Positions 1 to 64,000 of a stretch of 64,000 nt of DNA are shown piece by piece. Made by a program: the position numbers and the translations under genes. Source of the stretch: an uncultured Maribacter sp. (lineage in GTDB: Bacteria; Bacteroidota; Bacteroidia; Flavobacteriales; Flavobacteriaceae); the NCBI RefSeq assembly GCF_947495965.1, contig NZ_CANMBB010000009.1, positions 62,001-126,000 of the forward strand, in the 5' to 3' direction. Numbering within the stretch: position 1 is the first letter of the stretch; every line of letters begins with the position of its first letter. The notes below the pieces were generated by a model. The model saw nothing but the letters and a program-made list of their open reading frames with translations, had not been told where the DNA came from and ran no database searches.

Positions 1-369
1 CTTGCAAAAAAACCAAATGCAAAAGAATTACTAGCAAAAGTAGAGCCATACCAAGGATGGATTGGTTTAGTATTTTGCTTTTGGGGAGTTTGGGGAATTA
101 TTACCGCTATTCTAAACTTAGGCTGGCTTACAAGTGCACCAATATGGTGGATTACTTTACTAGCAGGAAACATAGTTTCTGCAGCATTAGGATTTATGCT
201 TGGCTCTGGTTTAATAAACAAATTATTCTTAGGTAAAAATGAAGCAGCACAGGCAAAAGCAGAAGAACTACGTCAAAAAATTGCTCCTAAACAAGGTAAA
301 TTAGGTATTCTAGGGCTAATTGTTGGTGGATGGATGATTGCAGCCTCTTTCTTATTTTCCGTTGTTTAA
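1..369 (+). CDS. C-terminal part of an unrecognised membrane protein (partial)
   Basis: The reading frame is open from the first base and ends in TAA, so only the last 122 residues are visible. At least three hydrophobic segments can be seen (around residues 20-37, 50-72 and 101-121), separated by a charged Lys/Glu/Ala/Gln-rich stretch with [11 protein letters not shown]. This looks like an integral inner-membrane protein with a short cytoplasmic loop. I do not recognise the family. It lies 20 bases upstream of the next gene on the same strand, so the two may be cotranscribed. Confidence 0.75.
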
Positions 370-389
370 GAACATAAAACTAATATAAA

Positions 390-995
390 ATGAAAAAATT
401 ATTTATAGCATTACTCCTAATTATGGCAACCATAAAAGGCTATTCACAAGAAAAAAGAAATACTATTAACGTAAATGGTTTACATACCGTACTAACAAAA
501 CCTGTTTTCCATGCAAGGATGATGGTTAGTCTTAATAATGTTTATTACGATTCGCAAACTATGACGTTAGAAGAAATAAAATCTGGCTACTTTGCCAAAT
601 TAACAAAAGCCGGTATTTCTAAAACAAACCTAAAAGAAAACCATTTGCATTACGATTTAATGGGGTATGAAAAAGATGGTACTATTTTAGAATTTACCAC
701 AACATCTGAAGAAGCTATGCAAAAATTCTTAAATGTACGTTCTCTTGGTGTGTCTAAACTAGAATACACCTATAAAACAGAATTTACAGAAGAACAAGCT
801 GCTGAGTATGCAAAAAAAGCTTTTGATAATGCTAAAGAAAAAGCAAATAAAATTGCATCTAAAATTGGTAAAAAATTAGGGGGTGTAACTTATATTAGTG
901 ACAACAATACCTTAAAAAGAAATACAACATGGTATTATACTGTTCCTACAGATTCTTTAGAATACCACATTACAGTAACTTTTGAACTTTTATAA
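390..995 (+). CDS. Exported SIMPL-like (DUF541) protein
   Basis: The 201-residue product begins with a Lys-Lys/hydrophobic signal peptide ending at about YSQ (residue 20), so it is probably periplasmic. The mature part starts with a short beta segment (INVNG), and the C-terminal half carries an Ala/Lys-rich helix followed by IASKIGKKLGGVTYISD. That order, a long helix with AxxKAxxIASxxGxxLGxV, is typical of SIMPL (DUF541) proteins. The biochemical role of the family is poorly defined. Assignment rests on this pattern only. The start ATG has an A-rich upstream region and no alternative nearby. Confidence 0.6.
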   Translation: MKKLFIALLLIMATIKGYSQEKRNTINVNGLHTVLTKPVFHARMMVSLNNVYYDSQTMTLEEIKSGYFAKLTKAGISKTNLKENHLHYDLMGYEKDGTILEFTTTSEEAMQKFLNVRSLGVSKLEYTYKTEFTEEQAAEYAKKAFDNAKEKANKIASKIGKKLGGVTYISDNNTLKRNTTWYYTVPTDSLEYHITVTFELL

Positions 996-1027
996 TAATA
1001 CAATTACTTTGGTTGGTTAATTGTAAG

Positions 1028-1082
1028 AACGCCTTGTAGACTTGGTAATAGTGTCCATGTTTCTAAGAAAACGCAAGGCGTT
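1028..1082 (+). other. Inverted repeat downstream of the SIMPL-like gene
   Basis: AACGCCTTG at the left end is matched by CAAGGCGTT at the right end, giving a 9-bp stem around a 37-base loop. The right arm can also fold locally (AAACGC/GCGTTT). It lies 33 bases after the stop codon and just before the next terminator, so it may be a 3'-end stabiliser or an imperfect terminator of the plus-strand transcript. Confidence 0.4.
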
Positions 1083-1090
1083 TCTTTAAT

Positions 1091-1127
1091 AAAACCCTAA
1101 AGCATACACTTTAGGGTTTTATTTTTT
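1091..1127. terminator. Bidirectional intrinsic terminator between convergent genes
   Basis: A perfect 12-bp inverted repeat (AAAACCCTAAAG / CTTTAGGGTTTT) with a 6-base loop is followed by a T-rich run on the plus strand and a T-rich run on the minus strand. Its right arm overlaps the stop codon of the minus-strand polyprenyl synthase gene. Confidence 0.8.
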
Positions 1128-2096
1128 TCTATCTACAACATAATTTACCATAAGTTGTAGCGCACTTTTATATTCAGATTCTGGGTAACAATCTAATAAT
1201 TCTAAAGCTTCTTCTTTAAATGCCAACATTTTAGTAACAGCATATTCTAGCCCCCCTTTACTTTTCACAAATGCAATTACTTCTTTTACTCTTTTTTTAT
1301 CCTTATTATGGTTTTTAACAGAATTAATTACCCATTTTTTTTCGGCTTTAGAACAATTATTTAAAGCATAAATTAACGGAAGTGTCATTTTTTGTTCTTT
1401 AATATCTATTCCTGTAGGTTTCCCTATTGCTGTACTACCATAATCAAAAAGGTCGTCTTTTATTTGAAATGCCATACCGCATAACTCTCCAAATTTTCTG
1501 AAAATTTCTACATGTTCTGTATTTGGTTGTACCGAGCAAGCTCCTAGACTACAACAAGCCGCAATAAGCGTTGCTGTTTTTTTTCTTATAATATCATAAT
1601 AGACATCTTCTGTTATATCTAATCTTCTTGCTTTTTCTATTTGGAGCAATTCTCCTTCGCTCATTTCGCGAACGGCTACAGAAATAATTTTAAGTAAATC
1701 AAAATCATCATTATCTATAGAAAGTAAAAGTCCTTTAGAAAGTAAATAATCGCCTACCAAAACTGCAATTTTATTTTTCCATAATGCATTTATAGAAAAA
1801 AAGTCACGCCTTTTATCACTCTCATCTACCACATCATCATGCACCAGAGTGGCTGTATGTATAAGCTCTATTACAGATGCACCACGGTAGGTACGTTCAT
1901 TAACAGTACCGTTATTTAATAATTTTGCAGTTAAAAAAACAAACATTGGTCGCATTTGTTTTCCTTTTCTATTAACTATGTAGTATGTTATTCTATTTAG
2001 CAACGCAACCTTAGAGGTCATAGAGTCCCGAAACTTTTTTTCAAAAAGTTCCATTTCTTTATTTATTGGCTCTTTAATTTGTGCTACTATTTTCAA
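1119..2096 (-). CDS. Polyprenyl diphosphate synthase (trans-isoprenyl)
   Basis: A 325-residue trans-isoprenyl diphosphate synthase that extends an allylic diphosphate with isopentenyl diphosphate, probably for the menaquinone side chain. The two Asp-rich Mg-diphosphate motifs are visible, VHDDVVDES (about residue 90) and IKDDLFDYG (about residue 216), together with KGKQMRP near residue 45, which binds diphosphate. Length fits the family. The start codon is TTG. It is preferred because the residues it adds (KIVAQIKEPI...) look family-typical and no upstream ATG is available; the first internal ATG would remove 14 residues. The gene lies 136 bases downstream of rlmN on the same strand. Chain length of the product cannot be read from the sequence. 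Confidence 0.9.
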   Translation of the reverse strand: MKIVAQIKEPINKEMELFEKKFRDSMTSKVALLNRITYYIVNRKGKQMRPMFVFLTAKLLNNGTVNERTYRGASVIELIHTATLVHDDVVDESDKRRDFFSINALWKNKIAVLVGDYLLSKGLLLSIDNDDFDLLKIISVAVREMSEGELLQIEKARRLDITEDVYYDIIRKKTATLIAACCSLGACSVQPNTEHVEIFRKFGELCGMAFQIKDDLFDYGSTAIGKPTGIDIKEQKMTLPLIYALNNCSKAEKKWVINSVKNHNKDKKRVKEVIAFVKSKGGLEYAVTKMLAFKEEALELLDCYPESEYKSALQLMVNYVVDRKK

Positions 2097-2232
2097 GTAC
2101 TGCGGTTTTCTAATATATTAAATAATACGCCTCTAAATTAACGAAAAATATATGTCTAATAACGGGATAATTAGAATTACAACGAGACAAAAAGAAGTCT
2201 ATAAGATATTAGCTACAAATACAACTGCTTAT

Positions 2233-3270
2233 TTATGATTTATTTGCTAATTGCCCACAAGCAGCATCTATGTCTTTTCCTCTAGACCTACGAACTGTTA
2301 CTACAATCCCATTTTTTTCTAAAGTAGATACATACATTTCTATAGCTTTATTTTCTGCTTGCTGAAAAATACCATCATCAATAGGATTATATTCTATTAA
2401 GTTCACTTTAGATGGTGCAAATTTGCAAAAAGAAACAAGAGCATCAACATCTTTTTTTGTGTCATTTATACCTTGCCAGACTACATACTCATAGGTAATT
2501 CTACTATTTGTTTTAGCATACCAATATTGTAGTGCTTCTCGTAAATCTGCTAACGTAAAAGTAGCATTAAATGGCATTATAGAGGTTCTAATTTCGTCTA
2601 TAGCAGAGTGTAAAGAAACAGCAAGTTTAAATTTGACTTCTTCATCTGCCATTTTTTTAATCATCTTAGGAACACCAGATGTAGATACCGTAATTCTCTT
2701 GGGGGACATTCCTAAGCCTTCTGGAGATGTTATTTTCTGAATTGCCTTAAGAACATTATTGTAGTTCATTAGGGGCTCTCCCATACCCATAAATACAATA
2801 TTACTTAAAGGCTTGTCAAAGTATAACCTACTCTCATTATCTATTGCAACAACTTGGTCGTAAATCTCATCTGGATTTAAATTTCGCATACGCTTTAACC
2901 TAGCTGTTGCACAAAATTTACAATCTAAACTGCAACCTACTTGACTAGAAACACATGCTGTTGTTCTTGTTTTTGTTGGAATAAGAACAGACTCTACTAT
3001 TAAATCATCATGCAAGCGTACTGCATTTTTTATAGTACCATCGCTACTACGTTGCATTTGGTCTACTTTAATATGATTTATTACAAAGTTTGCCTCTAAC
3101 ATATCTCTCGTTTCTTTAGATATATTAGTCATTACTTCAAAAGAATGGGCAGATTTTTGCCACAACCACTCATAGACCTGGTTACCTCTAAAAGCTTTAT
3201 CTCCGTTTTTAACAAAGAATTCTCTTAGTTGCTCTTTTGTAAGTGCTCGTATGTCTTTTTTCTTTTCCAA
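2233..3270 (-). CDS. rlmN: Dual-specificity 23S rRNA/tRNA adenine-C2 methyltransferase RlmN
   Basis: Radical-SAM enzyme that methylates C2 of A2503 in 23S rRNA and A37 in some tRNAs. The [4Fe-4S] cluster motif CSLDCKFC is present (about residues 112-119), as are the GMGEPLMNY stretch for SAM binding and a C-terminal catalytic Cys in DIDAACGQL. The 345-residue length is normal. The start is TTG; it gives the expected N-terminus (KKDIRALTKEQLREFF) and the next Met is much too far in. It follows queA after an intrinsic terminator, so it probably has its own promoter or depends on read-through. Confidence 0.95.
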   Translation of the reverse strand: MEKKKDIRALTKEQLREFFVKNGDKAFRGNQVYEWLWQKSAHSFEVMTNISKETRDMLEANFVINHIKVDQMQRSSDGTIKNAVRLHDDLIVESVLIPTKTRTTACVSSQVGCSLDCKFCATARLKRMRNLNPDEIYDQVVAIDNESRLYFDKPLSNIVFMGMGEPLMNYNNVLKAIQKITSPEGLGMSPKRITVSTSGVPKMIKKMADEEVKFKLAVSLHSAIDEIRTSIMPFNATFTLADLREALQYWYAKTNSRITYEYVVWQGINDTKKDVDALVSFCKFAPSKVNLIEYNPIDDGIFQQAENKAIEMYVSTLEKNGIVVTVRRSRGKDIDAACGQLANKS

Positions 3271-3280
3271 CTTTACTAGA

Positions 3281-3323
3281 TAAAAAATCCCTCTTTAAAT
3301 GTATTTCAATGTAAAGAGGGATT
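3281..3323 (-). terminator. Intrinsic terminator after queA
   Basis: On the minus strand a perfect 12-bp stem (AATCCCTCTTTA / TAAAGAGGGATT) with a 14-base loop is followed by a run of six T. It lies directly downstream of the queA stop codon and upstream of rlmN. Confidence 0.85.
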
Positions 3324-3352
3324 CTGATTATTCCTTTTTAATAGGAATATGA

Positions 3353-4402
3353 TTATAGTATAAGCATAGCATCACCATAAGAATAAAACTTATAGCTTTC
3401 TAAAATTGCTTCTTTATATGCTTTTTTCATTAAATCATGACCTGCAAATGCGGATACCATCATCATTAAAGTAGATTTTGGTAAGTGAAAATTAGTAATC
3501 ATACAGTTTGCGATACTAAAATCATAAGGAGGAAAAATAAACTTATTTGTCCAACCTTCATAAGTATTTAATGTTTGGTTTGATGATACTGCACTTTCTA
3601 AACCACGCATTGCAGTTGTTCCTACCGCACAAACTTTTCTCTTGTTAGTTTTAGCGTTATTAACTACTTCTGTAGCTTTTTCATCTATAATTAACTCTTC
3701 GCTATCCATTTTATGTTTAGACAAATCTTCTACCTCTACTGGGTTAAAAGTTCCTAAACCAACATGTAATGTTAGTTCTGCAAAGTCTACTCCTTTTATT
3801 TCTAAACGTTTTAATAAGTGTTTAGAGAAATGCAAACCAGCTGTTGGTGCAGCAACAGCACCTTCGTGCTTAGCATATATGGTTTGGTATCTTTCTTCAT
3901 CATTCTCCTCTACTTCTCTTTTAATATATTTAGGAAGTGGTGTTTCTCCTAAATCTCTAAGTTTTCTTCTAAAATCTAAATAAGAACCATCATATAAAAA
4001 ACGTAATGTTCTTCCTCTAGATGTAGTATTATCTATAACTTCTGCTACTAGAGTTTCATCATCTCCAAAATACAACTTATTACCAATACGTATTTTACGA
4101 GCAGGATCTACTAAAACATCCCACAAGCGTTGCTCTTCATTGAGTTCACGTAATAAAAACACTTCTATTCTTGCTCCAGTTTTTTCTTTATTACCATATA
4201 ATCTAGCAGGAAAAACTTTTGTATTATTAAGCACCATTACATCTCCCTCATCAAAATAATTAATAAGGTCCTTAAACATTTTATGCTCAATTTTACCGGT
4301 TTCTCTATGTACTACCATTAGTTTAGATTCGTCTCTATGTTCCGCAGGGTATTCTGCTAATAACTCCTCTGGTAATTCAAAATTGAAGTTTGATAATTTC
4401 AT
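3353..4402 (-). CDS. queA: tRNA preQ1(34) S-adenosylmethionine ribosyltransferase-isomerase
   Basis: QueA transfers and isomerises the ribosyl part of SAM onto preQ1 at the tRNA wobble position to make epoxyqueuosine. The 349-residue product shows family landmarks: N-terminal [21 protein letters not shown], the central [15 protein letters not shown] block and the C-terminal GDAMLI end. The start ATG is clear. A good Bacteroidota-type promoter lies 35 bases upstream, so queA seems to be transcribed on its own, bounded by a terminator downstream. The other queuosine genes are not in the window. Confidence 0.95.
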
Positions 4403-4436
4403 TTATAAAATTTTTAGTTGTGTTTTTTCAAGATGG

Positions 4437-4468
4437 CAAATATACAACCTCAAGAGAGGGGTTGTCAA
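4437..4468 (-). promoter_or_regulatory. Candidate promoter for queA (TTG / TAnnTTTG)
   Basis: Read on the minus strand, a TTG is followed after 21 bases by TATATTTG, a perfect match to the Bacteroidota -33/-7 consensus. It lies 35 bases before the queA ATG. Confidence 0.7.
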
Positions 4469-4491
4469 GTAAAACCGTAATTAAATGGTAA

Positions 4492-5721
4492 TTATGCTTC
4501 TTTTACTACTATTCCAAGGTTTTTAAAATCCTCCCAATAGCCTGGGTAAGACTTAGAAACCACTTCCGCATCATTTATAAATAAGCTAGTTTTTAAAGCT
4601 AAAGGACCAAATGCCATTGCCATTCTATGGTCATTATACGTATCTATAGCTACATCTGGAACTATATTTTCTGAAGGTTCTAAAGATAATGTTTCATTTG
4701 TAACCGTAATATTTGCTCCAAGCTTAGACAACTCTGTATGCAAAGCTTCTAAACGGTCTGTTTCTTTAATTTTTAAGGTATGTAAACCTGTTAAATGGCA
4801 TGCAACTCCTAATCCAAAACACGTAACTGCTATAGTTTGTGCTATATCTGGTGCATTTGCTAAATCTATAGTAACTTTTGGTAATTGCTCTTTTTGTATT
4901 TTTTCTAATACAATCTGATTTTCTTTAAATGTAGTTTGCACACCAAAATCTGTATATATTTTTGCTAACACACTGTCTCCTTGCAAACTATTTTCTTTGT
5001 AGGCAGATAAGGTTATTTGCGAACCTACATCACTTAAAGCAATTAAACCATAGTAATAGGATGCCGAGCTCCAATCTGATTCTACAACCAAATTTGTTGG
5101 CGCTACTTCTTTTTTAGGCGAAACTGTAATTGTATTACCTACAAAATTACTCTCTACCCCTATTTGACTTAAAAGTGCTAATGTCATTTTTATATAAGGA
5201 ACAGAAGTTATTTTACCAACTAACTCCAGCTCTATACCGTTTTCTAAACTAGGCGCCGTAAGTAATAAAGAAGAAATATACTGGCTACTAATATTTGCTG
5301 GTAAACTAACCTTATTATTTGTTATTTTTTTTCCTTTGATACGTATTGGAGGGTATCCTTCATTTTTTACATAAGAAATATCTGCTCCTAGGCTTTGTAA
5401 TGCCTCTACCAAGACTTTTATAGGACGCTCCGTCATACGTTGCGAACCCGTTAAGGTAACTTCCTTGCCTTCTTGTGTAGCAAAATAACTAGTTAAAAAA
5501 CGCATTGCTGTACCTGCATGGTGAATATCTACTTTTCCAGAAGTTATTTGCAATCCTTTTTCCATTACAATTGCATCATCTGAATTAGATAAATTGCTAA
5601 TATTTATTGTAGAATACAATGCTTTTAATAAAAGAGAACGGTTAGACTCACTTTTAGAGCCTGTAATTTTTATGCTTTCTTTTATTAAATTAGATACTGG
5701 TTTGGAGATATGTAATTTCAA
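4492..5721 (-). CDS. aroA: 3-phosphoshikimate 1-carboxyvinyltransferase (EPSP synthase)
   Basis: Sixth step of the shikimate pathway: joins shikimate-3-phosphate and phosphoenolpyruvate. In the 409-residue protein the N-terminal ITGSKSESNRSLLL (phosphoshikimate/PEP-binding Lys and Arg), the HAGTAMRFL segment, the QRMTERPI motif and the late KETDRLEAL and DHRMAMAFG blocks are all in order. The N-terminal block lacks the usual PGSKS proline and has TGSKS instead. The only usable start is TTG: an in-frame stop lies four codons upstream. It supplies the same pathway as the aromatic operon farther on but is transcribed separately. Confidence 0.93.
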   Translation of the reverse strand: MKLHISKPVSNLIKESIKITGSKSESNRSLLLKALYSTINISNLSNSDDAIVMEKGLQITSGKVDIHHAGTAMRFLTSYFATQEGKEVTLTGSQRMTERPIKVLVEALQSLGADISYVKNEGYPPIRIKGKKITNNKVSLPANISSQYISSLLLTAPSLENGIELELVGKITSVPYIKMTLALLSQIGVESNFVGNTITVSPKKEVAPTNLVVESDWSSASYYYGLIALSDVGSQITLSAYKENSLQGDSVLAKIYTDFGVQTTFKENQIVLEKIQKEQLPKVTIDLANAPDIAQTIAVTCFGLGVACHLTGLHTLKIKETDRLEALHTELSKLGANITVTNETLSLEPSENIVPDVAIDTYNDHRMAMAFGPLALKTSLFINDAEVVSKSYPGYWEDFKNLGIVVKEA

Positions 5722-5758
5722 AACTAAAGTGTGTTAAAAACGAACATCAAAGATAGTA

Positions 5759-6085
5759 CTATTTAAGCTTTTTATTGTTGTGATGACGGTCATGATCGCG
5801 CTTTGTTTTTAATTCTAACTTTTTATCAAAAGCTTGTTGTAAATCTACTCCTGTTTGGTTTGCTAAACAGAGTACTACAAACATAACATCTGCCAACTCT
5901 TCCCCTAAATCTTTATTTTTATCCGATTCTTTTTCACTTTGCTCTCCATACCTGCGAGCAATAATACGAGCAACTTCCCCTACTTCCTCCGTAAGTTGCG
6001 CCATATTCGTAAGCTCATTAAAATAACGAACACCGTGTTCTTTTATCCAAGTATCTACTTCTTTTTGGGCTGCTGCTATACTCAT
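5759..6085 (-). CDS. MazG-like nucleotide pyrophosphohydrolase
   Basis: A 108-residue single-domain all-helical NTP pyrophosphohydrolase of the MazG type. The metal-binding pattern is visible: EEVGE (about residues 33-37) in the first helix and EELADVMFVV (about residues 62-71) in the next. Such enzymes split NTPs or modified (d)NTPs into NMP and pyrophosphate; the substrate cannot be predicted. It lies between aroA and a DUF3857 protein on the same strand with short gaps (37 and 5 bases). Confidence 0.85.
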   Translation of the reverse strand: MSIAAAQKEVDTWIKEHGVRYFNELTNMAQLTEEVGEVARIIARRYGEQSEKESDKNKDLGEELADVMFVVLCLANQTGVDLQQAFDKKLELKTKRDHDRHHNNKKLK

Positions 6086-6090
6086 TTGTC

Positions 6091-8103
6091 CTATATTTTA
6101 GACAAAACTACTTTTTCTGTTTGTTTTTCTACTATTGCTTTATAAAAATCTTTCAACCCTTGATAATCTAAAGCAGAAATTATCGCTTTATTAATTTTTA
6201 AATCTGATTTTATTTGGAGACCAAGCGGTGTTTTTGAAATATGTAATTTAAACTGCCCTATACCATCTCCAACTATAATATTACATGGTTCTGGAACCGA
6301 CTCTACTGCATACCCTTTTGGAGTGTTAATGGTTACAGAATATGTATCTTCCCAAGGATACCCATAATCTATAGGATACTCTCTATTCTCCTTTTTAAAA
6401 GGATTTTCTGTTTGTGTCAACCAAAATAATGGAGATAAATACATTTTGTTGCCAATTATTTCCGCAGTATCTTCTGAATTAAAACTAAAGCTTTCTATAA
6501 CAGGTTTTCCAATTTCTTCTTTATTTTTTATAGAATAATCCGATATTTCAATTCCATTATAATTCTCTTCTAACTTTTCTAGATAATCTTCTTCACTTAA
6601 ATCTGAATTAATTGCTCTAAAACTATAAGCTATATAATCTTTACATGTTCTTCTTACTTTTCCTTCTACATCACCAGTATTTGAAATGGAAGCCATCATC
6701 ATAATATTCTCTGAAGATTTATAATCTGGTTGCAATGAAATAGATCCCGACAGCCCCCCTTCTTTAACAATTCTTCCTGCCCAATTAAGAGTCCTTACAG
6801 GGAGCATGTTAGGCTTACTATACTTACTTGTTGCGTCTAAAAAAATGTTTTTTCCATCAATCTTAACTAAAGCAACAACATAATTAAAACCGTATCTAGT
6901 AGGAAATAATGGGACACCGTTACTTCTTGTACTAACTAATACAGGGTTTGCATTTAATCCTACACTACGTAACATACTTACTAACATTAAATTAATATCT
7001 GCTACATTTCCTGTTTTTAAGCTATGTGCTTTTTTTACCCCTTCATCTGTGTAATAACCATAAATTCCATTCCAATTCATCCTAGATTGCACGTAACGAA
7101 ATACTGCACTTGTTTTTTCTTTTTCAGATACTTTACCTAACAAAATTTTTTCTAAATCATCTTTATAATACCTTTTAAAATTTAACTGATTTCCAAAACC
7201 TTCATTTTCATAAATTTTTTTTACTACATCCTCCCAGGTACTTGTATAGCTTTCAATGGTTGAATTTGGAAATTTTACATATTGCAATTCATACTTAATA
7301 GCTGCTCTATAATTATTCATGCTATTTACAAATACTTCCTCCTTTAAAGCGGGCACATTTTTCATCTGGACTTCAGAAATATTTATTTTATATTCTAATT
7401 TAGAATTTGAAAAATTAGTCTTTGAGACATATCCGGAATTATCTCTATTCCTATTGGTAAAAGTTATGCTTCCCGTTTTACTATTCCTATCTATGTCATA
7501 AGCTAAATAACCTTTTGTCATGTTTTTAAATGAAAAATATTCTGGGATTTCAACCTTTATTTCTTGTTCTACAATAGGAATATCATATTGTAATATAATT
7601 TCATTAAACGAGGAATAAAAAGGAGAACTTACAGTATACTTATATTCTATTACACTGCCCTCGTTCAAATTTGGCATTGTAAATTTTTCTTTCTTATTAT
7701 ATTTTGATGCTTCTTCTGTAAAAGTGTCTGAATTCTTTAACTTAGTTTTTTCTATTTCGCTTCCTTTTAAATTATAAGTAGAAGCTTTTAAACCTGTAAG
7801 ACTTTCCTTTGTACTGCTATTCTTATATAAATTTTCTACGACTGTAGCATACTTAAATCCTTTTTTATTATAAATTTTGATACGCTCATGAACTTCTCTT
7901 TCTATTACAAAACCAGATTCACTAGAGTATTTAAAAAATACTCTTATCTTCCTATATAAAACAGCAGCATCTGCTGTAGAGTCTCCCTTATATATTTTCT
8001 CTTTTAATTCTTCTTTTGAGACTTTACCAAACTTAACATCTTGCGCAAAGGAACTGGGTGTAAAAACAAGTAAAAGAACCATTACTTTTATAAATTTTTT
8101 CAT
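6091..8103 (-). CDS. Exported DUF3857/transglutaminase-like protein lacking the catalytic Cys and His
   Basis: A 670-residue protein with a signal peptide (about residues 1-21, ending SFAQ), an N-terminal DUF3857 beta domain (about 50-230) and a transglutaminase-like core (about 310-420). At the place where active members have GDCKG this protein reads GNVADIN, so the nucleophilic Cys is missing; at the usual His position it reads GFNYVVAL. The Asp (FLDATS) is retained. It therefore looks like a pseudo-enzyme, perhaps a binding partner. It follows its better-conserved paralogue by 17 bases, so the two are probably cotranscribed. Function unknown; periplasmic by prediction. Confidence 0.8.
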   Translation of the reverse strand: MKKFIKVMVLLLVFTPSSFAQDVKFGKVSKEELKEKIYKGDSTADAAVLYRKIRVFFKYSSESGFVIEREVHERIKIYNKKGFKYATVVENLYKNSSTKESLTGLKASTYNLKGSEIEKTKLKNSDTFTEEASKYNKKEKFTMPNLNEGSVIEYKYTVSSPFYSSFNEIILQYDIPIVEQEIKVEIPEYFSFKNMTKGYLAYDIDRNSKTGSITFTNRNRDNSGYVSKTNFSNSKLEYKINISEVQMKNVPALKEEVFVNSMNNYRAAIKYELQYVKFPNSTIESYTSTWEDVVKKIYENEGFGNQLNFKRYYKDDLEKILLGKVSEKEKTSAVFRYVQSRMNWNGIYGYYTDEGVKKAHSLKTGNVADINLMLVSMLRSVGLNANPVLVSTRSNGVPLFPTRYGFNYVVALVKIDGKNIFLDATSKYSKPNMLPVRTLNWAGRIVKEGGLSGSISLQPDYKSSENIMMMASISNTGDVEGKVRRTCKDYIAYSFRAINSDLSEEDYLEKLEENYNGIEISDYSIKNKEEIGKPVIESFSFNSEDTAEIIGNKMYLSPLFWLTQTENPFKKENREYPIDYGYPWEDTYSVTINTPKGYAVESVPEPCNIIVGDGIGQFKLHISKTPLGLQIKSDLKINKAIISALDYQGLKDFYKAIVEKQTEKVVLSKI

Positions 8104-8120
8104 GTATTATATTTAAAATA

Positions 8121-10037
8121 TTATGCTTTATTTTTTTTAATTAGCACAACTTGTGCATTATCACTTTTAGAAACTTCTTTTCTAAAATTTCTATAATCAT
8201 TATATTTTTCTTTTGTGTAAGTTCCAGATTTTAATAAAAATCGATGTTCATATTTTAATGAACCATCATCTAACTTAATTAGCTCTGCTACATATTCTCC
8301 AAATTCGGATAATATTTCTTTTTTACTAGGTAAAGACTCGACCATATAACCATTTGGAATTTTTATTTCATAAGAGTCTATATCTAAAAATCCCCGAGAA
8401 ATTTCAAAAGGCATTTTTCTAGAGCGATACCTTTTAGGAATAAAATTATTCCTATTCAAAATATTTGCACAAAAAAGGATTCTCCCTCCAGAAGGTTTTG
8501 AAAAATTTTCTGCGCTAATAGTCACTTCTTCTAAAAACTTTACTTCCGATTTATTATTAGAAAATTTATAATCTTTTAAAACAAGATTATTTATAGTAGA
8601 CCATTGATCTTGATAATACTCCAAAACCTCTTCTTTATCCTCATTTTCTATATTAAACCTATTATCATATTTAATTCCCGTTGTTTCTATACTAGCTTTT
8701 GCTTTTAAAGTTCCGTTATCTAACAATTCTATTTTTCCTTCAATTTTTTGAGTATTTGTATCTTCTTTATAAATAGGAGTTCTAGCTATTACGCCTCCCT
8801 CTGGCTTCATTACTAAAGCCATTCTATCGTCTGTAAAGTCTCCTACAAAACCAAAAGGATGAGTTTGCGAAGTACAATCAATCCAGATATAATCATCGCC
8901 ATTTGGAATTGCTAAAATTGCATGATTCCCTTGCTCTAGTGATGGAAATTCTTCATCAAAGTCGACTTTATTTCTACCTGCTTCAATATGCACATAGTAG
9001 TTTTCTACACCAACAGCATCTAATAATGAATGTGTATAATTTGAAAGCCCTTTACAATCTCCATATTTAACCCTATCAACTTCTGAAGCTAAAATTGGTT
9101 GTATACCTCCTATTCCAACTTGTACACTTATATACCTAGTAACGCTTTGCATATATTCATAAACTATTTTAGCTTTCTCTAAATCAGTATCAGCATCTTT
9201 CACAAGTTCATTAACATGTTGCTTCACAGACTCAGGTAGCTCACCTCTTCCTTTTAGGATATTATTATACATCCAAGATCCTAATTGCTCCCAATTTTCA
9301 ACATGGGCATTATACCCCTCGTAATGAAAATCGTTTAACCTTACCATTATCTTTGGAGCAAGCTCACTAGAAGGCGGACATAAATTCTCATATCTTACTG
9401 CTGGAATATTAGCTACTGAATACGAAATTGAATTTTCATTATTCTCAATTTCAACGTTTAAGTTTTTAAGATTTTTTTCCTTAATCACTGGTTTTAAACC
9501 ACTAGAACCATAATTTATTGAAAACCTATTTTTCTCTACACTAGACATAAAACCATCAACAAAATACCAACTGGGTATAAATGCTGTGTTTTTTGTTTGT
9601 ATTTCTTTTTCAAAGATAACTGTATAAGGATATTGGGTTGGTGTGTATTTTAAATACTTAACTCTATAATCAGAATATAAAGTACCTCCTGAAACAGCGC
9701 TAACATCAATAAAATCTTTTTCCTTTATCTTTTTTAACTCATTACCAAAAGCATCGTAAACTACAGCCTTAATAAATTTTAATTTCCTAGAATTACTATA
9801 ACCTCCATAAGCATGGACATGTTTTCTTCCTTTCTTATTTAAAACAGTAACTACCCTTTTTGACTTCATAACCATATGATCTTGAGCCAAAACATCTACA
9901 ACCATTTCATCTAAACGCACAACAGCGTCTGCATTTTCAGTTAGTTTCTCATCAATTAAAAGGGATTGGTATTTAAAATTTTGGGCAAAAGAAAATGTAC
10001 TGTATAAAAACAGCATTGTGAATAAAAAAAAGCGCAT
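8121..10037 (-). CDS. Exported DUF3857 / transglutaminase-like protein with intact triad
   Basis: A 638-residue paralogue of the next gene downstream. Signal peptide about residues 1-18 (ending SFAQ), DUF3857 region about 40-230, then a transglutaminase-like core with an apparently complete Cys-His-Asp triad: GDCKGLS (about residue 328), GNHAILAI and YIWIDCTS. The C-terminal third is beta-rich and resembles the usual DUF3858-type tail. Members of this family are common in Bacteroidota and of unknown substrate; an envelope protease or cross-linking role is possible. Confidence 0.82.
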   Translation of the reverse strand: MRFFLFTMLFLYSTFSFAQNFKYQSLLIDEKLTENADAVVRLDEMVVDVLAQDHMVMKSKRVVTVLNKKGRKHVHAYGGYSNSRKLKFIKAVVYDAFGNELKKIKEKDFIDVSAVSGGTLYSDYRVKYLKYTPTQYPYTVIFEKEIQTKNTAFIPSWYFVDGFMSSVEKNRFSINYGSSGLKPVIKEKNLKNLNVEIENNENSISYSVANIPAVRYENLCPPSSELAPKIMVRLNDFHYEGYNAHVENWEQLGSWMYNNILKGRGELPESVKQHVNELVKDADTDLEKAKIVYEYMQSVTRYISVQVGIGGIQPILASEVDRVKYGDCKGLSNYTHSLLDAVGVENYYVHIEAGRNKVDFDEEFPSLEQGNHAILAIPNGDDYIWIDCTSQTHPFGFVGDFTDDRMALVMKPEGGVIARTPIYKEDTNTQKIEGKIELLDNGTLKAKASIETTGIKYDNRFNIENEDKEEVLEYYQDQWSTINNLVLKDYKFSNNKSEVKFLEEVTISAENFSKPSGGRILFCANILNRNNFIPKRYRSRKMPFEISRGFLDIDSYEIKIPNGYMVESLPSKKEILSEFGEYVAELIKLDDGSLKYEHRFLLKSGTYTKEKYNDYRNFRKEVSKSDNAQVVLIKKNKA

Positions 10038-10118
10038 TTAAATTAGTATAATTAGTTTGGTTTTCCAATTAACGTCAAAATACTACTTTTCTTACTAATT
10101 TGAAGGAAAAATTAATTT

Positions 10119-10571
10119 TTACTCTTTATTCTTTGTGTCCATGATTATAGTAATTGGACCATCATTTAGCAAATCTACTTTCATATCTGCACCAAAAACG
10201 CCTGTACCTACTTTTTTTCCTAAGTGTAATTCTATACTACTTATAAAAGCCTCATATATAGGAACCGCTACTTCTGGTTTTGCTGCTTTTATATACGATG
10301 GCCTATTTCCTTTTTTTGTTGCAGCGTATAAAGTGAACTGACTAACTACAATTACATCGCCAGATATATCTAGTAACGAATTATTCATTACTCCTACACT
10401 ATCATTAAAAATTCTAAGATTTGCTATTTTTCTAGATAACCAATCTATATCTTCTTGGGTATCGGAATTCTCTATTCCTAAAAGGACTAACATTCCTTTA
10501 TCTATAGATGAAATTATTTTTTTCTCTACTGTTACACTAGCCCTAGAAACTCTTTGTACTACTGCTCTCAT
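10119..10571 (-). CDS. dtd: D-aminoacyl-tRNA deacylase
   Basis: A 150-residue Dtd that hydrolyses D-amino acids (and glycine mischarged on tRNA-Ala) from tRNA, a chirality proofreader in the cytoplasm. Both active-site signatures are present: SQFTLYA (about residues 77-83) and the C-terminal GPITI. The N-terminus MRAVVQRVSRASVTV is typical. Its ATG overlaps the TGA of rsgA in an ATGA arrangement, so translation of the two genes is likely coupled. Confidence 0.96.
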   Translation of the reverse strand: MRAVVQRVSRASVTVEKKIISSIDKGMLVLLGIENSDTQEDIDWLSRKIANLRIFNDSVGVMNNSLLDISGDVIVVSQFTLYAATKKGNRPSYIKAAKPEVAVPIYEAFISSIELHLGKKVGTGVFGADMKVDLLNDGPITIIMDTKNKE

Positions 10572-11521
10572 TTTTTTACAGAATGTATATCTACTCTATA
10601 ATTCTCATCTTCTCCAGAAACCATTTGCACATAACTTCTATACCTACTCCAAGCAATTTCATCTTCTTCTAACGCGTCTTTTATAGCACATTTAGGCTCA
10701 TCTATATGTAAGCAATTATTAAATTTACAATTTCCTTTATTCTCAAAAATCTCTGGAAAATAGTCTCCAATTTCTTCTTTTTCCATATCTACAATTCCAA
10801 AACCTTTAATACCCGGAGTATCTATTATCTGCGCATCAAAACTTAGATCAAACATTTCTGCAAATGTTGTTGTATGTTGTCCTTGTAAATGTTGTTTAGA
10901 TATTTCGGTAGTTTTTATAGCAAGGTTAGGTTCTATAACATTAACCAATGTAGATTTACCCACACCAGAATGCCCAGAAAACATAGATATTTTTCCTTGC
11001 ATTAATGCCTTTACTTTATCAATGTTTTTTTCTTTTTTAGCAGATATACCAATACAAGTGTATCCTATTTTACGATATAAGGCTGCTAAATATTTTACTT
11101 CTAAAAGCTCCTCGTCATTATACGTATCTATCTTATTAAATAATAATACCGTAGGAACATCATAAGCTTCTGCAGTTACCAAAAAACGGTCTATAAATGC
11201 TGTATGCGTTGGTGGGTTATTTAACGTAATCATTAAAAAAACCTGGTCTAAATTTGCTGCAATTATATGGGTTTGCTTAGACAAATTAACAGATTTTCTG
11301 ATGATATAGTTTTTACGCTCTTCTATTTCAGAAATTATGCCAATGGTTTCATCTCCTATATTTTCTATTGAAAATTCCACAGAATCGCCAACAGCAACAG
11401 GGTTGGTACTTTTTATACCCTTAATTCGGAATTTTCCTTTTATTCTACAGTCATAGAATGCACCATCTGTTGCTTTAACAGTAAACCAGCTTCCTGTAGA
11501 TTTATAAACAATTCCTTTCAT
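10568..11521 (-). CDS. rsgA: Ribosome small-subunit biogenesis GTPase RsgA
   Basis: Circularly permuted GTPase that acts late in 30S maturation. The order of motifs shows the permutation: OB-fold N-terminus (about 1-75), then NKID (G4), then GHSGVGKST (G1) and DTPG (G3), followed by a C-terminal zinc-binding segment with CKFNNCLHIDEPKC. The 317-residue length is normal. The stop codon overlaps the dtd start by the sequence ATGA, forming a two-gene unit. Confidence 0.96.
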   Translation of the reverse strand: MKGIVYKSTGSWFTVKATDGAFYDCRIKGKFRIKGIKSTNPVAVGDSVEFSIENIGDETIGIISEIEERKNYIIRKSVNLSKQTHIIAANLDQVFLMITLNNPPTHTAFIDRFLVTAEAYDVPTVLLFNKIDTYNDEELLEVKYLAALYRKIGYTCIGISAKKEKNIDKVKALMQGKISMFSGHSGVGKSTLVNVIEPNLAIKTTEISKQHLQGQHTTTFAEMFDLSFDAQIIDTPGIKGFGIVDMEKEEIGDYFPEIFENKGNCKFNNCLHIDEPKCAIKDALEEDEIAWSRYRSYVQMVSGEDENYRVDIHSVKK

Positions 11522-11614
11522 TAACAGTAATTAGAGCTGCAAAGAAACAATATTAGTTTTTAAATTGTTTTACATTCCTAATTTTTCTATTCCTTAAACT
11601 ATACTAATTTATAC

Positions 11615-11654
11615 AAAAAAGCGACCAATAATCGTTTAGATTATAATTGGTCGC
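11615..11654 (-). terminator. Intrinsic terminator after the small lipoprotein gene
   Basis: GCGACCAAT pairs with ATTGGTCGC, and the stem can be extended inward with a bulge (ATAATC/GATTAT). On the minus strand it is followed by six T. It lies about 50 bases beyond the stop codon of the 114-residue lipoprotein gene. Confidence 0.85.
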
Positions 11655-11704
11655 CCTATTATTTCAATTATTAAAAGAGAAAATTACTACCCTTTGTTAG
11701 TGTT

Positions 11705-12049
11705 TTAATTTTCTGTACAATCAATATCATTTAGCTCCTCTTTAGCATCATCAAAGTCTCCATCAAAATCTGCAAGACCACCATAACAATCTTCCACATC
11801 TTCTAATGCATTTATATAATTATTAAGAGCGCCTTTATAGCTATTACAATTTTCCACTGTTGGGTTTTCTGCATATCTGTTTGATGCATCTGTCCAAGCT
11901 TCTAAATCTGAAGCTACGTCTTGTGCCCAACTTCCGTTTAAACATTTTATTGGGTTCTTAGAACAATTAACAAATAGCATTAAAAAAAGCATGCCTAAGA
12001 TTGATTTAAAAATTAATTTACTCACAGTTTGGTTGTTTTTTGGTTTCAT
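11705..12049 (-). CDS. Small acidic putative lipoprotein of unknown function
   Basis: A 114-residue product with a 28-residue signal segment ending in a lipobox-like FVNC (lipidated Cys at about 29). The mature part is very acidic, predicted helical, and has four further Cys (about residues 35, 67, 87, 111) that could form two disulfides. I do not recognise a family. It is a single-gene unit with its own terminator, divergent from the next small exported protein. Confidence 0.65.
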   Translation of the reverse strand: MKPKNNQTVSKLIFKSILGMLFLMLFVNCSKNPIKCLNGSWAQDVASDLEAWTDASNRYAENPTVENCNSYKGALNNYINALEDVEDCYGGLADFDGDFDDAKEELNDIDCTEN

Positions 12050-12278
12050 TTTTGGTTTTTTATTGGCCTACGCCATGTTGTTTATAGCCAACGAAAATAT
12101 TTATTATAAAGTATTTAAATTCTTAGTATTGTATAACTTGTATGTTTTATTATATAATTGACTGCTTTTTAAGTTTACATTACTCAAAACATACTCCACT
12201 TTATTTAAGCACAAATAAAAAATTATTCTAAAAATGCAACCCCTTAGCATTTTATTTGTCTTTAAAATAAACAATACA

Positions 12279-12719
12279 ATGAAAAAAATAATATTAGGTA
12301 TTGCATTAGGCTTAACATGTTTTATAGAAGCTAATGCGCAGGAGTTTAAAGTAATTACAAGTGTAGAATCTATTGTTCCAAGTGGTATGGGTCGTTCTAG
12401 GATTATTGAGGCAAAAGAAGAAAAAGATTATGAAGAATATACTTCTACCCAAACAGAGGAAGATAATACTCGGAATAAATCTAAAAGAAAGGATATTAGA
12501 GTTAAGAATTTTGAAGAGACAAAATTGTTAAACTTTTACAATATTACCGGAATACGTTTTCAGAACATTGCTGCTAATGATGCTATTATATCTTCTAAAC
12601 TAAACAAAATGTCTGAAGAAGGTTGGCAACTAATACATGTAGTTAGTGCTGTTGAGAGTGATGCTGGCGATAAAGATGGGCAAGGCATTTTTATTACCCG
12701 TTACATTTTTAAGAAGTAA
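12279..12719 (+). CDS. Small exported protein of unknown function
   Basis: The product is 146 residues from the ATG that begins MKKIILGIALGL; an in-frame ATG 45 bases earlier would put 15 residues before a perfect signal peptide, so the downstream start is chosen. The signal peptide ends at about EANAQ (residue 21). The mature domain has a charged middle (EEKDYEEYTSTQTEED) and a C-terminal part with LNKMSEEGWQLIHVVSA, resembling the DUF4177-like fold in which a WxLxxV strand recurs. No function can be assigned. Confidence 0.7.
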   Translation: MKKIILGIALGLTCFIEANAQEFKVITSVESIVPSGMGRSRIIEAKEEKDYEEYTSTQTEEDNTRNKSKRKDIRVKNFEETKLLNFYNITGIRFQNIAANDAIISSKLNKMSEEGWQLIHVVSAVESDAGDKDGQGIFITRYIFKK

Positions 12720-12720
12720 A

Positions 12721-12752
12721 AAAAATCCCGACTTAATTAAGTCGGGATTTTT
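12721..12752. terminator. Bidirectional intrinsic terminator
   Basis: A perfect 16-bp inverted repeat (AAAAATCCCGACTTAA and its complement) with no spacer, ending in a T run on both strands. It separates the plus-strand small exported protein from the 3' end of the minus-strand aromatic operon. Confidence 0.9.
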
Positions 12753-12756
12753 TTAT

Positions 12757-13839
12757 TTAATTATTTACAATCTTCTCTTGATGATTGATAGACTCTTGGT
12801 GAATTGCTTTAAACATTCTTAAAACAAACTCTTCACTTAATCCTTTAGATTCTCCTTCTAAAATCATGGCACCTAAAATTTGGTTCCAACGGTTGCTTTG
12901 TAATACGGCAACGTTTTTCTCTTTTTTAAGTTTTCCAATACTATCAGAAATTTTCATACGCTTCCCTAAAGATTCTATTAATTGATTATCAATAACATCA
13001 ATCTGTGCACGTAAGTTTGTTAATTCTTTATTATACTCTGCTTCTGGATCAGACTCTTTTCTAATTTTCAAATCTTTCATTATCTGAACCAGTTTTGTTG
13101 GTGTTACCTGCTGTGCAGCATCACTCCAAGCATTATCTGGATCAAAATGAGTTTCAATCATTAAACCATCAAAATTAAGATCCAATGCAGTCTGCGAAAC
13201 ATCAAAAATCATTTCTCTATTACCTGTAATATGCGATGGATCATTTATTAATGGTAAATCTGGAAATTTGTTTTTAAACTCAATAGCTAATTGCCATTCT
13301 GGAATGTTTCTATATTTAGTTTTCTCATACGTAGAAAAACCTCTATGTATTGCCCCTAAGTTTTTTATACCAGCAGTATGTAAACGCTCTATACCACCTA
13401 ACCATAAAGATAAATCTGGGTTAATTGGATTTTTTACTAGAACTATTTTATCTGTACCTGCTAAAGCATCTGCAATTTCTTGCATAATAAATGGACTTAC
13501 AGAAGTACGAGCACCAATCCACAATAAATCTATATCATGCTCTAAAGCTAGTTCTACGTGTGCTCTATTTGCAACTTCCGTACAGGTTTTCATACCTGTT
13601 TCCTCTTTTACTTTTTGTAGCCATTTAAGCCCTAAAATACCCACGCCTTCAAAATTCCCTGGACGAGTTCTTGGCTTCCAGATACCTGCTCTGTAATAAC
13701 TTACATCGGTATCTTTTAATTCATGAGCAATTTTTAACACTTGCTCTTCTGTTTCAGCACTACATGGCCCTGCTATTACTAGTGGATGATCTAGCTGCAT
13801 GTCATCCAACCATGTTCTCATTTCTTTTGAATTCTTCAT
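12757..13839 (-). CDS. Bifunctional DAHP synthase / chorismate mutase (type II)
   Basis: A 360-residue fusion. The N-terminal part (about 1-255) is a DAHP synthase of the KDPG-aldolase-like (type I beta) group, with AGPCSAETEEQ and RAGIWKPRTRPG near the start. The C-terminal part (about 265-355) is an AroQ-type chorismate mutase helical domain beginning LRAQIDVIDNQLIESLGKRM. It therefore opens the shikimate route and also carries out chorismate to prephenate, where the other operon products take over. It is the last gene of the operon, 5 bases after tyrA, and ends next to a strong terminator. The mutase domain may also act as the feedback sensor, as in related fusions (inference). Confidence 0.93.
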   Translation of the reverse strand: MKNSKEMRTWLDDMQLDHPLVIAGPCSAETEEQVLKIAHELKDTDVSYYRAGIWKPRTRPGNFEGVGILGLKWLQKVKEETGMKTCTEVANRAHVELALEHDIDLLWIGARTSVSPFIMQEIADALAGTDKIVLVKNPINPDLSLWLGGIERLHTAGIKNLGAIHRGFSTYEKTKYRNIPEWQLAIEFKNKFPDLPLINDPSHITGNREMIFDVSQTALDLNFDGLMIETHFDPDNAWSDAAQQVTPTKLVQIMKDLKIRKESDPEAEYNKELTNLRAQIDVIDNQLIESLGKRMKISDSIGKLKKEKNVAVLQSNRWNQILGAMILEGESKGLSEEFVLRMFKAIHQESINHQEKIVNN

Positions 13840-13844
13840 TTTAC

Positions 13845-14711
13845 TTATACTTTATTCTTTGTTTGTGGTATTCCGTTTAATATTTCTTTAATTTTATTGG
13901 TACTATTCATTTCATTATAAATGCCTTCATAATCATCTGCAAGCAGCATTTTCTTAAAGGCTGTAAGGTTGTTTATATACCCTTCTAAAGTTTCTACTAC
14001 ATTATCTTTATTTTGCTTAAAGATAGGTGTCCACATAGCTGGTGAGCTTTTTGCTAAACGAACTGTGCTTTCAAATCCACTCCCCGCCATGTCAAAAATA
14101 TCACGTTCATTTTTTTCTTTCTCAATAACCGTCTTTCCTAACATAAAAGAGCTTATGTGTGACAAATGTGATACGTACGCTATATGCTTATCATGTGCTT
14201 CTGGATTCATGTACCTAATACGCATTCCTAAAGCCTGAAAAATTGTTAATGCTTTTTCCTGTAATTTAAATGCTGTTTTTTCTACCTCGCATATTATATT
14301 AGTTTTACCTTCATACAAGCTATTAATTGCAGCAGATGGCCCAGAAAATTCTGTTCCAGAAATAGGGTGGCAAGCTAAAAAATTTCTCCTTTTTGGGTGC
14401 TCTTCTAACACTTTACATATTTCTAATTTTGTAGAACCTGCATCAAAAACAACACAATCATCATTAACTGCATCTAATATTTTAGGCAATTCTAAGATCA
14501 TTGCATCTACAGGAATACTTACAATTACTACATCTGCAATTGGCAATTGACTATAATCTGCTTGCTCTTCTATTATTCCTAAAGACAATGCCTCATCTAT
14601 ATGCTCCTGTTTTGCATCAATCCCATAAATAGTAACATTAGGCATTAAGCGCTTAATGTCTTTTACCATGGAACCTCCTATTAATCCTATACCAATTACA
14701 AATACATTCAT
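13845..14711 (-). CDS. tyrA: Prephenate dehydrogenase
   Basis: A 288-residue NAD(P)-dependent enzyme that oxidatively decarboxylates prephenate to 4-hydroxyphenylpyruvate for tyrosine. The N-terminal Rossmann motif GIGLIGGS and the catalytic region HPISGTEFSG are visible, followed by the helical dimerisation part. No ACT domain is attached. It sits between the aminotransferase and the DAHP synthase/chorismate mutase with gaps of 4 and 5 bases, so it is clearly part of the attenuated aromatic operon. Confidence 0.94.
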   Translation of the reverse strand: MNVFVIGIGLIGGSMVKDIKRLMPNVTIYGIDAKQEHIDEALSLGIIEEQADYSQLPIADVVIVSIPVDAMILELPKILDAVNDDCVVFDAGSTKLEICKVLEEHPKRRNFLACHPISGTEFSGPSAAINSLYEGKTNIICEVEKTAFKLQEKALTIFQALGMRIRYMNPEAHDKHIAYVSHLSHISSFMLGKTVIEKEKNERDIFDMAGSGFESTVRLAKSSPAMWTPIFKQNKDNVVETLEGYINNLTAFKKMLLADDYEGIYNEMNSTNKIKEILNGIPQTKNKV

Positions 14712-14715
14712 TTTA

Positions 14716-15861
14716 TTAAAATCTTGCTATTGCTTCTTTTATTTTTTCTTCTTTTACACATAATGAAAAACGTATGTACCCTTCCCCATTGCTCCCAAAA
14801 ATGGTTCCTGGAGCTATAAATATGTTTTTATCATATAATACCTCATCCACAAATTCTTCAGAGATTTTAGCTCCTTCTGGTAATTTTGCCCAAACAAACA
14901 TACCTACTGCATTTTTATCATATTTACAGTTTAGTTTATCTGCTAATTGAAACATTAAGTCTCTTCTTGAAGTATATACCTCATCTAAAGCATTAAACCA
15001 TTCTTGTCCACTTTGTAATGCCGCAATTGCCCCTTTTTGTATGCCATAAAACATACCAGAATCCATATTACTTTTTACTTTTAAAATAGCATTTATATGA
15101 GAGGCACTCCCTAAAACCATACCTACTCGCCAACCTGCCATGTTAAAGGTTTTACTTAAAGAATTTAATTCTAAAACTACATCTTTAGCATTCTCTAAAG
15201 CTAATATACTTGTTGGGTTTTTACTTAAAACAAAACTATATGGATTATCATTAACCAATAAAATAGAATTATCCTTTGCAAAATTTATTAGTTCTTGTAA
15301 TTTTTCTTTTGATGCTGTTGCTCCTGTTGGCATATGCGGGTAACTAACCCACATGATTTTTACTTTAGATAAATCTTGTTTTCCTAATTCTTCTAAATCT
15401 GGAAACCAATTATTTTCTGCCGTAAGATTATACTGCTTAGGTATAGCACCTACTAATTTAGTAACAGATGTATAGGTTGGGTATCCTGGATTTGGAATTA
15501 AAGCTTGATCTCCTGGATTTAAAAAAGCCATACTAATATGCATGATACCTTCCTTAGAACCCATTAATGGTAACACCTCATTAGTTGGATTAACAGTTAC
15601 TTCAAATTTATTTTTATAAAAAGCCACAATAGCCTCTCTTAATTCTGGCAATCCTTGGTAACTTTGGTATTGATGCGCACCGTTATCATTTAAAGAAGTA
15701 GCTACTGCTTTTATAACTGCTTCTGAAGGTGCCAAATCTGGGCTACCTATACCCATATTAATAATAGGTTTACCTTCAGATATTAATCCCCGTACCTCTC
15801 TTAATTTTTTAGAAAAGTAGTATTCTTCAACTGTTTTTAATCTTTCCGCAGTAGTAATCAT
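14716..15861 (-). CDS. Class I/II PLP aminotransferase (aromatic operon)
   Basis: A 381-residue fold-type I aminotransferase. The PLP-binding Lys lies in SLSKTFNMAGWRVG (about residue 234), with the DNPYS and NPGYPTY motifs upstream. Its ATG overlaps the TGA of pheA (ATGA). In this operon it most likely transaminates phenylpyruvate and 4-hydroxyphenylpyruvate (or prephenate) to the amino acids; this is inferred from context, since the family also contains aspartate, alanine and diaminopimelate aminotransferases. Confidence 0.9.
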   Translation of the reverse strand: MITTAERLKTVEEYYFSKKLREVRGLISEGKPIINMGIGSPDLAPSEAVIKAVATSLNDNGAHQYQSYQGLPELREAIVAFYKNKFEVTVNPTNEVLPLMGSKEGIMHISMAFLNPGDQALIPNPGYPTYTSVTKLVGAIPKQYNLTAENNWFPDLEELGKQDLSKVKIMWVSYPHMPTGATASKEKLQELINFAKDNSILLVNDNPYSFVLSKNPTSILALENAKDVVLELNSLSKTFNMAGWRVGMVLGSASHINAILKVKSNMDSGMFYGIQKGAIAALQSGQEWFNALDEVYTSRRDLMFQLADKLNCKYDKNAVGMFVWAKLPEGAKISEEFVDEVLYDKNIFIAPGTIFGSNGEGYIRFSLCVKEEKIKEAIARF

Positions 15862-16685
15862 GCTCTTGCATTTTTATATTCTCCTAATACTTTAAAATCC
15901 TCTGCCATAATCTCTAAGAGCGATTTTGCTTTGTCAAAATTACTATAATTATCAAAAGTAATATCTACAAAAAAAGCATACTTCCATGGTGTTTCTATAA
16001 TAGGGAGGGATTGTATTTTAGTTAAGTTTAAACTACAATCGCTCATTACATTTAAAACAGCTGCTAGGCTTCCTCTTTTATGGTCTGTTACAAAACGTAT
16101 AGACGCTTTGTTAATTTCTTCTTTAGGTAATTCTTTATTGATTGTTTTTACTATAATAAATCTGGTAGAATTATTTTTTATAGTTTGTATTTCTGGTGCT
16201 ATAATATCTAAATTATATAACTCTGCTGCAACATTAGGAGCTATAGCCGCAATATTCTTTAACTTCTTTTCTTGTATTTGTTTTGCGGTTTCTGCTGTAT
16301 CCACATCTTCTACCATTTTAATATGCGGATACGCTCTAAAAAACTCCTTACATTGCAATAATGCCATAGGGTGCGATCTAACTTCTTCTATATCCTCTAT
16401 TTTTTGCCCCTTTAACACCATAAGATTATGGTGAATATTAAGATAATGCTCTCCTATTATATGCAAATTATTATGATATACTAACGCATAATTAGGAATA
16501 ATAGAGCCTGCAATAGAATTTTCTATAGCCATAACCCCTTTATCTGCTTTACCTTGTAATAACTGATCTACAAGAAAATCAAATGATAAACATTCTAACA
16601 AATCTACATTATCTCCAAAATAGTCTTTTGCTACTTGGTGGTGGTTAGACCCTTTTATTCCTTGTATGGCTATATTTAATTTCAT
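15858..16685 (-). CDS. pheA: Prephenate dehydratase
   Basis: A 275-residue monofunctional enzyme that converts prephenate to phenylpyruvate. The N-terminal catalytic domain (about 1-180) has the NSTRFIIV motif with the essential Thr-Arg-Phe; the C-terminal part (about 195-270) is an ACT domain containing LTKIQSLPI, the usual phenylalanine-binding region, so product inhibition is expected. First structural gene of the operon, preceded by the Phe-rich leader and terminator described separately, and translationally coupled to the aminotransferase. Confidence 0.94.
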   Translation of the reverse strand: MKLNIAIQGIKGSNHHQVAKDYFGDNVDLLECLSFDFLVDQLLQGKADKGVMAIENSIAGSIIPNYALVYHNNLHIIGEHYLNIHHNLMVLKGQKIEDIEEVRSHPMALLQCKEFFRAYPHIKMVEDVDTAETAKQIQEKKLKNIAAIAPNVAAELYNLDIIAPEIQTIKNNSTRFIIVKTINKELPKEEINKASIRFVTDHKRGSLAAVLNVMSDCSLNLTKIQSLPIIETPWKYAFFVDITFDNYSNFDKAKSLLEIMAEDFKVLGEYKNARA

Positions 16686-16734
16686 TTACTCTAAATTACT
16701 ACGCTTCTATGTAGCTTATTATTCACTTTTCTTC

Positions 16735-16766
16735 AAAAAAAAAGTTCCGATATGTATCGGAACTTT
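16735..16766 (-). terminator. Attenuator terminator upstream of pheA
   Basis: On the minus strand AAAGTTCCGAT / ATCGGAACTTT forms an 11-12-bp stem with a tiny loop and runs into nine T (three of them in the stem). It lies between the leader peptide stop codon and the pheA start, about 50 bases before pheA, where a simple end-of-gene terminator would have no purpose because the preceding lipoprotein gene has its own terminator upstream. Its 5' arm can also pair with the 3' end of the leader peptide gene (GTACGGGACT with AGTTCCGATAC, ten pairs with one bulge and one G-U), an antiterminator. Confidence 0.85.
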
Positions 16767-16790
16767 ACTCTATATATGTTTTAAAATATG

Positions 16791-16862
16791 CTAGAACAGT
16801 CCCGTACTTCTTTTAAAAAAGAAATAGAATGTAAAACTGTTAAAGAAATATTTATTTATCAT
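16791..16862 (-). CDS. Phenylalanine-rich leader peptide of the aromatic operon attenuator
   Basis: A 24-codon frame (ATG to TAG) encodes 23 residues beginning MINKYFFNSFTFYFFF; 8 of 23 are Phe and 2 are Tyr, with YFF, FTFYFFF and a final Phe. This composition is like the PheL and PheM leaders of enteric bacteria. It is followed 24 bases later by an intrinsic terminator and then by pheA, and its last codons can pair with the terminator's 5' arm. Shortage of charged tRNA-Phe (or Tyr) should stall ribosomes on the Phe codons, free the antiterminator strand and allow transcription of the operon. The start codon is the only ATG in frame. Peptide function as such is not expected. Confidence 0.85.
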   Translation of the reverse strand: MINKYFFNSFTFYFFFKRSTGLF

Positions 16863-17004
16863 TTTCTTATAAAACTGGGGCTAATGTAATCATTATATTC
16901 AAAAACAAAAGCTTTAATCTTTATTTTTACTTATTTTTAAACATATGTAACATATAATAACAATAATTTTATATTTATCAATTATTGTTGCGAATAATTA
17001 AAAC

Positions 17005-17033
17005 AAAAAAAGCTCTCCGTTTGGAGAGCTTTT
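17005..17033 (-). terminator. Intrinsic terminator after the 372-residue lipoprotein gene
   Basis: AAAAGCTCTCC / GGAGAGCTTTT with a GTTT-complement tetraloop, followed by T residues on the minus strand, just downstream of the lipoprotein stop codon. Confidence 0.85.
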
Positions 17034-17055
17034 ATAGTATAGATATGTGTTTATC

Positions 17056-18174
17056 TTATTTTTTATTAAAATGATACTCGTATACTTCTTCTTCTCCTTC
17101 GAATGTATCTGTTTCTATAACAACTAACTTATCTGCAGAAAGCGTTATTTTTCCATCAAGAATTAAATAACCATCTTCTTCTACTCCTGATTCTATTTCT
17201 CCATTATACGTTTCTGTATATTCAAATTCTACCAATGTAAGTTTACTTTCTTCTTCATTATATGCCCAGTTACCTTTAGATGTATACGCATCATTCTCAT
17301 CTTTATAAACTAACTCGCAAGATTCTCTTGATGCATCCCAATCTAAATTCCTACTTGTATCTTCATAAGTATAAGAGTATGATCCATCACTATTGAAAGT
17401 AATTACTAGACTATCTGTAGTATAACAATATTCTATTGTAATTTCTTTATTTTCTCCACTAGCACAATCTAGAGTAGTTTCATAGGTATCATTGTCACAA
17501 TTTTCCTCTCCTACATTATATGTTTTCCCATCTTCTATTTCTTTTGTCATATTCCAATCTGCAACAAGGTTAGTATTACCACCCCAAGACTCTACAGTTA
17601 CACAAACTTCTTCTGGCTCACTAATATTTCCTTGACCATCATATACACAAATTACATAACAAAAAGTACCGGCAGTAACTTCTGCTTCAAAATTTACATC
17701 TATAGATGTGTCTTCACCTTTTCCTGTAATATTATTTTTAGTCGACTTTTTATTAGCAAAGAAACCTCTTTTAGTGGTTTTTGCTACTTTATCATATACT
17801 CCAGAAGTAGCTCCTACAGGAATATCAAAATAAGAATCTGCCATTCCGTTTTCGTCTTTCAATTGCACATAAGCACCTGCAAAACCTTGTGGAGCTTTAA
17901 ATTGTATATCAAAACCGTTTGTTTGAAAAGCAGTTTGCTTTTCATAGTCTAAACTAAATTCTATATCTCCGTTAGGAACTGGACTTCCTTGTTTCTTTGT
18001 AGCTCCTTCTATGATTACACCACTGCTTACCGCATTTACATCTAATAAAACTTCTTCTTTCTTATTAACTCCGTCTGGATCTGGGTTACTATCCAACTTG
18101 TTTTCATCATCTTTAGAACATGATAATGCAGCAATTGCTAAACAGCCCATTAAGAATACGTTTACTTTTTTCAT
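17056..18174 (-). CDS. Putative lipoprotein with lipocalin-like C-terminal domain
   Basis: A 372-residue protein with a lipoprotein signal (ALSCSKDDE, lipidated Cys about 19) followed by an acidic flexible linker with the DE-rich composition seen on surface-exposed Bacteroidota lipoproteins. The N-terminal half contains beta-rich sequence of unknown type; the C-terminal half starts LVADWNMTKEI and proceeds through ITFNSDGSYSYTYED and GNWAYNEEESKLTLVE, the pattern of lipocalin-like proteins (W near the start, NxDGxY strand, GxW strand). Monocistronic with its own terminator. Ligand unknown. Confidence 0.7.
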   Translation of the reverse strand: MKKVNVFLMGCLAIAALSCSKDDENKLDSNPDPDGVNKKEEVLLDVNAVSSGVIIEGATKKQGSPVPNGDIEFSLDYEKQTAFQTNGFDIQFKAPQGFAGAYVQLKDENGMADSYFDIPVGATSGVYDKVAKTTKRGFFANKKSTKNNITGKGEDTSIDVNFEAEVTAGTFCYVICVYDGQGNISEPEEVCVTVESWGGNTNLVADWNMTKEIEDGKTYNVGEENCDNDTYETTLDCASGENKEITIEYCYTTDSLVITFNSDGSYSYTYEDTSRNLDWDASRESCELVYKDENDAYTSKGNWAYNEEESKLTLVEFEYTETYNGEIESGVEEDGYLILDGKITLSADKLVVIETDTFEGEEEVYEYHFNKK

Positions 18175-18265
18175 ACTTTTAATTTTTGTTTTATGGTTGA
18201 TTCCTTAGCGAAAACGAAGAACCTTCTTACTTTATTGTTATAACTTACAACCTTAAAACGAAATA

Positions 18266-19339
18266 TTATATTTCACCTATAATGAAAGAGATAACCTCAT
18301 CTAAAACGTCTTGTATTTTAGGGTTGGTACCATTTATTAAAATTGAAAAAACTAACTGCTCTTTAGGGTACACATAAAAGTTAGAATACCCGCCTACTCC
18401 ATTACCTACGTGTCCATAATAATCTCTACCCATGTTATCTTGGCTAACCTGCCAACCAAGTCCATAATATGTTGGCTTGTTATTTATTATTTCTGAAGTT
18501 AAGAACTGACTTAAAATCTCTTTGTTAAGACATTTATTATCTAAAAAAGTTTGTCCAAAATTTGCTATATCTACTGTGGTAGAAAGAAACCCTCCTCCCG
18601 CTAACTTATAGAAATTATTTACTGGAATAGCTTCTCTAAAACCTAATCTGTTTTTTACATAAAAAGAAGTCGCATTTGGATATACGTGTTCCTGAATTTC
18701 TGCAACCGTATTTTTCATTCTTAAAGGCTTTAACACCTTTTCTGTTACATACTCCTCAAATGGTATTCCACTAGCCTCTTGCATTGCAAGAGAAACTAAA
18801 ACCCAATCAAAGCTATTATATAAATAATCTGTTCCTGGTTTAAATAGCAAAATATCCTCCTTAAAAATAGCTATACTCTCTTTTATAGTATAGGGTTTAT
18901 TTAAAGCATACTCCATTCCTTCATAACTTCTTATTCCTGCAGTATGGCTTGCCAGTTGCCTTATGGTAAAATCCCATTTCTTTTTTGGGTAATACGGAAC
19001 GTATGTATAAAAAGAAGTGTCTAAATCTATAATTCCGTCTGCAACCATATGTGCCAATGCTGTTGCCGCAATGGGCTTAGAAACACTTGCTATTCTAAAT
19101 TGAGTTGTTATAGGGTCTACTAGAATTTTCTCTTCTAGATTAGCATACCCATATCCTTTTTGAAATTTGACTTTTCCTTTTTCTAAAACAGTAATAGCAA
19201 GGCCTGGTATTTTCTTCTCTTCAATTAAATTTTGCAAAAGAACATCTCCCTTTACTAATCCATTTAACTCTTTTTGATCCCCTATTATTCTCTTAGAAAG
19301 AAATACTTTTTTTAAATATTGTATGATAGGGTTTTTCAT
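18266..19339 (-). CDS. Serine hydrolase of the beta-lactamase (class C/DD-peptidase) superfamily
   Basis: A 357-residue protein without an evident signal peptide. Active-site motifs are SVSK (Ser85-x-x-Lys88), a Tyr-containing YNS in place of the usual YSN, and GHVG as the third motif (HxG in place of KTG), the pattern of serine hydrolases/esterases such as EstB-like and LACTB-like enzymes rather than true beta-lactamases. It follows the GIN-domain lipoprotein by 6 bases and the PagL-like gene before that, so all three probably form one operon. Substrate unknown. Confidence 0.85.
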   Translation of the reverse strand: MKNPIIQYLKKVFLSKRIIGDQKELNGLVKGDVLLQNLIEEKKIPGLAITVLEKGKVKFQKGYGYANLEEKILVDPITTQFRIASVSKPIAATALAHMVADGIIDLDTSFYTYVPYYPKKKWDFTIRQLASHTAGIRSYEGMEYALNKPYTIKESIAIFKEDILLFKPGTDYLYNSFDWVLVSLAMQEASGIPFEEYVTEKVLKPLRMKNTVAEIQEHVYPNATSFYVKNRLGFREAIPVNNFYKLAGGGFLSTTVDIANFGQTFLDNKCLNKEILSQFLTSEIINNKPTYYGLGWQVSQDNMGRDYYGHVGNGVGGYSNFYVYPKEQLVFSILINGTNPKIQDVLDEVISFIIGEI

Positions 19340-19345
19340 GGCGAA

Positions 19346-20104
19346 TTAATTAACCTCAAAAATTAATTGCCCTGTATATAGCGTTTCTACAGAAACCATA
19401 GGCGGTTTATTAAAACTCCTAACATCTCCTGGCCCTCGTAAAACACCATTTAAAGTTTCTTGTGGAGATATAAGTAAATCATTTGAGCCTCTATGATTGA
19501 ATGTTACATTTTTACTGATAAGGTTTTCTGTTTCTATCCTAGAATCTCCTGCAGCTATAACCACATTTAAATTATTTGTTGTTCCAGAAAGTTTGAAGTA
19601 AGAATTTCCATTTACCACTATAGAAATAGTATTTGAATTTAATGCTAAATTAAATTCCCCATCTGTTGTTTCTGCTTCTGGCTCTCCATAACTCTCTGAT
19701 AATAATGTTAAGCCACTATAAGACAACACGCCATCACTACGAACAGGCCAACTAGTACTGCTTCGTATTTCTGTAATATTAGGTGCTGTAACATAGATTT
19801 TTGTTACACCATAGTCTCTAACAAAATTACAATTGTTATTATCTCTTAAAACCAACCTGCCATCTTCTACAATTGCAGTTACTTCTTCTCTTAAAAATTC
19901 TCCAGTTTCTATTGCTACGTTTTGCTCTCCCTCTTTAAGAATAAGCTCTATGTTTTCAAAAACTGTAATTTTATTAAAGATAGGTACTGTTACCTCCTCT
20001 ATACTAATATCTCCTGATGCCTGAAAACAATCTGGAGCATTGGTACTGCTACATGCAAAGTTTATTAATAATACTAAAAAATATATGTGTTTTATTTTTT
20101 TCAC
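19346..20104 (-). CDS. GIN-domain (DUF2807) putative adhesin lipoprotein
   Basis: A 252-residue lipoprotein (signal followed by FACSS, Cys about 18) with the right-handed beta repeat typical of head GIN domains: repeated short strands with Asn/Ser turns (ITVFENIELILKEGE near the start, RLVLRDNNNC, INGNSYFKLSG-like and DSRIETENL segments). Family members are common surface proteins in Bacteroidota with unclear roles. The start codon is GTG (KKIKHIYF follows), with no ATG nearby. Middle gene of a three-gene set. Confidence 0.8.
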   Translation of the reverse strand: MKKIKHIYFLVLLINFACSSTNAPDCFQASGDISIEEVTVPIFNKITVFENIELILKEGEQNVAIETGEFLREEVTAIVEDGRLVLRDNNNCNFVRDYGVTKIYVTAPNITEIRSSTSWPVRSDGVLSYSGLTLLSESYGEPEAETTDGEFNLALNSNTISIVVNGNSYFKLSGTTNNLNVVIAAGDSRIETENLISKNVTFNHRGSNDLLISPQETLNGVLRGPGDVRSFNKPPMVSVETLYTGQLIFEVN

Positions 20105-20113
20105 TTGCTTATT

Positions 20114-21214
20114 TTAAAACCGAATTCCTACTCCAAATTCAATAGCTTCTGCATTTGCTGCATGAGATTTTAAAGATACTACCGCAAAAACCTTCTCTCC
20201 TAAATATCTTTTTAAGCCTAATCTATTATACATTCTCCCCTCAAAATCAAAAGGATAATAAACATAATATCCTAATTGAGTGGTAATAGATAGTTTATTT
20301 ATAAATAATTCATGCCCTACAAAAATACCAACTCTCTTATAGTCTGTATCCGCAGAAATAGCATCCTCTGGAAAAGATATACTTCTATAACGTATTAACT
20401 CCTTTAAAAACCTAGAAAAGAAAATATCGGTTCCTAAATGGAAAGCACTTTTTCTTCCTATACGTTTATCTGCGTATGCAGATATAATATAAAAAGGATA
20501 TTGGCCCATACCCTCAACATCACTACTATTAATTCCGCCTCGTAAAGCTAGATTATATTTTATAGGCTCTTTAAAATTTTCTTTCTCTACATTTACATTA
20601 AAAGGTATTTCTTTACCTCCATCTAAATCATAAACAAGTCCTGCATTAAAAGCTAGTGTATTGGTTGATGTATTTGGCGATTTAAAACTACCATTAGAGT
20701 AATGAATTAAAGAAAGTCCAGCTTTAAAACCTAAACCTTTATAAATATTTTCTTTATGGTAATTAAGCATAAAATATACCGATGCCATAATAGAAGTTCC
20801 ATAGGCATTATTTCTAAAATTAGTTTCCTTATCGTATGGGTTTGTATTGTAAGACACCCCCTGGCCAACTCTTAATTGCAAGTTTCTTTTTAGATAATAA
20901 AAATTATAATGAAGAAAAATGCCATAATGCTCCCCAAGGGTACTATTATTCATATTCTGATATATAAAAGAATACCCAAAATCTGGAAAATTATAGGCTT
21001 GCTCCCATTCTTCTTGCCCAAAAGTTTTCTCATTTAAGCTTAAAATAAGACCTCCTGGATGTTCCGTAATTAAATGCGATATACTTGGGTTATGTTTAAG
21101 TACAGAACCATAAAATTGATTCACATCAATGGTATACTTTTTTGGAACAATATCTTCTTGCGAAAAACAAAAAGAAAACGAGAAAATAATGGCTATAAAA
21201 AAAACTAGTCTCAT
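20114..21214 (-). CDS. PagL-like acyloxyacyl hydrolase / lipid A 3-O-deacylase
   Basis: An exported outer-membrane protein, 366 residues from the ATG (MRLVFF...); a TTG three codons earlier is possible but adds only MWF. Signal peptide ends about FSQ. The catalytic signature of PagL-type lipid A deacylases, His-x-Ser-Asn-Gly, is seen as IHYSNG (about residue 176), with alternating hydrophobic beta-strands through the rest, and it ends in Arg-Phe as outer-membrane barrels do. It may trim lipid A acyl chains. Its start codon lies within the 3' arm of the metF terminator hairpin, an unusual arrangement. Confidence 0.75.
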   Translation of the reverse strand: MRLVFFIAIIFSFSFCFSQEDIVPKKYTIDVNQFYGSVLKHNPSISHLITEHPGGLILSLNEKTFGQEEWEQAYNFPDFGYSFIYQNMNNSTLGEHYGIFLHYNFYYLKRNLQLRVGQGVSYNTNPYDKETNFRNNAYGTSIMASVYFMLNYHKENIYKGLGFKAGLSLIHYSNGSFKSPNTSTNTLAFNAGLVYDLDGGKEIPFNVNVEKENFKEPIKYNLALRGGINSSDVEGMGQYPFYIISAYADKRIGRKSAFHLGTDIFFSRFLKELIRYRSISFPEDAISADTDYKRVGIFVGHELFINKLSITTQLGYYVYYPFDFEGRMYNRLGLKRYLGEKVFAVVSLKSHAANAEAIEFGVGIRF

Positions 21215-21244
21215 AAACCACAAAAGTAGGAATTTGAGACTAGT
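21197..21244 (-). terminator. Intrinsic terminator after metF, overlapping the start codon of the next gene
   Basis: On the minus strand ACTAGTCTCA pairs with TGAGACTAGT around a 21-base loop and is followed by eight T. The ATG of the PagL-like gene straddles the loop/3'-arm boundary, so the hairpin both ends the metF transcript and would hide the next start codon. Confidence 0.75.
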
Positions 21245-21279
21245 CTTATTTCTTTTATTTTTATTAAAAATACTATTCT

Positions 21280-22233
21280 TTAAAATAAAGCCTTTCCAAT
21301 AGAAAATACATTATCAGATTTACCCATAGAATAATAATGTAATACCGGCACTCCTGCTTCTTTTAGTTCTTTAGACTGCTGTATTGCCCACTCTATACCT
21401 ACTTGCCTTACCGCTTTATTATTTTCACAACCATCTACAGCATCAATTAAATCTTGTGGCAAATCTATTTTAAATACTTGTGGCAACAATTGCAAATGTC
21501 TTTTTACTGCAATTGGTTTTATTCCTGGAATAATAGGCACATTAATTCCTATTTCCTTTGCTGCTTCTACAAACTGAAAATATTTTTGATTATCAAAAAA
21601 CATCTGAGTAACTATATAATCTGCACCAGCATCTACCTTTTCTTTTAATCTTTTTAGGTCTGATTGTAAAGAAGGTGCTTCTAAATGTTTTTCTGGATAC
21701 CCCGCTACACCAATACAAAAATTAGCATTATTCTCCATAGGAGTATCGTCATGCAAATATTTTCCTGTATTTAAATTCTGAATTTGGGAAACTAAACTTG
21801 CTGCGTATGGATGACCACCTTTTGTTGGTGTAAAATATTGTTCTTCTCGCATAGCATCTCCACGCAAAGCCATAATATTATCTATTCCCAAATATTGGCA
21901 GTCTACTAACATGTATTCTGTTTCTTCTTTTGTAAAGCCGCCACAAAGCACATGTGGTACCGTATCTACATTATATTTATGTTTTAAAGAAGCACAAATA
22001 CCTACTGTTCCAGGACGCATACGTGTTATTTGCTTATCTAAAAGACCCGATTTTTTAATATAAACATATTCTTCTCTGGAGGTTGTAACATCAATAAAAG
22101 GAGGGTTAAATTCCATTAAGGGATCTATATTATCATATAATTGCTGAATATTTTTCCCTTTTACAGGTGGTACTATTTCAAAAGAAAATAGTGTTTCTCC
22201 TTTAGCATTTTTAATGTGATCTGTTACTTTCAT
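21280..22233 (-). CDS. metF: Methylenetetrahydrofolate reductase
   Basis: A 317-residue flavoenzyme reducing 5,10-methylene-THF to 5-methyl-THF, the methyl donor of methionine synthase. Family marks: FSFEIVPP at the start, the ALRGD FAD-binding block, DYIVTQMFFDN and PIIPGIKPI in the barrel. It is the last gene of a run that carries both halves of methionine synthase, which fits the job. Ends at an intrinsic terminator. Confidence 0.96.
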   Translation of the reverse strand: MKVTDHIKNAKGETLFSFEIVPPVKGKNIQQLYDNIDPLMEFNPPFIDVTTSREEYVYIKKSGLLDKQITRMRPGTVGICASLKHKYNVDTVPHVLCGGFTKEETEYMLVDCQYLGIDNIMALRGDAMREEQYFTPTKGGHPYAASLVSQIQNLNTGKYLHDDTPMENNANFCIGVAGYPEKHLEAPSLQSDLKRLKEKVDAGADYIVTQMFFDNQKYFQFVEAAKEIGINVPIIPGIKPIAVKRHLQLLPQVFKIDLPQDLIDAVDGCENNKAVRQVGIEWAIQQSKELKEAGVPVLHYYSMGKSDNVFSIGKALF

Positions 22234-22253
22234 TACTCTAAACTTATTTCCTT

Positions 22254-22730
22254 TTACAGGCTATTTAATTGGCTGTTGATTAAGTTAATTTGCCCTAAAT
22301 GATATACATCATGCTGCAAGACACCGTGTAGCATAAAATCATTTGTATATTCTTTACCAGCGGTTTTTTTACTTAACCAAATTTCCTTTTTTTCTTTTAC
22401 TAATTTAATAAGTTCCTCTTGTGAAACTTTTAATTCTAATACTATTTTATCTCTTTCTTCTTCCGAAGATACTACTACATTTTCTCTCCAGTCTTCTTTC
22501 GTATTTAGTTCTATATCAAAAGAAGCATTTTCTTTTAATTTTTCAATTACAAAATATTTCCAATCTATTACATGACAAACGATACTTGCTATAGAACTAG
22601 AGGTGTTTTTAGGTTTTATATTCCAATTTTTAAGAGGAATGTTTTGTAAAGATCCAACTAATGAATTTCCAAACCAAGGTTCTCCATTAAAAACTTCATT
22701 AATTGTAGAACAATAATTTTCTATCTTCAT
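22254..22730 (-). CDS. DinB-like four-helix metalloprotein
   Basis: A 158-residue protein of the DinB/YfiT-like helical-bundle type. Three His positions suited to metal binding are visible: IVCHVIDWK (about residue 52) and HGVLQHDVYHLGQI near the C-terminus. The family includes thiol-dependent transferases with bacillithiol or mycothiol, but no specific role can be given. Located between metF and a small unknown gene in the methionine run; the link may be only positional. Confidence 0.75.
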   Translation of the reverse strand: MKIENYCSTINEVFNGEPWFGNSLVGSLQNIPLKNWNIKPKNTSSSIASIVCHVIDWKYFVIEKLKENASFDIELNTKEDWRENVVVSSEEERDKIVLELKVSQEELIKLVKEKKEIWLSKKTAGKEYTNDFMLHGVLQHDVYHLGQINLINSQLNSL

Positions 22731-22750
22731 AACCTACAGAATAAGACTAG

Positions 22751-22990
22751 TTACAAACCTAACATTAATTTCACATCATTGTATGCCTCTTTATACTCCC
22801 AATAAATCCATCTTCCATCCAAATAATCTGTCAAAATGTATTTTTCACTGACTGATTTTATACGCTCTATTGCTACAATTTTCTTAGAAAAACCTTCTAC
22901 ATGAAAATTTTCCATTACCTCTTTATTATCAGCATCATACCCATGACTAATACTATAACTACCTAAGGAAACTTCTATATACTTTTTCAT
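22751..22990 (-). CDS. Small protein of unknown function in the met cluster
   Basis: A 79-residue product, MKKYIEVSLGSY to KLMLGL. It has alternating hydrophobic beta-like strands and a Trp/Tyr-rich segment (GRWIYWEYKEAY). No signal peptide or membrane segment. I do not recognise it. Only one base separates its start from the stop of the large methionine synthase gene, so cotranscription is nearly certain. Confidence 0.6.
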   Translation of the reverse strand: MKKYIEVSLGSYSISHGYDADNKEVMENFHVEGFSKKIVAIERIKSVSEKYILTDYLDGRWIYWEYKEAYNDVKLMLGL

Positions 22991-22991
22991 T

Positions 22992-25703
22992 CTACTCGTC
23001 TGATATATTTGTTGCTAACCATTTAGTTGCTTCTTCTAAAGGCATTCCTTTTCTATTTGCAAAATCTGCAACCTGATCTTCTTTTATTTTTCCTAATCCA
23101 AAATAACGAGCTTCTTCATTGGCAAAATAGTAACCACTAACACTAGATGCTGGCCACATTGCCAAACTTTCGGTTAATTTAACTCCAATTTTTTCTTCTA
23201 CTTGTAAAAGCTCCCAAATAGTTAATTTCTCTAAATGATCTGGGCAAGCAGGATATCCTGGTGCAGGACGTATTCCTTTATAGGTTTCATTTATTAAATC
23301 TTCATTTTCTAAAGATTCATTAGCTGCATACCCCCAGTGATTTATACGCACCTCTTTATGTAAATATTCTGCATAAGCCTCAGCTAAACGATCCGCTAAT
23401 GCTTTTATTAAAATAGAATTATAATCGTCTAAGTCCGCCTTATAAGCATCCGCAATTTCATCTACTCCAAAACCTGTACTCACACAAAAACAACCTATAT
23501 AATCTTGTTTCCCTGTATCTTTAGGGGCTATAAAATCTGCAAGTGCATAATCTGCTACTCCTTCTCTACGCTTTAATTGTTGCCTTAATGTTCTAAAAAA
23601 GTACTCTTTTCCGTTATGATGCAAAGCAATATCATCATCGGTAATTGCATTTGCAGGAAACAAACCAAAAATAGCTTTTGCCGTAAACAGTTTTTCTTTA
23701 AAAATTTTCTGAAGCATTTGTTGTGCATCATCAAATAACTCTTTTGCTTGTTTACCAACCACCTCATCTGTAAGAATATCTGGAAATTTACCATGTAATT
23801 CCCATCCTCTAAAAAACGGAGACCAATCTATATAAGGTTCTAATTTTTCTAAAGAAACATCTTCTATAACTTGCACTCCCAATTTGTTTGGTTTTACAAT
23901 TTTTGATGCTTCCCAATTTATCTGAAACTTATTTTTACGCGCTTCTTCTATTGTTTTATATTCTTTCTTTTTAGTTCTGCTTAGAAACTTATCTCGGAAA
24001 GATTCATAATCTAACTTTATATTTTTCTTATAATCTAAAGAGGTTTCTTTCTGTAATAAATCGCCAACCACCGTAACTGCTCTAGAGGCGTCATTTACAT
24101 GCACTACCGCATTGCTATACTGTGTATCTATCTTTACTGCTGTATGCGCTTTACTTGTTGTTGCGCCACCAATTAATAAAGGAACCTTAAAATTCTGGCG
24201 TTCCATTTCTTTTGCTAAAAAAACCATCTCATCTAAAGATGGGGTAATTAATCCGCTAAGGCCTATAATATCTACATTGTGCTCTATAGCAGCGTTAATA
24301 ATTTTCTCTGGAGGAACCATTACTCCTAAATCCACAATCTCGTAATTGTTACAAGCAAGAACAACACTTACAATATTTTTACCAATATCATGAACATCGC
24401 CTTTTACAGTTGCCATTAATATTTTCCCATTGTTATCCGAATCTCCTACTTGCGGATTTTTTAGTTTTTCTTCTTCTATATATGGTAATAAATAAGCAAC
24501 TGCCTTTTTCATTACTCTGGCAGATTTTACTACTTGTGGTAAAAACATTTTTCCGCTACCAAATAAATCCCCAACAACGTTCATCCCAGTCATTAAATTT
24601 CCTTCAATAACTTCTATAGGTTTTTCTGCATGTACACGAGCTTCTTCTACATCTTCTACAATATACTTATCTATTCCTTTTACTAAAGCACGAGTAATAC
24701 GGTTTTGCAAAGGCTCTTCTCTCCAAGATAAATCTACCTTACTTTCTTTTGCGGTACCAACCACGGTTTCTGCAAAATCTAATAATCTTTCGGTAGCATC
24801 ATCTCTCCTATTTAAAACAACATCTTCTACACGTTCTAACAAATCTTTAGGAATGTCATCATAAACACCTAAAAGACTAGGGTTTACAATTCCCATATTC
24901 ATACCTGCTTGGATTGCATGGTATAAAAACACCGAGTGCATAGCCTCTCTTACTGGGTTATTTCCTCTAAAACTAAAAGAAACATTACTTACCCCACCAC
25001 TAACACTACAATGTGGCAAATTGTTTCTTACCCATCTTGTTGCCTCAATAAAATCTATGGCATTAAGCTTATGCTCATCCATACCTGTAGCAACAGGAAA
25101 AATATTTAAATCAAAGATTATATCTTCTGGAGCAAAATTTACTTCATTTACCAAAACATCATAAGAACGTTTTGCTATTTCTAATCTACGCTCATAATTA
25201 TCGGCCTGCCCAACCTCATCAAAAGCCATCACAATTACAGCAGCACCATATCTTTTTATAAGCTTAGCATGCTGTATAAATTGCTCTTTACCTTCCTTTA
25301 AACTAATAGAATTTACAACACATTTTCCTTGAACTACTTGTAAGCCTGCCTCAATAATATCCCACTTAGAGCTATCTATCATAATAGGAACCCTAGAAAT
25401 ATCTGGCTCTGCAATAACAAGATTTAAAAACTTAACCATGGCTTCCTTACCATCTATAAGTCCGTCATCCATGTTAACATCTATAATCTGAGCACCACCT
25501 TCTACTTGCTCACGAGCCACACTAAGTGCTTCTTCAAAATTTTCTTCTTTTATTAATCGAAGGAATTTTTTTGACCCTGCAACATTGGTTCTTTCGCCTA
25601 CGTTAACAAAGTTGGTGTTTTCGTTAAGTACTAAAGGCTCCAGGCCACTTAGTTTTAGAAAGCGCTGTTCCTTCTTTGTTATTGGTTCTTGGTTCTTCGT
25701 CAT
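22992..25703 (-). CDS. metH: Methionine synthase, large C-terminal part (folate, cobalamin and activation domains)
   Basis: A 903-residue protein corresponding to the part of MetH after the homocysteine domain. In order: pterin-binding barrel (about 20-290, starting [14 protein letters not shown]), a helical cap and cobalamin-binding domain with GDVHDIGKN (axial His, about residue 437), SGLITPS and GGATTS, and the SAM-dependent reactivation domain with [12 protein letters not shown] near residue 830. The homocysteine/zinc domain is missing here and is encoded by a separate gene upstream. The ATG overlaps the TGA of the small four-helix gene (ATGA). Confidence 0.95.
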
Positions 25704-25975
25704 ATTCGCTTCTGGTAATTAATGAATCCATTTAACAACTTTTCCCTTTCAACTTCATTTAAAATGCTATTCAAATCTGATGAAATATACTCTAAATTGT
25801 TTGCTAAAATTAATTGAGTTTCTAACTCAAATTTTGATGCTACAGAAACAGCACATCTTCTTATTTGAGAAAAAAGCTCGTATTGCTCTTGCTTAGTAAA
25901 AAAATCTGTTATAACATAAACAGATTTTACCAATTTCCGAACCTGTAACCAAACATCTAATTCTTTATAATCCAA
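25700..25975 (-). CDS. Four-helix-bundle protein (23S rRNA intervening-sequence type), internally shortened
   Basis: A 91-residue member of the four-helix family first seen in 23S rRNA intervening sequences. The start ([18 protein letters not shown]), [12 protein letters not shown] and [14 protein letters not shown] are typical, but the segment that normally joins them (the NIAEG motif and following helix, some 22-26 residues) is absent, leaving AVSVASK directly joined to FELETQ; family members are usually around 115-120 residues. An internal in-frame deletion is the simplest reading. Start codon is TTG. It sits between the two methionine synthase genes and overlaps the downstream one by four bases. 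Confidence 0.75.
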
Positions 25976-25992
25976 TTTATAATTATATAATA

Positions 25993-26997
25993 TTAACGAT
26001 TAACGTTCAACGACCTTGGTTTAATATCCTTTACAACATTAGCAATTGCTGTAATGTGTTCTGGAGTAGTACCACAACAACCACCTACAATATTTACCAA
26101 ACTCTTTTCTACATACTCTTTTATTTGCGATGCCATTTGCTCTGGAGTCTCATCATACTCACCAAAGGCGTTTGGTAATCCTGCATTAGGGTGTGCCGAT
26201 ACTGCAAAATTAGTTTTAGCAGACAATACCTCTAGATGAGGTACTAACTGGTTTGCTCCTAATGCGCAATTAAAACCTACTGATAAAATTGGAATGTGAG
26301 ATACAGAAATTAAAAATGCTTCTGCTGTTTGCCCTGATAATGTTCTACCCGAGGCATCTGTAATAGTTCCGCTTACCATAATTGGAACTTCAATATTACG
26401 TTCTTCTTTAACTTCTTCTATAGCAAACAATGCAGCTTTAGCATTTAAGGTATCAAAAATTGTTTCTACTAATAGCATATCCGAACCACCATCTAACAAA
26501 GCCTCTACTTGTTGCTTGTAGGCTATACGCAACTCATCAAAAGAAACCGCTCTGTAACCAGGGTCATTTACATCTGGAGACATACTAGCAGTCTTATTGG
26601 TTGGCCCAATACTACCAACAACATAACGTGGTTTATGAGGTTCTTTTTCTGTAAACTCATCAGCAACCATTTTTGCTATTCTAGCAGATTCATAATTTAA
26701 ATCATACACCAACTCTTCCATATCATAATCTGCCATGGCAATTGTTGTACTAGAAAATGTATTTGTTTCTACAATATCTGCTCCTGCAGCAAAATACTTT
26801 CTGTGTACTTCTGCAATAGCCTCTGGTTGGGTTAAAGACAATAAATCATTATTTCCTTGTACTGGAGATTTCCAATCCTTAAAGCGTTCTCCTCTAAAAT
26901 CTTCTTCTGTAAATTTATAGCGTTGTAGCATAGTACCCATAGCGCCATCTAACACTAAAATACGCTCCTGTAATAAATCTTGAATATTCTTTTTCAT
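25993..26997 (-). CDS. metH: Methionine synthase, homocysteine-binding N-terminal part
   Basis: A 334-residue homocysteine S-methyltransferase barrel. The zinc ligands are seen in GFNCALGA (about residue 245) and [10 protein letters not shown] (about residue 310). It begins [18 protein letters not shown], as in MetH. The ATG is used; a TTG six codons upstream is possible but adds nothing typical. Together with the 903-residue gene it makes a two-subunit cobalamin-dependent methionine synthase. A well-formed Bacteroidota promoter precedes it, so this is the first gene of the met run down to metF. Confidence 0.94.
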
Positions 26998-27049
26998 AGC
27001 AAATAAGTCTCCCAAAGTACCTAAAAATTACTTTGCTTTTTAGGAAGTG

Positions 27050-27080
27050 CAAAGGTAGACTATAGGCTATTCTTTACCAA
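27050..27080 (-). promoter_or_regulatory. Candidate promoter of the metH-metF run
   Basis: On the minus strand TTG is followed after 20 bases by TACCTTTG, a perfect TAnnTTTG box. It lies 53 bases before the ATG of the first methionine synthase gene. The leader downstream contains a small 8-bp inverted repeat (CCTAAAAA/TTTTTAGG) but nothing resembling a SAM or cobalamin riboswitch. Confidence 0.7.
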
Positions 27081-27129
27081 GTACAGAAACAGGATACCAC
27101 AGGAATGAAAACAGATGTTAAAAAAAGAA

Positions 27130-28503
27130 CTATAATAATCCTTTTGCCTTAATCTCTAGATATTTATTTATAGTATCTATTGTTAAATTTTGGGGTTCGG
27201 TAAGAATGGTTTGTATTCCATATTTATTTAACTCTGCCACTATCAATTTTTTATCATAGCTAAATTTTTCAGCTATAGTTTTGTCAAAAATTTCTTGTGT
27301 GTTTTTTGCTTCTTGCCCTTTTAACTGTTCTAGCTCTGTATTTTTAAAGAAAACAACTACTAGCATATGACTTTTATTAATTGCCCTTAAGTAGTTCATT
27401 TGCCTATGAACAGCATCTAAACTCCCAAAATTAGTATATAATAATAGTAAACTTCTTGTGGTTATTTTTCTTTTTATATGACCATATAAATTTCCAAAAT
27501 CCGATTCGCTAAAATCTGTATTTACATTATATAGTGATTCTTGAATTAAATTCATTTGCGCATTTCTACGCTCTGCTACCACAAAATTTTCTGGCTTTTT
27601 AGAAAATGAGAACATACCAGCTTTATCATGTTTACGAACAACAACACTACTAATAACCAATGCAGCATTTATTGCATAATCTAGTAAGCTAAGGTTTTCA
27701 AAAGGCATTTTCATGACTCTACCTTTATCTATGATAGAATAAATTTGTTGTGATTTTTCGTCCTGAAACTGATTTACCATTAATTGGTTACGCTTTGCTG
27801 TTGCTTTCCAGTTAATGTCTTTTATATTATCTCCTTGTACATATTCTTTAATTTGCTCAAATTCAAAAGAATTTCCAATACGTCTTATTTTTTTTATTCC
27901 AAATTGTAAACTACTCTGGTTTAAGGAAATTAAATCGTACTTTTTTAATTGTAAAAAACTTGGATAGGTTTTAACCATTTGGGAGTCTCCAAAAGAAAAC
28001 CTTCGTACAGCTAAACCTATTTTAGTTGCTGTATACACATGCAGTTTCCCAAAATTGTATTCTCCTCTTTCTGTTGGCCTAACCGTATAACTTAATTGCT
28101 CTTTTTTATTTGCATTAATACTAGTTGTAATACTAAAATCTCTTTGCTGAAATTGCATTGGAAGCTCATCCAAAATAGTGCAATACGTTTTTAAAGAGTA
28201 TTTGTTAGTAATGGAAATTGGCACTTTATTCTCATCGCCATTAGAAAATTTTTCTGGTAGTTCTCGCTGCGCCTCTATACCGTTTTTATTTCCAAAAAGA
28301 ATTAATATATCTACAAGAACAAGTGCTATAACAACAAAGAATAAAAGTTTCGCTAATAGCAATATACTTGGAAAAATAAAACTTACTACAAATAGAACTA
28401 TGATTCCAAACATCGCATAAAAAAAACGATTGTTTAGAAACAAGTCTTTAAAAAACCGGACTATTGGCATTCTAGAAAATTCTGATGTTTTATTCTCCGA
28501 CAT
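27130..28503 (-). CDS. DUF58 domain membrane protein
   Basis: A 457-residue protein with two N-terminal membrane segments (about 30-70), a beta-rich region with PxERGEY, and the DUF58 signature DNIKDINWKATAKRNQLMVNQF (read in two parts, about residues 230-250), followed by a vWA-like C-terminal half. DUF58 proteins regularly accompany MoxR AAA+ ATPases, which are thought to act as chaperones that assemble metal- or vWA-containing partners. It follows the MoxR gene by 9 bases. Confidence 0.88.
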   Translation of the reverse strand: MSENKTSEFSRMPIVRFFKDLFLNNRFFYAMFGIIVLFVVSFIFPSILLLAKLLFFVVIALVLVDILILFGNKNGIEAQRELPEKFSNGDENKVPISITNKYSLKTYCTILDELPMQFQQRDFSITTSINANKKEQLSYTVRPTERGEYNFGKLHVYTATKIGLAVRRFSFGDSQMVKTYPSFLQLKKYDLISLNQSSLQFGIKKIRRIGNSFEFEQIKEYVQGDNIKDINWKATAKRNQLMVNQFQDEKSQQIYSIIDKGRVMKMPFENLSLLDYAINAALVISSVVVRKHDKAGMFSFSKKPENFVVAERRNAQMNLIQESLYNVNTDFSESDFGNLYGHIKRKITTRSLLLLYTNFGSLDAVHRQMNYLRAINKSHMLVVVFFKNTELEQLKGQEAKNTQEIFDKTIAEKFSYDKKLIVAELNKYGIQTILTEPQNLTIDTINKYLEIKAKGLL

Positions 28504-28512
28504 TAACTTTCC

Positions 28513-29496
28513 TTATTTAGGAATATCTACACTTTGTAAAATATCATTAATAATCTGTACCGATGTTATTCCTTCCATTTCTCTTTCTGGAGTAATGATA
28601 ACTCTGTGCTGTAACACAGGAATTGCAATTTGCTTAATATCTTCTGGAGTAACAAAATCCCTACCATTTATAGCTGCAAATGCTTTACTTGCCTTAAGAA
28701 CAGCAATAGATGCTCTTGGTGAAGCTCCTAAATATAAAAACGGGTTATTACGGGTATTTAAAATAATTTCTGCTATATATTTTATTAAATGCGGCTCTAC
28801 AATTACTTGCGATATTAAACCTTGGTATTGTACTATTTTCTCTTTACTTAAACTATTGGTTATTTGCGCAAGCTTTGTTGTTTTTAATTGATGCTCTCTG
28901 GTAATAATCTCTACCTCATCTTCTAAATTAGGATAATCTATAGTTATTTTAAACAAAAAACGGTCTAATTGCGCTTCTGGCAAACGGTAGGTTCCTTCTT
29001 GCTCAATTGGGTTTTGCGTTGCCAAAATCATATAAGGAGCTTCTAATGGATATTTTACACCATCCATTGTTACTTGCCTTTCTTCCATAACCTCAAACAA
29101 AGCGGCTTGTGTTTTTGCTGGTGCTCTGTTTATTTCATCGACCAAAATAATGTTAGAAAAAATTGGCCCTTTTTTAAATTCAAAATTGGAAGTTTTTAAA
29201 TTAAATATAGAAGTTCCTAAAACATCTGACGGCATTAAATCTGGCGTAAACTGCACTCTACTAAAATCTACCTCTAAAGATTTTGCTAATAATTTAGCAG
29301 TTATTGTTTTTGCAACACCAGGAACGCCTTCTAATAAAACATGGCCTTCTGCAAGTAGTGCCGTAATTAACAAATTTGCTATATGTTTTTGACCTACAAT
29401 TACTTTTGCAAGTTCTGTTTTTATCTGAGCTACACTTATTTTAAGCTCTTCTAAATTTAACCTACTACTAAATTCAATATCGTTGTTTTCTTCCAT
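28513..29496 (-). CDS. MoxR-family AAA+ ATPase
   Basis: A 327-residue ATPase with Walker A GVPGVAKT (about residues 58-65), Walker B LVDEINRAP (about 122-130), a sensor region LATQNPIEQEGTYRLPEAQLD and a C-terminal helical lid. MoxR proteins work as chaperones or remodelling factors with vWA/DUF58 partners; here the partner is directly downstream. Part of a five-gene set whose role is envelope-related by inference only. Confidence 0.92.
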   Translation of the reverse strand: MEENNDIEFSSRLNLEELKISVAQIKTELAKVIVGQKHIANLLITALLAEGHVLLEGVPGVAKTITAKLLAKSLEVDFSRVQFTPDLMPSDVLGTSIFNLKTSNFEFKKGPIFSNIILVDEINRAPAKTQAALFEVMEERQVTMDGVKYPLEAPYMILATQNPIEQEGTYRLPEAQLDRFLFKITIDYPNLEDEVEIITREHQLKTTKLAQITNSLSKEKIVQYQGLISQVIVEPHLIKYIAEIILNTRNNPFLYLGASPRASIAVLKASKAFAAINGRDFVTPEDIKQIAIPVLQHRVIITPEREMEGITSVQIINDILQSVDIPK

Positions 29497-29523
29497 ACTA
29501 TATTGTTTTATCCTACTGGCGGA

Positions 29524-30705
29524 TTATTGTTTATAGAATTTTTCTATTTCTTTATTCAATGCTTTTAATGGTTCTTTTGTACTAAATTGATGCGATTTCA
29601 TCTTTATAATTAAACTCACTAACTGCTGTATTTCTTCTACAGGTTTACCCGAACGTAATGCTAATTTGGTTACAAAGTCTTCATTTAACTTATCTGTAGA
29701 CAGATGATATTTACTACGCACATGCTCTAAAAAATGAACAATTACTTTTTGTATAATACCATTATAATCTTGTGCCTCATAGTGTAAATTACTAACCGTT
29801 TGCACAAACTCTGTTGTTGTATTTTTTAATGGGTCTTTTAAAGGAATAATACGCTGCCTACGTTTTGCGTTAAAAAGCATAAACAAACCTATAGTAGTTA
29901 ATAACAAGTACCAACCCCATTTTAAAGGTTCTTTAGATAGTATATAACGCAACGGACTTCTGCTTATTTCTGGGTCTAGCTTAACAGCTTTATCTACTAA
30001 AATTGGCAACGTTGGTAAATAAGAAATTACACTACTAACGTACCCCGCATCTTTTGATTCTAACATTTGGTAATTCGTAAAAACCTCTGGTGTAGTATGT
30101 ATATAAAACACCCCGTCTCCGTATGGGATACCTATAAAATTACAGTGTTTTTTATTTTCCAGTGATTTTACATAGCCTAGTTTTTTTCCTTTTGAAATAG
30201 AGTCGGAAAAATAACTAGCACCAAAAGGAACCTTTGGTGTATACTGTAGAGTATCTGTAACATAATTTAAAAACAGTGTCTTTTCTTCTTGTTTTATTTC
30301 TACACGATCATATTCCATTTTAAATCCTAAAGTATCTTGTATATATTGAGGAAAATAATAGGCCGATATAAAAGCTTCATTACCATACTCTACATATTCT
30401 AATAAAGAATTAAAAGAAGTTTCGTCTATATCATATCTACCAGAAATACTAACATAGTTTTTTAAAGTATCTTTTTCTTGCATTCGCAGATGCTGATCGT
30501 ACTCATAGAAAGTTGTGTATACTTTTTTAGAAGATTCTCCTTTAAAATAAAATGGTATTTGATCAAAGAATACTTTAGTATCTAGAGGTTTTGTTTGGGT
30601 TTCATCAAAAGTAGGAGACCAGTCTATCTCATTACTTTGGTTTGTAACTAATAAAATAAATACTAGCAATACCCCTCCAAGAATAAGTAATTGTTTTTTA
30701 CGCAT
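29524..30705 (-). CDS. DUF4350 domain membrane protein
   Basis: A 393-residue protein with an N-terminal membrane segment (about 6-20), a periplasmic region that fits the DUF4350 glutamine-amidotransferase-like fold (LLEYVEYGNEAFISAYYF; HTTPEVFTNYQML), a second membrane segment (about 265-280), and a basic, helical cytoplasmic tail. It overlaps the preceding DUF4129 gene by 8 bases, showing tight coupling. Function unknown. Confidence 0.8.
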   Translation of the reverse strand: MRKKQLLILGGVLLVFILLVTNQSNEIDWSPTFDETQTKPLDTKVFFDQIPFYFKGESSKKVYTTFYEYDQHLRMQEKDTLKNYVSISGRYDIDETSFNSLLEYVEYGNEAFISAYYFPQYIQDTLGFKMEYDRVEIKQEEKTLFLNYVTDTLQYTPKVPFGASYFSDSISKGKKLGYVKSLENKKHCNFIGIPYGDGVFYIHTTPEVFTNYQMLESKDAGYVSSVISYLPTLPILVDKAVKLDPEISRSPLRYILSKEPLKWGWYLLLTTIGLFMLFNAKRRQRIIPLKDPLKNTTTEFVQTVSNLHYEAQDYNGIIQKVIVHFLEHVRSKYHLSTDKLNEDFVTKLALRSGKPVEEIQQLVSLIIKMKSHQFSTKEPLKALNKEIEKFYKQ

Positions 30706-31423
30706 TTTTAAATGATTTTAAAATTTGCGAATAAACTGTTGATGCCGTTGTATACTCTTTTTCGTCTATAGAAAACTCCCCGTACCAAATATAGGTAAAG
30801 TAATACGTAGCTTTATTAAATCCTGTGGCATAGGAAGTACCTTCTAACGCTACTTGGTAATCATAACTGGTTTTTTGAGAATCATACGTAATTATATTAT
30901 TCTGGTCTAATTTTTTAAGAAGTAACAAATAATTATAACGTACCGCTAAACGATAATCTTTATTCACTAAGGCTTCTTGAATTAAAACTTCAAAATTTAC
31001 TTCCTGTATATTCTCTCCTATTTCATAATTAAGCTCGCTAGCCTCTTCTTTTTTCTTTCTAAAAAACCATCGCCCTTCTTTATTTAAAATTACTCTTACA
31101 ATAATATAGACAACGCCAGCTATTATTAATATAAAAAACAAAAGTTTTAAATTTTCAATTATATTCCTTGCTCCTTCATCTTTTATACTAAACCAGCTCG
31201 TAAGCAAATCTGTTAACCAGGCTTTAAACTTATCGATCCAAGAAATAGTTTCTTCATAATCATAATCTGCCCCTTTGTAATCCTCTTTAAAGGTATTGGG
31301 TAACGTACGCACCTCTTCTGGTTTGTTTGGAACAATACCTTCTTGTGCCACAACCAAAAATGTGCCTATTATAAAATAGAACACGTACGCAAAAAAGTAT
31401 GGAATTCTCTTATTTTTTAACAC
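30698..31423 (-). CDS. DUF4129 domain membrane protein
   Basis: A 241-residue protein with an N-terminal hydrophobic segment (about 8-27, signal or anchor), a short external part, a second hydrophobic segment (about 92-112), and a C-terminal cytoplasmic helical domain with the DUF4129 features YRLAVRYNYLLLLKKLDQ and FTYIWYGEFSIDEKEY. The start codon is GTG; it overlaps the end of the SpoIIM-like gene by 14 bases. Usually found with MoxR, DUF58 and DUF4350, as here. Confidence 0.8.
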   Translation of the reverse strand: MLKNKRIPYFFAYVFYFIIGTFLVVAQEGIVPNKPEEVRTLPNTFKEDYKGADYDYEETISWIDKFKAWLTDLLTSWFSIKDEGARNIIENLKLLFFILIIAGVVYIIVRVILNKEGRWFFRKKKEEASELNYEIGENIQEVNFEVLIQEALVNKDYRLAVRYNYLLLLKKLDQNNIITYDSQKTSYDYQVALEGTSYATGFNKATYYFTYIWYGEFSIDEKEYTTASTVYSQILKSFKNA

Positions 31424-32387
31424 TTCCTGGAATTGTTTTCTTATACACCTTAAAAGGATATATTAAATAGTAATAAGAGATTAAACTAAGGGTTCCTAAA
31501 ATTATAAATAGCGCCAAATAATTAGGCATAATATTAGAATAGCGGGTAACAAAACCTTCTAAAAAACCTGCTGCAATTGTAAACGGAAATGTACTAATTA
31601 CGATTTTAATACTATCCCTCATTCCTCTTTTAAAAGAATTTAACCTAGAGAACGTTTTAGGAAACAAAATACTAGCACCCAAAAGAAACCCTGCAGCTCC
31701 TTCTATTACAATAGCAAAAATTTCCATTGCGCCATGTATCCAAATTCCTTTAGCACTTTTCCACAAAACACCTTCTTGCTCAAAGAAGTACTGGAAAGCT
31801 CCAAGCATAATTCCGTTTTGTAAAAGCACGTATCCTGTTCCTATACCACCAGTTACGCCATAAGCAAAACTCATGAGGCCTACCCTTAAATTATTAAATG
31901 TAATTCCTATAAAACTACCCCAATTACTACCACTTTTATATATAGCTACTGGATCGCCGTTTTCTATATTTTGCAATGTTTCGTTAACATAACTGTTTCC
32001 TAAAATTAAACGCACAAAAGTGTCATCATTAGCTGCAGAAACTACACCCATTAAAACCGCAATTATGAAAAAAGAGAAAGAATACAGTATATATCTTTTA
32101 TATTGATACAATAAAAGTGGAACTTCTACTTTAAAGAAATGAAGAAAAATGTTTGTCTCCTCTCTTTTAGTCTGATAAATTTTTTGATAAACCCGAACTG
32201 CAAGATTATTAAGATAGGTTACAAGTTTGCTTTTTTTGTAGTAAGTTTGGGCGTATGCTAAATCATTAATTAAATGCATGTATAAATTAGACAAATCATC
32301 AGGATTATCAATTTTTTTTTGCGCAATGGCTTTTTCAAATTGTAACCATTTTTCCTTATTTTGTCTAATGAAGGCAATTTCTCTCAT
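31410..32387 (-). CDS. SpoIIM (stage II sporulation protein M)-like membrane protein
   Basis: A 325-residue integral membrane protein from the ATG that begins MREIAFIRQNKEKW (a TTG three codons earlier is less likely). A cytoplasmic N-terminal helix region (about 1-90) is followed by five to six membrane segments, including the family's FNNLRVGLMSFAYGVTGGIGT and HGAMEIFAIVIEGAAGF blocks. The organism type does not sporulate, so the name only marks homology; roles in membrane remodelling or transport are possible. First gene of the MoxR cluster; divergent from the RDD gene with only 22 bases between starts. Confidence 0.88.
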   Translation of the reverse strand: MREIAFIRQNKEKWLQFEKAIAQKKIDNPDDLSNLYMHLINDLAYAQTYYKKSKLVTYLNNLAVRVYQKIYQTKREETNIFLHFFKVEVPLLLYQYKRYILYSFSFFIIAVLMGVVSAANDDTFVRLILGNSYVNETLQNIENGDPVAIYKSGSNWGSFIGITFNNLRVGLMSFAYGVTGGIGTGYVLLQNGIMLGAFQYFFEQEGVLWKSAKGIWIHGAMEIFAIVIEGAAGFLLGASILFPKTFSRLNSFKRGMRDSIKIVISTFPFTIAAGFLEGFVTRYSNIMPNYLALFIILGTLSLISYYYLIYPFKVYKKTIPGSVKK

Positions 32388-32409
32388 GCTTAACAAATAA
32401 AATCATATA

Positions 32410-33168
32410 ATGGCAGAAATACAAATTACTACTACTCAAAATGTAACAATAGCTTTTACTGCTGCTGAAGTAGGAGAACGTATTTTAGCTTATTTTATTG
32501 ACCTGCTTATTAAAATTGCTTACATAAGTGTTGTTGTAGCTATTTTTAGAGCTGTTTCTAATACTGGAGGAATGGGTTTTGAAAATAATTTTGATACAGA
32601 CCCATTGAGTGTTATGGCTATTATTATTATTTTAGGATCTCCTGTAATTTTTTATACCATAGTTTCAGAATCCTTAATGCTAGGCCAAACTATAGGTAAA
32701 AAAATAGCCAAAATTCAAGTGGTAAAAATTGATGGCTACCGTGCTACTTTTTTAGACTTTTTTATACGTTGGGCTATGCGTTTTGTAGATATTAATATTT
32801 TCTCTGGTGTAGTTGCTCTAGTGAGTATTGGAAGCTCTAAAAATCATCAAAGATTGGGTGGTATGGCATCTGGAACTGGAGTTATCACCTTAAAAAACAA
32901 AGTAAACATTAGCCATACTATACTACAAGAGGTTTCTGATGATTATAAACCCACTTATCTTTCTGTTATTAAACTCTCGGATAACGATATGCGTATTATT
33001 AAAGAAAATTTTATTCGCGCTAAAAAAGCGAATGATTTTAAAACCATTCTTATTTTAAAAGAAAAAATTATTGGAGTAATTGAAGAAGAACCACACCCAG
33101 ATGTTACTGCCGAAAGTTTTATTAAGTGTGTTCTAAAAGATTACAACCATTTTACAAAAAATATGTAA
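32410..33168 (+). CDS. RDD family membrane protein
   Basis: A 252-residue protein with the RDD family core: AAEVGERILAYFIDLLIK at the start (Arg and Asp in the first membrane helix), a second membrane segment (about 68-92), and GQTIGKKIAKIQVV followed by DFFIRWAMRFVD. The last 90 residues are soluble and helical. Proposed roles in the family include Na+/H+ or other solute transport, not settled. Divergent from the SpoIIM-like gene, and often found next to it in related genomes, so a shared process is likely. Confidence 0.85.
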   Translation: MAEIQITTTQNVTIAFTAAEVGERILAYFIDLLIKIAYISVVVAIFRAVSNTGGMGFENNFDTDPLSVMAIIIILGSPVIFYTIVSESLMLGQTIGKKIAKIQVVKIDGYRATFLDFFIRWAMRFVDINIFSGVVALVSIGSSKNHQRLGGMASGTGVITLKNKVNISHTILQEVSDDYKPTYLSVIKLSDNDMRIIKENFIRAKKANDFKTILILKEKIIGVIEEEPHPDVTAESFIKCVLKDYNHFTKNM

Positions 33169-33179
33169 TACTGTTATTA

Positions 33180-33578
33180 TTAAACTTGTGTTATACCTAT
33201 ATCGTTTATTTCATTATCTATAGGTTTCTTTGGGTTTAATCCGTATTGGTTAGCGTTATTTTCCCCATCTGTACACATTAAAACTAAAAACCAAATTCCA
33301 CCAATAAAAGGAATACAACGCACAAAAATATACCAACCACTTTTACCTTGATCATGCAACCTTCTTACGGTTAACGCTAATGAGGGTATCACAATTGCCA
33401 ACATATACAAACCTACAGGAATCATAACTACATAATCCTCTATTCCTAATGCAGCTATTACACCTACAATACTAATTATAATAATTGCATTAAAAAGATT
33501 AAACATCCAATATTCTTTTCTTCTAGATCGTCCAGAAAAATCTGCATACTGTTTCATTGCTTTTAAATACCAATTCAT
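33180..33578 (-). CDS. DUF805 family small membrane protein (copy 1)
   Basis: A 132-residue inner-membrane protein with the family opening YADFSGRSRRKEYWMFNLFN, three to four membrane helices, and the late motif RRLHDQGKSGW. Followed C-terminally by a short polar tail with DGENNANQYG. Tandem paralogue of the neighbouring gene. Function unknown. Its stop codon lies 11 bases from the convergent RDD gene. Confidence 0.88.
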   Translation of the reverse strand: MNWYLKAMKQYADFSGRSRRKEYWMFNLFNAIIIISIVGVIAALGIEDYVVMIPVGLYMLAIVIPSLALTVRRLHDQGKSGWYIFVRCIPFIGGIWFLVLMCTDGENNANQYGLNPKKPIDNEINDIGITQV

Positions 33579-33600
33579 ATCTTTTTCTTTAATTGAAACA

Positions 33601-33639
33601 AAAAAGAGATAAAACGTAATTTACATTTTATCTCTTTTT
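33601..33639 (-). terminator. A/T-rich intrinsic terminator between DUF805 copies
   Basis: A 14-bp perfect inverted repeat AAAAAGAGATAAAA / TTTTATCTCTTTTT with an 11-base loop. T run present on the minus strand, following DUF805 copy 2; low GC makes it weak. Confidence 0.6.
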
Positions 33640-33657
33640 ATACTATTACAAATAGAT

Positions 33658-34026
33658 TTAAGCTTCTGAAACTCCTATTTCATTAAGCTCATTATCTGGA
33701 TTTTTTGGATCTGGACCATACTCATTTGTTCCTTCATCTCCGTTAGTACACAACAAGTATAAATTGTAAAATGGTATTAATAAAAACCAACCACTCTTAC
33801 CTACATCATGCATTCTTCTTACACCTACAGCTATTGTTGGTACGAATACTCCTAAACTATATAAAGTATTTATTCCAAAACCTTCTAAGCCTAAAACAGA
33901 TGCATCAACAATACTTAAAACTACACTGATAATTGTACTAAACAAATAAAACATCCAGTATTCTTTTCTTCTAGATCTTCCTTTAAATTCTGCGTACTTT
34001 TTAAGTACCATTGTAAACCATTCCAT
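33658..34026 (-). CDS. DUF805 family small membrane protein (copy 2)
   Basis: A 122-residue paralogue of the neighbouring gene with the same frame: YAEFKGRSRRKEYWMFYLFS, membrane helices, RRMHDVGKSGWF and a polar end DEGTNEYGPDP. The two copies differ clearly in the middle, so the duplication is not recent. Function unknown. Confidence 0.88.
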   Translation of the reverse strand: MEWFTMVLKKYAEFKGRSRRKEYWMFYLFSTIISVVLSIVDASVLGLEGFGINTLYSLGVFVPTIAVGVRRMHDVGKSGWFLLIPFYNLYLLCTNGDEGTNEYGPDPKNPDNELNEIGVSEA

Positions 34027-34114
34027 ACTTTTATATTTAGGTTATTGTTAATTATTGAATTTTTAAAACGTATTAAAAATAAAAAAATTACTCCAACTCT
34101 TACCTTTTACGAAT

Positions 34115-34150
34115 AAAAAACCTCCCAATCTAAAAGATAAAGGAGGTTTT
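34115..34150 (-). terminator. Intrinsic terminator at the end of the sulfate assimilation operon
   Basis: AAAACCTCC / GGAGGTTTT with a 16-base loop; six T follow on the minus strand. It lies just after the stop codon of the flavoprotein reductase gene. Confidence 0.8.
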
Positions 34151-34175
34151 CCTGACTAATTAAAATAAACTTTTC

Positions 34176-35237
34176 TTAAGCTATACTTTGTACAACTTCT
34201 TTTTTAGCTTCTTTTTTACTTCCATCAAAACCTTCTACACCACCTACGGTAGTATACTTCATAACAAAGCGTTTATTAGGATTTATAATTTGATATGCAT
34301 ATTGGCACATAACTGCTGCTTCATGAAAACCAGAAAGAATAAGTTTTAATTTTCCTTCATAGGTATTAACATCTCCAATTGCAAAAACACCAGGAATGTT
34401 TGTTTGGTAATCTTTAGCATTATTTACTTTAATTGCATTTTTCTCTATTTCTAAGCCCCAATCTCCTATAGGTCCTAGTTTTGGAGATAAGCCAAATAAA
34501 GGAATAAAATTATCTACTTCTAAAATAGTATCTTCTTTATCGGCATCTTTATGCTTAATAAGAACAGATTCTAATTTATCCTCCCCATTTAATCCTTTTA
34601 CCTCAGCCTCTGTAAATAATTTAATCTTACCTAATTTCGCTAATTCTGCTGCTTTTTCTACAGAATCTAATGCACCACGAAATTCGTTTCTTCTATGCAC
34701 TAAAGATACTTCTGAAGCTACATCGGCAAGGAAAATAGACCAATCTAATGCAGAATCTCCTCCTCCAGCTATTACTACTTTTTTATCACGATAAACCTCT
34801 GGATCTTTAATTATGTAAGCAACTCCTTTATCTTCAAAGTTTACTATGTTTTCTAAAGGTGGTTTTCTTGGTTCAAAAGACCCCAAACCTCCTGCAATAA
34901 CTACTACAGGCGCATGGTGTTTTGTTCCTTTGTTTGTTGTAACAATAAAAGAACCATCTTCTTGTTTATCTAATGTTTCTGCACGCTCTCCTAAAGTATA
35001 ACCAGCTTCAAAAGGCTTTATTTGCTCCATTAAATTATCTACTAATGTTCCTGCTAAAATTTCTGGAAAAGCTGGAATATCGTAAATTGGTTTCTTTGGG
35101 TATATTTCCGAACACTGCCCTCCAGTTTGTGGAAGCGCATCTATTAAATGGCATTTTAATTTTAATAATCCCGCTTCAAATACGGTAAACAAACCTGTTG
35201 GCCCCGCGCCAATTATTAATATATCAGTTTCTATCAT
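34176..35237 (-). CDS. NAD(P)/FAD-dependent oxidoreductase, ferredoxin(flavodoxin)-NADP reductase type
   Basis: A 353-residue two-dinucleotide-fold flavoprotein. FAD motif GAGPTGLF near residue 8, NAD(P) motif AGGGDSALDW about residue 157, followed by HRRNEFRG (NADPH-phosphate-binding Arg), and the late GDVNTYEGKLKLILSGF. It lacks the redox-active CxxC of thioredoxin reductases, which places it with ferredoxin-NADP reductases of the thioredoxin-reductase-like type. As last gene of the cys operon it most likely supplies reduced ferredoxin to the sulfite reductase (inference from position). Confidence 0.88.
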   Translation of the reverse strand: MIETDILIIGAGPTGLFTVFEAGLLKLKCHLIDALPQTGGQCSEIYPKKPIYDIPAFPEILAGTLVDNLMEQIKPFEAGYTLGERAETLDKQEDGSFIVTTNKGTKHHAPVVVIAGGLGSFEPRKPPLENIVNFEDKGVAYIIKDPEVYRDKKVVIAGGGDSALDWSIFLADVASEVSLVHRRNEFRGALDSVEKAAELAKLGKIKLFTEAEVKGLNGEDKLESVLIKHKDADKEDTILEVDNFIPLFGLSPKLGPIGDWGLEIEKNAIKVNNAKDYQTNIPGVFAIGDVNTYEGKLKLILSGFHEAAVMCQYAYQIINPNKRFVMKYTTVGGVEGFDGSKKEAKKEVVQSIA

Positions 35238-35243
35238 TTTAAT

Positions 35244-36026
35244 CTAACTTAATTCTTTACTATACTTATTTATTGCTTCCTGTAAAGTTGCTCTATGTTT
35301 TACAACTTCTCCTATTATTATTATTGCCGGATTTGTTAATCCTTTTTCTTCTACTTGCGCTACTATTGTTTCTATAGTTGCAACTGCCACCTGTTCATTA
35401 GTACGTGTACCATTTTGTATAATTGCAATTGGCAAATTAGCTTTCTCTTCTTTCTTAAAAAGAGTAACAATTTCTGCTAATTTACTCATACCCATTAAAA
35501 CAATAACCGTTGCATTAGATTTTGCCGCTAAAGCAACATCTGAAGATAATTTATGCTCTTTTGTAGTTCCTGTTATTACCCAAAAACTTTCTGCTGAACC
35601 TCTCTTAGTAACTGGAATATTTTGAGATGCTGGTACAGCTACCGATGATGATATTCCTGGAACCATTGCCACATTTATGCCATAAGCTGCTGCATATTCC
35701 ATTTCTTCTGCTCCACGTCCAAAAACAAATGGGTCTCCCCCTTTTAAACGAACCACGTGTTGTGTTTTACCACGACTAACAATTAATTCATTTATTTGTT
35801 CTTGCTGATACGCATAACAGCCTTTTCTTTTACCTACAAAAATGAGCTCTGCGTTTTCTGCATAATCTAGCAACACAGGATTTACTAAAGCATCATACAA
35901 AACAACATCTGCTGCTTGTAATGCTTTAATAGCTTTTACTGTAATTAAATCTGGATCTCCAGGACCCGCTCCTATTACCGTAAGCAAACCTTCGCTATTA
36001 TTTATATGTTGCTTTATGCCATTCAT
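35244..36026 (-). CDS. cobA: Uroporphyrinogen-III C-methyltransferase
   Basis: A 260-residue SUMT that methylates uroporphyrinogen III twice at C2 and C7 to give precorrin-2, on the way to siroheme, the cofactor of the adjacent sulfite reductase. Family motifs: VGAGPGDPDLIT-like start (VIGAGPGDPDLITVKA), VVRLKGGDPFVFGRGAEE and VPGISS. It lacks the CysG oxidase/chelatase part. Four bases downstream of the reductase gene. Confidence 0.94.
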   Translation of the reverse strand: MNGIKQHINNSEGLLTVIGAGPGDPDLITVKAIKALQAADVVLYDALVNPVLLDYAENAELIFVGKRKGCYAYQQEQINELIVSRGKTQHVVRLKGGDPFVFGRGAEEMEYAAAYGINVAMVPGISSSVAVPASQNIPVTKRGSAESFWVITGTTKEHKLSSDVALAAKSNATVIVLMGMSKLAEIVTLFKKEEKANLPIAIIQNGTRTNEQVAVATIETIVAQVEEKGLTNPAIIIIGEVVKHRATLQEAINKYSKELS

Positions 36027-36030
36027 AAAA

Positions 36031-38121
36031 TTATGCTTTAGCTAAATCTGCCTCTCTAAAAGCTTGCACTTTATTTAAAAATTCTTTTGTGTCTTTTAAA
36101 TAGTTTTTAGCAAATTCTTCTGTAGGCTCATTTTTATTTATTTGAAGAATAAACTCTTCAAAACCAGTATTCAAAGATATTCTATTATTTGAAACAAATT
36201 TTGCATCAAAATCTTTAATAATTGCAGCGTGTGTATTTGTCTTAACATTTTCTGCCGTTAATATTGCTTTTGCCGTATTAACCATAGAAGAGTAAGAATG
36301 ATAAATACTAGCAGCCCATTTACCTTCTGCAAATGTAGCTTCTGCTGTTTGTATTTTTTCTTCACTCTCAAATAATAAAGTTGCAATTAAATCTATAACT
36401 ACACCTGCACATTCACCAACACCAATTGCTTTTACATATTCTTCTGAATTTCCCCAATCTATAAAATCATCTGCAGTTAAGTTATCTACCGCAGTTAAAT
36501 CTTTTAAGAAATCATAAAAATAGTGTTCTCCTTTTTCTGCATAGTACTCTGGGAAAGATGCTCCATTACCATTTGCATCAAAATCATTTAAGATTAAGCG
36601 CAATGCTTCTGGTCCTCTTTTACTTGGTATTTTTACTACTTTATCTGCAAATCTACCCTCTCCATTTCCAATATTACCACCACCTAACAATACTTGTAAT
36701 GCAGGTGCTACTAATTTGTCTTTTGTACGAACAGACATTCCTTGAAAACCAATATTTGCCATGTTGTGTTGTCCACAAGCATTCATACACCCACTAATTT
36801 TAATAACCACATCTGGGTTATTAATATAATCTGGATATTCAATTTTCATTATTCTTTCTAACTCTTCTGCTATACCTGTACTACTTGCTATACCTAAATT
36901 ACAAGTATCTGTACCCGGACATGCAGTAATATCTATAGCCTTATCATAACCAACTTCTGTAAATCCTAGCTTACTTAACTCTGCATAAAAGAAAGGAAGT
37001 AACTCTTCTTTTACATAAGGAATTAATATATTTTGACGCAAGCTAAGTCTAATTTCATCTGCTGCATATTTTTGAACTAAATCTGCTAATGCGCGAGCTT
37101 CTTTAAGATAAAAATCTCCTAATAAAACTTTTACTCCTATTGCAACATACCCTTCTTGTTTTTGAGGAATTACATTTACAGCCTTCCAAGCATCAAAAGA
37201 TTCTTGGTCTTCTATAGTTGTATTTGGCACTGCAACCTCCGCAATTTGTGGTTTTGGATACGCCTCTGCATCAATCGGAAAAGATTTTATTGGCACTGCA
37301 ATTTGCTCTTCTTCTAATAAAGCTTTAAAACCGTCTAATCCTAAATCTTTTAATAAGAATTTTAAACGTGCTTTTGCTCTACTTTTACGTTCTCCGTATC
37401 TATCAAAAACACGAACAACACCTTCCATTAAAGGAATAATTTTATCTGTAGGTAAAAAAGAGTACAATTCATCTGCATGACGAGGTTGTGAACCTAAGCC
37501 ACCACCAAGCATTACTTTAAAACCTCTTTCTCCGTTTTCTATTTTTGCAATAAAACCTAAATCATGCATGTAAGAAAGACCCGTATCTGCATCGCTAGAA
37601 GAAAAAGAAACTTTAAATTTTCTTCCCAATTCTTGACTAATTGGGTTTCTTAAAAAATATTGAAACAATGCATGTGCGTAAGGAGACACATCAAAAGGCT
37701 CATCCACATCTATACCCGCAGTTTCACTTGCTGTAACATTACGTACCGTATTACCACAAGCTTCACGCAAAGTAATATCAGACTTTTCTAGCTCTGCCCA
37801 TAACTCTGGAGTTCTATCTAAATCTACATAGTGAATTTGAATATCTTGACGTGTAGTAATATGCAAACGACCTTTAGAATATTCTTCAGAAACATCACAT
37901 ATTCTTCTTAATTGTTCCGAGGAAACTTTACCATAAGGTAATTTTATACGAATCATTTGTACGCCTTCTTGACGCTGACCGTAAACCCCACGAGCTAAAC
38001 GAAGACTTCTAAATTTTTCTTCATCAATTTTCCCATTGTGAAACATATCAATTTTATTTGCTAAATCGATAATATCTTTTTCTACAATTGGATTCTCTAT
38101 TTCTGTTCTAAAACTTTGCAT
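36031..38121 (-). CDS. Siroheme sulfite (nitrite/sulfite) reductase with extra C-terminal helical domain
   Basis: A 696-residue protein. The first about 535 residues are a standard ferredoxin-type assimilatory reductase: two half-domains, with siroheme/[4Fe-4S] ligands in ACPGTDTCNLGI (about residues 404-415) and SGCMNACGQHN (about 446-456). The last about 150 residues are an all-helical extension with AEGKWAASIYHSYSSMVN, resembling a HEPN-type bundle; such a tail is absent in the classical enzyme. Located between cysN and cobA, so sulfite rather than nitrite is the expected substrate. Confidence 0.9.
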   Translation of the reverse strand: MQSFRTEIENPIVEKDIIDLANKIDMFHNGKIDEEKFRSLRLARGVYGQRQEGVQMIRIKLPYGKVSSEQLRRICDVSEEYSKGRLHITTRQDIQIHYVDLDRTPELWAELEKSDITLREACGNTVRNVTASETAGIDVDEPFDVSPYAHALFQYFLRNPISQELGRKFKVSFSSSDADTGLSYMHDLGFIAKIENGERGFKVMLGGGLGSQPRHADELYSFLPTDKIIPLMEGVVRVFDRYGERKSRAKARLKFLLKDLGLDGFKALLEEEQIAVPIKSFPIDAEAYPKPQIAEVAVPNTTIEDQESFDAWKAVNVIPQKQEGYVAIGVKVLLGDFYLKEARALADLVQKYAADEIRLSLRQNILIPYVKEELLPFFYAELSKLGFTEVGYDKAIDITACPGTDTCNLGIASSTGIAEELERIMKIEYPDYINNPDVVIKISGCMNACGQHNMANIGFQGMSVRTKDKLVAPALQVLLGGGNIGNGEGRFADKVVKIPSKRGPEALRLILNDFDANGNGASFPEYYAEKGEHYFYDFLKDLTAVDNLTADDFIDWGNSEEYVKAIGVGECAGVVIDLIATLLFESEEKIQTAEATFAEGKWAASIYHSYSSMVNTAKAILTAENVKTNTHAAIIKDFDAKFVSNNRISLNTGFEEFILQINKNEPTEEFAKNYLKDTKEFLNKVQAFREADLAKA

Positions 38122-38173
38122 ACTTTATATTTTAGTACGTTTTACTATTTACTTTTAACCTTACTACTTTTAT

Positions 38174-39421
38174 TTACTGTATAAACCCAGCTCCTACTGT
38201 ATTGTTATTCTTTGTATCTATAACTATAAAAGAACCGTTTGTTCTGTGGTTTTTAAAAGCATCAAAGAAAATTGGTTTATTTAATTTAAACGTAACCTTT
38301 GCAATATCATTCATCCCTAAACCATCTACATTTTCTTCTATACCTGAATAGTCTGGGTTAATTTTATGATGAATCTTATCTACTTTTGCTAATACTTTAT
38401 TTACGCCATGCTGTATTACGTATTTAGTACCTGCTTTAAGTTGGTCTGAATCCATCCAAGCAATAGTAGCAGTAAACTGCTTATCTATTGTAGGTAAATC
38501 TCCTTCCTTAACAATCATATCTCCTCTACTTACATTAATCTCATCTTCTAAGGTAATTGTCACAGAAGAACGTCTTGATGCTGTTTGGTACTTTTTATCG
38601 TACGCATAAATTTCTTTTATCTTAGATTTTGTTTGCGATGGCAAAGCAACAACTGTATCTCCAACATTAAGCTCTCCGCCATAAACCTTACCTGCAAAAC
38701 CTCTAAAATCATGAAAGTCTTCTGTCTTAGGGCGTATTACATATTGCACTGGAAAACGTGGCGTTCCTACATTGGAAACAGCCGCTAAATCTAAACGCTC
38801 TAAATGCTCTAAAATAGTTTCGCCGTTATACCAAGGCATAGCATCGGTTTTATTTACTACGTTATCTCCTTTAAGTGCACTTACAGGTATAAATGTAATG
38901 TTCTGGTTTTCATAATCTCTTTTACTCATTAATTCAGAAAAATCTGATTTAATAGCATTGTATGTTTCTTCAGAATAATCTACCAAATCCATTTTATTAA
39001 TAGCTACAATCACTTCTTTTACACGAAGCAAATTATTGATAAAAAAATGACGATTAGTTTGTTCTATAACTCCTTTACGAGCGTCTATTAATATAATAGC
39101 TGCTTGCGATGTAGAAGCCCCTGTTACCATGTTACGTGTGTATTCTACGTGACCTGGAGTATCTGCTATAATGTAACTTTTTTTAGCTGTTGAAAAATAT
39201 ATATGCGCAACATCTATAGTAATACCTTGCTCGCGTTCTGCTACTAAACCATCTGTTGCCAAAGAAAAATCTAAATAATCATATCCTTTTTGCTTACTAG
39301 TTTTTTCTATAGCTTCTAACTTATCACTTGTAAGAGATTTTGTATCATATAGTATTCTACCAATTAAGGTACTCTTACCATCATCTACACTACCTGCTGT
39401 TGCTATTTTTAGTACTTCCAT
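38174..39421 (-). CDS. cysN: Sulfate adenylyltransferase subunit 1 (GTPase)
   Basis: A 415-residue EF-Tu-like GTPase subunit of ATP sulfurylase; GTP hydrolysis drives formation of APS. G-motifs: GSVDDGKST (P-loop), DTPGH, NKMD. The ATG before EVLKIATAGSVDD is chosen, the usual N-terminus; an ATG 11 codons earlier lies inside a hairpin-like intergenic repeat. No APS kinase (CysC) domain is fused at the C-terminus. Confidence 0.94.
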   Translation of the reverse strand: MEVLKIATAGSVDDGKSTLIGRILYDTKSLTSDKLEAIEKTSKQKGYDYLDFSLATDGLVAEREQGITIDVAHIYFSTAKKSYIIADTPGHVEYTRNMVTGASTSQAAIILIDARKGVIEQTNRHFFINNLLRVKEVIVAINKMDLVDYSEETYNAIKSDFSELMSKRDYENQNITFIPVSALKGDNVVNKTDAMPWYNGETILEHLERLDLAAVSNVGTPRFPVQYVIRPKTEDFHDFRGFAGKVYGGELNVGDTVVALPSQTKSKIKEIYAYDKKYQTASRRSSVTITLEDEINVSRGDMIVKEGDLPTIDKQFTATIAWMDSDQLKAGTKYVIQHGVNKVLAKVDKIHHKINPDYSGIEENVDGLGMNDIAKVTFKLNKPIFFDAFKNHRTNGSFIVIDTKNNNTVGAGFIQ

Positions 39422-39426
39422 TTTTA

Positions 39427-39511
39427 TTAGCTGTTGGCTATTTGCTCTTGGCATTTAGCCTTTTTAAATATTATTTTTAAGGTTTGCTAGTGGCTAGGTG
39501 CCAAAAGCTAA
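39427..39511. repeat. Hairpin-like intergenic repeat between cysD and cysN
   Basis: Two arms made of TTAGC/TTGGC-type words (TTAGCTGTTGGC at one end, GCCAAAAGCTAA at the other; GGCATTTAGCC and GGCTAGGTGCC inside) can pair imperfectly. It looks like one of the small palindromic repeats found between genes in this family. Copy number cannot be tested here. Confidence 0.4.
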
Positions 39512-39535
39512 AGGCAAAATTTTCTTTAGAAAATT

Positions 39536-40441
39536 TTAAAAATATCCTTGTTGTTTTCTTTTCTCCATTGCTGCCTCGGAACGTTTATCATCTATACGCG
39601 CACCTCTTTCAGAAATACTAGAGTCTCTAATTTCGCTTACTACTTTATCTATACTAACTGCGTCTGAAAGAACCGCAGCCGTACAAGACATATCTCCTAC
39701 GGTACGAAAACGCACTAAACGCTCTTCTACTATTTCTTCTGCATCACGGAAAACTATATCATCTTCAGCAGACCAAATCATACCATCTCTTACAAATGTT
39801 TTACGCTTGTGTGCAAAATATATAGAAGGAATCTCTATCTCTTCTTTCTGAATGTAAGACCAAACATCTAATTCTGTCCAGTTAGATATTGGGAACACAC
39901 GAACATTTTGTCCTAATTCTATATCTCCATTTAGCATATCAAACAATTCTGGACGTTGGCTTTTTTCATCCCACTGACCAAAATCATCACGTACAGAAAA
40001 AATACGTTCTTTTGCTCTTGCTTTTTCCTCATCTCTACGAGCGCCTCCAATACAAGCATCAAACTTAAACTCTTCAATAGCATCTAATAATGTTGTGGTT
40101 TGCAAAGAATTTCTACTAGCATATCTACCAGATTCTTCTTTTACCTTACCAGCATCAATAGAGTCTTGTACATTACGAACAATAAGCTCTACTCCAAGTT
40201 CTTTTGCTAACCTGTCTCTAAATTCTATAGTTTCTGGGAAATTATGCCCAGTATCTATATGCATTAATGGAAAAGGAATTTTTGCAGGCCAAAATGCTTT
40301 TTGCGCCAAACGAACTAGGGTAATAGAATCTTTACCTCCCGAAAACAATAACACAGGTTTTTCAAACTGAGCAGCCACTTCTCTCATGATATAGATGGCT
40401 TCGTTTTCTAATGGATTTATATGTGATGTATTTGTACTCAT
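39536..40441 (-). CDS. cysD: Sulfate adenylyltransferase subunit 2
   Basis: A 301-residue ATP-pyrophosphatase-fold subunit that makes APS from sulfate and ATP with CysN. The PP-loop SGGKDSITL (about residues 35-43) and later IGGARRDEEKARAKER and RTVGDMSCTAA blocks are typical. It lies 47 bases downstream of cysH and is followed by a short repeat before cysN. Confidence 0.96.
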   Translation of the reverse strand: MSTNTSHINPLENEAIYIMREVAAQFEKPVLLFSGGKDSITLVRLAQKAFWPAKIPFPLMHIDTGHNFPETIEFRDRLAKELGVELIVRNVQDSIDAGKVKEESGRYASRNSLQTTTLLDAIEEFKFDACIGGARRDEEKARAKERIFSVRDDFGQWDEKSQRPELFDMLNGDIELGQNVRVFPISNWTELDVWSYIQKEEIEIPSIYFAHKRKTFVRDGMIWSAEDDIVFRDAEEIVEERLVRFRTVGDMSCTAAVLSDAVSIDKVVSEIRDSSISERGARIDDKRSEAAMEKRKQQGYF

Positions 40442-40488
40442 CTTATTTTTTTAATTCTTTTTATTTTCTCCTTATATATTTATAAATA

Positions 40489-41112
40489 CTATGTGTGCAA
40501 CCCACATTCTCTATTTTCTAACACCTTAGTTGGGTCAAAATATTTATGCTCATTAGGTAAATTATTCTCTTGTAAATAGGTATCTAATTGCGCATCTTCC
40601 CAGTGGTAAAAAGGACTAACTTTTAAAACGCCATCTTTACTTACACTAAAAATATCTAGACTATTTCGTAATGCAGTTTGCCCCTTTCTAAGATTTGTAA
40701 ACCATACTTCTGGTTTATGCTCTGCCATTGCTCTTCCAAAAGGTTCTAGTTTTACCTGTTCTGTAAAAATTGCATGATTAGGGTCCTCTATTCCTGGAAT
40801 TCCCATTACCACATCTCTATGAGAAGAAGTTTGCTTAGGTACATATAAATGAATATTTAACCCCAATTTCTCAATTAATTCTTCTGCGTGTCTATATGTA
40901 TTTGGTGTATTATAACCCGTATCGCACCAAATAACTTTAATGTCTTTATTTACTGCAGTAACTGCATGTAAAATATTTACTTCGTATGGTCTAAAATTAG
41001 TTGTTACAACAGCATTTGTAGTTTGTTGTAATGCCCATTTTATTATTTCAGCAGGAGAAGATTTCTCAAACTTTTTATTCCAATCTGCAATTTTTTCTTC
41101 TGTATAGTTCAT
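40489..41112 (-). CDS. cysH: Phosphoadenylyl-sulfate (or adenylyl-sulfate) reductase without Fe-S cysteines
   Basis: A 207-residue PP-loop-type reductase releasing sulfite from PAPS (or APS) with thioredoxin. The catalytic C-terminal ECGLH is present (Cys about 204). The two Cys-Cys pairs that hold the [4Fe-4S] cluster of most bacterial APS reductases are missing. Since no APS kinase is seen in the operon, it is open whether the natural substrate is PAPS or APS. The protein is slightly shorter than the E. coli enzyme. 11 bases after the DUF2061 gene. Confidence 0.9.
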   Translation of the reverse strand: MNYTEEKIADWNKKFEKSSPAEIIKWALQQTTNAVVTTNFRPYEVNILHAVTAVNKDIKVIWCDTGYNTPNTYRHAEELIEKLGLNIHLYVPKQTSSHRDVVMGIPGIEDPNHAIFTEQVKLEPFGRAMAEHKPEVWFTNLRKGQTALRNSLDIFSVSKDGVLKVSPFYHWEDAQLDTYLQENNLPNEHKYFDPTKVLENRECGLHT

Positions 41113-41123
41113 CGCTCTTTATC

Positions 41124-41387
41124 TTATTTACCCCATTTTATACCATTCCAAATACGCTCATGGAAAAAATACAACACCATCTTAGTTAAAAAATCTACAG
41201 AGGCTATAGATGCCGCCACTGCCATTTTACCAGTTAATATATAAGACACAACTAAAGTATCTAGTGTACCTATTACTCTCCAACTTAATGCCTTTGCTAC
41301 ACTACGAATAGGTTTTTCAGACTTTTTGTCGTCTTCATACTTACTTTTCGTGGCTTTTTTATCTAAAATCAATTGATCAGCAATCAT
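41124..41387 (-). CDS. DUF2061 small membrane protein
   Basis: An 87-residue protein with a charged N-terminus (about 1-30) and a DUF2061 membrane hairpin (SVAKALSWRVIGTLDTLVVSYI, read in two parts, then VDFLTKMVLYFFHERIW). First gene of the sulfate assimilation operon, so its expression should follow the sulfur regulator. DUF2061 genes recur beside cysteine genes in other Bacteroidota, but no function is established; help in sulfate or sulfite handling at the membrane is a guess. Confidence 0.85.
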   Translation of the reverse strand: MIADQLILDKKATKSKYEDDKKSEKPIRSVAKALSWRVIGTLDTLVVSYILTGKMAVAASIASVDFLTKMVLYFFHERIWNGIKWGK

Positions 41388-41405
41388 TTGTTATTATTTT
41401 TCTAT

Positions 41406-41428
41406 TACCCTATAGATTTAATAGGATA
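41406..41428. promoter_or_regulatory. Operator-like palindrome 1 of the cys operon
   Basis: Half-sites TACCCTAT and ATAGGATA flank a 7-base centre (AGATTTA); 7 of 8 positions are symmetrical. It lies where transcription from the -7 box just upstream should start, so binding would block initiation. Confidence 0.6.
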
Positions 41429-41430
41429 TT

Positions 41431-41438
41431 CAAAAATA
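41431..41438 (-). promoter_or_regulatory. Candidate -7 box of the cys operon
   Basis: TATTTTTG on the minus strand matches TAnnTTTG; no clear TTG is found at the expected -33 distance, as might be expected for a promoter under strong control. Confidence 0.5.
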
Positions 41439-41485
41439 GTATATTTATACCACCTAAGACGTTAAAAAATAACTAAAATTACTTT

Positions 41486-41508
41486 TACCCTATCGATTTA
41501 GTAGATTA
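41486..41508. promoter_or_regulatory. Operator-like palindrome 2 of the cys operon
   Basis: Begins TACCCTATCGATTTAGTAG: the same left half and centre as operator 1, exactly 80 bases from it, with a more degenerate right half (GTAGATTA). Lies upstream of the -7 box. Confidence 0.55.
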
Positions 41509-41608
41509 TTAAATATTTAGAAGTTTTATTGAGAATAATGAATCTAATAAGGTGAATTCATAAAAATTTTAAAACCATAAAAACACATAAAATGAGGTAA
41601 TTGGAGCG

Positions 41609-42019
41609 TTAAACTAGAATATCTGCCAACGTATTGTTCCTATACACCTGCAAAGTACTGTCTCTTATTTGAAGCATTAACTTGTTTACAGAACAGGTTT
41701 TTTCATCTGGACAATCGTCACATTTTTCATAAAAATTAAGGCTCACACAAGGCACCATTGCAATAGGCCCTTCTAATACTCGCATAACATCAGTCATTAA
41801 AATATCTTTAGGTTCCTTAATGAGGTAATACCCTCCTCCTTTTCCTTTTTTTGAACCTAAAAAACCTGTTTTACGAAGCGTTAATAAAATACTTTCTAAA
41901 AACTTTTGTGATATATTTTCTTGCTTAGCAATTTCTGCTATTTGCACAGGTGCATTTTCTTTTTGTAATGCCAAAAAGGAAAGTGCTTTTAATCCGTATT
42001 TAGTTTTCTTGGATAGCAT
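41609..42019 (-). CDS. Rrf2-family transcriptional regulator, probable sulfur regulator
   Basis: A 136-residue winged-helix protein from the ATG at MLSKKTKYGLKAL (a TTG 10 codons upstream would only add an untypical leader). The DNA-binding part resembles IscR/CymR, with ISQKFLESILLTLRKTG as recognition helix and SKKGKGGGYYL as wing. Four Cys at 91, 100, 103 and 109 (CVSLNFYEKCDDCPDEKTC) could bind an Fe-S cluster or metal. Immediately upstream of the cys operon and of two operator-like sites, so it most likely represses that operon when sulfur is sufficient. Confidence 0.88.
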   Translation of the reverse strand: MLSKKTKYGLKALSFLALQKENAPVQIAEIAKQENISQKFLESILLTLRKTGFLGSKKGKGGGYYLIKEPKDILMTDVMRVLEGPIAMVPCVSLNFYEKCDDCPDEKTCSVNKLMLQIRDSTLQVYRNNTLADILV

Positions 42020-42117
42020 AGCACGAAGATAGGAAAATAAAAAAAACAACTATAAATATACTAATTAAAAACCTGTTTCGTTATTAACCTTCATATATTA
42101 ACCGTTATTAAAAAACC

Positions 42118-42660
42118 ATGAAAAAACTAAGCTTATTTTTATTTTTATCCGCAACAATTTTATTTACTTCTTGTGAAAAAGATAGCGATGAAAACCAATT
42201 AAAAAATTCATTAACTTCTGAATCCGATATTATCGGAGAATGGGATTTAACTGCTTATAAAGTAGAAGATGGAGAAACAGTAACTAAAGTAAATGGCGCA
42301 TCTGTAACTCAAAAATACTCTTCTATTGGAAAAGATTTTGATATGCAAATAGAATTTAGCAATGACCCTAATACCGCAACTAGCAATGGCTCATTTATAT
42401 CTGAAACTAGTATTTCTATTTTAGGACAAACCCAAGTAACAGAAATTCCTCTTTACACCGTATTTAACTCTAGTACCTGGGAACTTAGAGATGGTGTTAT
42501 CTTTTTTATTGATGAAAACAATAAAGAAACCAAAATGACAACTATAGAATCTACAGAAAATAAGTTGGTTCTTTCTTATGACATAAATGAAACTATTGAA
42601 GTACAGGAAGGAGCAACTTCTACTACTACTGGTAAATTAACAATAACCATGGAAAGATAA
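42118..42660 (+). CDS. Lipocalin-like putative lipoprotein
   Basis: A 180-residue lipoprotein (FTSCEKDSDE, lipidated Cys about 19) with a lipocalin-like beta pattern: IIGEWDLTAYK, MQIEFSNDPNTA, SSTWELRDGVIFF and a final TGKLTITMER. Short acidic linker after the Cys. Probably surface- or periplasm-facing. Followed directly, in the same frame, by a decayed second copy. Confidence 0.72.
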   Translation: MKKLSLFLFLSATILFTSCEKDSDENQLKNSLTSESDIIGEWDLTAYKVEDGETVTKVNGASVTQKYSSIGKDFDMQIEFSNDPNTATSNGSFISETSISILGQTQVTEIPLYTVFNSSTWELRDGVIFFIDENNKETKMTTIESTENKLVLSYDINETIEVQEGATSTTTGKLTITMER

Positions 42661-43125
42661 AGTTCTGAAAAAGAAGATACAACAACTTCCTCTCTAATTG
42701 TTGGAATTTGGGACCTAACAGAACTAATAACAAAAGATGCCGTTTTAAAATTAAACGAAGTCAATAAAGAATATTAATTCGCTGCTAAAGCAAAGGATTT
42801 AGATGCTAGTATGGTATTTTCTAATAACCCAAATTCTTTAAAAACCGAAGGAACTTTTCATTATACTATAACTTATGAAGATGGAGATGTTATTGAAGAG
42901 ATAAGAGATTTTGATTTTTTTAACAATTCAAGTGGATGGTAACTAGAAAACAATTTAACAGAATTATACAATCACGTTAAGGGGTCTTCTGAAGTAGGCA
43001 ACAGAGCAACCATTTTAGAAATGACTGAAACTACCTTAAAACTTAAAATACTCTTTTCTAAATTCTACGATTCAAATGAAAATGAACGTAGAAGTTTTAT
43101 TGCCTTTTTTACTAAAAAAGAATAA
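42661..43125 (+). pseudogene. Decayed tandem copy of the lipocalin-like gene
   Basis: The frame of the preceding gene continues for 155 codons, interrupted only by TAA at 42,775 and 42,940, before a final TAA. The translation is homologous to the intact copy: SSEKED after the junction matches the post-lipobox CEKDSD, then IVGIWDLTEL, MVFSNNPNS and SSGW*LENN line up with IIGEWDLTAY, IEFSNDPNT and SSTWELRDG. The signal peptide is missing and two codons inside conserved stretches are stops. No frameshift has accumulated, so loss is probably recent. Confidence 0.75.
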
Positions 43126-43153
43126 TTTAAGGTCATTTTTTTGACAAAACCCT

Positions 43154-43183
43154 AAAAGCCAAATCTAATTAGATTTGGCTTTT
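43154..43183. terminator. Bidirectional intrinsic terminator
   Basis: A perfect 15-bp inverted repeat (AAAAGCCAAATCTAA and its complement) between the pseudogene and the 3' end of the methionine operon. Confidence 0.8.
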
Positions 43184-43203
43184 ATATTTCTGCAAAGTCC
43201 CGC

Positions 43204-44364
43204 TTAATTTAAAGCCTGCTTTATATCTGCAATAATATCCTCTATATGCTCTAAGCCCACAGATACACGTACAGAACCATCTGTTATGCCAGATTCTAAA
43301 CGCTCTTCTACAGATAACTTACTATGTGTTGTAGATGCTGGATGCGTAACTATACTTCTAGAATCTCCAAGATTTGCAGATAAAGACAACATCTTAATAC
43401 TATCAAAAAACTTTTTACCAGCTTCAATTCCCCCTTTAACCTCAAAAGCAACAATACTACCTCCTGCTTTCATTTGCTTTTTAGCAACCGCATACATTGG
43501 GTGCGATTTTAAGAACGGATATTTTACCCAACTGACTTTAGGGTGCTCTTCTAAAAACTGAGCCAACTTTAATGCATTTTCGCAATGACGATCTAAACGC
43601 ACTGCCAAAGTCTCTAAACTCTTGGTTAATACCCAAGCATTAAAAGGGGATAATGCTGGGCCAGTAATTCTTGAAAAACGATATACTTTATCCATTAACT
43701 CCGTACTACCAACAGTAATACCTGCTAAAACCCTTCCTTGACCATCCATTAATTTGGTTCCAGAATGTATTACCAAATCTGCACCAAATTTAATTGGCTG
43801 TTGTATATATGGAGTTGCAAAACAGTTATCTACAATAAATATTAAATTGTGTTTTTTTGCTATTTGTCCTAATCTTTCTAAGTCTAATACATCTACCCCA
43901 GGATTTGTTGGGGATTCCGCATAAATAATTTTTGTTTGCGAGGTAATCATTGCCTCAGCAGCATCCAAATCATCAATAGGAAAATAACTAGTTGTAACCC
44001 CCCATTTTGGTAAAAATTTGGTAAACAAAGTATGCGTAGAACCAAAAATACTTCTTGCAGAAAGAATATGATCCCCAGTTTTTACCAATGCCGCCAAAGT
44101 AGAAAATACGGCTGCCATACCAGATGCAAAAGCAAACCCACTTTCTGCCCCCTCCATTTTACAAACCTTCTCTACGAATTCATTATTTGTAGGATTGGAA
44201 TATCTAGAATAAATATTACGTTCTTTTTCTTCTGCAAATGAAGCTCGCATATCCTCGGCATCCTCAAATACAAAACTTGAGGTTAAGTAAATTGGTGTAG
44301 AATGTTCTAAATATTGGGTACGCTCTGACTGTGTTCTTATCGCTTCCGTTTCAAATTTTTTCAT
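43204..44364 (-). CDS. PLP-dependent O-acyl-homoserine sulfhydrylase (MetZ-like)
   Basis: A 386-residue member of the Cys/Met-metabolism PLP family (cystathionine gamma-synthase fold). PLP Lys in HSGTKLMDGQGR, with SGMAAVFST, SRYSNPTNNEFVEK and the C-terminal LGDSRSIVTHPASTTH. Closest in feel to O-succinylhomoserine sulfhydrylases; in this operon it would work on O-acetylhomoserine or in trans-sulfuration. Starting at the ATG before KKFETEAIRTQ; a TTG 13 codons earlier is unlikely. Last gene of the SAM-riboswitch operon. Which of the two PLP enzymes in the operon does which step is not decidable here. Confidence 0.87.
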   Translation of the reverse strand: MKKFETEAIRTQSERTQYLEHSTPIYLTSSFVFEDAEDMRASFAEEKERNIYSRYSNPTNNEFVEKVCKMEGAESGFAFASGMAAVFSTLAALVKTGDHILSARSIFGSTHTLFTKFLPKWGVTTSYFPIDDLDAAEAMITSQTKIIYAESPTNPGVDVLDLERLGQIAKKHNLIFIVDNCFATPYIQQPIKFGADLVIHSGTKLMDGQGRVLAGITVGSTELMDKVYRFSRITGPALSPFNAWVLTKSLETLAVRLDRHCENALKLAQFLEEHPKVSWVKYPFLKSHPMYAVAKKQMKAGGSIVAFEVKGGIEAGKKFFDSIKMLSLSANLGDSRSIVTHPASTTHSKLSVEERLESGITDGSVRVSVGLEHIEDIIADIKQALN

Positions 44365-44450
44365 CTTTCTTTTTATTCTTTGGCTTTGAGTGTACTCAGC
44401 CAACTATGATTCTGCTCCACTCAATTAATGATAATTGAGCGTAGTTAAAA

Positions 44451-47400
44451 TTAATTTTTTTCTACAATTCTTAATATATCTCCAAAAACACCTCTTGCCG
44501 TAACAGCTGCTCCTGCTCCCGCTCCTTGAATTACTAGTGGATTTTCCCCATAAGACTCTGTATATATTTCTATAATAGAATCTGACCCTTTTATTTGCCC
44601 TAAAGCGCTTTCTTTTGGTACGGAAACCAGTTTTACATCTAACTTTCCTTTTTCTTCTTGCAAATTTCCATGCAAATCACCTACATAACGCAAAACGTGA
44701 TTTGGTTTCTGGTTTTTCTTTATCTCATTAAAAGTATCATCTAACATTCCTAAATTATCTAAGAAATGATTTGTATCTCCTTTTTCTAATAAAGCAGGAA
44801 TCAAATTCTGGATTTCTACATCAGAAAATTCATTGTGCAATTCTAACTCTCTAGCTAGTATTAATAATTTTCGGCCTACATCATTCCCTGACAAATCCTC
44901 TCTTGGATCTGGCTCTGTAAAACCTTTTTGCATTGCATCTTTTAAAATAGTAGAAAAAGGCGCATTTACTTCTGAAAATGTATTAAAAATGTAACTTAAA
45001 GACCCTGAGAACACACCTTTTATCCTCGTAATATTCTCCCCTGATAAATGTAATAACTTAATAGTGTCTATTAAAGGTAAACCTGCTCCTACATTAGTTT
45101 CATATAAGTACTGTTTTTGATTTTTAACCAACTCTTCTCTTAAAAGCTGGTAATAATCAAAACCTAAAGTATTTGCTATTTTATTTGAGGATACTATATC
45201 AAAACCATTCTCTATAAAATCAAAATAATGCGCAACAAAATCTTCACTTGCTGTATTATCTACAATAATTAAATTTTCTAAATGATGTCTCTTAGCAAAA
45301 TCAAAAATAGTACTCAAAGTATAAGGCTCTCCCTTTTTATCTAACAAAGACTCCCAATTCTTAGAAACTCCTTTTTTACTCAATATTACTTTTTTAGAAT
45401 TTGCAACGGCAAAAACTCTTAAATCTAGACCTTTCCTTTTTTCTATGTTTTTGGCAGATTTTAATATCTGATCAATTAGTGTTCCTCCAACATTACCATG
45501 TCCAAAAACAGCTATATTAACCTTTTTACTCATTCCAAAAACTTGCCCATGCATTACATTTACAGCCTTATGTAAATCGGTCTTTTTTACTACCAAGCTC
45601 ACATTTTTCCCTGTAACTGTATTATTAAAAAGTAATGGTGTTATTTGGTTCTTAATTAAAGAATTGTAAGGCTTATGAAAAGTGCTCAAATCTTGTCCTA
45701 CAATAGAAATAACAGAAACATCCCCTACGACAGTAATTCTATTAACATCTTTTGATGTATAATCATGTGTAAATTCCCTATCTAAAGCTTGTTTTGCTTT
45801 CTGTGCAATATCTGCATCTACCACCAAACCAATTCCACGTTCTGAGGAACCTTGAGAAATAATACTTACACTAATATTACTATCCCCTAAGGCTTTAAAA
45901 ATACGAGCATCTACCCCTACTTTTCCTAACAATCCCCTACCTTCTAAATTAATTAAAGCAACCTTTTCTATTACAGAAATAGATTTAATACCGTCTTTGC
46001 TAGTTTTTGCACTAATTAAAGTTCCTTCATTATCACTATTAAATGTATTTAAAATACGTAAAGGAATATTTTTTTCTAGTAAAGGAATAATTGTTTTGGC
46101 ATGTAAAATAGTAGCGCCAAAATTTGCCAACTCATTGGCTTCACTATATGAAAGCTCAGAAATACGTTTAGCATCTGCTACAAAATCTGGATTTGCTGTA
46201 TAAATACCATCTACATGTGTATAATTTTGAAGCTCTGAAGCATCTAGGAAATTAGCCAATAAAGCCGCAGAGTAATTACTCCCATTTCTTCCTAAAGTTG
46301 TAGTTTCCCCATCTAAAGTAGAAGCTATAAAACCTGTAAAAACAGGTACGGTTCCTTGCGACAACAAACCAAACTCTCTTAAAACATTTTCTTTAGATAC
46401 TGTTTCTAAAACACTAGCATCTCCAAAATTATCATCGGTCTTAATAAGACTTCTAGAGTCCATTAACTTTGCCTTTACACCTTTTCCAATTAATAGTTTT
46501 GTTATTAATTTTGCAGATATTAACTCTCCATAAGCTAAAACCTGATCTTTAATCTTGGAACTGTAATCCCCTAATAAAGCAACCCCTTCATACAACTGAA
46601 ACAAACTTGCAAATTCCTCTGATAAATTTACATTTTTATAAGAATGCGTCTGGTATTTTTCAAAAGCTTCAAAGTCTTTTGCATAACTTTTACCAGATGC
46701 AGCTTTTTCTAAAATAACCTCTAGTTGGTCTGTAGCTTTTTCTCTTGCAGAAAGTACCACGGCAACTTTTTCTTTAGCCTTTACTTTATCTAAAATAATA
46801 TCTAAAACATGTTCTAAACCCTCTCCATTACTTAAAGATTTACCTCCAAATTTTAAGACTTTAACTTTAGTAGTCTCTTCTTCTTTATTAAAAATAGGAT
46901 TCAACAAATTTTGCATTTGATCAAACTCAATCAAAAAAGCATCATGTCCATGTAAAGACTGTACTTCGCCATAGGTAACATTACTATTTGCTTGGGCTAT
47001 TTGCTTAAATGTTTCTCTATTTTCTTTAGCAGTAAAAAATAAATCAGAATCTACTCCAATAATATGAATATTGGTTTCACTATTCTGCAAGTCTACAAAA
47101 GCTGATTCTCTATCTCTAGTAATATCAATAGACTTTAAAAGCTGATTCATTAGTTTATAGGCCGATAATTGAAAACGTTCTTTCAATTTATCTCCATGAT
47201 GCATTAACCAACTTTCTACATTAAAAACCTGCAACTCTTCATTAGTACTGCGTTTAAAACGCTCATTAAAAGATTCTGGCGTTCTATAACACAACATTGC
47301 ATGCATACGAGCATCATGTACAGGTTGCTTAGAATTAATTAAAAACTGCTCTTGTATTTGGCAGTTTCCTATTAACCAATCTGTAGACTTCCAGTCTGAT

Positions 47401-47837
47401 GCCACAGGGATTAAATGCTCTGTTAAATTAGGGTTTAGCGCTGCCATTTCCCAAGCAATACCACCTCCCATAGAGCCCCCAATTATTGCAAATAGATTAG
47501 AGATTTTTAAATCTTTAAGACCCAATAAAAATATTCTCGCAACATCTCTTGCAATAAAATCTTTATAATTTTCTATTACAAAACTATCGTATCCATTTCC
47601 TGGAACGTTAAAAGCCAGAATAGTATACTTATCCGTATCTATACATTTTCCTTGCCCTACTATTGCAGACCACCAACCATCTTTACCAGTAACATTAGAG
47701 TTCCCAGTTAAAGCATGATTTACCAGCACTATTGGAGCACTATGCAAGGGTTTTCCAAAAAGTTGATAGGATAGCGAAATATCCTGAGATACCCCGCTAT
47801 ATGTTTTGTATTTATTAATTGTAAGATGATGTAACAT
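44451..47837 (-). CDS. Fused homoserine O-acetyltransferase-like / aspartokinase / homoserine dehydrogenase
   Basis: A 1128-residue three-part protein. Residues about 1-310 are an alpha/beta-hydrolase of MetX type with nucleophile GGSMGGG (Ser122) and the acid/base parts VDSDLF (Asp265) and HGHDAF (His298). About 324-590 is an aspartokinase (VKVLKFGGKS at 329-334), followed by ACT regulatory repeats (about 620-765), then homoserine dehydrogenase (about 770-1128; FGHGNVGGT, and GVFSGSLSYIFNTF). One polypeptide thus carries out the first and third common steps from aspartate and the activation of homoserine for methionine. The MetX part is about 50 residues shorter than free MetX. Under the SAM riboswitch. 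No sign of frameshift; coding frame is continuous. Confidence 0.9.
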   Translation of the reverse strand: MLHHLTINKYKTYSGVSQDISLSYQLFGKPLHSAPIVLVNHALTGNSNVTGKDGWWSAIVGQGKCIDTDKYTILAFNVPGNGYDSFVIENYKDFIARDVARIFLLGLKDLKISNLFAIIGGSMGGGIAWEMAALNPNLTEHLIPVASDWKSTDWLIGNCQIQEQFLINSKQPVHDARMHAMLCYRTPESFNERFKRSTNEELQVFNVESWLMHHGDKLKERFQLSAYKLMNQLLKSIDITRDRESAFVDLQNSETNIHIIGVDSDLFFTAKENRETFKQIAQANSNVTYGEVQSLHGHDAFLIEFDQMQNLLNPIFNKEEETTKVKVLKFGGKSLSNGEGLEHVLDIILDKVKAKEKVAVVLSAREKATDQLEVILEKAASGKSYAKDFEAFEKYQTHSYKNVNLSEEFASLFQLYEGVALLGDYSSKIKDQVLAYGELISAKLITKLLIGKGVKAKLMDSRSLIKTDDNFGDASVLETVSKENVLREFGLLSQGTVPVFTGFIASTLDGETTTLGRNGSNYSAALLANFLDASELQNYTHVDGIYTANPDFVADAKRISELSYSEANELANFGATILHAKTIIPLLEKNIPLRILNTFNSDNEGTLISAKTSKDGIKSISVIEKVALINLEGRGLLGKVGVDARIFKALGDSNISVSIISQGSSERGIGLVVDADIAQKAKQALDREFTHDYTSKDVNRITVVGDVSVISIVGQDLSTFHKPYNSLIKNQITPLLFNNTVTGKNVSLVVKKTDLHKAVNVMHGQVFGMSKKVNIAVFGHGNVGGTLIDQILKSAKNIEKRKGLDLRVFAVANSKKVILSKKGVSKNWESLLDKKGEPYTLSTIFDFAKRHHLENLIIVDNTASEDFVAHYFDFIENGFDIVSSNKIANTLGFDYYQLLREELVKNQKQYLYETNVGAGLPLIDTIKLLHLSGENITRIKGVFSGSLSYIFNTFSEVNAPFSTILKDAMQKGFTEPDPREDLSGNDVGRKLLILARELELHNEFSDVEIQNLIPALLEKGDTNHFLDNLGMLDDTFNEIKKNQKPNHVLRYVGDLHGNLQEEKGKLDVKLVSVPKESALGQIKGSDSIIEIYTESYGENPLVIQGAGAGAAVTARGVFGDILRIVEKN

Positions 47838-47868
47838 CTGGTATTTTTTACTTTATTAAATTTTATGC

Positions 47869-49140
47869 TTATTGTGCAAAAGCCTGTTCTAAATCGGCTT
47901 TTAAATCTGCAATATCTTCTAAACCAACAGATAAACGTATTAAATCTGCTCCTACACCTGCATCTATTTGTTGTTGCGCTGTTAATTGTTGGTGTGTTGT
48001 ACTCGCTGGGTGAATAATAAGTGATTTTGTATCTCCAATATTTGCTAAAAGAGAAAATACTTTAGTAGCATCTGTTACTTTTTTAGCAGCTTCAAATCCT
48101 CCTTTTAATCCAAATGTAACTAATCCACTTTGTCCTTTAGGTAAATATTCTTTTGCTAAATCATAGTACTTGCTACTTTTTAATCCAGGGTAATTTACCC
48201 AAGCCACTTCTTCTCTACCTTCTAACCAAGTTGCCAATTCTAATGCGTTAGCACTATGTTGTTTTATTCTTACGTTTAGAGTTTCTAAACCTTGAATAAT
48301 TTGAAAAGCATTGTAAGGACTTAAAGCTCCTCCAAAATCACGCAATCCTTCTAAAATTAATTTAAAAGTAAATGCTGCAGCTCCTAAAGCTTCGCTATAC
48401 ACCAAACCGTGGTATCCTGCAGATGGCTCTGTAAACTCAGGAAATTTTCCGTTTGTCCAATCAAATGTACCTGCATCAATAATTGCCCCTCCTAAAGATG
48501 TTCCTTGACCGCCAATATATTTGGTAAGTGAATGTATTACAAGATTTGCTCCGTGCTCAATTGGATTTAATAATGCTGGTGAAGCAACCGTATTATCTAC
48601 AATAAAAGGAACTTGTGCTGCTTTTGCTTGTGCAGAAATAGCTTTAAGGTCTAATACATCTAACTTTGGATTTCCTAAAGATTCTACAAAAAATGCTCTT
48701 GTATTATCTTGTACTGCTTTTCCAAAGCTTTCTGGGTCAGATGCATCTACAAAAGTGGTTGTAATACCTAACCTTGGTAAGGTAACATTTAACAAAGTAA
48801 ATGTTCCTCCATATAAACTACTAGAGGCTACTATATGATCTCCCGCTTTTAACAAAGTCATTAATCCCGTTGCAATAGCAGAGGTTCCTGAAGCAAAAAC
48901 AACAGCACCAATACCACCTTCTACAGCTGCTAAACGATCTTGTAATATTTGATTTGTTGGATTATTTAATCTTGTATAAATAAATCCTAATTCTTTTAAT
49001 GCAAATAAATTTGCTGCGTGTTCTGTATCCTTAAAAACATAAGAAGAAGTTTGGTAAATAGGTACCGCTCTAGTTCCTCCTGTTTGTGTTGTGTCATGCC
49101 CTGCATGTAATGCGTTTGTTGAAAATTTTTGATCACTCAT
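47869..49140 (-). CDS. metY: O-acetylhomoserine aminocarboxypropyltransferase (sulfhydrylase)
   Basis: A 423-residue PLP enzyme making homocysteine directly from O-acetylhomoserine and sulfide. PLP Lys in IHSLTKYIGGQGT; NALHAGHDTTQTGGTRAVPIYQTSSY at the N-terminus (split here by function, not gap), TRLNNPTNQILQDR, and C-terminal LANIGDTKSLIIHPASTTH. First gene of the operon under the SAM-I riboswitch; sulfide would come from the cys operon nearby. Confidence 0.93.
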   Translation of the reverse strand: MSDQKFSTNALHAGHDTTQTGGTRAVPIYQTSSYVFKDTEHAANLFALKELGFIYTRLNNPTNQILQDRLAAVEGGIGAVVFASGTSAIATGLMTLLKAGDHIVASSSLYGGTFTLLNVTLPRLGITTTFVDASDPESFGKAVQDNTRAFFVESLGNPKLDVLDLKAISAQAKAAQVPFIVDNTVASPALLNPIEHGANLVIHSLTKYIGGQGTSLGGAIIDAGTFDWTNGKFPEFTEPSAGYHGLVYSEALGAAAFTFKLILEGLRDFGGALSPYNAFQIIQGLETLNVRIKQHSANALELATWLEGREEVAWVNYPGLKSSKYYDLAKEYLPKGQSGLVTFGLKGGFEAAKKVTDATKVFSLLANIGDTKSLIIHPASTTHQQLTAQQQIDAGVGADLIRLSVGLEDIADLKADLEQAFAQ

Positions 49141-49266
49141 GATTTTTTGATTTTTTTTAGTTAATTGATAAAAAAATTCAAATCTTATAGTACCGACATT
49201 GTAAAATAAGTAAAATCAAAAAGTTAAAAAGAAATTGGAAAGTTGCTATGTATCATAGCTTATTTC
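49141..49266 (-). promoter_or_regulatory. Expression-platform region between SAM riboswitch and metY
   Basis: 125 bases of A/T-rich leader. A small hairpin (GCTATG / CATAGC) lies directly after the aptamer but is not followed by a long T run, and the distance to the ATG is large, so it is unclear whether control is by termination or translation. Confidence 0.4.
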
Positions 49267-49380
49267 GTTATCTGCCTTATAAATCATTCTGATTTCTCTG
49301 GTAGAATTTAGCACCTTCTTTGCATGGCAAAGGGTTGCTAAGGCTTCACAGGGTCTAATCCCTCCGCCTTTCTTGATAAC
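49267..49380 (-). ncRNA. SAM-I (S box) riboswitch aptamer
   Basis: On the minus strand the sequence follows the S-box consensus: GTTATCAAGAAAGGCGGAGG, then GGATTAGACCCTGTGAAGCC, TTAGCAACCCT, GGTGCTAAATTCTACC and the closing P1 strand AGATAAC, which pairs with GTTATC at the 5' end. The kink-turn (AAGAAAGG...), the GAAGCC/GCAACC junction core and the P3-like GGTGCTAAATTC segment are all in place. It should switch off the metY operon when SAM is plentiful. Confidence 0.95.
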
Positions 49381-49411
49381 AATTCAATATGTATTTGAAC
49401 TTAATATGCTG

Positions 49412-49419
49412 CAAATATA
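49412..49419 (-). promoter_or_regulatory. Candidate -7 box of the metY operon
   Basis: TATATTTG, a perfect TAnnTTTG, 32 bases before the 5' end of the SAM aptamer, so transcripts would start shortly before it. The -33 position carries TAG rather than TTG. Confidence 0.55.
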
Positions 49420-49489
49420 TACTCCAAAAGTTTATTTGCCTACTTTTTATAAATAAAATAACACTTTTATTTATTTATTTTAAAATAAC

Positions 49490-49519
49490 AGCTCTGAATA
49501 AGATTCCTTTTCCAGAGCT
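49490..49519 (-). terminator. Possible terminator after metK
   Basis: AGCTCTG / CAGAGCT (7 bp) with a 16-base loop, 14 bases after the metK stop codon; only a weak T-rich stretch follows. The rest of the gap to metY holds the riboswitch and its promoter. Confidence 0.45.
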
Positions 49520-49532
49520 ATACTTTTATAAT

Positions 49533-50789
49533 TTACAAGTTAAAACTAGCTTTTACTTTATCTACCATATCTAGTTTCTCCCAAGTAAATAGTTCTACTT
49601 CTTTTTCTACTTTACCATTATAAGGAGATTCAAAGACTTTAGTAATAGTTCTTGGCTCTTTTCCCATATGACCATATGCTGCTGATTCTAAATAAATAGG
49701 ATTACGTAATTTTAAACGTTCTTCTATAGCAAACGGACGCATATCAAACAATTGCGCTACTTTCTCTGCAATAGCACCATCTGTTACATCTACATTTGCT
49801 GTTCCATAAGTATCTACAAAAATAGAAGTTGGTTCTACTACTCCAATCGCATAACTTACTTGTACTAATATTTCATCAGAAACACCAGCCGCCACTAAAT
49901 TTTTAGCTATATGCCTTGCTGCATAAGCCGCACTACGATCCACCTTACTTGGGTCTTTTCCACTAAAAGCACCGCCACCATGTGCACCCTTACCACCGTA
50001 AGTATCTACAATTATTTTACGCCCTGTTAAACCGGTATCTCCATGAGGTCCTCCAATTACAAATTTCCCTGTTGGGTTAACATGGTACGTAATTTCATCA
50101 TTAAATAAAGCTTGGATATTTTCTGGTAATTGCTCCTTAACTCTAGGTATTAATATTGCTACAATATCTTCCTTAATTTTAGCCAACATAGCTTCATCAT
50201 CCGTATTAAAAGCATCATGTTGTGTAGATACGACAATAGTATCTATACGTTGTGGTACATTTTCATCGGAATATTCTATAGTTACTTGCGACTTGGCATC
50301 TGGTCTTAAATAACTAATTTCTTTATTCTCTCTTCTTAACTCTGCTAATACCTGAAGAATTTTATGAGAAATATCTAATGCCAATGGCATATAGTTTTCT
50401 GTTTCTTTAGTTGCATAACCAAACATCATTCCTTGGTCTCCTGCCCCTTGCTCTTCTTTTTCGCCTCTATCTACCCCTTGGTTTATTTCTTTAGATTGCT
50501 CGTGAATAAGAGATATAACACCACAAGAATCTCCACTAAATTGATATTCTCCCTTTGTGTAGCCTATTTTATTAATAACTTCTCTTGCTATATTTTGAAC
50601 ATCTAAATAGGTATTACTTTTTACCTCTCCTGCTAAAACTACTTGCCCTGTTGTAACAAGAGTTTCACAAGCAACTTTACTTTCGGGGTCAAAAGCTAAA
50701 AAACTATCTAATAATGCATCACTAATTTGATCCGCAACTTTATCTGGGTGTCCTTCACTAACAGATTCTGATGTAAATAAATAAGACAT
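49533..50789 (-). CDS. metK: S-adenosylmethionine synthetase
   Basis: A 418-residue enzyme forming SAM from methionine and ATP. Signatures: SESVSEGHPDKVADQISDALLD at the N-terminus, GAGDQGMMFGYA, GGPHGDTGLTGRKIIVDTYG and GGGAFSGKDPSKVDRSAAY. Slightly longer than the usual 380-390 because of inserts in the middle. No SAM riboswitch precedes this gene; it has its own candidate promoter. Confidence 0.97.
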   Translation of the reverse strand: MSYLFTSESVSEGHPDKVADQISDALLDSFLAFDPESKVACETLVTTGQVVLAGEVKSNTYLDVQNIAREVINKIGYTKGEYQFSGDSCGVISLIHEQSKEINQGVDRGEKEEQGAGDQGMMFGYATKETENYMPLALDISHKILQVLAELRRENKEISYLRPDAKSQVTIEYSDENVPQRIDTIVVSTQHDAFNTDDEAMLAKIKEDIVAILIPRVKEQLPENIQALFNDEITYHVNPTGKFVIGGPHGDTGLTGRKIIVDTYGGKGAHGGGAFSGKDPSKVDRSAAYAARHIAKNLVAAGVSDEILVQVSYAIGVVEPTSIFVDTYGTANVDVTDGAIAEKVAQLFDMRPFAIEERLKLRNPIYLESAAYGHMGKEPRTITKVFESPYNGKVEKEVELFTWEKLDMVDKVKASFNL

Positions 50790-51120
50790 AATTCTTTTTT
50801 AAAAAGGAAAGTAGCGCGCAAAATAAAAAAGCAAATAGATAGAATACCCTATATAAGGCGTAGTAATATCTGTTTTAGCATTTTTTAGAGGTTGCAAGCA
50901 GTCAAATCTTTCCTCGTAGATTGAAAGTGTAAAAGTAGTGCTATTCAGAAATATGTCAAAATAGAATCTCTTAAAAAATTATACTTTTATCTTATTAATT
51001 ATCTATCCTGAAAAAAATTCATCGGATATTTACGTAAACATTTTACCATCCTATTGTTATCTTGTATATTGTATCGCAATATTTTTTCTTATTATCATAA
51101 CTATAAAAAACATCTAAAAA
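50790..51120. other. Divergent intergenic region between metK and the deoxynucleoside kinase gene
   Basis: 331 bases of A/T-rich sequence. It holds the metK promoter candidate near 50,945 and an untranslated metK leader of about 130 bases with no riboswitch pattern I recognise. No clear promoter was found for the plus-strand gene. Confidence 0.5.
50930..50959 (-). promoter_or_regulatory. Candidate metK promoter
   Basis: TTG (in TTGACA) followed after 19 bases by TACTTTTA, one mismatch from TAnnTTTG, on the minus strand about 140 bases before the metK ATG. Confidence 0.55.
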
Positions 51121-51735
51121 ATGCATATTGCTGTAGCAGGAAATATTGGTGCCGGAAAAACCTCTTTAACCAAATTATTAGCCAAGCATTATAAATGGGA
51201 ACCCCATTTTGAAGAAGTTGCCGATAACCCTTATCTAGATGATTTTTATAATCAAATGGAACGATGGAGTTTTAATTTACAAATCTATTTTTTGAATAAT
51301 AGATATAGACAAATTCTTGAAATTAGAGAAAGTGGAAAAAGTATTATTCAGGATAGAACTATATATGAAGACGCCCATATTTTTGCACCTAACTTACACG
51401 CCATGGGCTTAATGACAAATAGAGATTTTAGCAACTATACTGGTCTCTTTGAACTAATGGAATCCTTAGTACAGCCCCCAGAATTACTTATTTATTTAAG
51501 AAGTTCTATACCAAACTTGGTGAAACAAATTCATAAACGTGGTAGAGATTATGAAAATAGTATTTCTATAGATTATTTAAGCAGGCTAAATGAACGTTAT
51601 GAGGCATGGGCTCATAATTACACTAAAGGTAAATTATTAATTATTGATGTAGATCAATTAGATTTTGTTGACAAGCCCGAAGATTTAGGACAAGTTATTA
51701 ATAAGATTGATGCCGAAATAAATGGTCTTTTTTAA
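51121..51735 (+). CDS. Deoxynucleoside kinase
   Basis: A 204-residue P-loop kinase of the deoxyguanosine/deoxyadenosine kinase family, which phosphorylates deoxynucleosides for dNTP salvage. P-loop GNIGAGKTS (about residues 7-15), substrate-site WSFNLQIYFLNNR and DRTIYED (the DRS/ERS motif), and the lid Arg cluster HKRGRDYE. The pepE-like gene begins directly after its stop codon with no gap. Specificity is not predictable. Confidence 0.92.
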   Translation: MHIAVAGNIGAGKTSLTKLLAKHYKWEPHFEEVADNPYLDDFYNQMERWSFNLQIYFLNNRYRQILEIRESGKSIIQDRTIYEDAHIFAPNLHAMGLMTNRDFSNYTGLFELMESLVQPPELLIYLRSSIPNLVKQIHKRGRDYENSISIDYLSRLNERYEAWAHNYTKGKLLIIDVDQLDFVDKPEDLGQVINKIDAEINGLF

Positions 51736-52446
51736 ATGACAAACTGTATTCTTGCTAGCACCTCTACTATTCACAATAGTACTTATTTAGAATATCTTTT
51801 TAATGAGTTAAAAGAATTATTCAGTGCTACTGATGAAGTTCTATTTATTCCTTACGCTAGACCAAGTGGCATTTCGCATGAAGAATATACCACGATCGCA
51901 AAAAAAGGATTTCAGAAAATAAACAAAAAACTTATAAGCATTCATACTTTTGATGAACCTATAAAAGCTATTCATAATGCTAAAGGAATTTTTACTGGAG
52001 GAGGTAATACGTTTGTCTTAGTCTCTAAGTTATACGAGTTACAACTTATAAATCCTTTAAGAAAAAAAATTCTAGAAGGTACTCCTTATTTGGGAACTAG
52101 TGCAGGAAGCAACATTGCTGGCGTTAGCATGAAAACCACTAACGACATGCCTATAATTTACCCTCCTAGCTTTTCTACATTACATATTATTCCTTTTAAT
52201 ATTAATGCTCATTATTTAGACCCAGACCCAACATCTACACACAAAGGAGAAACCAGAGAAACTAGGATAAAAGAGTTTCATCAGTTTAACAAAACTCCAG
52301 TTATTGGTTTACGTGAAGGCAGCTGGATTCGTCTAAAAAACAATAAATGCACACTTGAAGGAAAAGAACTTTCTGCAAGAATTTTTGAGCAAAACAAAGA
52401 ACCTGTTGAAGTACCTACAAATACTTCCCTACTTTACTTAGCGTAA
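51736..52446 (+). CDS. pepE: Alpha-aspartyl dipeptidase PepE
   Basis: A 236-residue cytoplasmic serine peptidase (S51) that cleaves Asp-X dipeptides. The nucleophile elbow GTSAGSN (about residues 122-128), the GGGNTF motif before it and LREGSWI near the end are present. It starts at the base after the upstream stop codon, so translational coupling is likely. Ends 6 bases from the convergent App1-like gene. Confidence 0.93.
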   Translation: MTNCILASTSTIHNSTYLEYLFNELKELFSATDEVLFIPYARPSGISHEEYTTIAKKGFQKINKKLISIHTFDEPIKAIHNAKGIFTGGGNTFVLVSKLYELQLINPLRKKILEGTPYLGTSAGSNIAGVSMKTTNDMPIIYPPSFSTLHIIPFNINAHYLDPDPTSTHKGETRETRIKEFHQFNKTPVIGLREGSWIRLKNNKCTLEGKELSARIFEQNKEPVEVPTNTSLLYLA

Positions 52447-52452
52447 TTACTT

Positions 52453-53451
52453 TTAAATAAAGCCTTTCTTTTTTGCATGACCAATTGCTTCTGTAGTATT
52501 ATAAACTAATAAAACATCAACATCTTTATAGTCCTGAAACAACTTTTTTACACGTAGCATTTTCTTTTTACTTTTTACTGACCTTAAATAAATGGAAGTT
52601 ATTCTGTTTGGGTTCTTTGCAACAATATCTACATAGATATCTGGATCATGCTCTCCACAATCTCCAATAAGAATAAAAGATAAATCTGGATAGGTATTTA
52701 ATATATTTTGAATTTCATGATGCTTATGCGATATTTTAACTTTTGGCGTTTTATCAAATAAAAATTTTAGGTTTCGCAACAATATTGCTCCCTTTGGAAA
52801 ATTATTGCCATTTAAAAAAATCTCTAAATATTTATATAAATTCCAAGGGCTATTACTCACATAAAAAACAGGATTACAATTATTTTTAGATTTCCCTTTA
52901 TGTAATTGCATATAAAAATCTGCAGCACCTTCTAAAGCTTTTCTGTGTAATACATTAACAAAAAAGGTATTAAAAACTGCTTTCCATTTAAATTTAGAAG
53001 CAACACCTGTATGCAAAATAGTATCATCTATATCACTGATAATCCCATATTCAGATTCTGGCAGAACAACTAGCATTTCTCCATAAAAACGATTTTCAGA
53101 GACTATCTTTTTAGTATACTCTTCTGGTTTATCATAGGCTACTTTATAAGACACCCAACCATCTTTAGAAACAATTTCTGATAAATTCTCTACGCCCTTA
53201 TTTAAGATATAGTACCCTTCAGAATCTGCTACTATTTTTTCCTGCTCATTATTCTCTATCTCAATATTTATAGAAGCAAATTTTACCTCATCTGTTTCAA
53301 ACCTTTTCCATGTGCTAATAAAAACAGGCCATATTCCCTTTTTATTTATATCTATATTCTCATCTTCTAAAGCTCGTCCTCTTAAATATATATGATCTAA
53401 AGTACCATAGGTCTTAAAAGGAATAATTTGCAACTTATCTTTCTTAAACAT
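52453..53451 (-). CDS. App1-like phosphatase (DUF2183, HAD-type)
   Basis: A 332-residue protein with the App1 catalytic domain in its second half: IISDIDDTILHTG (DxDxT nucleophile, about residue 140), FYVSNSPWNLY and FILIGDCGEHDPDIY. The N-terminal part (about 1-130) is beta-rich as in other App1 family members. Fungal App1 is a phosphatidate phosphatase; the bacterial substrate is unknown. No signal peptide. Confidence 0.88.
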   Translation of the reverse strand: MFKKDKLQIIPFKTYGTLDHIYLRGRALEDENIDINKKGIWPVFISTWKRFETDEVKFASINIEIENNEQEKIVADSEGYYILNKGVENLSEIVSKDGWVSYKVAYDKPEEYTKKIVSENRFYGEMLVVLPESEYGIISDIDDTILHTGVASKFKWKAVFNTFFVNVLHRKALEGAADFYMQLHKGKSKNNCNPVFYVSNSPWNLYKYLEIFLNGNNFPKGAILLRNLKFLFDKTPKVKISHKHHEIQNILNTYPDLSFILIGDCGEHDPDIYVDIVAKNPNRITSIYLRSVKSKKKMLRVKKLFQDYKDVDVLLVYNTTEAIGHAKKKGFI

Positions 53452-53481
53452 AGCTCTAATTACACTAGAAATTAAAAGTAT

Positions 53482-53513
53482 AAAAAAACCGCCTTACAAA
53501 GTGCAAGACGGTT
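53482..53513 (-). terminator. Intrinsic terminator after hppA
   Basis: AACCGCCTT / AAGACGGTT (one mismatch) with a short loop, followed by seven T on the minus strand, 24 bases after the hppA stop. Confidence 0.75.
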
Positions 53514-53536
53514 AAATATAAATTAATTAAAAAAAA

Positions 53537-55822
53537 TTATTTTTTAGTATTCTCTTCATTTTTAAATGCTGCATAAGCTACATTCATTTCTTTATTATTC
53601 TCTGTTTTTATAGTTGTTTCTATATTTACACTATTAGTATCCTGAACATGATTTGCAAGACCCTCTTCTGTAATTGCAATACTAGGGGCTATTACCAAAG
53701 CAACAACAGACATTAATTTTAACAAGATATTTAAAGAAGGCCCGGAAGTATCTTTAAAAGGATCCCCTACGGTGTCTCCTACTACGGCAGCTTTATGAAC
53801 ATCCGTACCTTTTCTTCCATCTTCTTCTATGGTTTTCTTTGCATTATCCCAAGCTCCTCCTGCATTGGACTGAAAAATAGCCATTAAAACTCCACAAGTA
53901 GTAACACCCGCGAGTAAACCTCCCAACATTTCAGCACCACCAATACCAACTATTTTACCTCCAAAACCAACAATTACTGGAACAGCAATTGCTAACAAAC
54001 CAGGTAAAACCATTTCTCTAATGGATGCTTTTGTAGAAATATCTATACACTTACCATAATCTGCCACACCATCTGCAGCATCAAAAATTTTTCTATCTTC
54101 CTCTGAAGCTTTACTCATATCAGAATCATACTTACGCATAATACCCAGTGCTGCTTTTAATTCAGGAATATCTCTAAATTGACGACGAACTTCTTCTATC
54201 ATTGCCATTGCCGCTCTACCAACAGCGTTCATAGATAAAGCAGAAAAAACAAAAGGCAACATACCTCCTATTAACAAACCTGCCATAATATCTGGTCTAG
54301 AAACATCTATAGAAGTTACATTTGCTGTTTTCATAAAAGCTGCAAATAATGCTAACGCTGTTAATGCTGCAGAGGCAATTGCAAACCCTTTTCCTATTGC
54401 AGCAGTTGTGTTACCTACAGCATCTAACTTATCTGTACGTTCACGAACTTCGCTCGGCAACTCTGCCATTTCTGCTATACCACCTGCATTATCACATATA
54501 GGACCGTAAGCATCTACCGCTAATTGAATGCCTGTATTTGCTAACATACCTACTGCCGCAATAGCAATACCGTATAAACCTGCTTGGCTATGCGAAATAA
54601 TAATTGCTGCTGCAATTAAAAGTATAGGAATTGCTGTAGACATCATTCCCACACCTAATCCTGCAATTATATTTGTTGCAGCTCCTGTTTCCGATTGCTT
54701 AACTATATCCATAACAGGTTTTTTACCTGTTGCAGTATAATACTCTGTTACTTTACCCACTAAAAGACCTGCAACTAAACCTGCTATTGTAGCCCAAAAA
54801 ACTCCCATAGAAGTATAAGTTACACCTGCTTCTACCCATGATTCTGGAAGCATTTTTTGAATAATAAAAAAAGATGCTACCAACATTAACCCTGCAGAAC
54901 CAAATTCTCCAATATTTAATGCCGTTTGCGGGTTTCCGCCATCCTTAACACGAACAAAAAATGTCCCTAGAATAGACATAACAATACCTGTTGCCGCTAA
55001 TACTAATGGAAGATATACTGCTCCTAAACCATCAAAAGATGTAGCAAACTCTGGCAAACCAACATAAACAGCGCCAAGTACCATTGTTCCTATAATAGAC
55101 CCCACATAAGATTCAAACAAATCTGCTCCCATACCTGCAACATCTCCAACATTATCCCCAACATTATCTGCTATTGTAGCAGGGTTTAAAGGGTGATCCT
55201 CTGGTATACCAGCCTCAACCTTTCCTACTAAATCTGCACCAACATCTGCTGCTTTTGTATAAATCCCTCCACCAACACGTGCAAACAAAGCTATAGAAGA
55301 TGCACCTAAAGAAAATCCAGAAAGAACATTTAACACCTCTCCAATACTCCAGCCTTGTCCGCTATATATCATAAAGAGTCCGCTTAAACCCAAAACTCCT
55401 AAACCAACTACACCAAGTCCCATTACAGCTCCACCTGCAAATGCAACTTCTAAAGCTTTTCCTAAAGATTTTCTTGCTGCTTGTGTTGTTCTAACATTAG
55501 CTTTAGTAGCTACCTTCATACCTATAAATCCTGCTAATGCAGAACAAATTGCCCCAACTATAAAAGATACGGCTACCATACCATTAGATCCTTCTTCTGA
55601 ATTTCCTTTAAAGTAAAGTAATACCGCAACTGCTATTACAAATACAGCTAAAACTTTGTATTCTGCTTTTAAAAAAGCCATTGCCCCGTCTGAAATATTC
55701 TTGGCAATTCTTGCCATTTTTTCCTCTCCTTCGTCTTGTTTAGATACCCAAAGGTTTTTTACGAATACAAAAATTAAGGCCAGAATACCAAAGCCCCATA
55801 AATAGTTCACAAATACTTCCAT
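53537..55822 (-). CDS. hppA: Membrane-bound ion-translocating pyrophosphatase
   Basis: A 761-residue integral membrane pyrophosphatase with about 16 membrane helices that couples PPi hydrolysis to Na+ or H+ export. The substrate loop [11 protein letters not shown] and the following [20 protein letters not shown] are present. [10 protein letters not shown] carries Ala where K+-independent forms have Lys, which points to the K+-dependent group, in which many members pump Na+. An acidic hydrophilic tail (about 30 residues) is added at the C-terminus. The soluble pyrophosphatase gene lies directly upstream behind a terminator. Confidence 0.95.
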
Positions 55823-55879
55823 AGTTTATTATTAATTTGATATTTATATGGCATTAAATATACGAAATCAATAATAATA

Positions 55880-55913
55880 AAAAAGCCACTCTTAAAATTA
55901 AGAGTGGCTTTTT
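55880..55913 (-). terminator. Intrinsic terminator after ppa
   Basis: A perfect 16-bp inverted repeat (AAAAAGCCACTCTTAA and its complement) with a 2-base spacer and T-rich flanks. Between ppa and hppA. Confidence 0.85.
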
Positions 55914-55932
55914 ATTCTACACTATAGATTTA

Positions 55933-56460
55933 CTATATAGTAAAGGTACGTTTCTTTTTGTGTTCGCTTTTTTCATAACGCTCTACACATTCATGATAAA
56001 TTTTAACTGCGTCTGCTGCATTTCCCCAACCACCAGTATCTACTTTCTTTTTCTCAAGATCTTTATAAACTTTAAAGAAATGCTCAATTTCTTTTAATCT
56101 ATGTGGGTTTATATCTGAAATATCATGCTTATTACTCCATATAGGGTCAGATACAGGTACACAAATTACTTTTTCATCTGGTCCTTTTTCATCGGTCATA
56201 TAAAATACACCTATAGGTCTAACCTCCATAACCACCATAGGGTAAGTTGGCTGGTGCCCTAAAACCAAAACATCTAATGGATCGCTATCCAAGGCTAATG
56301 TTTCTGGAATAAAACCATAGTCACCAGGGTACATCATGGAAGAAAATAACATTCTATCAAACCTAATTTTATGTAATGTAAAATCGTACTCATATTTATT
56401 TCTACTTCCTTTTGGAATCTCTATTAAAACATCAAAAGTTATGCTTTTCTTTTCTGCCAT
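55933..56460 (-). CDS. ppa: Soluble inorganic pyrophosphatase (family I)
   Basis: A 175-residue cytoplasmic enzyme hydrolysing PPi. The active-site signature DSDPLDVLVLG (D-S-D-P-x-D-x-x) is present with EIPKGSRNKYEYD near the N-terminus and MMYPGDYGFIPETL. The ATG before AEKKSITFDVL is taken as start; another ATG seven codons upstream is possible. Ends in a Lys-rich tail. Neighbour of the membrane pyrophosphatase. Confidence 0.93.
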   Translation of the reverse strand: MAEKKSITFDVLIEIPKGSRNKYEYDFTLHKIRFDRMLFSSMMYPGDYGFIPETLALDSDPLDVLVLGHQPTYPMVVMEVRPIGVFYMTDEKGPDEKVICVPVSDPIWSNKHDISDINPHRLKEIEHFFKVYKDLEKKKVDTGGWGNAADAVKIYHECVERYEKSEHKKKRTFTI

Positions 56461-56541
56461 TATTGTATTTTTTTTTGTCATGTACAAAGTTAACAAATGA
56501 ACGCTAGCTCATTAATGAAATTGTATTAATTCTATAATAAT

Positions 56542-59043
56542 TTAAAAATTAAACCCAAAAGTTCCTGTTACACTAAAGGGTCTTGCTTCTGGAGTATCTA
56601 AATAATTACCTCTAAAGTTAAAATCTATTCTAAATATTTTAAAAATGTTTCCTATTCCAAAGGAGTATTCATAATACACTTTATCTGATGGTGCTATTAA
56701 TGGCGTTGTACTATTTGCTGGCGCATTTAATGCAATATTTTCATCTGACAATTGCCCCCAAACTCCACGCAGTCCTACAATTTCTCTTAAATTCCATTTT
56801 CTTATTAACGGAATTCTAGAAAATAACCTGCCATTAAAATTATGTTCTAAATGCAATGACGCATAAGTATCTGTAACAAATTCGTAAAAATCTAAATTTG
56901 GAAAAGTACCATAATTAGAAAAGAAAGTTTGATTACCCGGAATAACACTTAATAACCCTAGAGGCACTTCGCCAAAAGTTTTACCAATTTCTACAGTACT
57001 ATACAATCTTCCAAAACCTCCTACTTGCCATGGCTGACTATATGAAAACTGAAGTTTACTATAATTAAAATCGCTATTCATAGCGCCTTTTAACCCTTTT
57101 GTATAATTTAATAATAGTGTACTATAGTTATCATTAATATCTCTACGCTCTACACCATGGCCTATTGTTTTTTTTCCTGGTGTATATATTACTATTGTGT
57201 TTAGATTAAATTGCTTAACCTCTGATGCTATTCCTGTTACAGATTCAGGGTCTACGTAATCTAAACTAAAATCGCCAGGTAATGCAGAGCTAAGCGTCCT
57301 AAAGTTTGCTCCCAAAGAAACCCTAACATTTGTTAGTGGCTCTACCTCTACACTAAGTGCGCTTAAATTAATATTGGTAAGCCTATTATTTGCACCAACA
57401 GTTAACAAAGAGGAAGATGCTATGCTTCTTCCTAAAACATCATTGGTAGCAGTTAAACTTACTCCCAATTGTTCTATATCTCTTCTATTTCCACCAGAGA
57501 TTATTAATCTACTTTTATTATCTAACAAAAACTTACCAGATATACCATGCTTAACTTTTTGATCAGCAAAACCATATGCGGCATAACCTTCTACTCTCCA
57601 TGGATCGTTTGGTCCAAAATACGTTCTTGCACCTAACCTTACTCTAGCACCTTCTGCATCATTATAACCAAAAACATCGTAAACAGAACCAATATCTAAA
57701 TTCCATTTGTCTATTTCTACGTAGCCAGACCCCAGAATACTAACTAAGTTATAATACGACTTAAATTTAGGAACAGTTTTTAACGTATCTATTAACTTAT
57801 AAATTCCTTTTTCATCTTTATTTAAAGACTCTAATCTATTCTCCTTCCAAAATGCGTCATCTTTTACAACTACCTCTGGATCAAAAGGGTTCCCATCTTT
57901 CTTATAAAAATCTCTAGGTTTTTCTTTATCAAAATCATAAGCGTTATAAACCGTAGTTCTTTTACCGTAAACTCCTTTTGATTTTTCTTTCTTTTTAAAA
58001 CTAAAATCGCTCAGCATATAGTCTCTCTTTAAAAGAAAAACGGAATCGTTCATTACATCAAAATCTTGCTCAATATAAATTTCCTTAACCCAGTTTATAT
58101 TGGCACTTTTAGTAACTTCTAGATTTATATTTTTAATAGCGTATGTAGAATCATTTACCCAAAAGTCTCCTTTAAATGTTAATTCATTTTTTCTTCTTGG
58201 ATAGTATACAATATTATAGCACCACTTATTATCTATAAAAGCACTATCTCTAAGCGCATAATTATAGGTATCTATTCCTGTTCTAGATAAAGGGCTAGTA
58301 AAACTTTTATCAAAAAACTTTAAGTAATTATCATAAATATCATAATCCTGATACAAATCTTCTACAAATGCTATTATTGCTTGGTTGTTATCAAAACCAG
58401 AATTTTTATTCCCTAAAATTTCTTCTTTTTCTTCTTTTATAATATTATCCCCATATACCTTAGAAAAAGTTTCGTTTAAGAAAATTGGCAAGTACGTTTT
58501 TCCCGTAATCTTTGAAGTATCTAAATCTTGAAATACAAATTCTAGCCCTTTAAATATTTTACGTTGCATTAAGGCACTATCTATAGTATTTAAATCAAAC
58601 TCTACCTTTTCATATTTATCAAAAGCATATTGTTTAAACTTACGAACTCCATTCTCTCTTTTTTTAGCCCATATTTTTCGAAGAATATCTACTGCTGGGT
58701 TATTTTTTTTAGATTGCTTACCTGCTATAAGAACTACTTCATTTAATTGTTCGCTAGATTCTGCTAGCTTAATTTCCATTTCGTAATTAACCTTGGAATT
58801 AAGATTTATGGTCTGCGTTTCATACCCTATAAAAGAAACCACAAGGGTATTATAACTTGCATCTGATTCTAAATAAAACCTTCCATTATCGTTTGTAATG
58901 GTTCCTTCTGTAGAATTCTTAAAAAGTATATTAGCAAATGCAACAGGTTCTCCCAAATCATCTAATACTATTCCAGAAACTTTAGTTTGCGCATTTACTA
59001 GTAGTGCAAATAAAAAAAGGAAAAGAAAAGTTATTTTTTTCAT
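56542..59043 (-). CDS. DUF5686 outer-membrane protein with carboxypeptidase-regulatory-like N-domain
   Basis: An 833-residue protein with signal peptide (ends VNAQ, about 19), a CarboxypepD_reg-like beta domain (about 20-105: VSGIVLDDLGEPVAFANILF, DNGRFYLES), and a long DUF5686 region that ends in barrel-like beta strands and a C-terminal Phe (VTGTFGFNF). It is not a TonB receptor: no plug domain is visible. Common in Bacteroidota outer membranes; function unknown. Confidence 0.85.
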   Translation of the reverse strand: MKKITFLFLFLFALLVNAQTKVSGIVLDDLGEPVAFANILFKNSTEGTITNDNGRFYLESDASYNTLVVSFIGYETQTINLNSKVNYEMEIKLAESSEQLNEVVLIAGKQSKKNNPAVDILRKIWAKKRENGVRKFKQYAFDKYEKVEFDLNTIDSALMQRKIFKGLEFVFQDLDTSKITGKTYLPIFLNETFSKVYGDNIIKEEKEEILGNKNSGFDNNQAIIAFVEDLYQDYDIYDNYLKFFDKSFTSPLSRTGIDTYNYALRDSAFIDNKWCYNIVYYPRRKNELTFKGDFWVNDSTYAIKNINLEVTKSANINWVKEIYIEQDFDVMNDSVFLLKRDYMLSDFSFKKKEKSKGVYGKRTTVYNAYDFDKEKPRDFYKKDGNPFDPEVVVKDDAFWKENRLESLNKDEKGIYKLIDTLKTVPKFKSYYNLVSILGSGYVEIDKWNLDIGSVYDVFGYNDAEGARVRLGARTYFGPNDPWRVEGYAAYGFADQKVKHGISGKFLLDNKSRLIISGGNRRDIEQLGVSLTATNDVLGRSIASSSLLTVGANNRLTNINLSALSVEVEPLTNVRVSLGANFRTLSSALPGDFSLDYVDPESVTGIASEVKQFNLNTIVIYTPGKKTIGHGVERRDINDNYSTLLLNYTKGLKGAMNSDFNYSKLQFSYSQPWQVGGFGRLYSTVEIGKTFGEVPLGLLSVIPGNQTFFSNYGTFPNLDFYEFVTDTYASLHLEHNFNGRLFSRIPLIRKWNLREIVGLRGVWGQLSDENIALNAPANSTTPLIAPSDKVYYEYSFGIGNIFKIFRIDFNFRGNYLDTPEARPFSVTGTFGFNF

Positions 59044-59090
59044 TATTATTTTATGTTCTATTTAATGGTACTAACAAATAACGTACCAAT

Positions 59091-59127
59091 AAAAAAGCCT
59101 CGCCGACTAATTTAAGTTGGCGAAGCT
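59091..59127 (-). terminator. Intrinsic terminator after the pyruvate dehydrogenase beta gene
   Basis: AGCCTCGCCGACT and AAGTTGGCGAAGCT pair with two non-Watson-Crick positions, followed by six T on the minus strand. Confidence 0.75.
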
Positions 59128-59158
59128 ACTATTCTTTTACAAATATGTAAGTGTTTAT

Positions 59159-60136
59159 TTACTTATATAACACTTTTTTAACGGCCGTAACCACATCCGA
59201 AGCATTTGGCAGCCACTCTTCTAATAAAACTGGAGAATATGGCGCTGGGGTATCTGCTGTATTTATTTTTATAACCGGTGCATCTAAATAATCAAATGCA
59301 TTAGATTGTATGTGGTATGTAATTTCTGTTGCTACATTACCAAAAGGCCAAGCTTCTTCTAAAATTACTAGACGGTTTGTTTTCTTAACAGAATCTACAA
59401 CTGCTTTATAATCTAAAGGCTTAACAGTACGTAAATCAATTATTTCACAACTAATACCTTCTTTTTCTAACTCATCTGCCGCTTTATCTGCCTCTTTAAT
59501 GATTTTACCAAAAGAAACTATAGTAACATCTGAACCAGATCTACGAATATCTGCAACACCTAAAGGAATTGTAAATTCCCCTTCTGGCACCTCACCTTTA
59601 TCCCCATACATTTGCTCAGATTCCATAAAAATTACAGGATCATTATCTCTAATTGCTGCTTTTAGCAAACCTTTAGCATCTTTAGGATTAGACGGTACTA
59701 CTACTTTTAATCCTGGGCAATTAGCATACCAACTTTCAAAAGCTTGCGAGTGTGTTGCAGCTAATTGTCCTGCAGACGCTGTTGGCCCTCTAAATACTAT
59801 TGGACATGGAAACTGACCTCCAGACATTTGTCTAATTTTAGCTGCATTATTTATAATTTGGTCAATACCAACTAAAGCAAAATTAAATGTCATAAACTCT
59901 ATAATAGGTCTATTTCCTGTCATTGTAGAACCTACACCTATTCCTGCAAAACCTAATTCCGCGATTGGGGTATCTATAACTCTTTTAGGACCAAATTCAT
60001 CTAACATTCCTTTAGAAGCTTTATAAGCACCATTATATTCTGCAACTTCCTCCCCCATTAAATAGATAGATTCGTCTTTTCTCATTTCTTCAGACATAGC
60101 CTCTGCTATAGCTTCTCTAAACTGTATTGTTTTCAT
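59159..60136 (-). CDS. pdhB: Pyruvate dehydrogenase E1 component, beta subunit
   Basis: A 325-residue transketolase-like subunit of the two-chain (alpha/beta) E1 of pyruvate dehydrogenase. Motifs: LMGEEVAEYNGAYKASKGM (Glu for thiamine diphosphate), DTPIAELGFAGIGVGS, and the C-terminal HxxR-like region EEAWPFGNVATEI. No alpha subunit or E2/E3 genes lie in the window; it stands as a single-gene unit with its own terminator. Branched-chain oxo-acid E1 beta is the closest alternative. Confidence 0.92.
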   Translation of the reverse strand: MKTIQFREAIAEAMSEEMRKDESIYLMGEEVAEYNGAYKASKGMLDEFGPKRVIDTPIAELGFAGIGVGSTMTGNRPIIEFMTFNFALVGIDQIINNAAKIRQMSGGQFPCPIVFRGPTASAGQLAATHSQAFESWYANCPGLKVVVPSNPKDAKGLLKAAIRDNDPVIFMESEQMYGDKGEVPEGEFTIPLGVADIRRSGSDVTIVSFGKIIKEADKAADELEKEGISCEIIDLRTVKPLDYKAVVDSVKKTNRLVILEEAWPFGNVATEITYHIQSNAFDYLDAPVIKINTADTPAPYSPVLLEEWLPNASDVVTAVKKVLYK

Positions 60137-60236
60137 GTTTATAACAATTGAATTCCTAAATTAAATACCTAAAAGGCAAGCAAAAATAGGGAATTATATA
60201 TCAAAATAATAACCATTTTAATCAAAAAAAGTTATA

Positions 60237-60262
60237 AATTTACTATGCGTGCATAGTAAATT
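60237..60262. promoter_or_regulatory. Perfect palindrome upstream of etfB, probable operator
   Basis: Half-sites AATTTACTATGC and GCATAGTAAATT are exact reverse complements around GT, 53 bases before the etfB ATG in the etfB-pdhB divergent gap. No T run or hairpin-loop features, so it reads as a site for a dimeric regulator (TetR- or MarR-type in style). The regulator is not in the window. Confidence 0.65.
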
Positions 60263-60314
60263 CGGAAATTATTAACTATCTTAGCCCTATTATATTTAAA
60301 AGCTTATTTAATCG

Positions 60315-61061
60315 ATGAAAATATTAGTTTGCATAAGTAACGTACCAGACACCACTTCAAAAATTAATTTTACAGATGGTGATACAAAATTTGACACCAA
60401 TGGTGTGCAATTTGTCATAAACCCAAATGATGAATTTGGCCTTACAAGAGCCATGTGGTTTAAAGAAAAACAAGGTGCAACAGTCCATGTAGTGTCTGTT
60501 GGAGGCCCAACAGTAGAGCCTACAATTAGAAAAGCCCTTGCAATTGGAGCAGATGAGGCCATACGTATTAACGCAGAACCTACTGATGGTTTTTTTGTTG
60601 CGCAACAATTAGCAGAAGTTGTTAAAAATGGAGACTATAACCTTGTTATAGCCGGTAGAGAATCTATTGATTATAACGGCGGTATGGTTCCGGGGATTCT
60701 TGCTTCTTTATTAGACATGAATTTTGTAAATACTTGTATTAGTCTAGAAATAGATGGCGAAAATGTTACCGCACAAAGAGAAATAGATGGCGGTAAAGAA
60801 ACTCTAACCACTTCTTTACCACTTGTTATTGGAGGTCAAAAAGGTTTAGTACAGGAAAGCGATTTAAAAATTCCTAACATGAGAGGAATTATGATGGCCA
60901 GACAAAAAAAACTAACTGTTGTTGAACCTATAGATGCATTAAACGCTACACAGGACACTAAATTTGAGAAACCAGCAGCAAAAGGAGCCGTTAAATTAGT
61001 AGACGCTAGTAATGTGGATGAACTTATAAGTTTATTACATAATGAAGCAAAAGTAATTTAG
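60315..61061 (+). CDS. etfB: Electron transfer flavoprotein, beta subunit
   Basis: A 248-residue subunit that binds AMP and takes electrons from acyl-CoA dehydrogenases. Family marks: LVCISNVPDTT start, NPNDEFGLTRAMWF, GRESIDYNGGMVPGILA and the C-terminal recognition region. Followed by etfA after 50 bases on the same strand. Preceded by the perfect palindrome, suggesting joint control with fatty-acid or amino-acid oxidation. Confidence 0.94.
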   Translation: MKILVCISNVPDTTSKINFTDGDTKFDTNGVQFVINPNDEFGLTRAMWFKEKQGATVHVVSVGGPTVEPTIRKALAIGADEAIRINAEPTDGFFVAQQLAEVVKNGDYNLVIAGRESIDYNGGMVPGILASLLDMNFVNTCISLEIDGENVTAQREIDGGKETLTTSLPLVIGGQKGLVQESDLKIPNMRGIMMARQKKLTVVEPIDALNATQDTKFEKPAAKGAVKLVDASNVDELISLLHNEAKVI

Positions 61062-61111
61062 TATTAATTCTTTATTCCTCTTAATTAGGAATATTTTAAT
61101 TTAAGAAAAAA

Positions 61112-62080
61112 ATGTCAGTTTTAGTATATACAGAATCCGAAAACGGAAAATTTAAAAAAAATGCTTTAGAGGTTGCCTCTTACGCTTCAGAAGTTGCTAA
61201 GTTATTAGGAACAAATGCCGTTGCAATATCTATTAATGCAACAGAAAATGAAACTTTAGGTACTTATGGTATTAGCAAAGTATTAAATGTTAGTAATGAT
61301 AAGTTATCTGTGTTTAATGCAAAAGGGTATGCAAATACTATTGTACAAGCAGCAAAGGCAGAAAACGCAAAAGTTATTATTACTAGTTCTAGTACAGATG
61401 CTAAATATTTAGCTCCTTTAGTAAGCGCATCATTAAAAGCTGGTTACGCTCCTAATGTTGTTGCTGCTCCAGAAAGCACAAGTCCTTTTACTTTAAAAAG
61501 AACCGCTTTTAGTAATAAAGGGTTTGCCTTAACACAAATAAATACAGATATAAAAGTTGTTGGAGTATCTAATAATTCTTTTGGGATTATAGAAAATGCT
61601 ACTACAGCAGCTATAGAAAATTTTGATACCTCTTTAGAGGATGGTAATTTTTCAACTAAATCCACAGAAGTAGATAAGGTTGTTGGAAAAGCTACAATAG
61701 CAGATGCAGATATTGTTGTATCTGGCGGTAGAGGATTAAAAGGTCCAGAAAATTGGGGTATGATTGAAGAACTTGCCGATGTTCTTGGCGCTGCAACAGC
61801 TTGCTCTAAGCCTGTATCCGACTTAGGTTGGAGACCGCACGGAGAACACGTAGGACAAACAGGAAAACCTGTTGCAAGTAATTTATACATTGCTATTGGT
61901 ATTTCTGGAGCTATACAACACCTTGCTGGTGTAAGTGCTTCTAAGACAAAAGTTGTTATTAATACAGACCCTGAAGCTCCATTTTTTAAAGCTGCAGATT
62001 ATGGTATTGTAGGTGATGCCTTTGAGGTTGTACCGCAGCTCATCGAAAAATTAAAAGAATTTAAAGCGCAAAACGCTTAA
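61112..62080 (+). CDS. etfA: Electron transfer flavoprotein, alpha subunit
   Basis: A 322-residue FAD-carrying subunit. The C-terminal FAD domain signatures are visible: SGGRGLKGPENWG, SKPVSDLGWRPHGEHVGQTGK, and YIAIGISGAIQHLAGV followed by INTDPEAPFF. It passes electrons on to the quinone pool via ETF-quinone oxidoreductase, not in this window. Ends at a strong terminator. Confidence 0.95.
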   Translation: MSVLVYTESENGKFKKNALEVASYASEVAKLLGTNAVAISINATENETLGTYGISKVLNVSNDKLSVFNAKGYANTIVQAAKAENAKVIITSSSTDAKYLAPLVSASLKAGYAPNVVAAPESTSPFTLKRTAFSNKGFALTQINTDIKVVGVSNNSFGIIENATTAAIENFDTSLEDGNFSTKSTEVDKVVGKATIADADIVVSGGRGLKGPENWGMIEELADVLGAATACSKPVSDLGWRPHGEHVGQTGKPVASNLYIAIGISGAIQHLAGVSASKTKVVINTDPEAPFFKAADYGIVGDAFEVVPQLIEKLKEFKAQNA

Positions 62081-62103
62081 TTTTTGTTAATTTGTGCCTT
62101 TCT

Positions 62104-62157
62104 AAAGGGTTGTTTAAATAAATGGATACTCAACTTATTTAAACAACCCTTTTTTTA
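62104..62157 (+). terminator. Intrinsic terminator after etfA
   Basis: An 18-bp perfect stem (AAAGGGTTGTTTAAATAA and its complement) with a 13-base loop ending in T residues on the plus strand. Confidence 0.88.
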
Positions 62158-62166
62158 CAACTATTT

Positions 62167-62796
62167 ATGAGCTTAGTAAGATTAAAAATAAAAGGGATTT
62201 CCTATAGCCAAACTCAAAATGGAGCTTATGCCCTTATTTTAAATGAAGTTGAAGGTGATCGTAAACTTCCAATTGTAATTGGCGCTTTTGAAGCACAGTC
62301 TATTGCAATAGCTTTAGAAAAAGAAATTAAACCCCCAAGACCACTAACACACGATTTATTTAAAAATTTCTCCGATAGGTTTGATATTGTTGTAAAACAA
62401 GTAATTATACACAAACTAGTAGACGGTGTTTTTTATTCTAGCATTATTTGTGAAAGAGATGGTATTGAAGAAATTATTGATGCAAGAACTAGTGATGCCA
62501 TTGCATTAGCATTACGTTTTGACGCCCCTATATTCACATATAAAACTATCTTAGATAAGGCTGGTATTTTCTTAAAATTCTCTTCTAAAAACAAAGAAGA
62601 AGAGAATGATGATAGTATAATGGTTGATGAAATTTTACAAGAAGGCGGAGACCCAATAGAAATTGAATCTGGCGCAACAGATGGCTACACAGAGCTTACC
62701 ACAGATGAACTTCATAAAGAACTAAATAAAGCTGTAGCAAATGAAGATTACGAAAAAGCAGCTAAGCTAAGAGACGAAATATCTAAAAGAAACTAA
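62167..62796 (+). CDS. Bifunctional nuclease (DUF151) with UVR motif
   Basis: A 209-residue protein: bifunctional-nuclease domain (about 1-140; LPIVIGAFEAQSIAIALE, RPLTHDLFKNF, IDARTSDAIALALR) and a C-terminal UvrB/UvrC-type coiled helix (ELHKELNKAVANEDYEKAAKLRDEI, read as two helices). DUF151 proteins have been tied to DNase/RNase activity in plants and bacteria; the role in Bacteroidota is open. Followed 19 bases later by a nucleoside transporter gene. Confidence 0.9.
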   Translation: MSLVRLKIKGISYSQTQNGAYALILNEVEGDRKLPIVIGAFEAQSIAIALEKEIKPPRPLTHDLFKNFSDRFDIVVKQVIIHKLVDGVFYSSIICERDGIEEIIDARTSDAIALALRFDAPIFTYKTILDKAGIFLKFSSKNKEEENDDSIMVDEILQEGGDPIEIESGATDGYTELTTDELHKELNKAVANEDYEKAAKLRDEISKRN

Positions 62797-62815
62797 ATTT
62801 TTTAAAATAGTTTGC

Positions 62816-64000
62816 ATGAAAAATTTGCCATGGCTAATTTTTATTTTTTTCATTTTTGGCATTTTTTCTTATGCTCAAGACGCAACAGCGCAAGACACTA
62901 TTATTAACAATACTACAATTGTTAATGACATTTCTACTACAATACCTACAATAGTTCCTAATGCAGGCTTTTCCATGCATAGTTTATGGAGAGGTATTTT
63001 AGGAATGGTAGTTATAATTGCTATCTCTTTTTTATTTAGTTCTAATAAAAAAGCAATTAACTGGAAAACTGTTGGTATAGGTTTAGGGATACAATTATTA
63101 ATTGCTATTGGCGTACTAAAAGTTCCTTTTATTCAAAAAATATTTGAAGGATTAGGAAATATTTTTGTTAGTATATTAGATTTTACCAGAGCAGGAAGTC
63201 AATTTTTATTTGAAGGTTTGGTAGTAGATATGGATACCTTCGGATTTATTTTTGCATTTCAAGTACTCCCTACAATCATCTTTTTTTCTGCACTAACCTC
63301 TTTATTATTCTATTTAGGAATTATACAAAAAGTAGTAAAAGGCCTTGCCCTACTTTTATCTAAAACCTTAGGAATATCTGGTCCAGAAAGTCTTTCTGTT
63401 GCAGGTAATATTTTCTTAGGTCAAACAGAAGCTCCTTTACTTATAAAAGCTTACTTAGAGAAAATGACAAAATCCGAAATCTTATTAGTTATGATAGGTG
63501 GCATGGCAACCGTTGCTGGTGCTGTTTTAGCTGCTTATATAGGATTTTTAGGAGGGGATGACCCTGTGCTACGGTTACAATTTGCAAAACATTTACTAGC
63601 GGCATCTGTAATGGCTGCTCCTGGTGCTATTGTAGTGTCAAAAATTTTATACCCGCAAACCGAAAAAATAGATACTAATGTAACTGTATCTACAGAAAAA
63701 ATAGGTTCAAATATACTAGACGCTATTTCAAACGGAACAACCGAAGGTTTAAAGTTAGCTGTAAATGTAGGCGCTATGCTTTTAGTTTTTGTTGCTTTTA
63801 TTGCCATGATAAATGGTATATTAGAATGGACTGGAGACATAACCCACCTAAACAGTTGGATTGCTAATAATACTAGCTATGAAAAATTTTCTTTAGAAGC
63901 TATTTTAGGAACCATCTTTGCCCCTTTAATGTGGCTAATAGGTGTTGCCAATGAAGATATTATGCTCATGGGACAATTATTAGGTATAAAATTAGCAGCA
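62816..64000 (+). CDS. NupC-type concentrative nucleoside transporter (partial, runs off the window)
   Basis: The frame opens at ATG with an N-terminal hydrophobic segment resembling a signal (ending SYAQ, about 22), then a polar stretch and a series of membrane helices. CNT family hallmarks are visible: SLSVAGNIFLGQTEAPLLIKAYL, a GTTEGLKLAVNVGAMLLVFVAFIAMINGIL block and GVANEDIMLMGQLLG. Only the first 395 residues lie in the window. Imports nucleosides with Na+ or H+; the extra N-terminal signal-like segment is common in Bacteroidota members. Confidence 0.9.
   Translation, partial: MKNLPWLIFIFFIFGIFSYAQDATAQDTIINNTTIVNDISTTIPTIVPNAGFSMHSLWRGILGMVVIIAISFLFSSNKKAINWKTVGIGLGIQLLIAIGVLKVPFIQKIFEGLGNIFVSILDFTRAGSQFLFEGLVVDMDTFGFIFAFQVLPTIIFFSALTSLLFYLGIIQKVVKGLALLLSKTLGISGPESLSVAGNIFLGQTEAPLLIKAYLEKMTKSEILLVMIGGMATVAGAVLAAYIGFLGGDDPVLRLQFAKHLLAASVMAAPGAIVVSKILYPQTEKIDTNVTVSTEKIGSNILDAISNGTTEGLKLAVNVGAMLLVFVAFIAMINGILEWTGDITHLNSWIANNTSYEKFSLEAILGTIFAPLMWLIGVANEDIMLMGQLLGIKLAA

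Follow-up and report, generated by a model that had tools for sequence, protein, structure and literature searches.

A probable ribosome-mediated transcription attenuator with an aromatic-rich leader upstream of pheA in Flavobacteriaceae

Does a ribosome translating a very short gene decide whether RNA polymerase reaches the pheA operon of an uncultured Maribacter sp.? The question is raised by a stretch of 64,000 nucleotides from that organism (the window), in which a small phenylalanine-rich frame and a terminator hairpin precede the genes for phenylalanine and tyrosine synthesis. The comparative analysis described here, made on sequence throughout, indicates that this is very probably a classical ribosome-mediated transcription attenuator. 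To our knowledge, amino-acid control in Bacteroidota is little worked out.

The leader gene and its alternative pairings

The leader gene (Table 1) has 8 Phe and 2 Tyr codons for its 23 amino acids and no Trp codon, just as the original prediction of a 24-codon Phe/Tyr-rich gene had described it, and its start is 177 nt from pheA. The four genes that follow had been proposed to form an aromatic operon, and all four enzyme identities are borne out by Pfam and NCBIfam. Their order (pheA, aminotransferase, tyrA, DAHP synthase) is kept in 191 family loci (3 exceptions) and in 14 of the 28 low-identity loci with enough sequence; 4 loci overall were too short for this count. As in classical attenuators, the leader ORF carries codons for products of the operon and an intrinsic terminator lies between it and the first gene. 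The terminator, with the nine T foreseen for it, is at 16766–16741 (11 pairs, a 4-nt loop and a T-rich tail). Scanning 2 kb gave 2 terminator-like sites, against a mean of 0.5 in shuffled sequence.

Table 1. Features of the leader region and operon in the window
Feature	Position	Strand	Remarks
Leader peptide gene MINKYFFNSFTFYFFFKRSTGLF	16791..16862	-	ATG, 23 aa, stop TAG; conserved in relatives
pheA, prephenate dehydratase	15858..16685	-	Pfam, NCBIfam
Class I/II aminotransferase	14716..15861	-	Pfam, NCBIfam; aromatic role suggested by context
tyrA, prephenate dehydrogenase	13845..14711	-	Pfam, NCBIfam
DAHP synthase with C-terminal type II chorismate mutase domain	12757..13839	-	Pfam, NCBIfam
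Region 1 AACAGTTTT	16833..16841	-	Leader codons 8-10; main 5′ arm of the 1:2 hairpin
Region 2 GTACGGGACT	16798..16807	-	Partner of region 1 or region 3
Region 3 AAAGTTCCGATAC	16754..16766	-	5′ arm of terminator and 3′ arm of antiterminator
Region 4	16741..16751	-	3′ arm of terminator; runs into the nine T
Promoter-like site TTG-N17-TACATTAG, Bacteroidota type	16881..16908	-	-46 to -19 from the leader ATG

Pairing of GTACGGGACT (16807–16798), near the end of the leader gene, with AGTTCCGATAC (16764–16754) would form an antiterminator. The ten pairs claimed for it are recovered on recomputation, with one G-U and one bulged base, and are conserved with compensatory changes in relatives. The 128-nt leader RNA folds to −27.5 kcal/mol, compared with −14.8 (sd 2.7) for shuffled versions (0 of 200; z −4.67). 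Its minimum-energy fold also contains a hairpin of leader codons 8–16 with the leader end, the 1:2 hairpin, and the consensus fold of 50 aligned relatives has the same two structures, 1:2 and 3:4. The two-way switch originally envisaged was thus right in its pairings and incomplete in its parts, since the 1:2 hairpin had been missed; with it, the classical set of 1:2, 2:3 and 3:4 is complete.

From these parts we infer translation of the leader, ribosome stalling, termination and relief of termination in the cell. RNA polymerase would start just 5′ of the leader gene, with a ribosome translating the aromatic-rich leader behind it. At scarcity of charged tRNA-Phe or tRNA-Tyr, the ribosome would slow on codons 5–16 and cover region 1, leaving region 2 to pair with region 3 once this is made. 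The 3:4 terminator would then be blocked, and pheA, the aminotransferase gene, tyrA and the gene for DAHP synthase/chorismate mutase would be transcribed. Given enough aromatic amino acids, the ribosome would reach the stop codon and cover region 2, with formation of 3:4 and cessation of transcription. With no ribosome on the leader, 1:2 and 3:4 would both form and transcription would likewise stop.

A start just 5′ of the leader is consistent with the promoter-like site there, which had been missed in the original prediction. Promoters of Bacteroidota have the consensus TTG and TAnnTTTG. Of 226 loci, 176 have the motif TANNTTNG beginning between −40 and −21 relative to the leader ATG, and 7 have it in a control window at −120 to −101; in the set with one locus per genus, 86 of 114 have it at the former position. 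Accompanied by TTG at 17–23 nt, it is present at most 100 nt upstream in 112 of 226 loci compared with 7 of 226 control windows. Transcription starting downstream of the terminator would have left the leader out of the RNA; the motif occurs between terminator and pheA in just 7 of 226 loci, and is instead placed upstream of the leader.

Spread and covariation among relatives

The original prediction had looked to related genomes for a Phe/Tyr-rich frame at the same position. pheA was found in 186 of the 199 family genomes searched, and 118 of the 185 others were fetched (mostly one per genus, with closer genera sampled more densely), giving with the window 119 loci. An aromatic-rich leader is upstream of pheA in 117 of these, and both leader and terminator were detected by scan in 114. 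One locus has a leader for which no terminator was found by the scan (L113), in another the leader is at −457, beyond the scanned stretch (L023), and a third has a GTG start (L117). The low-scoring cases were inspected. Two of the 119 have no leader upstream of pheA (L104 and L118). All 80 named relatives have leader and terminator; 12 of them share all 300 nt upstream of pheA with family loci and so are not independent. The closest named relative is another uncultured Maribacter (NZ_CANMRY010000007.1), with pheA 99% identical.

Could the terminator be that of the upstream gene, with the Phe-rich frame a by-product of AT-rich DNA? The region is AT-rich, T-rich DNA readily encodes Phe, and frames of this kind, small aromatic-rich ORFs with a score of at least 4, do arise by chance: 19 of 2380 shuffles have one, as do 2 of the 119 antisense strands. 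However, such ORFs are upstream of pheA in 106 of the 119 family loci, and the frame, its aromatic content and its spacing from the terminator are kept in the 117 loci with a leader, with purifying selection on the peptide. Moreover, the upstream gene ends at 17056 and has behind it a separate terminator at 17033–17008, absent from the earlier description, so the leader terminator is not that gene's end. A by-product origin is accordingly left with next to no probability.

Beyond the family, 57 of 197 genomes sampled across the class had a match to the window's pheA, and 47 loci from other families were fetched. Aromatic leader and terminator are present in 28 of the 47 (one of them, L225, a weak case) and were not found by the scan in 19. 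Two loci have a leader with no terminator found by the scan (L248, L250), and one has a leader only with a non-ATG start (L213); for the rest the scan gave no leader. The distribution suggests that classical attenuation upstream of pheA dates far back in the class Bacteroidia, and that among the Flavobacteriaceae sampled it is close to universal. [In one other family, the best small ORFs upstream of pheA contain WPWPLC or WLWPLC (L209, L210); lacking a Phe/Tyr run, they are possibly a different type of leader.]

The pairs of all three helices change together. For 1:2 and 3:4, changes on both sides are seen in 10 of 28 pairs (3 of 18 in 1:2 and 7 of 10 in 3:4), and none of 500 shuffles, which ignore the relatedness of the sequences, matches any of five measures. 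For 2:3, changes on both sides are seen in 6 of 8 pairs and 0 of 500 shuffles are as high, a result that rests on 9 cells; 19 of the 50 sequences do not form the outermost pair. When partners were slid as a control, pairing dropped: the original 96.9% and 92.3% became at most 61.4% and 49.5%, respectively.

This bears on whether the leader acts mainly on translation or mRNA stability, for instance through re-initiation or coupling, with the terminator incidental. Leader genes near structural genes have been proposed to aid translation by re-initiation (PMC4833913). Such a role is hard to reconcile with the distance of the leader start from pheA, with a strong terminator in between, and with the maintenance of 2:3 by compensatory changes, and is judged very unlikely to be the main one. 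The classical Phe-leader interpretation gains support from the frames of the relatives, the placement of the promoter motif and the compensatory changes in the antiterminator.

Folding with a stalled ribosome

Alternative folds were modelled for distinct leaders of the near family (96), the rest of the family (84) and the remaining set (29). In that order, 3:4 forms in 96/96, 84/84 and 28/29, and 1:2 in 96/96, 76/84 and 26/29. When a ribosome occupies the last aromatic codons and transcription has not reached region 4, 2:3 forms with at least 5 pairs in 96/96, 81/84 and 26/29. In silico, then, the antiterminator would exclude the terminator and be freed by a stalled ribosome. Partners from different genomes are predicted to fit less well: swapping regions between genomes clearly weakens 2:3 in the two groups of greater diversity (from −11.15 to −8.70 kcal/mol in one and from −13.87 to −10.79 in the other), and weakens it little in the close clade (−13.68 own versus −13.00 swapped).

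Moving the stalled ribosome along the leader places limits on where stalling could matter. In the clade with 23-aa leaders, 2:3 forms in all leaders for a stall at each aromatic codon from 5 to 16; one codon past the last aromatic codon the value drops to 0.47, and two codons past it to 0.05 (with 11 nt taken as covered by the ribosome; 8 nt shifts this boundary one codon downstream). Stalls at Trp codons (n=128) allow 2:3 in 96%. The boundary in the window is softer than that of the clade, because a stall at codon 17 or at 19–21 still leaves six 2:3 pairs there. The early boundary is weak everywhere, with 2:3 at 0.88–0.90 by codon 2.

Terminator and antiterminator energies were compared, a check that the original prediction had put forward. 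Before region 4 is made, a stall gives 2:3. When all the RNA of the window's leader is made, the terminator is the minimum even with the ribosome stalled (−15.3 versus −14.4 kcal/mol for 2:3 alone), so relief would need co-transcriptional commitment. RNA without a ribosome, folded before region 4 is made, contains five or more 2:3 pairs in 57/96, 52/84 and 19/29 leaders, and 2:3 is thus not cleanly excluded by 1:2 in the model. The 1:2 hairpin is nevertheless predicted to spare the terminator when no ribosome stalls.

Codon content, precedents and other leaders

The leader peptide is under purifying selection (pN/pS 0.23), and all 87 distinct 23-aa leaders keep start and stop codon. Codon 7 is aromatic in 86 of these 87 (56 W, 16 Y and 14 F; the other leader has N). 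The window's leader has Phe there, as does that of its nearest relative (L121). As a change from W to F or Y needs two base substitutions, aromatic character at this codon would be selected through the meaning of the codon. Phe and Tyr codons are present in each of 114 family leaders and a Trp codon in 75 of them (means per leader 5.66 Phe, 3.50 Tyr and 0.66 Trp). Among the 29 leaders of lowest identity (the 28 of other families and L217), 8 have a Trp codon.

Retention of the Trp codon for RNA pairing only was considered and is held unlikely: the middle base of TGG forms a G-U pair where TAT would give A-U, so that TAT pairs at least as well, and TGG is biased to the reading frame (124 in-frame occurrences in 203 leaders, against 25 and 23 in the other two frames). 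No claim is made that the Tyr codons are due to tyrA, as their number does not track that gene: the 29 leaders of lowest identity average 3.94 Tyr codons where tyrA was found downstream (17 leaders) and 3.67 where it was not (12).

The codon content also bears on what works the terminator. A structured 5′ RNA followed by a terminator is the usual anatomy of metabolite riboswitches and T-boxes, and the 5′ element of pheA is listed in PMC9723704 merely as structured and possibly original. Against control by either of these in place of a translating ribosome, the conserved information is in-frame codon content, with aromatic codons exchanged by two-base changes. In addition, an Rfam scan of the region gave no family at the gathering cut-off, and the best E-value in a permissive scan was that of Phe_leader (RF01859; 26.8 bits for the window and 31.8 for L004, short of the cut-off of 55). 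A riboswitch or T-box is accordingly given very little credence, and a translating ribosome is the preferred agent.

The pheA leader of E. coli is not known to carry codons for aromatic amino acids other than Phe. The present leaders resemble the pheA attenuator of E. coli and Salmonella in being Phe-rich, in the 1:2, 2:3 and 3:4 alternatives and in having the terminator before pheA; they differ in that every counted leader has Tyr codons and most of those in the family have Trp, and the operon here also includes tyrA and DAHP synthase. A 2004 survey reportedly covered some attenuators of Bacteroidetes. Attenuation of E. coli pheA is documented (PMC1183508).

Nearer precedents make the novelty smaller than the original prediction, which took descriptions of such leaders in the phylum to be few, had supposed. 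In Flavobacterium psychrophilum a structured element is reported 5′ of pheA that is also conserved in further Flavobacteriaceae genera and has no Rfam hit, and the same paper notes strong indications of attenuation by leader peptides in front of amino-acid operons (PMC9723704). Family and gene are those of the present leader, and the two are probably the same element, though the main text of that paper gives no peptide or pairings and does not name the operons with leader peptides. Small ORFs of Bacteroides have been described as reminiscent of attenuation leaders (PMC7366714). Bacteroid-trp (PMC2864571; Rfam RF01692) is likewise from Bacteroidota and has a leader peptide and terminator before an aromatic operon, but for another amino acid and operon, and the pheA leader gives no match to RF01692. 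The kind of control is therefore known, and an element at pheA in Flavobacteriaceae has been reported before. A search for a Bacteroidota phe leader in literature of partial coverage led to PMC9723704 and the Rfam trp leader and to no description of the present peptide; the passages found likewise did not mention its three helices, its mixture of codons or its distribution across the class. Nothing departs from the classical mechanism; its breadth and the mixed aromatic leader are unusual.

Other leaders were looked up in the same genome for chosen genes (trpE-like, hisG, ilvD and homoserine dehydrogenase). Leaders with matching codons precede the trpE-like gene (MRNKKTNTWWWSNLRKTT), hisG (MRNKTTHHHFHTGYQAR) and ilvD (MKLTRTVVSTIFIVP), and a terminator hairpin comes after each of these leaders. 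[The loci are L257 (539–655), L259 (562–677) and L263 (reverse strand), with WWW, HHHFH and Ile/Val codons.] The trpE-like leader scores 45.9 bits against Bacteroid-trp RF01692 (cut-off 49), and the name of its gene is provisional since this scores under the curated cut-off of its family. Directly upstream of a thrA-like gene is a Thr/Ile-rich frame, MYDKITDILFSTLTNGTTTIGTTTPLG (L264, 1214–1297), which was not counted as an attenuator as it has no clear terminator.

Elsewhere in the window, riboswitches of two SAM classes are about 1.5 kb apart: SAM-II long loops at 50865–50921 (−) and SAM-I/S-box at 49289–49382 (−). Each is upstream of an ORF (49533–50789, 418 aa, and 47869–49140, 423 aa); by eye these resemble S-adenosylmethionine synthetase and a PLP enzyme of the methionine pathway. 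A single 1128-aa ORF at 44451–47837 (−) matches a homoserine dehydrogenase domain and, partly by eye, appears to join aspartokinase/homoserine dehydrogenase to a part that resembles alpha/beta-hydrolases (homoserine acetyltransferase-like).

What the pheA attenuator senses is put forward more tentatively than the attenuator itself. In most of the family one attenuator may read Phe, Tyr and Trp together, since codons for all three are located where a stalled ribosome is predicted to release the antiterminator; in the window's Maribacter lineage, replacement of the Trp codon by Phe would have narrowed the sensor. This reading falls somewhat short of probable. The mixed aromatic leader, in place of a Phe-only one, poses the question of whether a single leader can integrate the supply of Phe, Tyr and Trp, and its natural sequence variants are a ready set for following the co-evolution of leader codons with RNA pairing. 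If the reading is true, shortage of any of the three amino acids would raise expression of an operon that includes DAHP synthase, the entry to their shared pathway.
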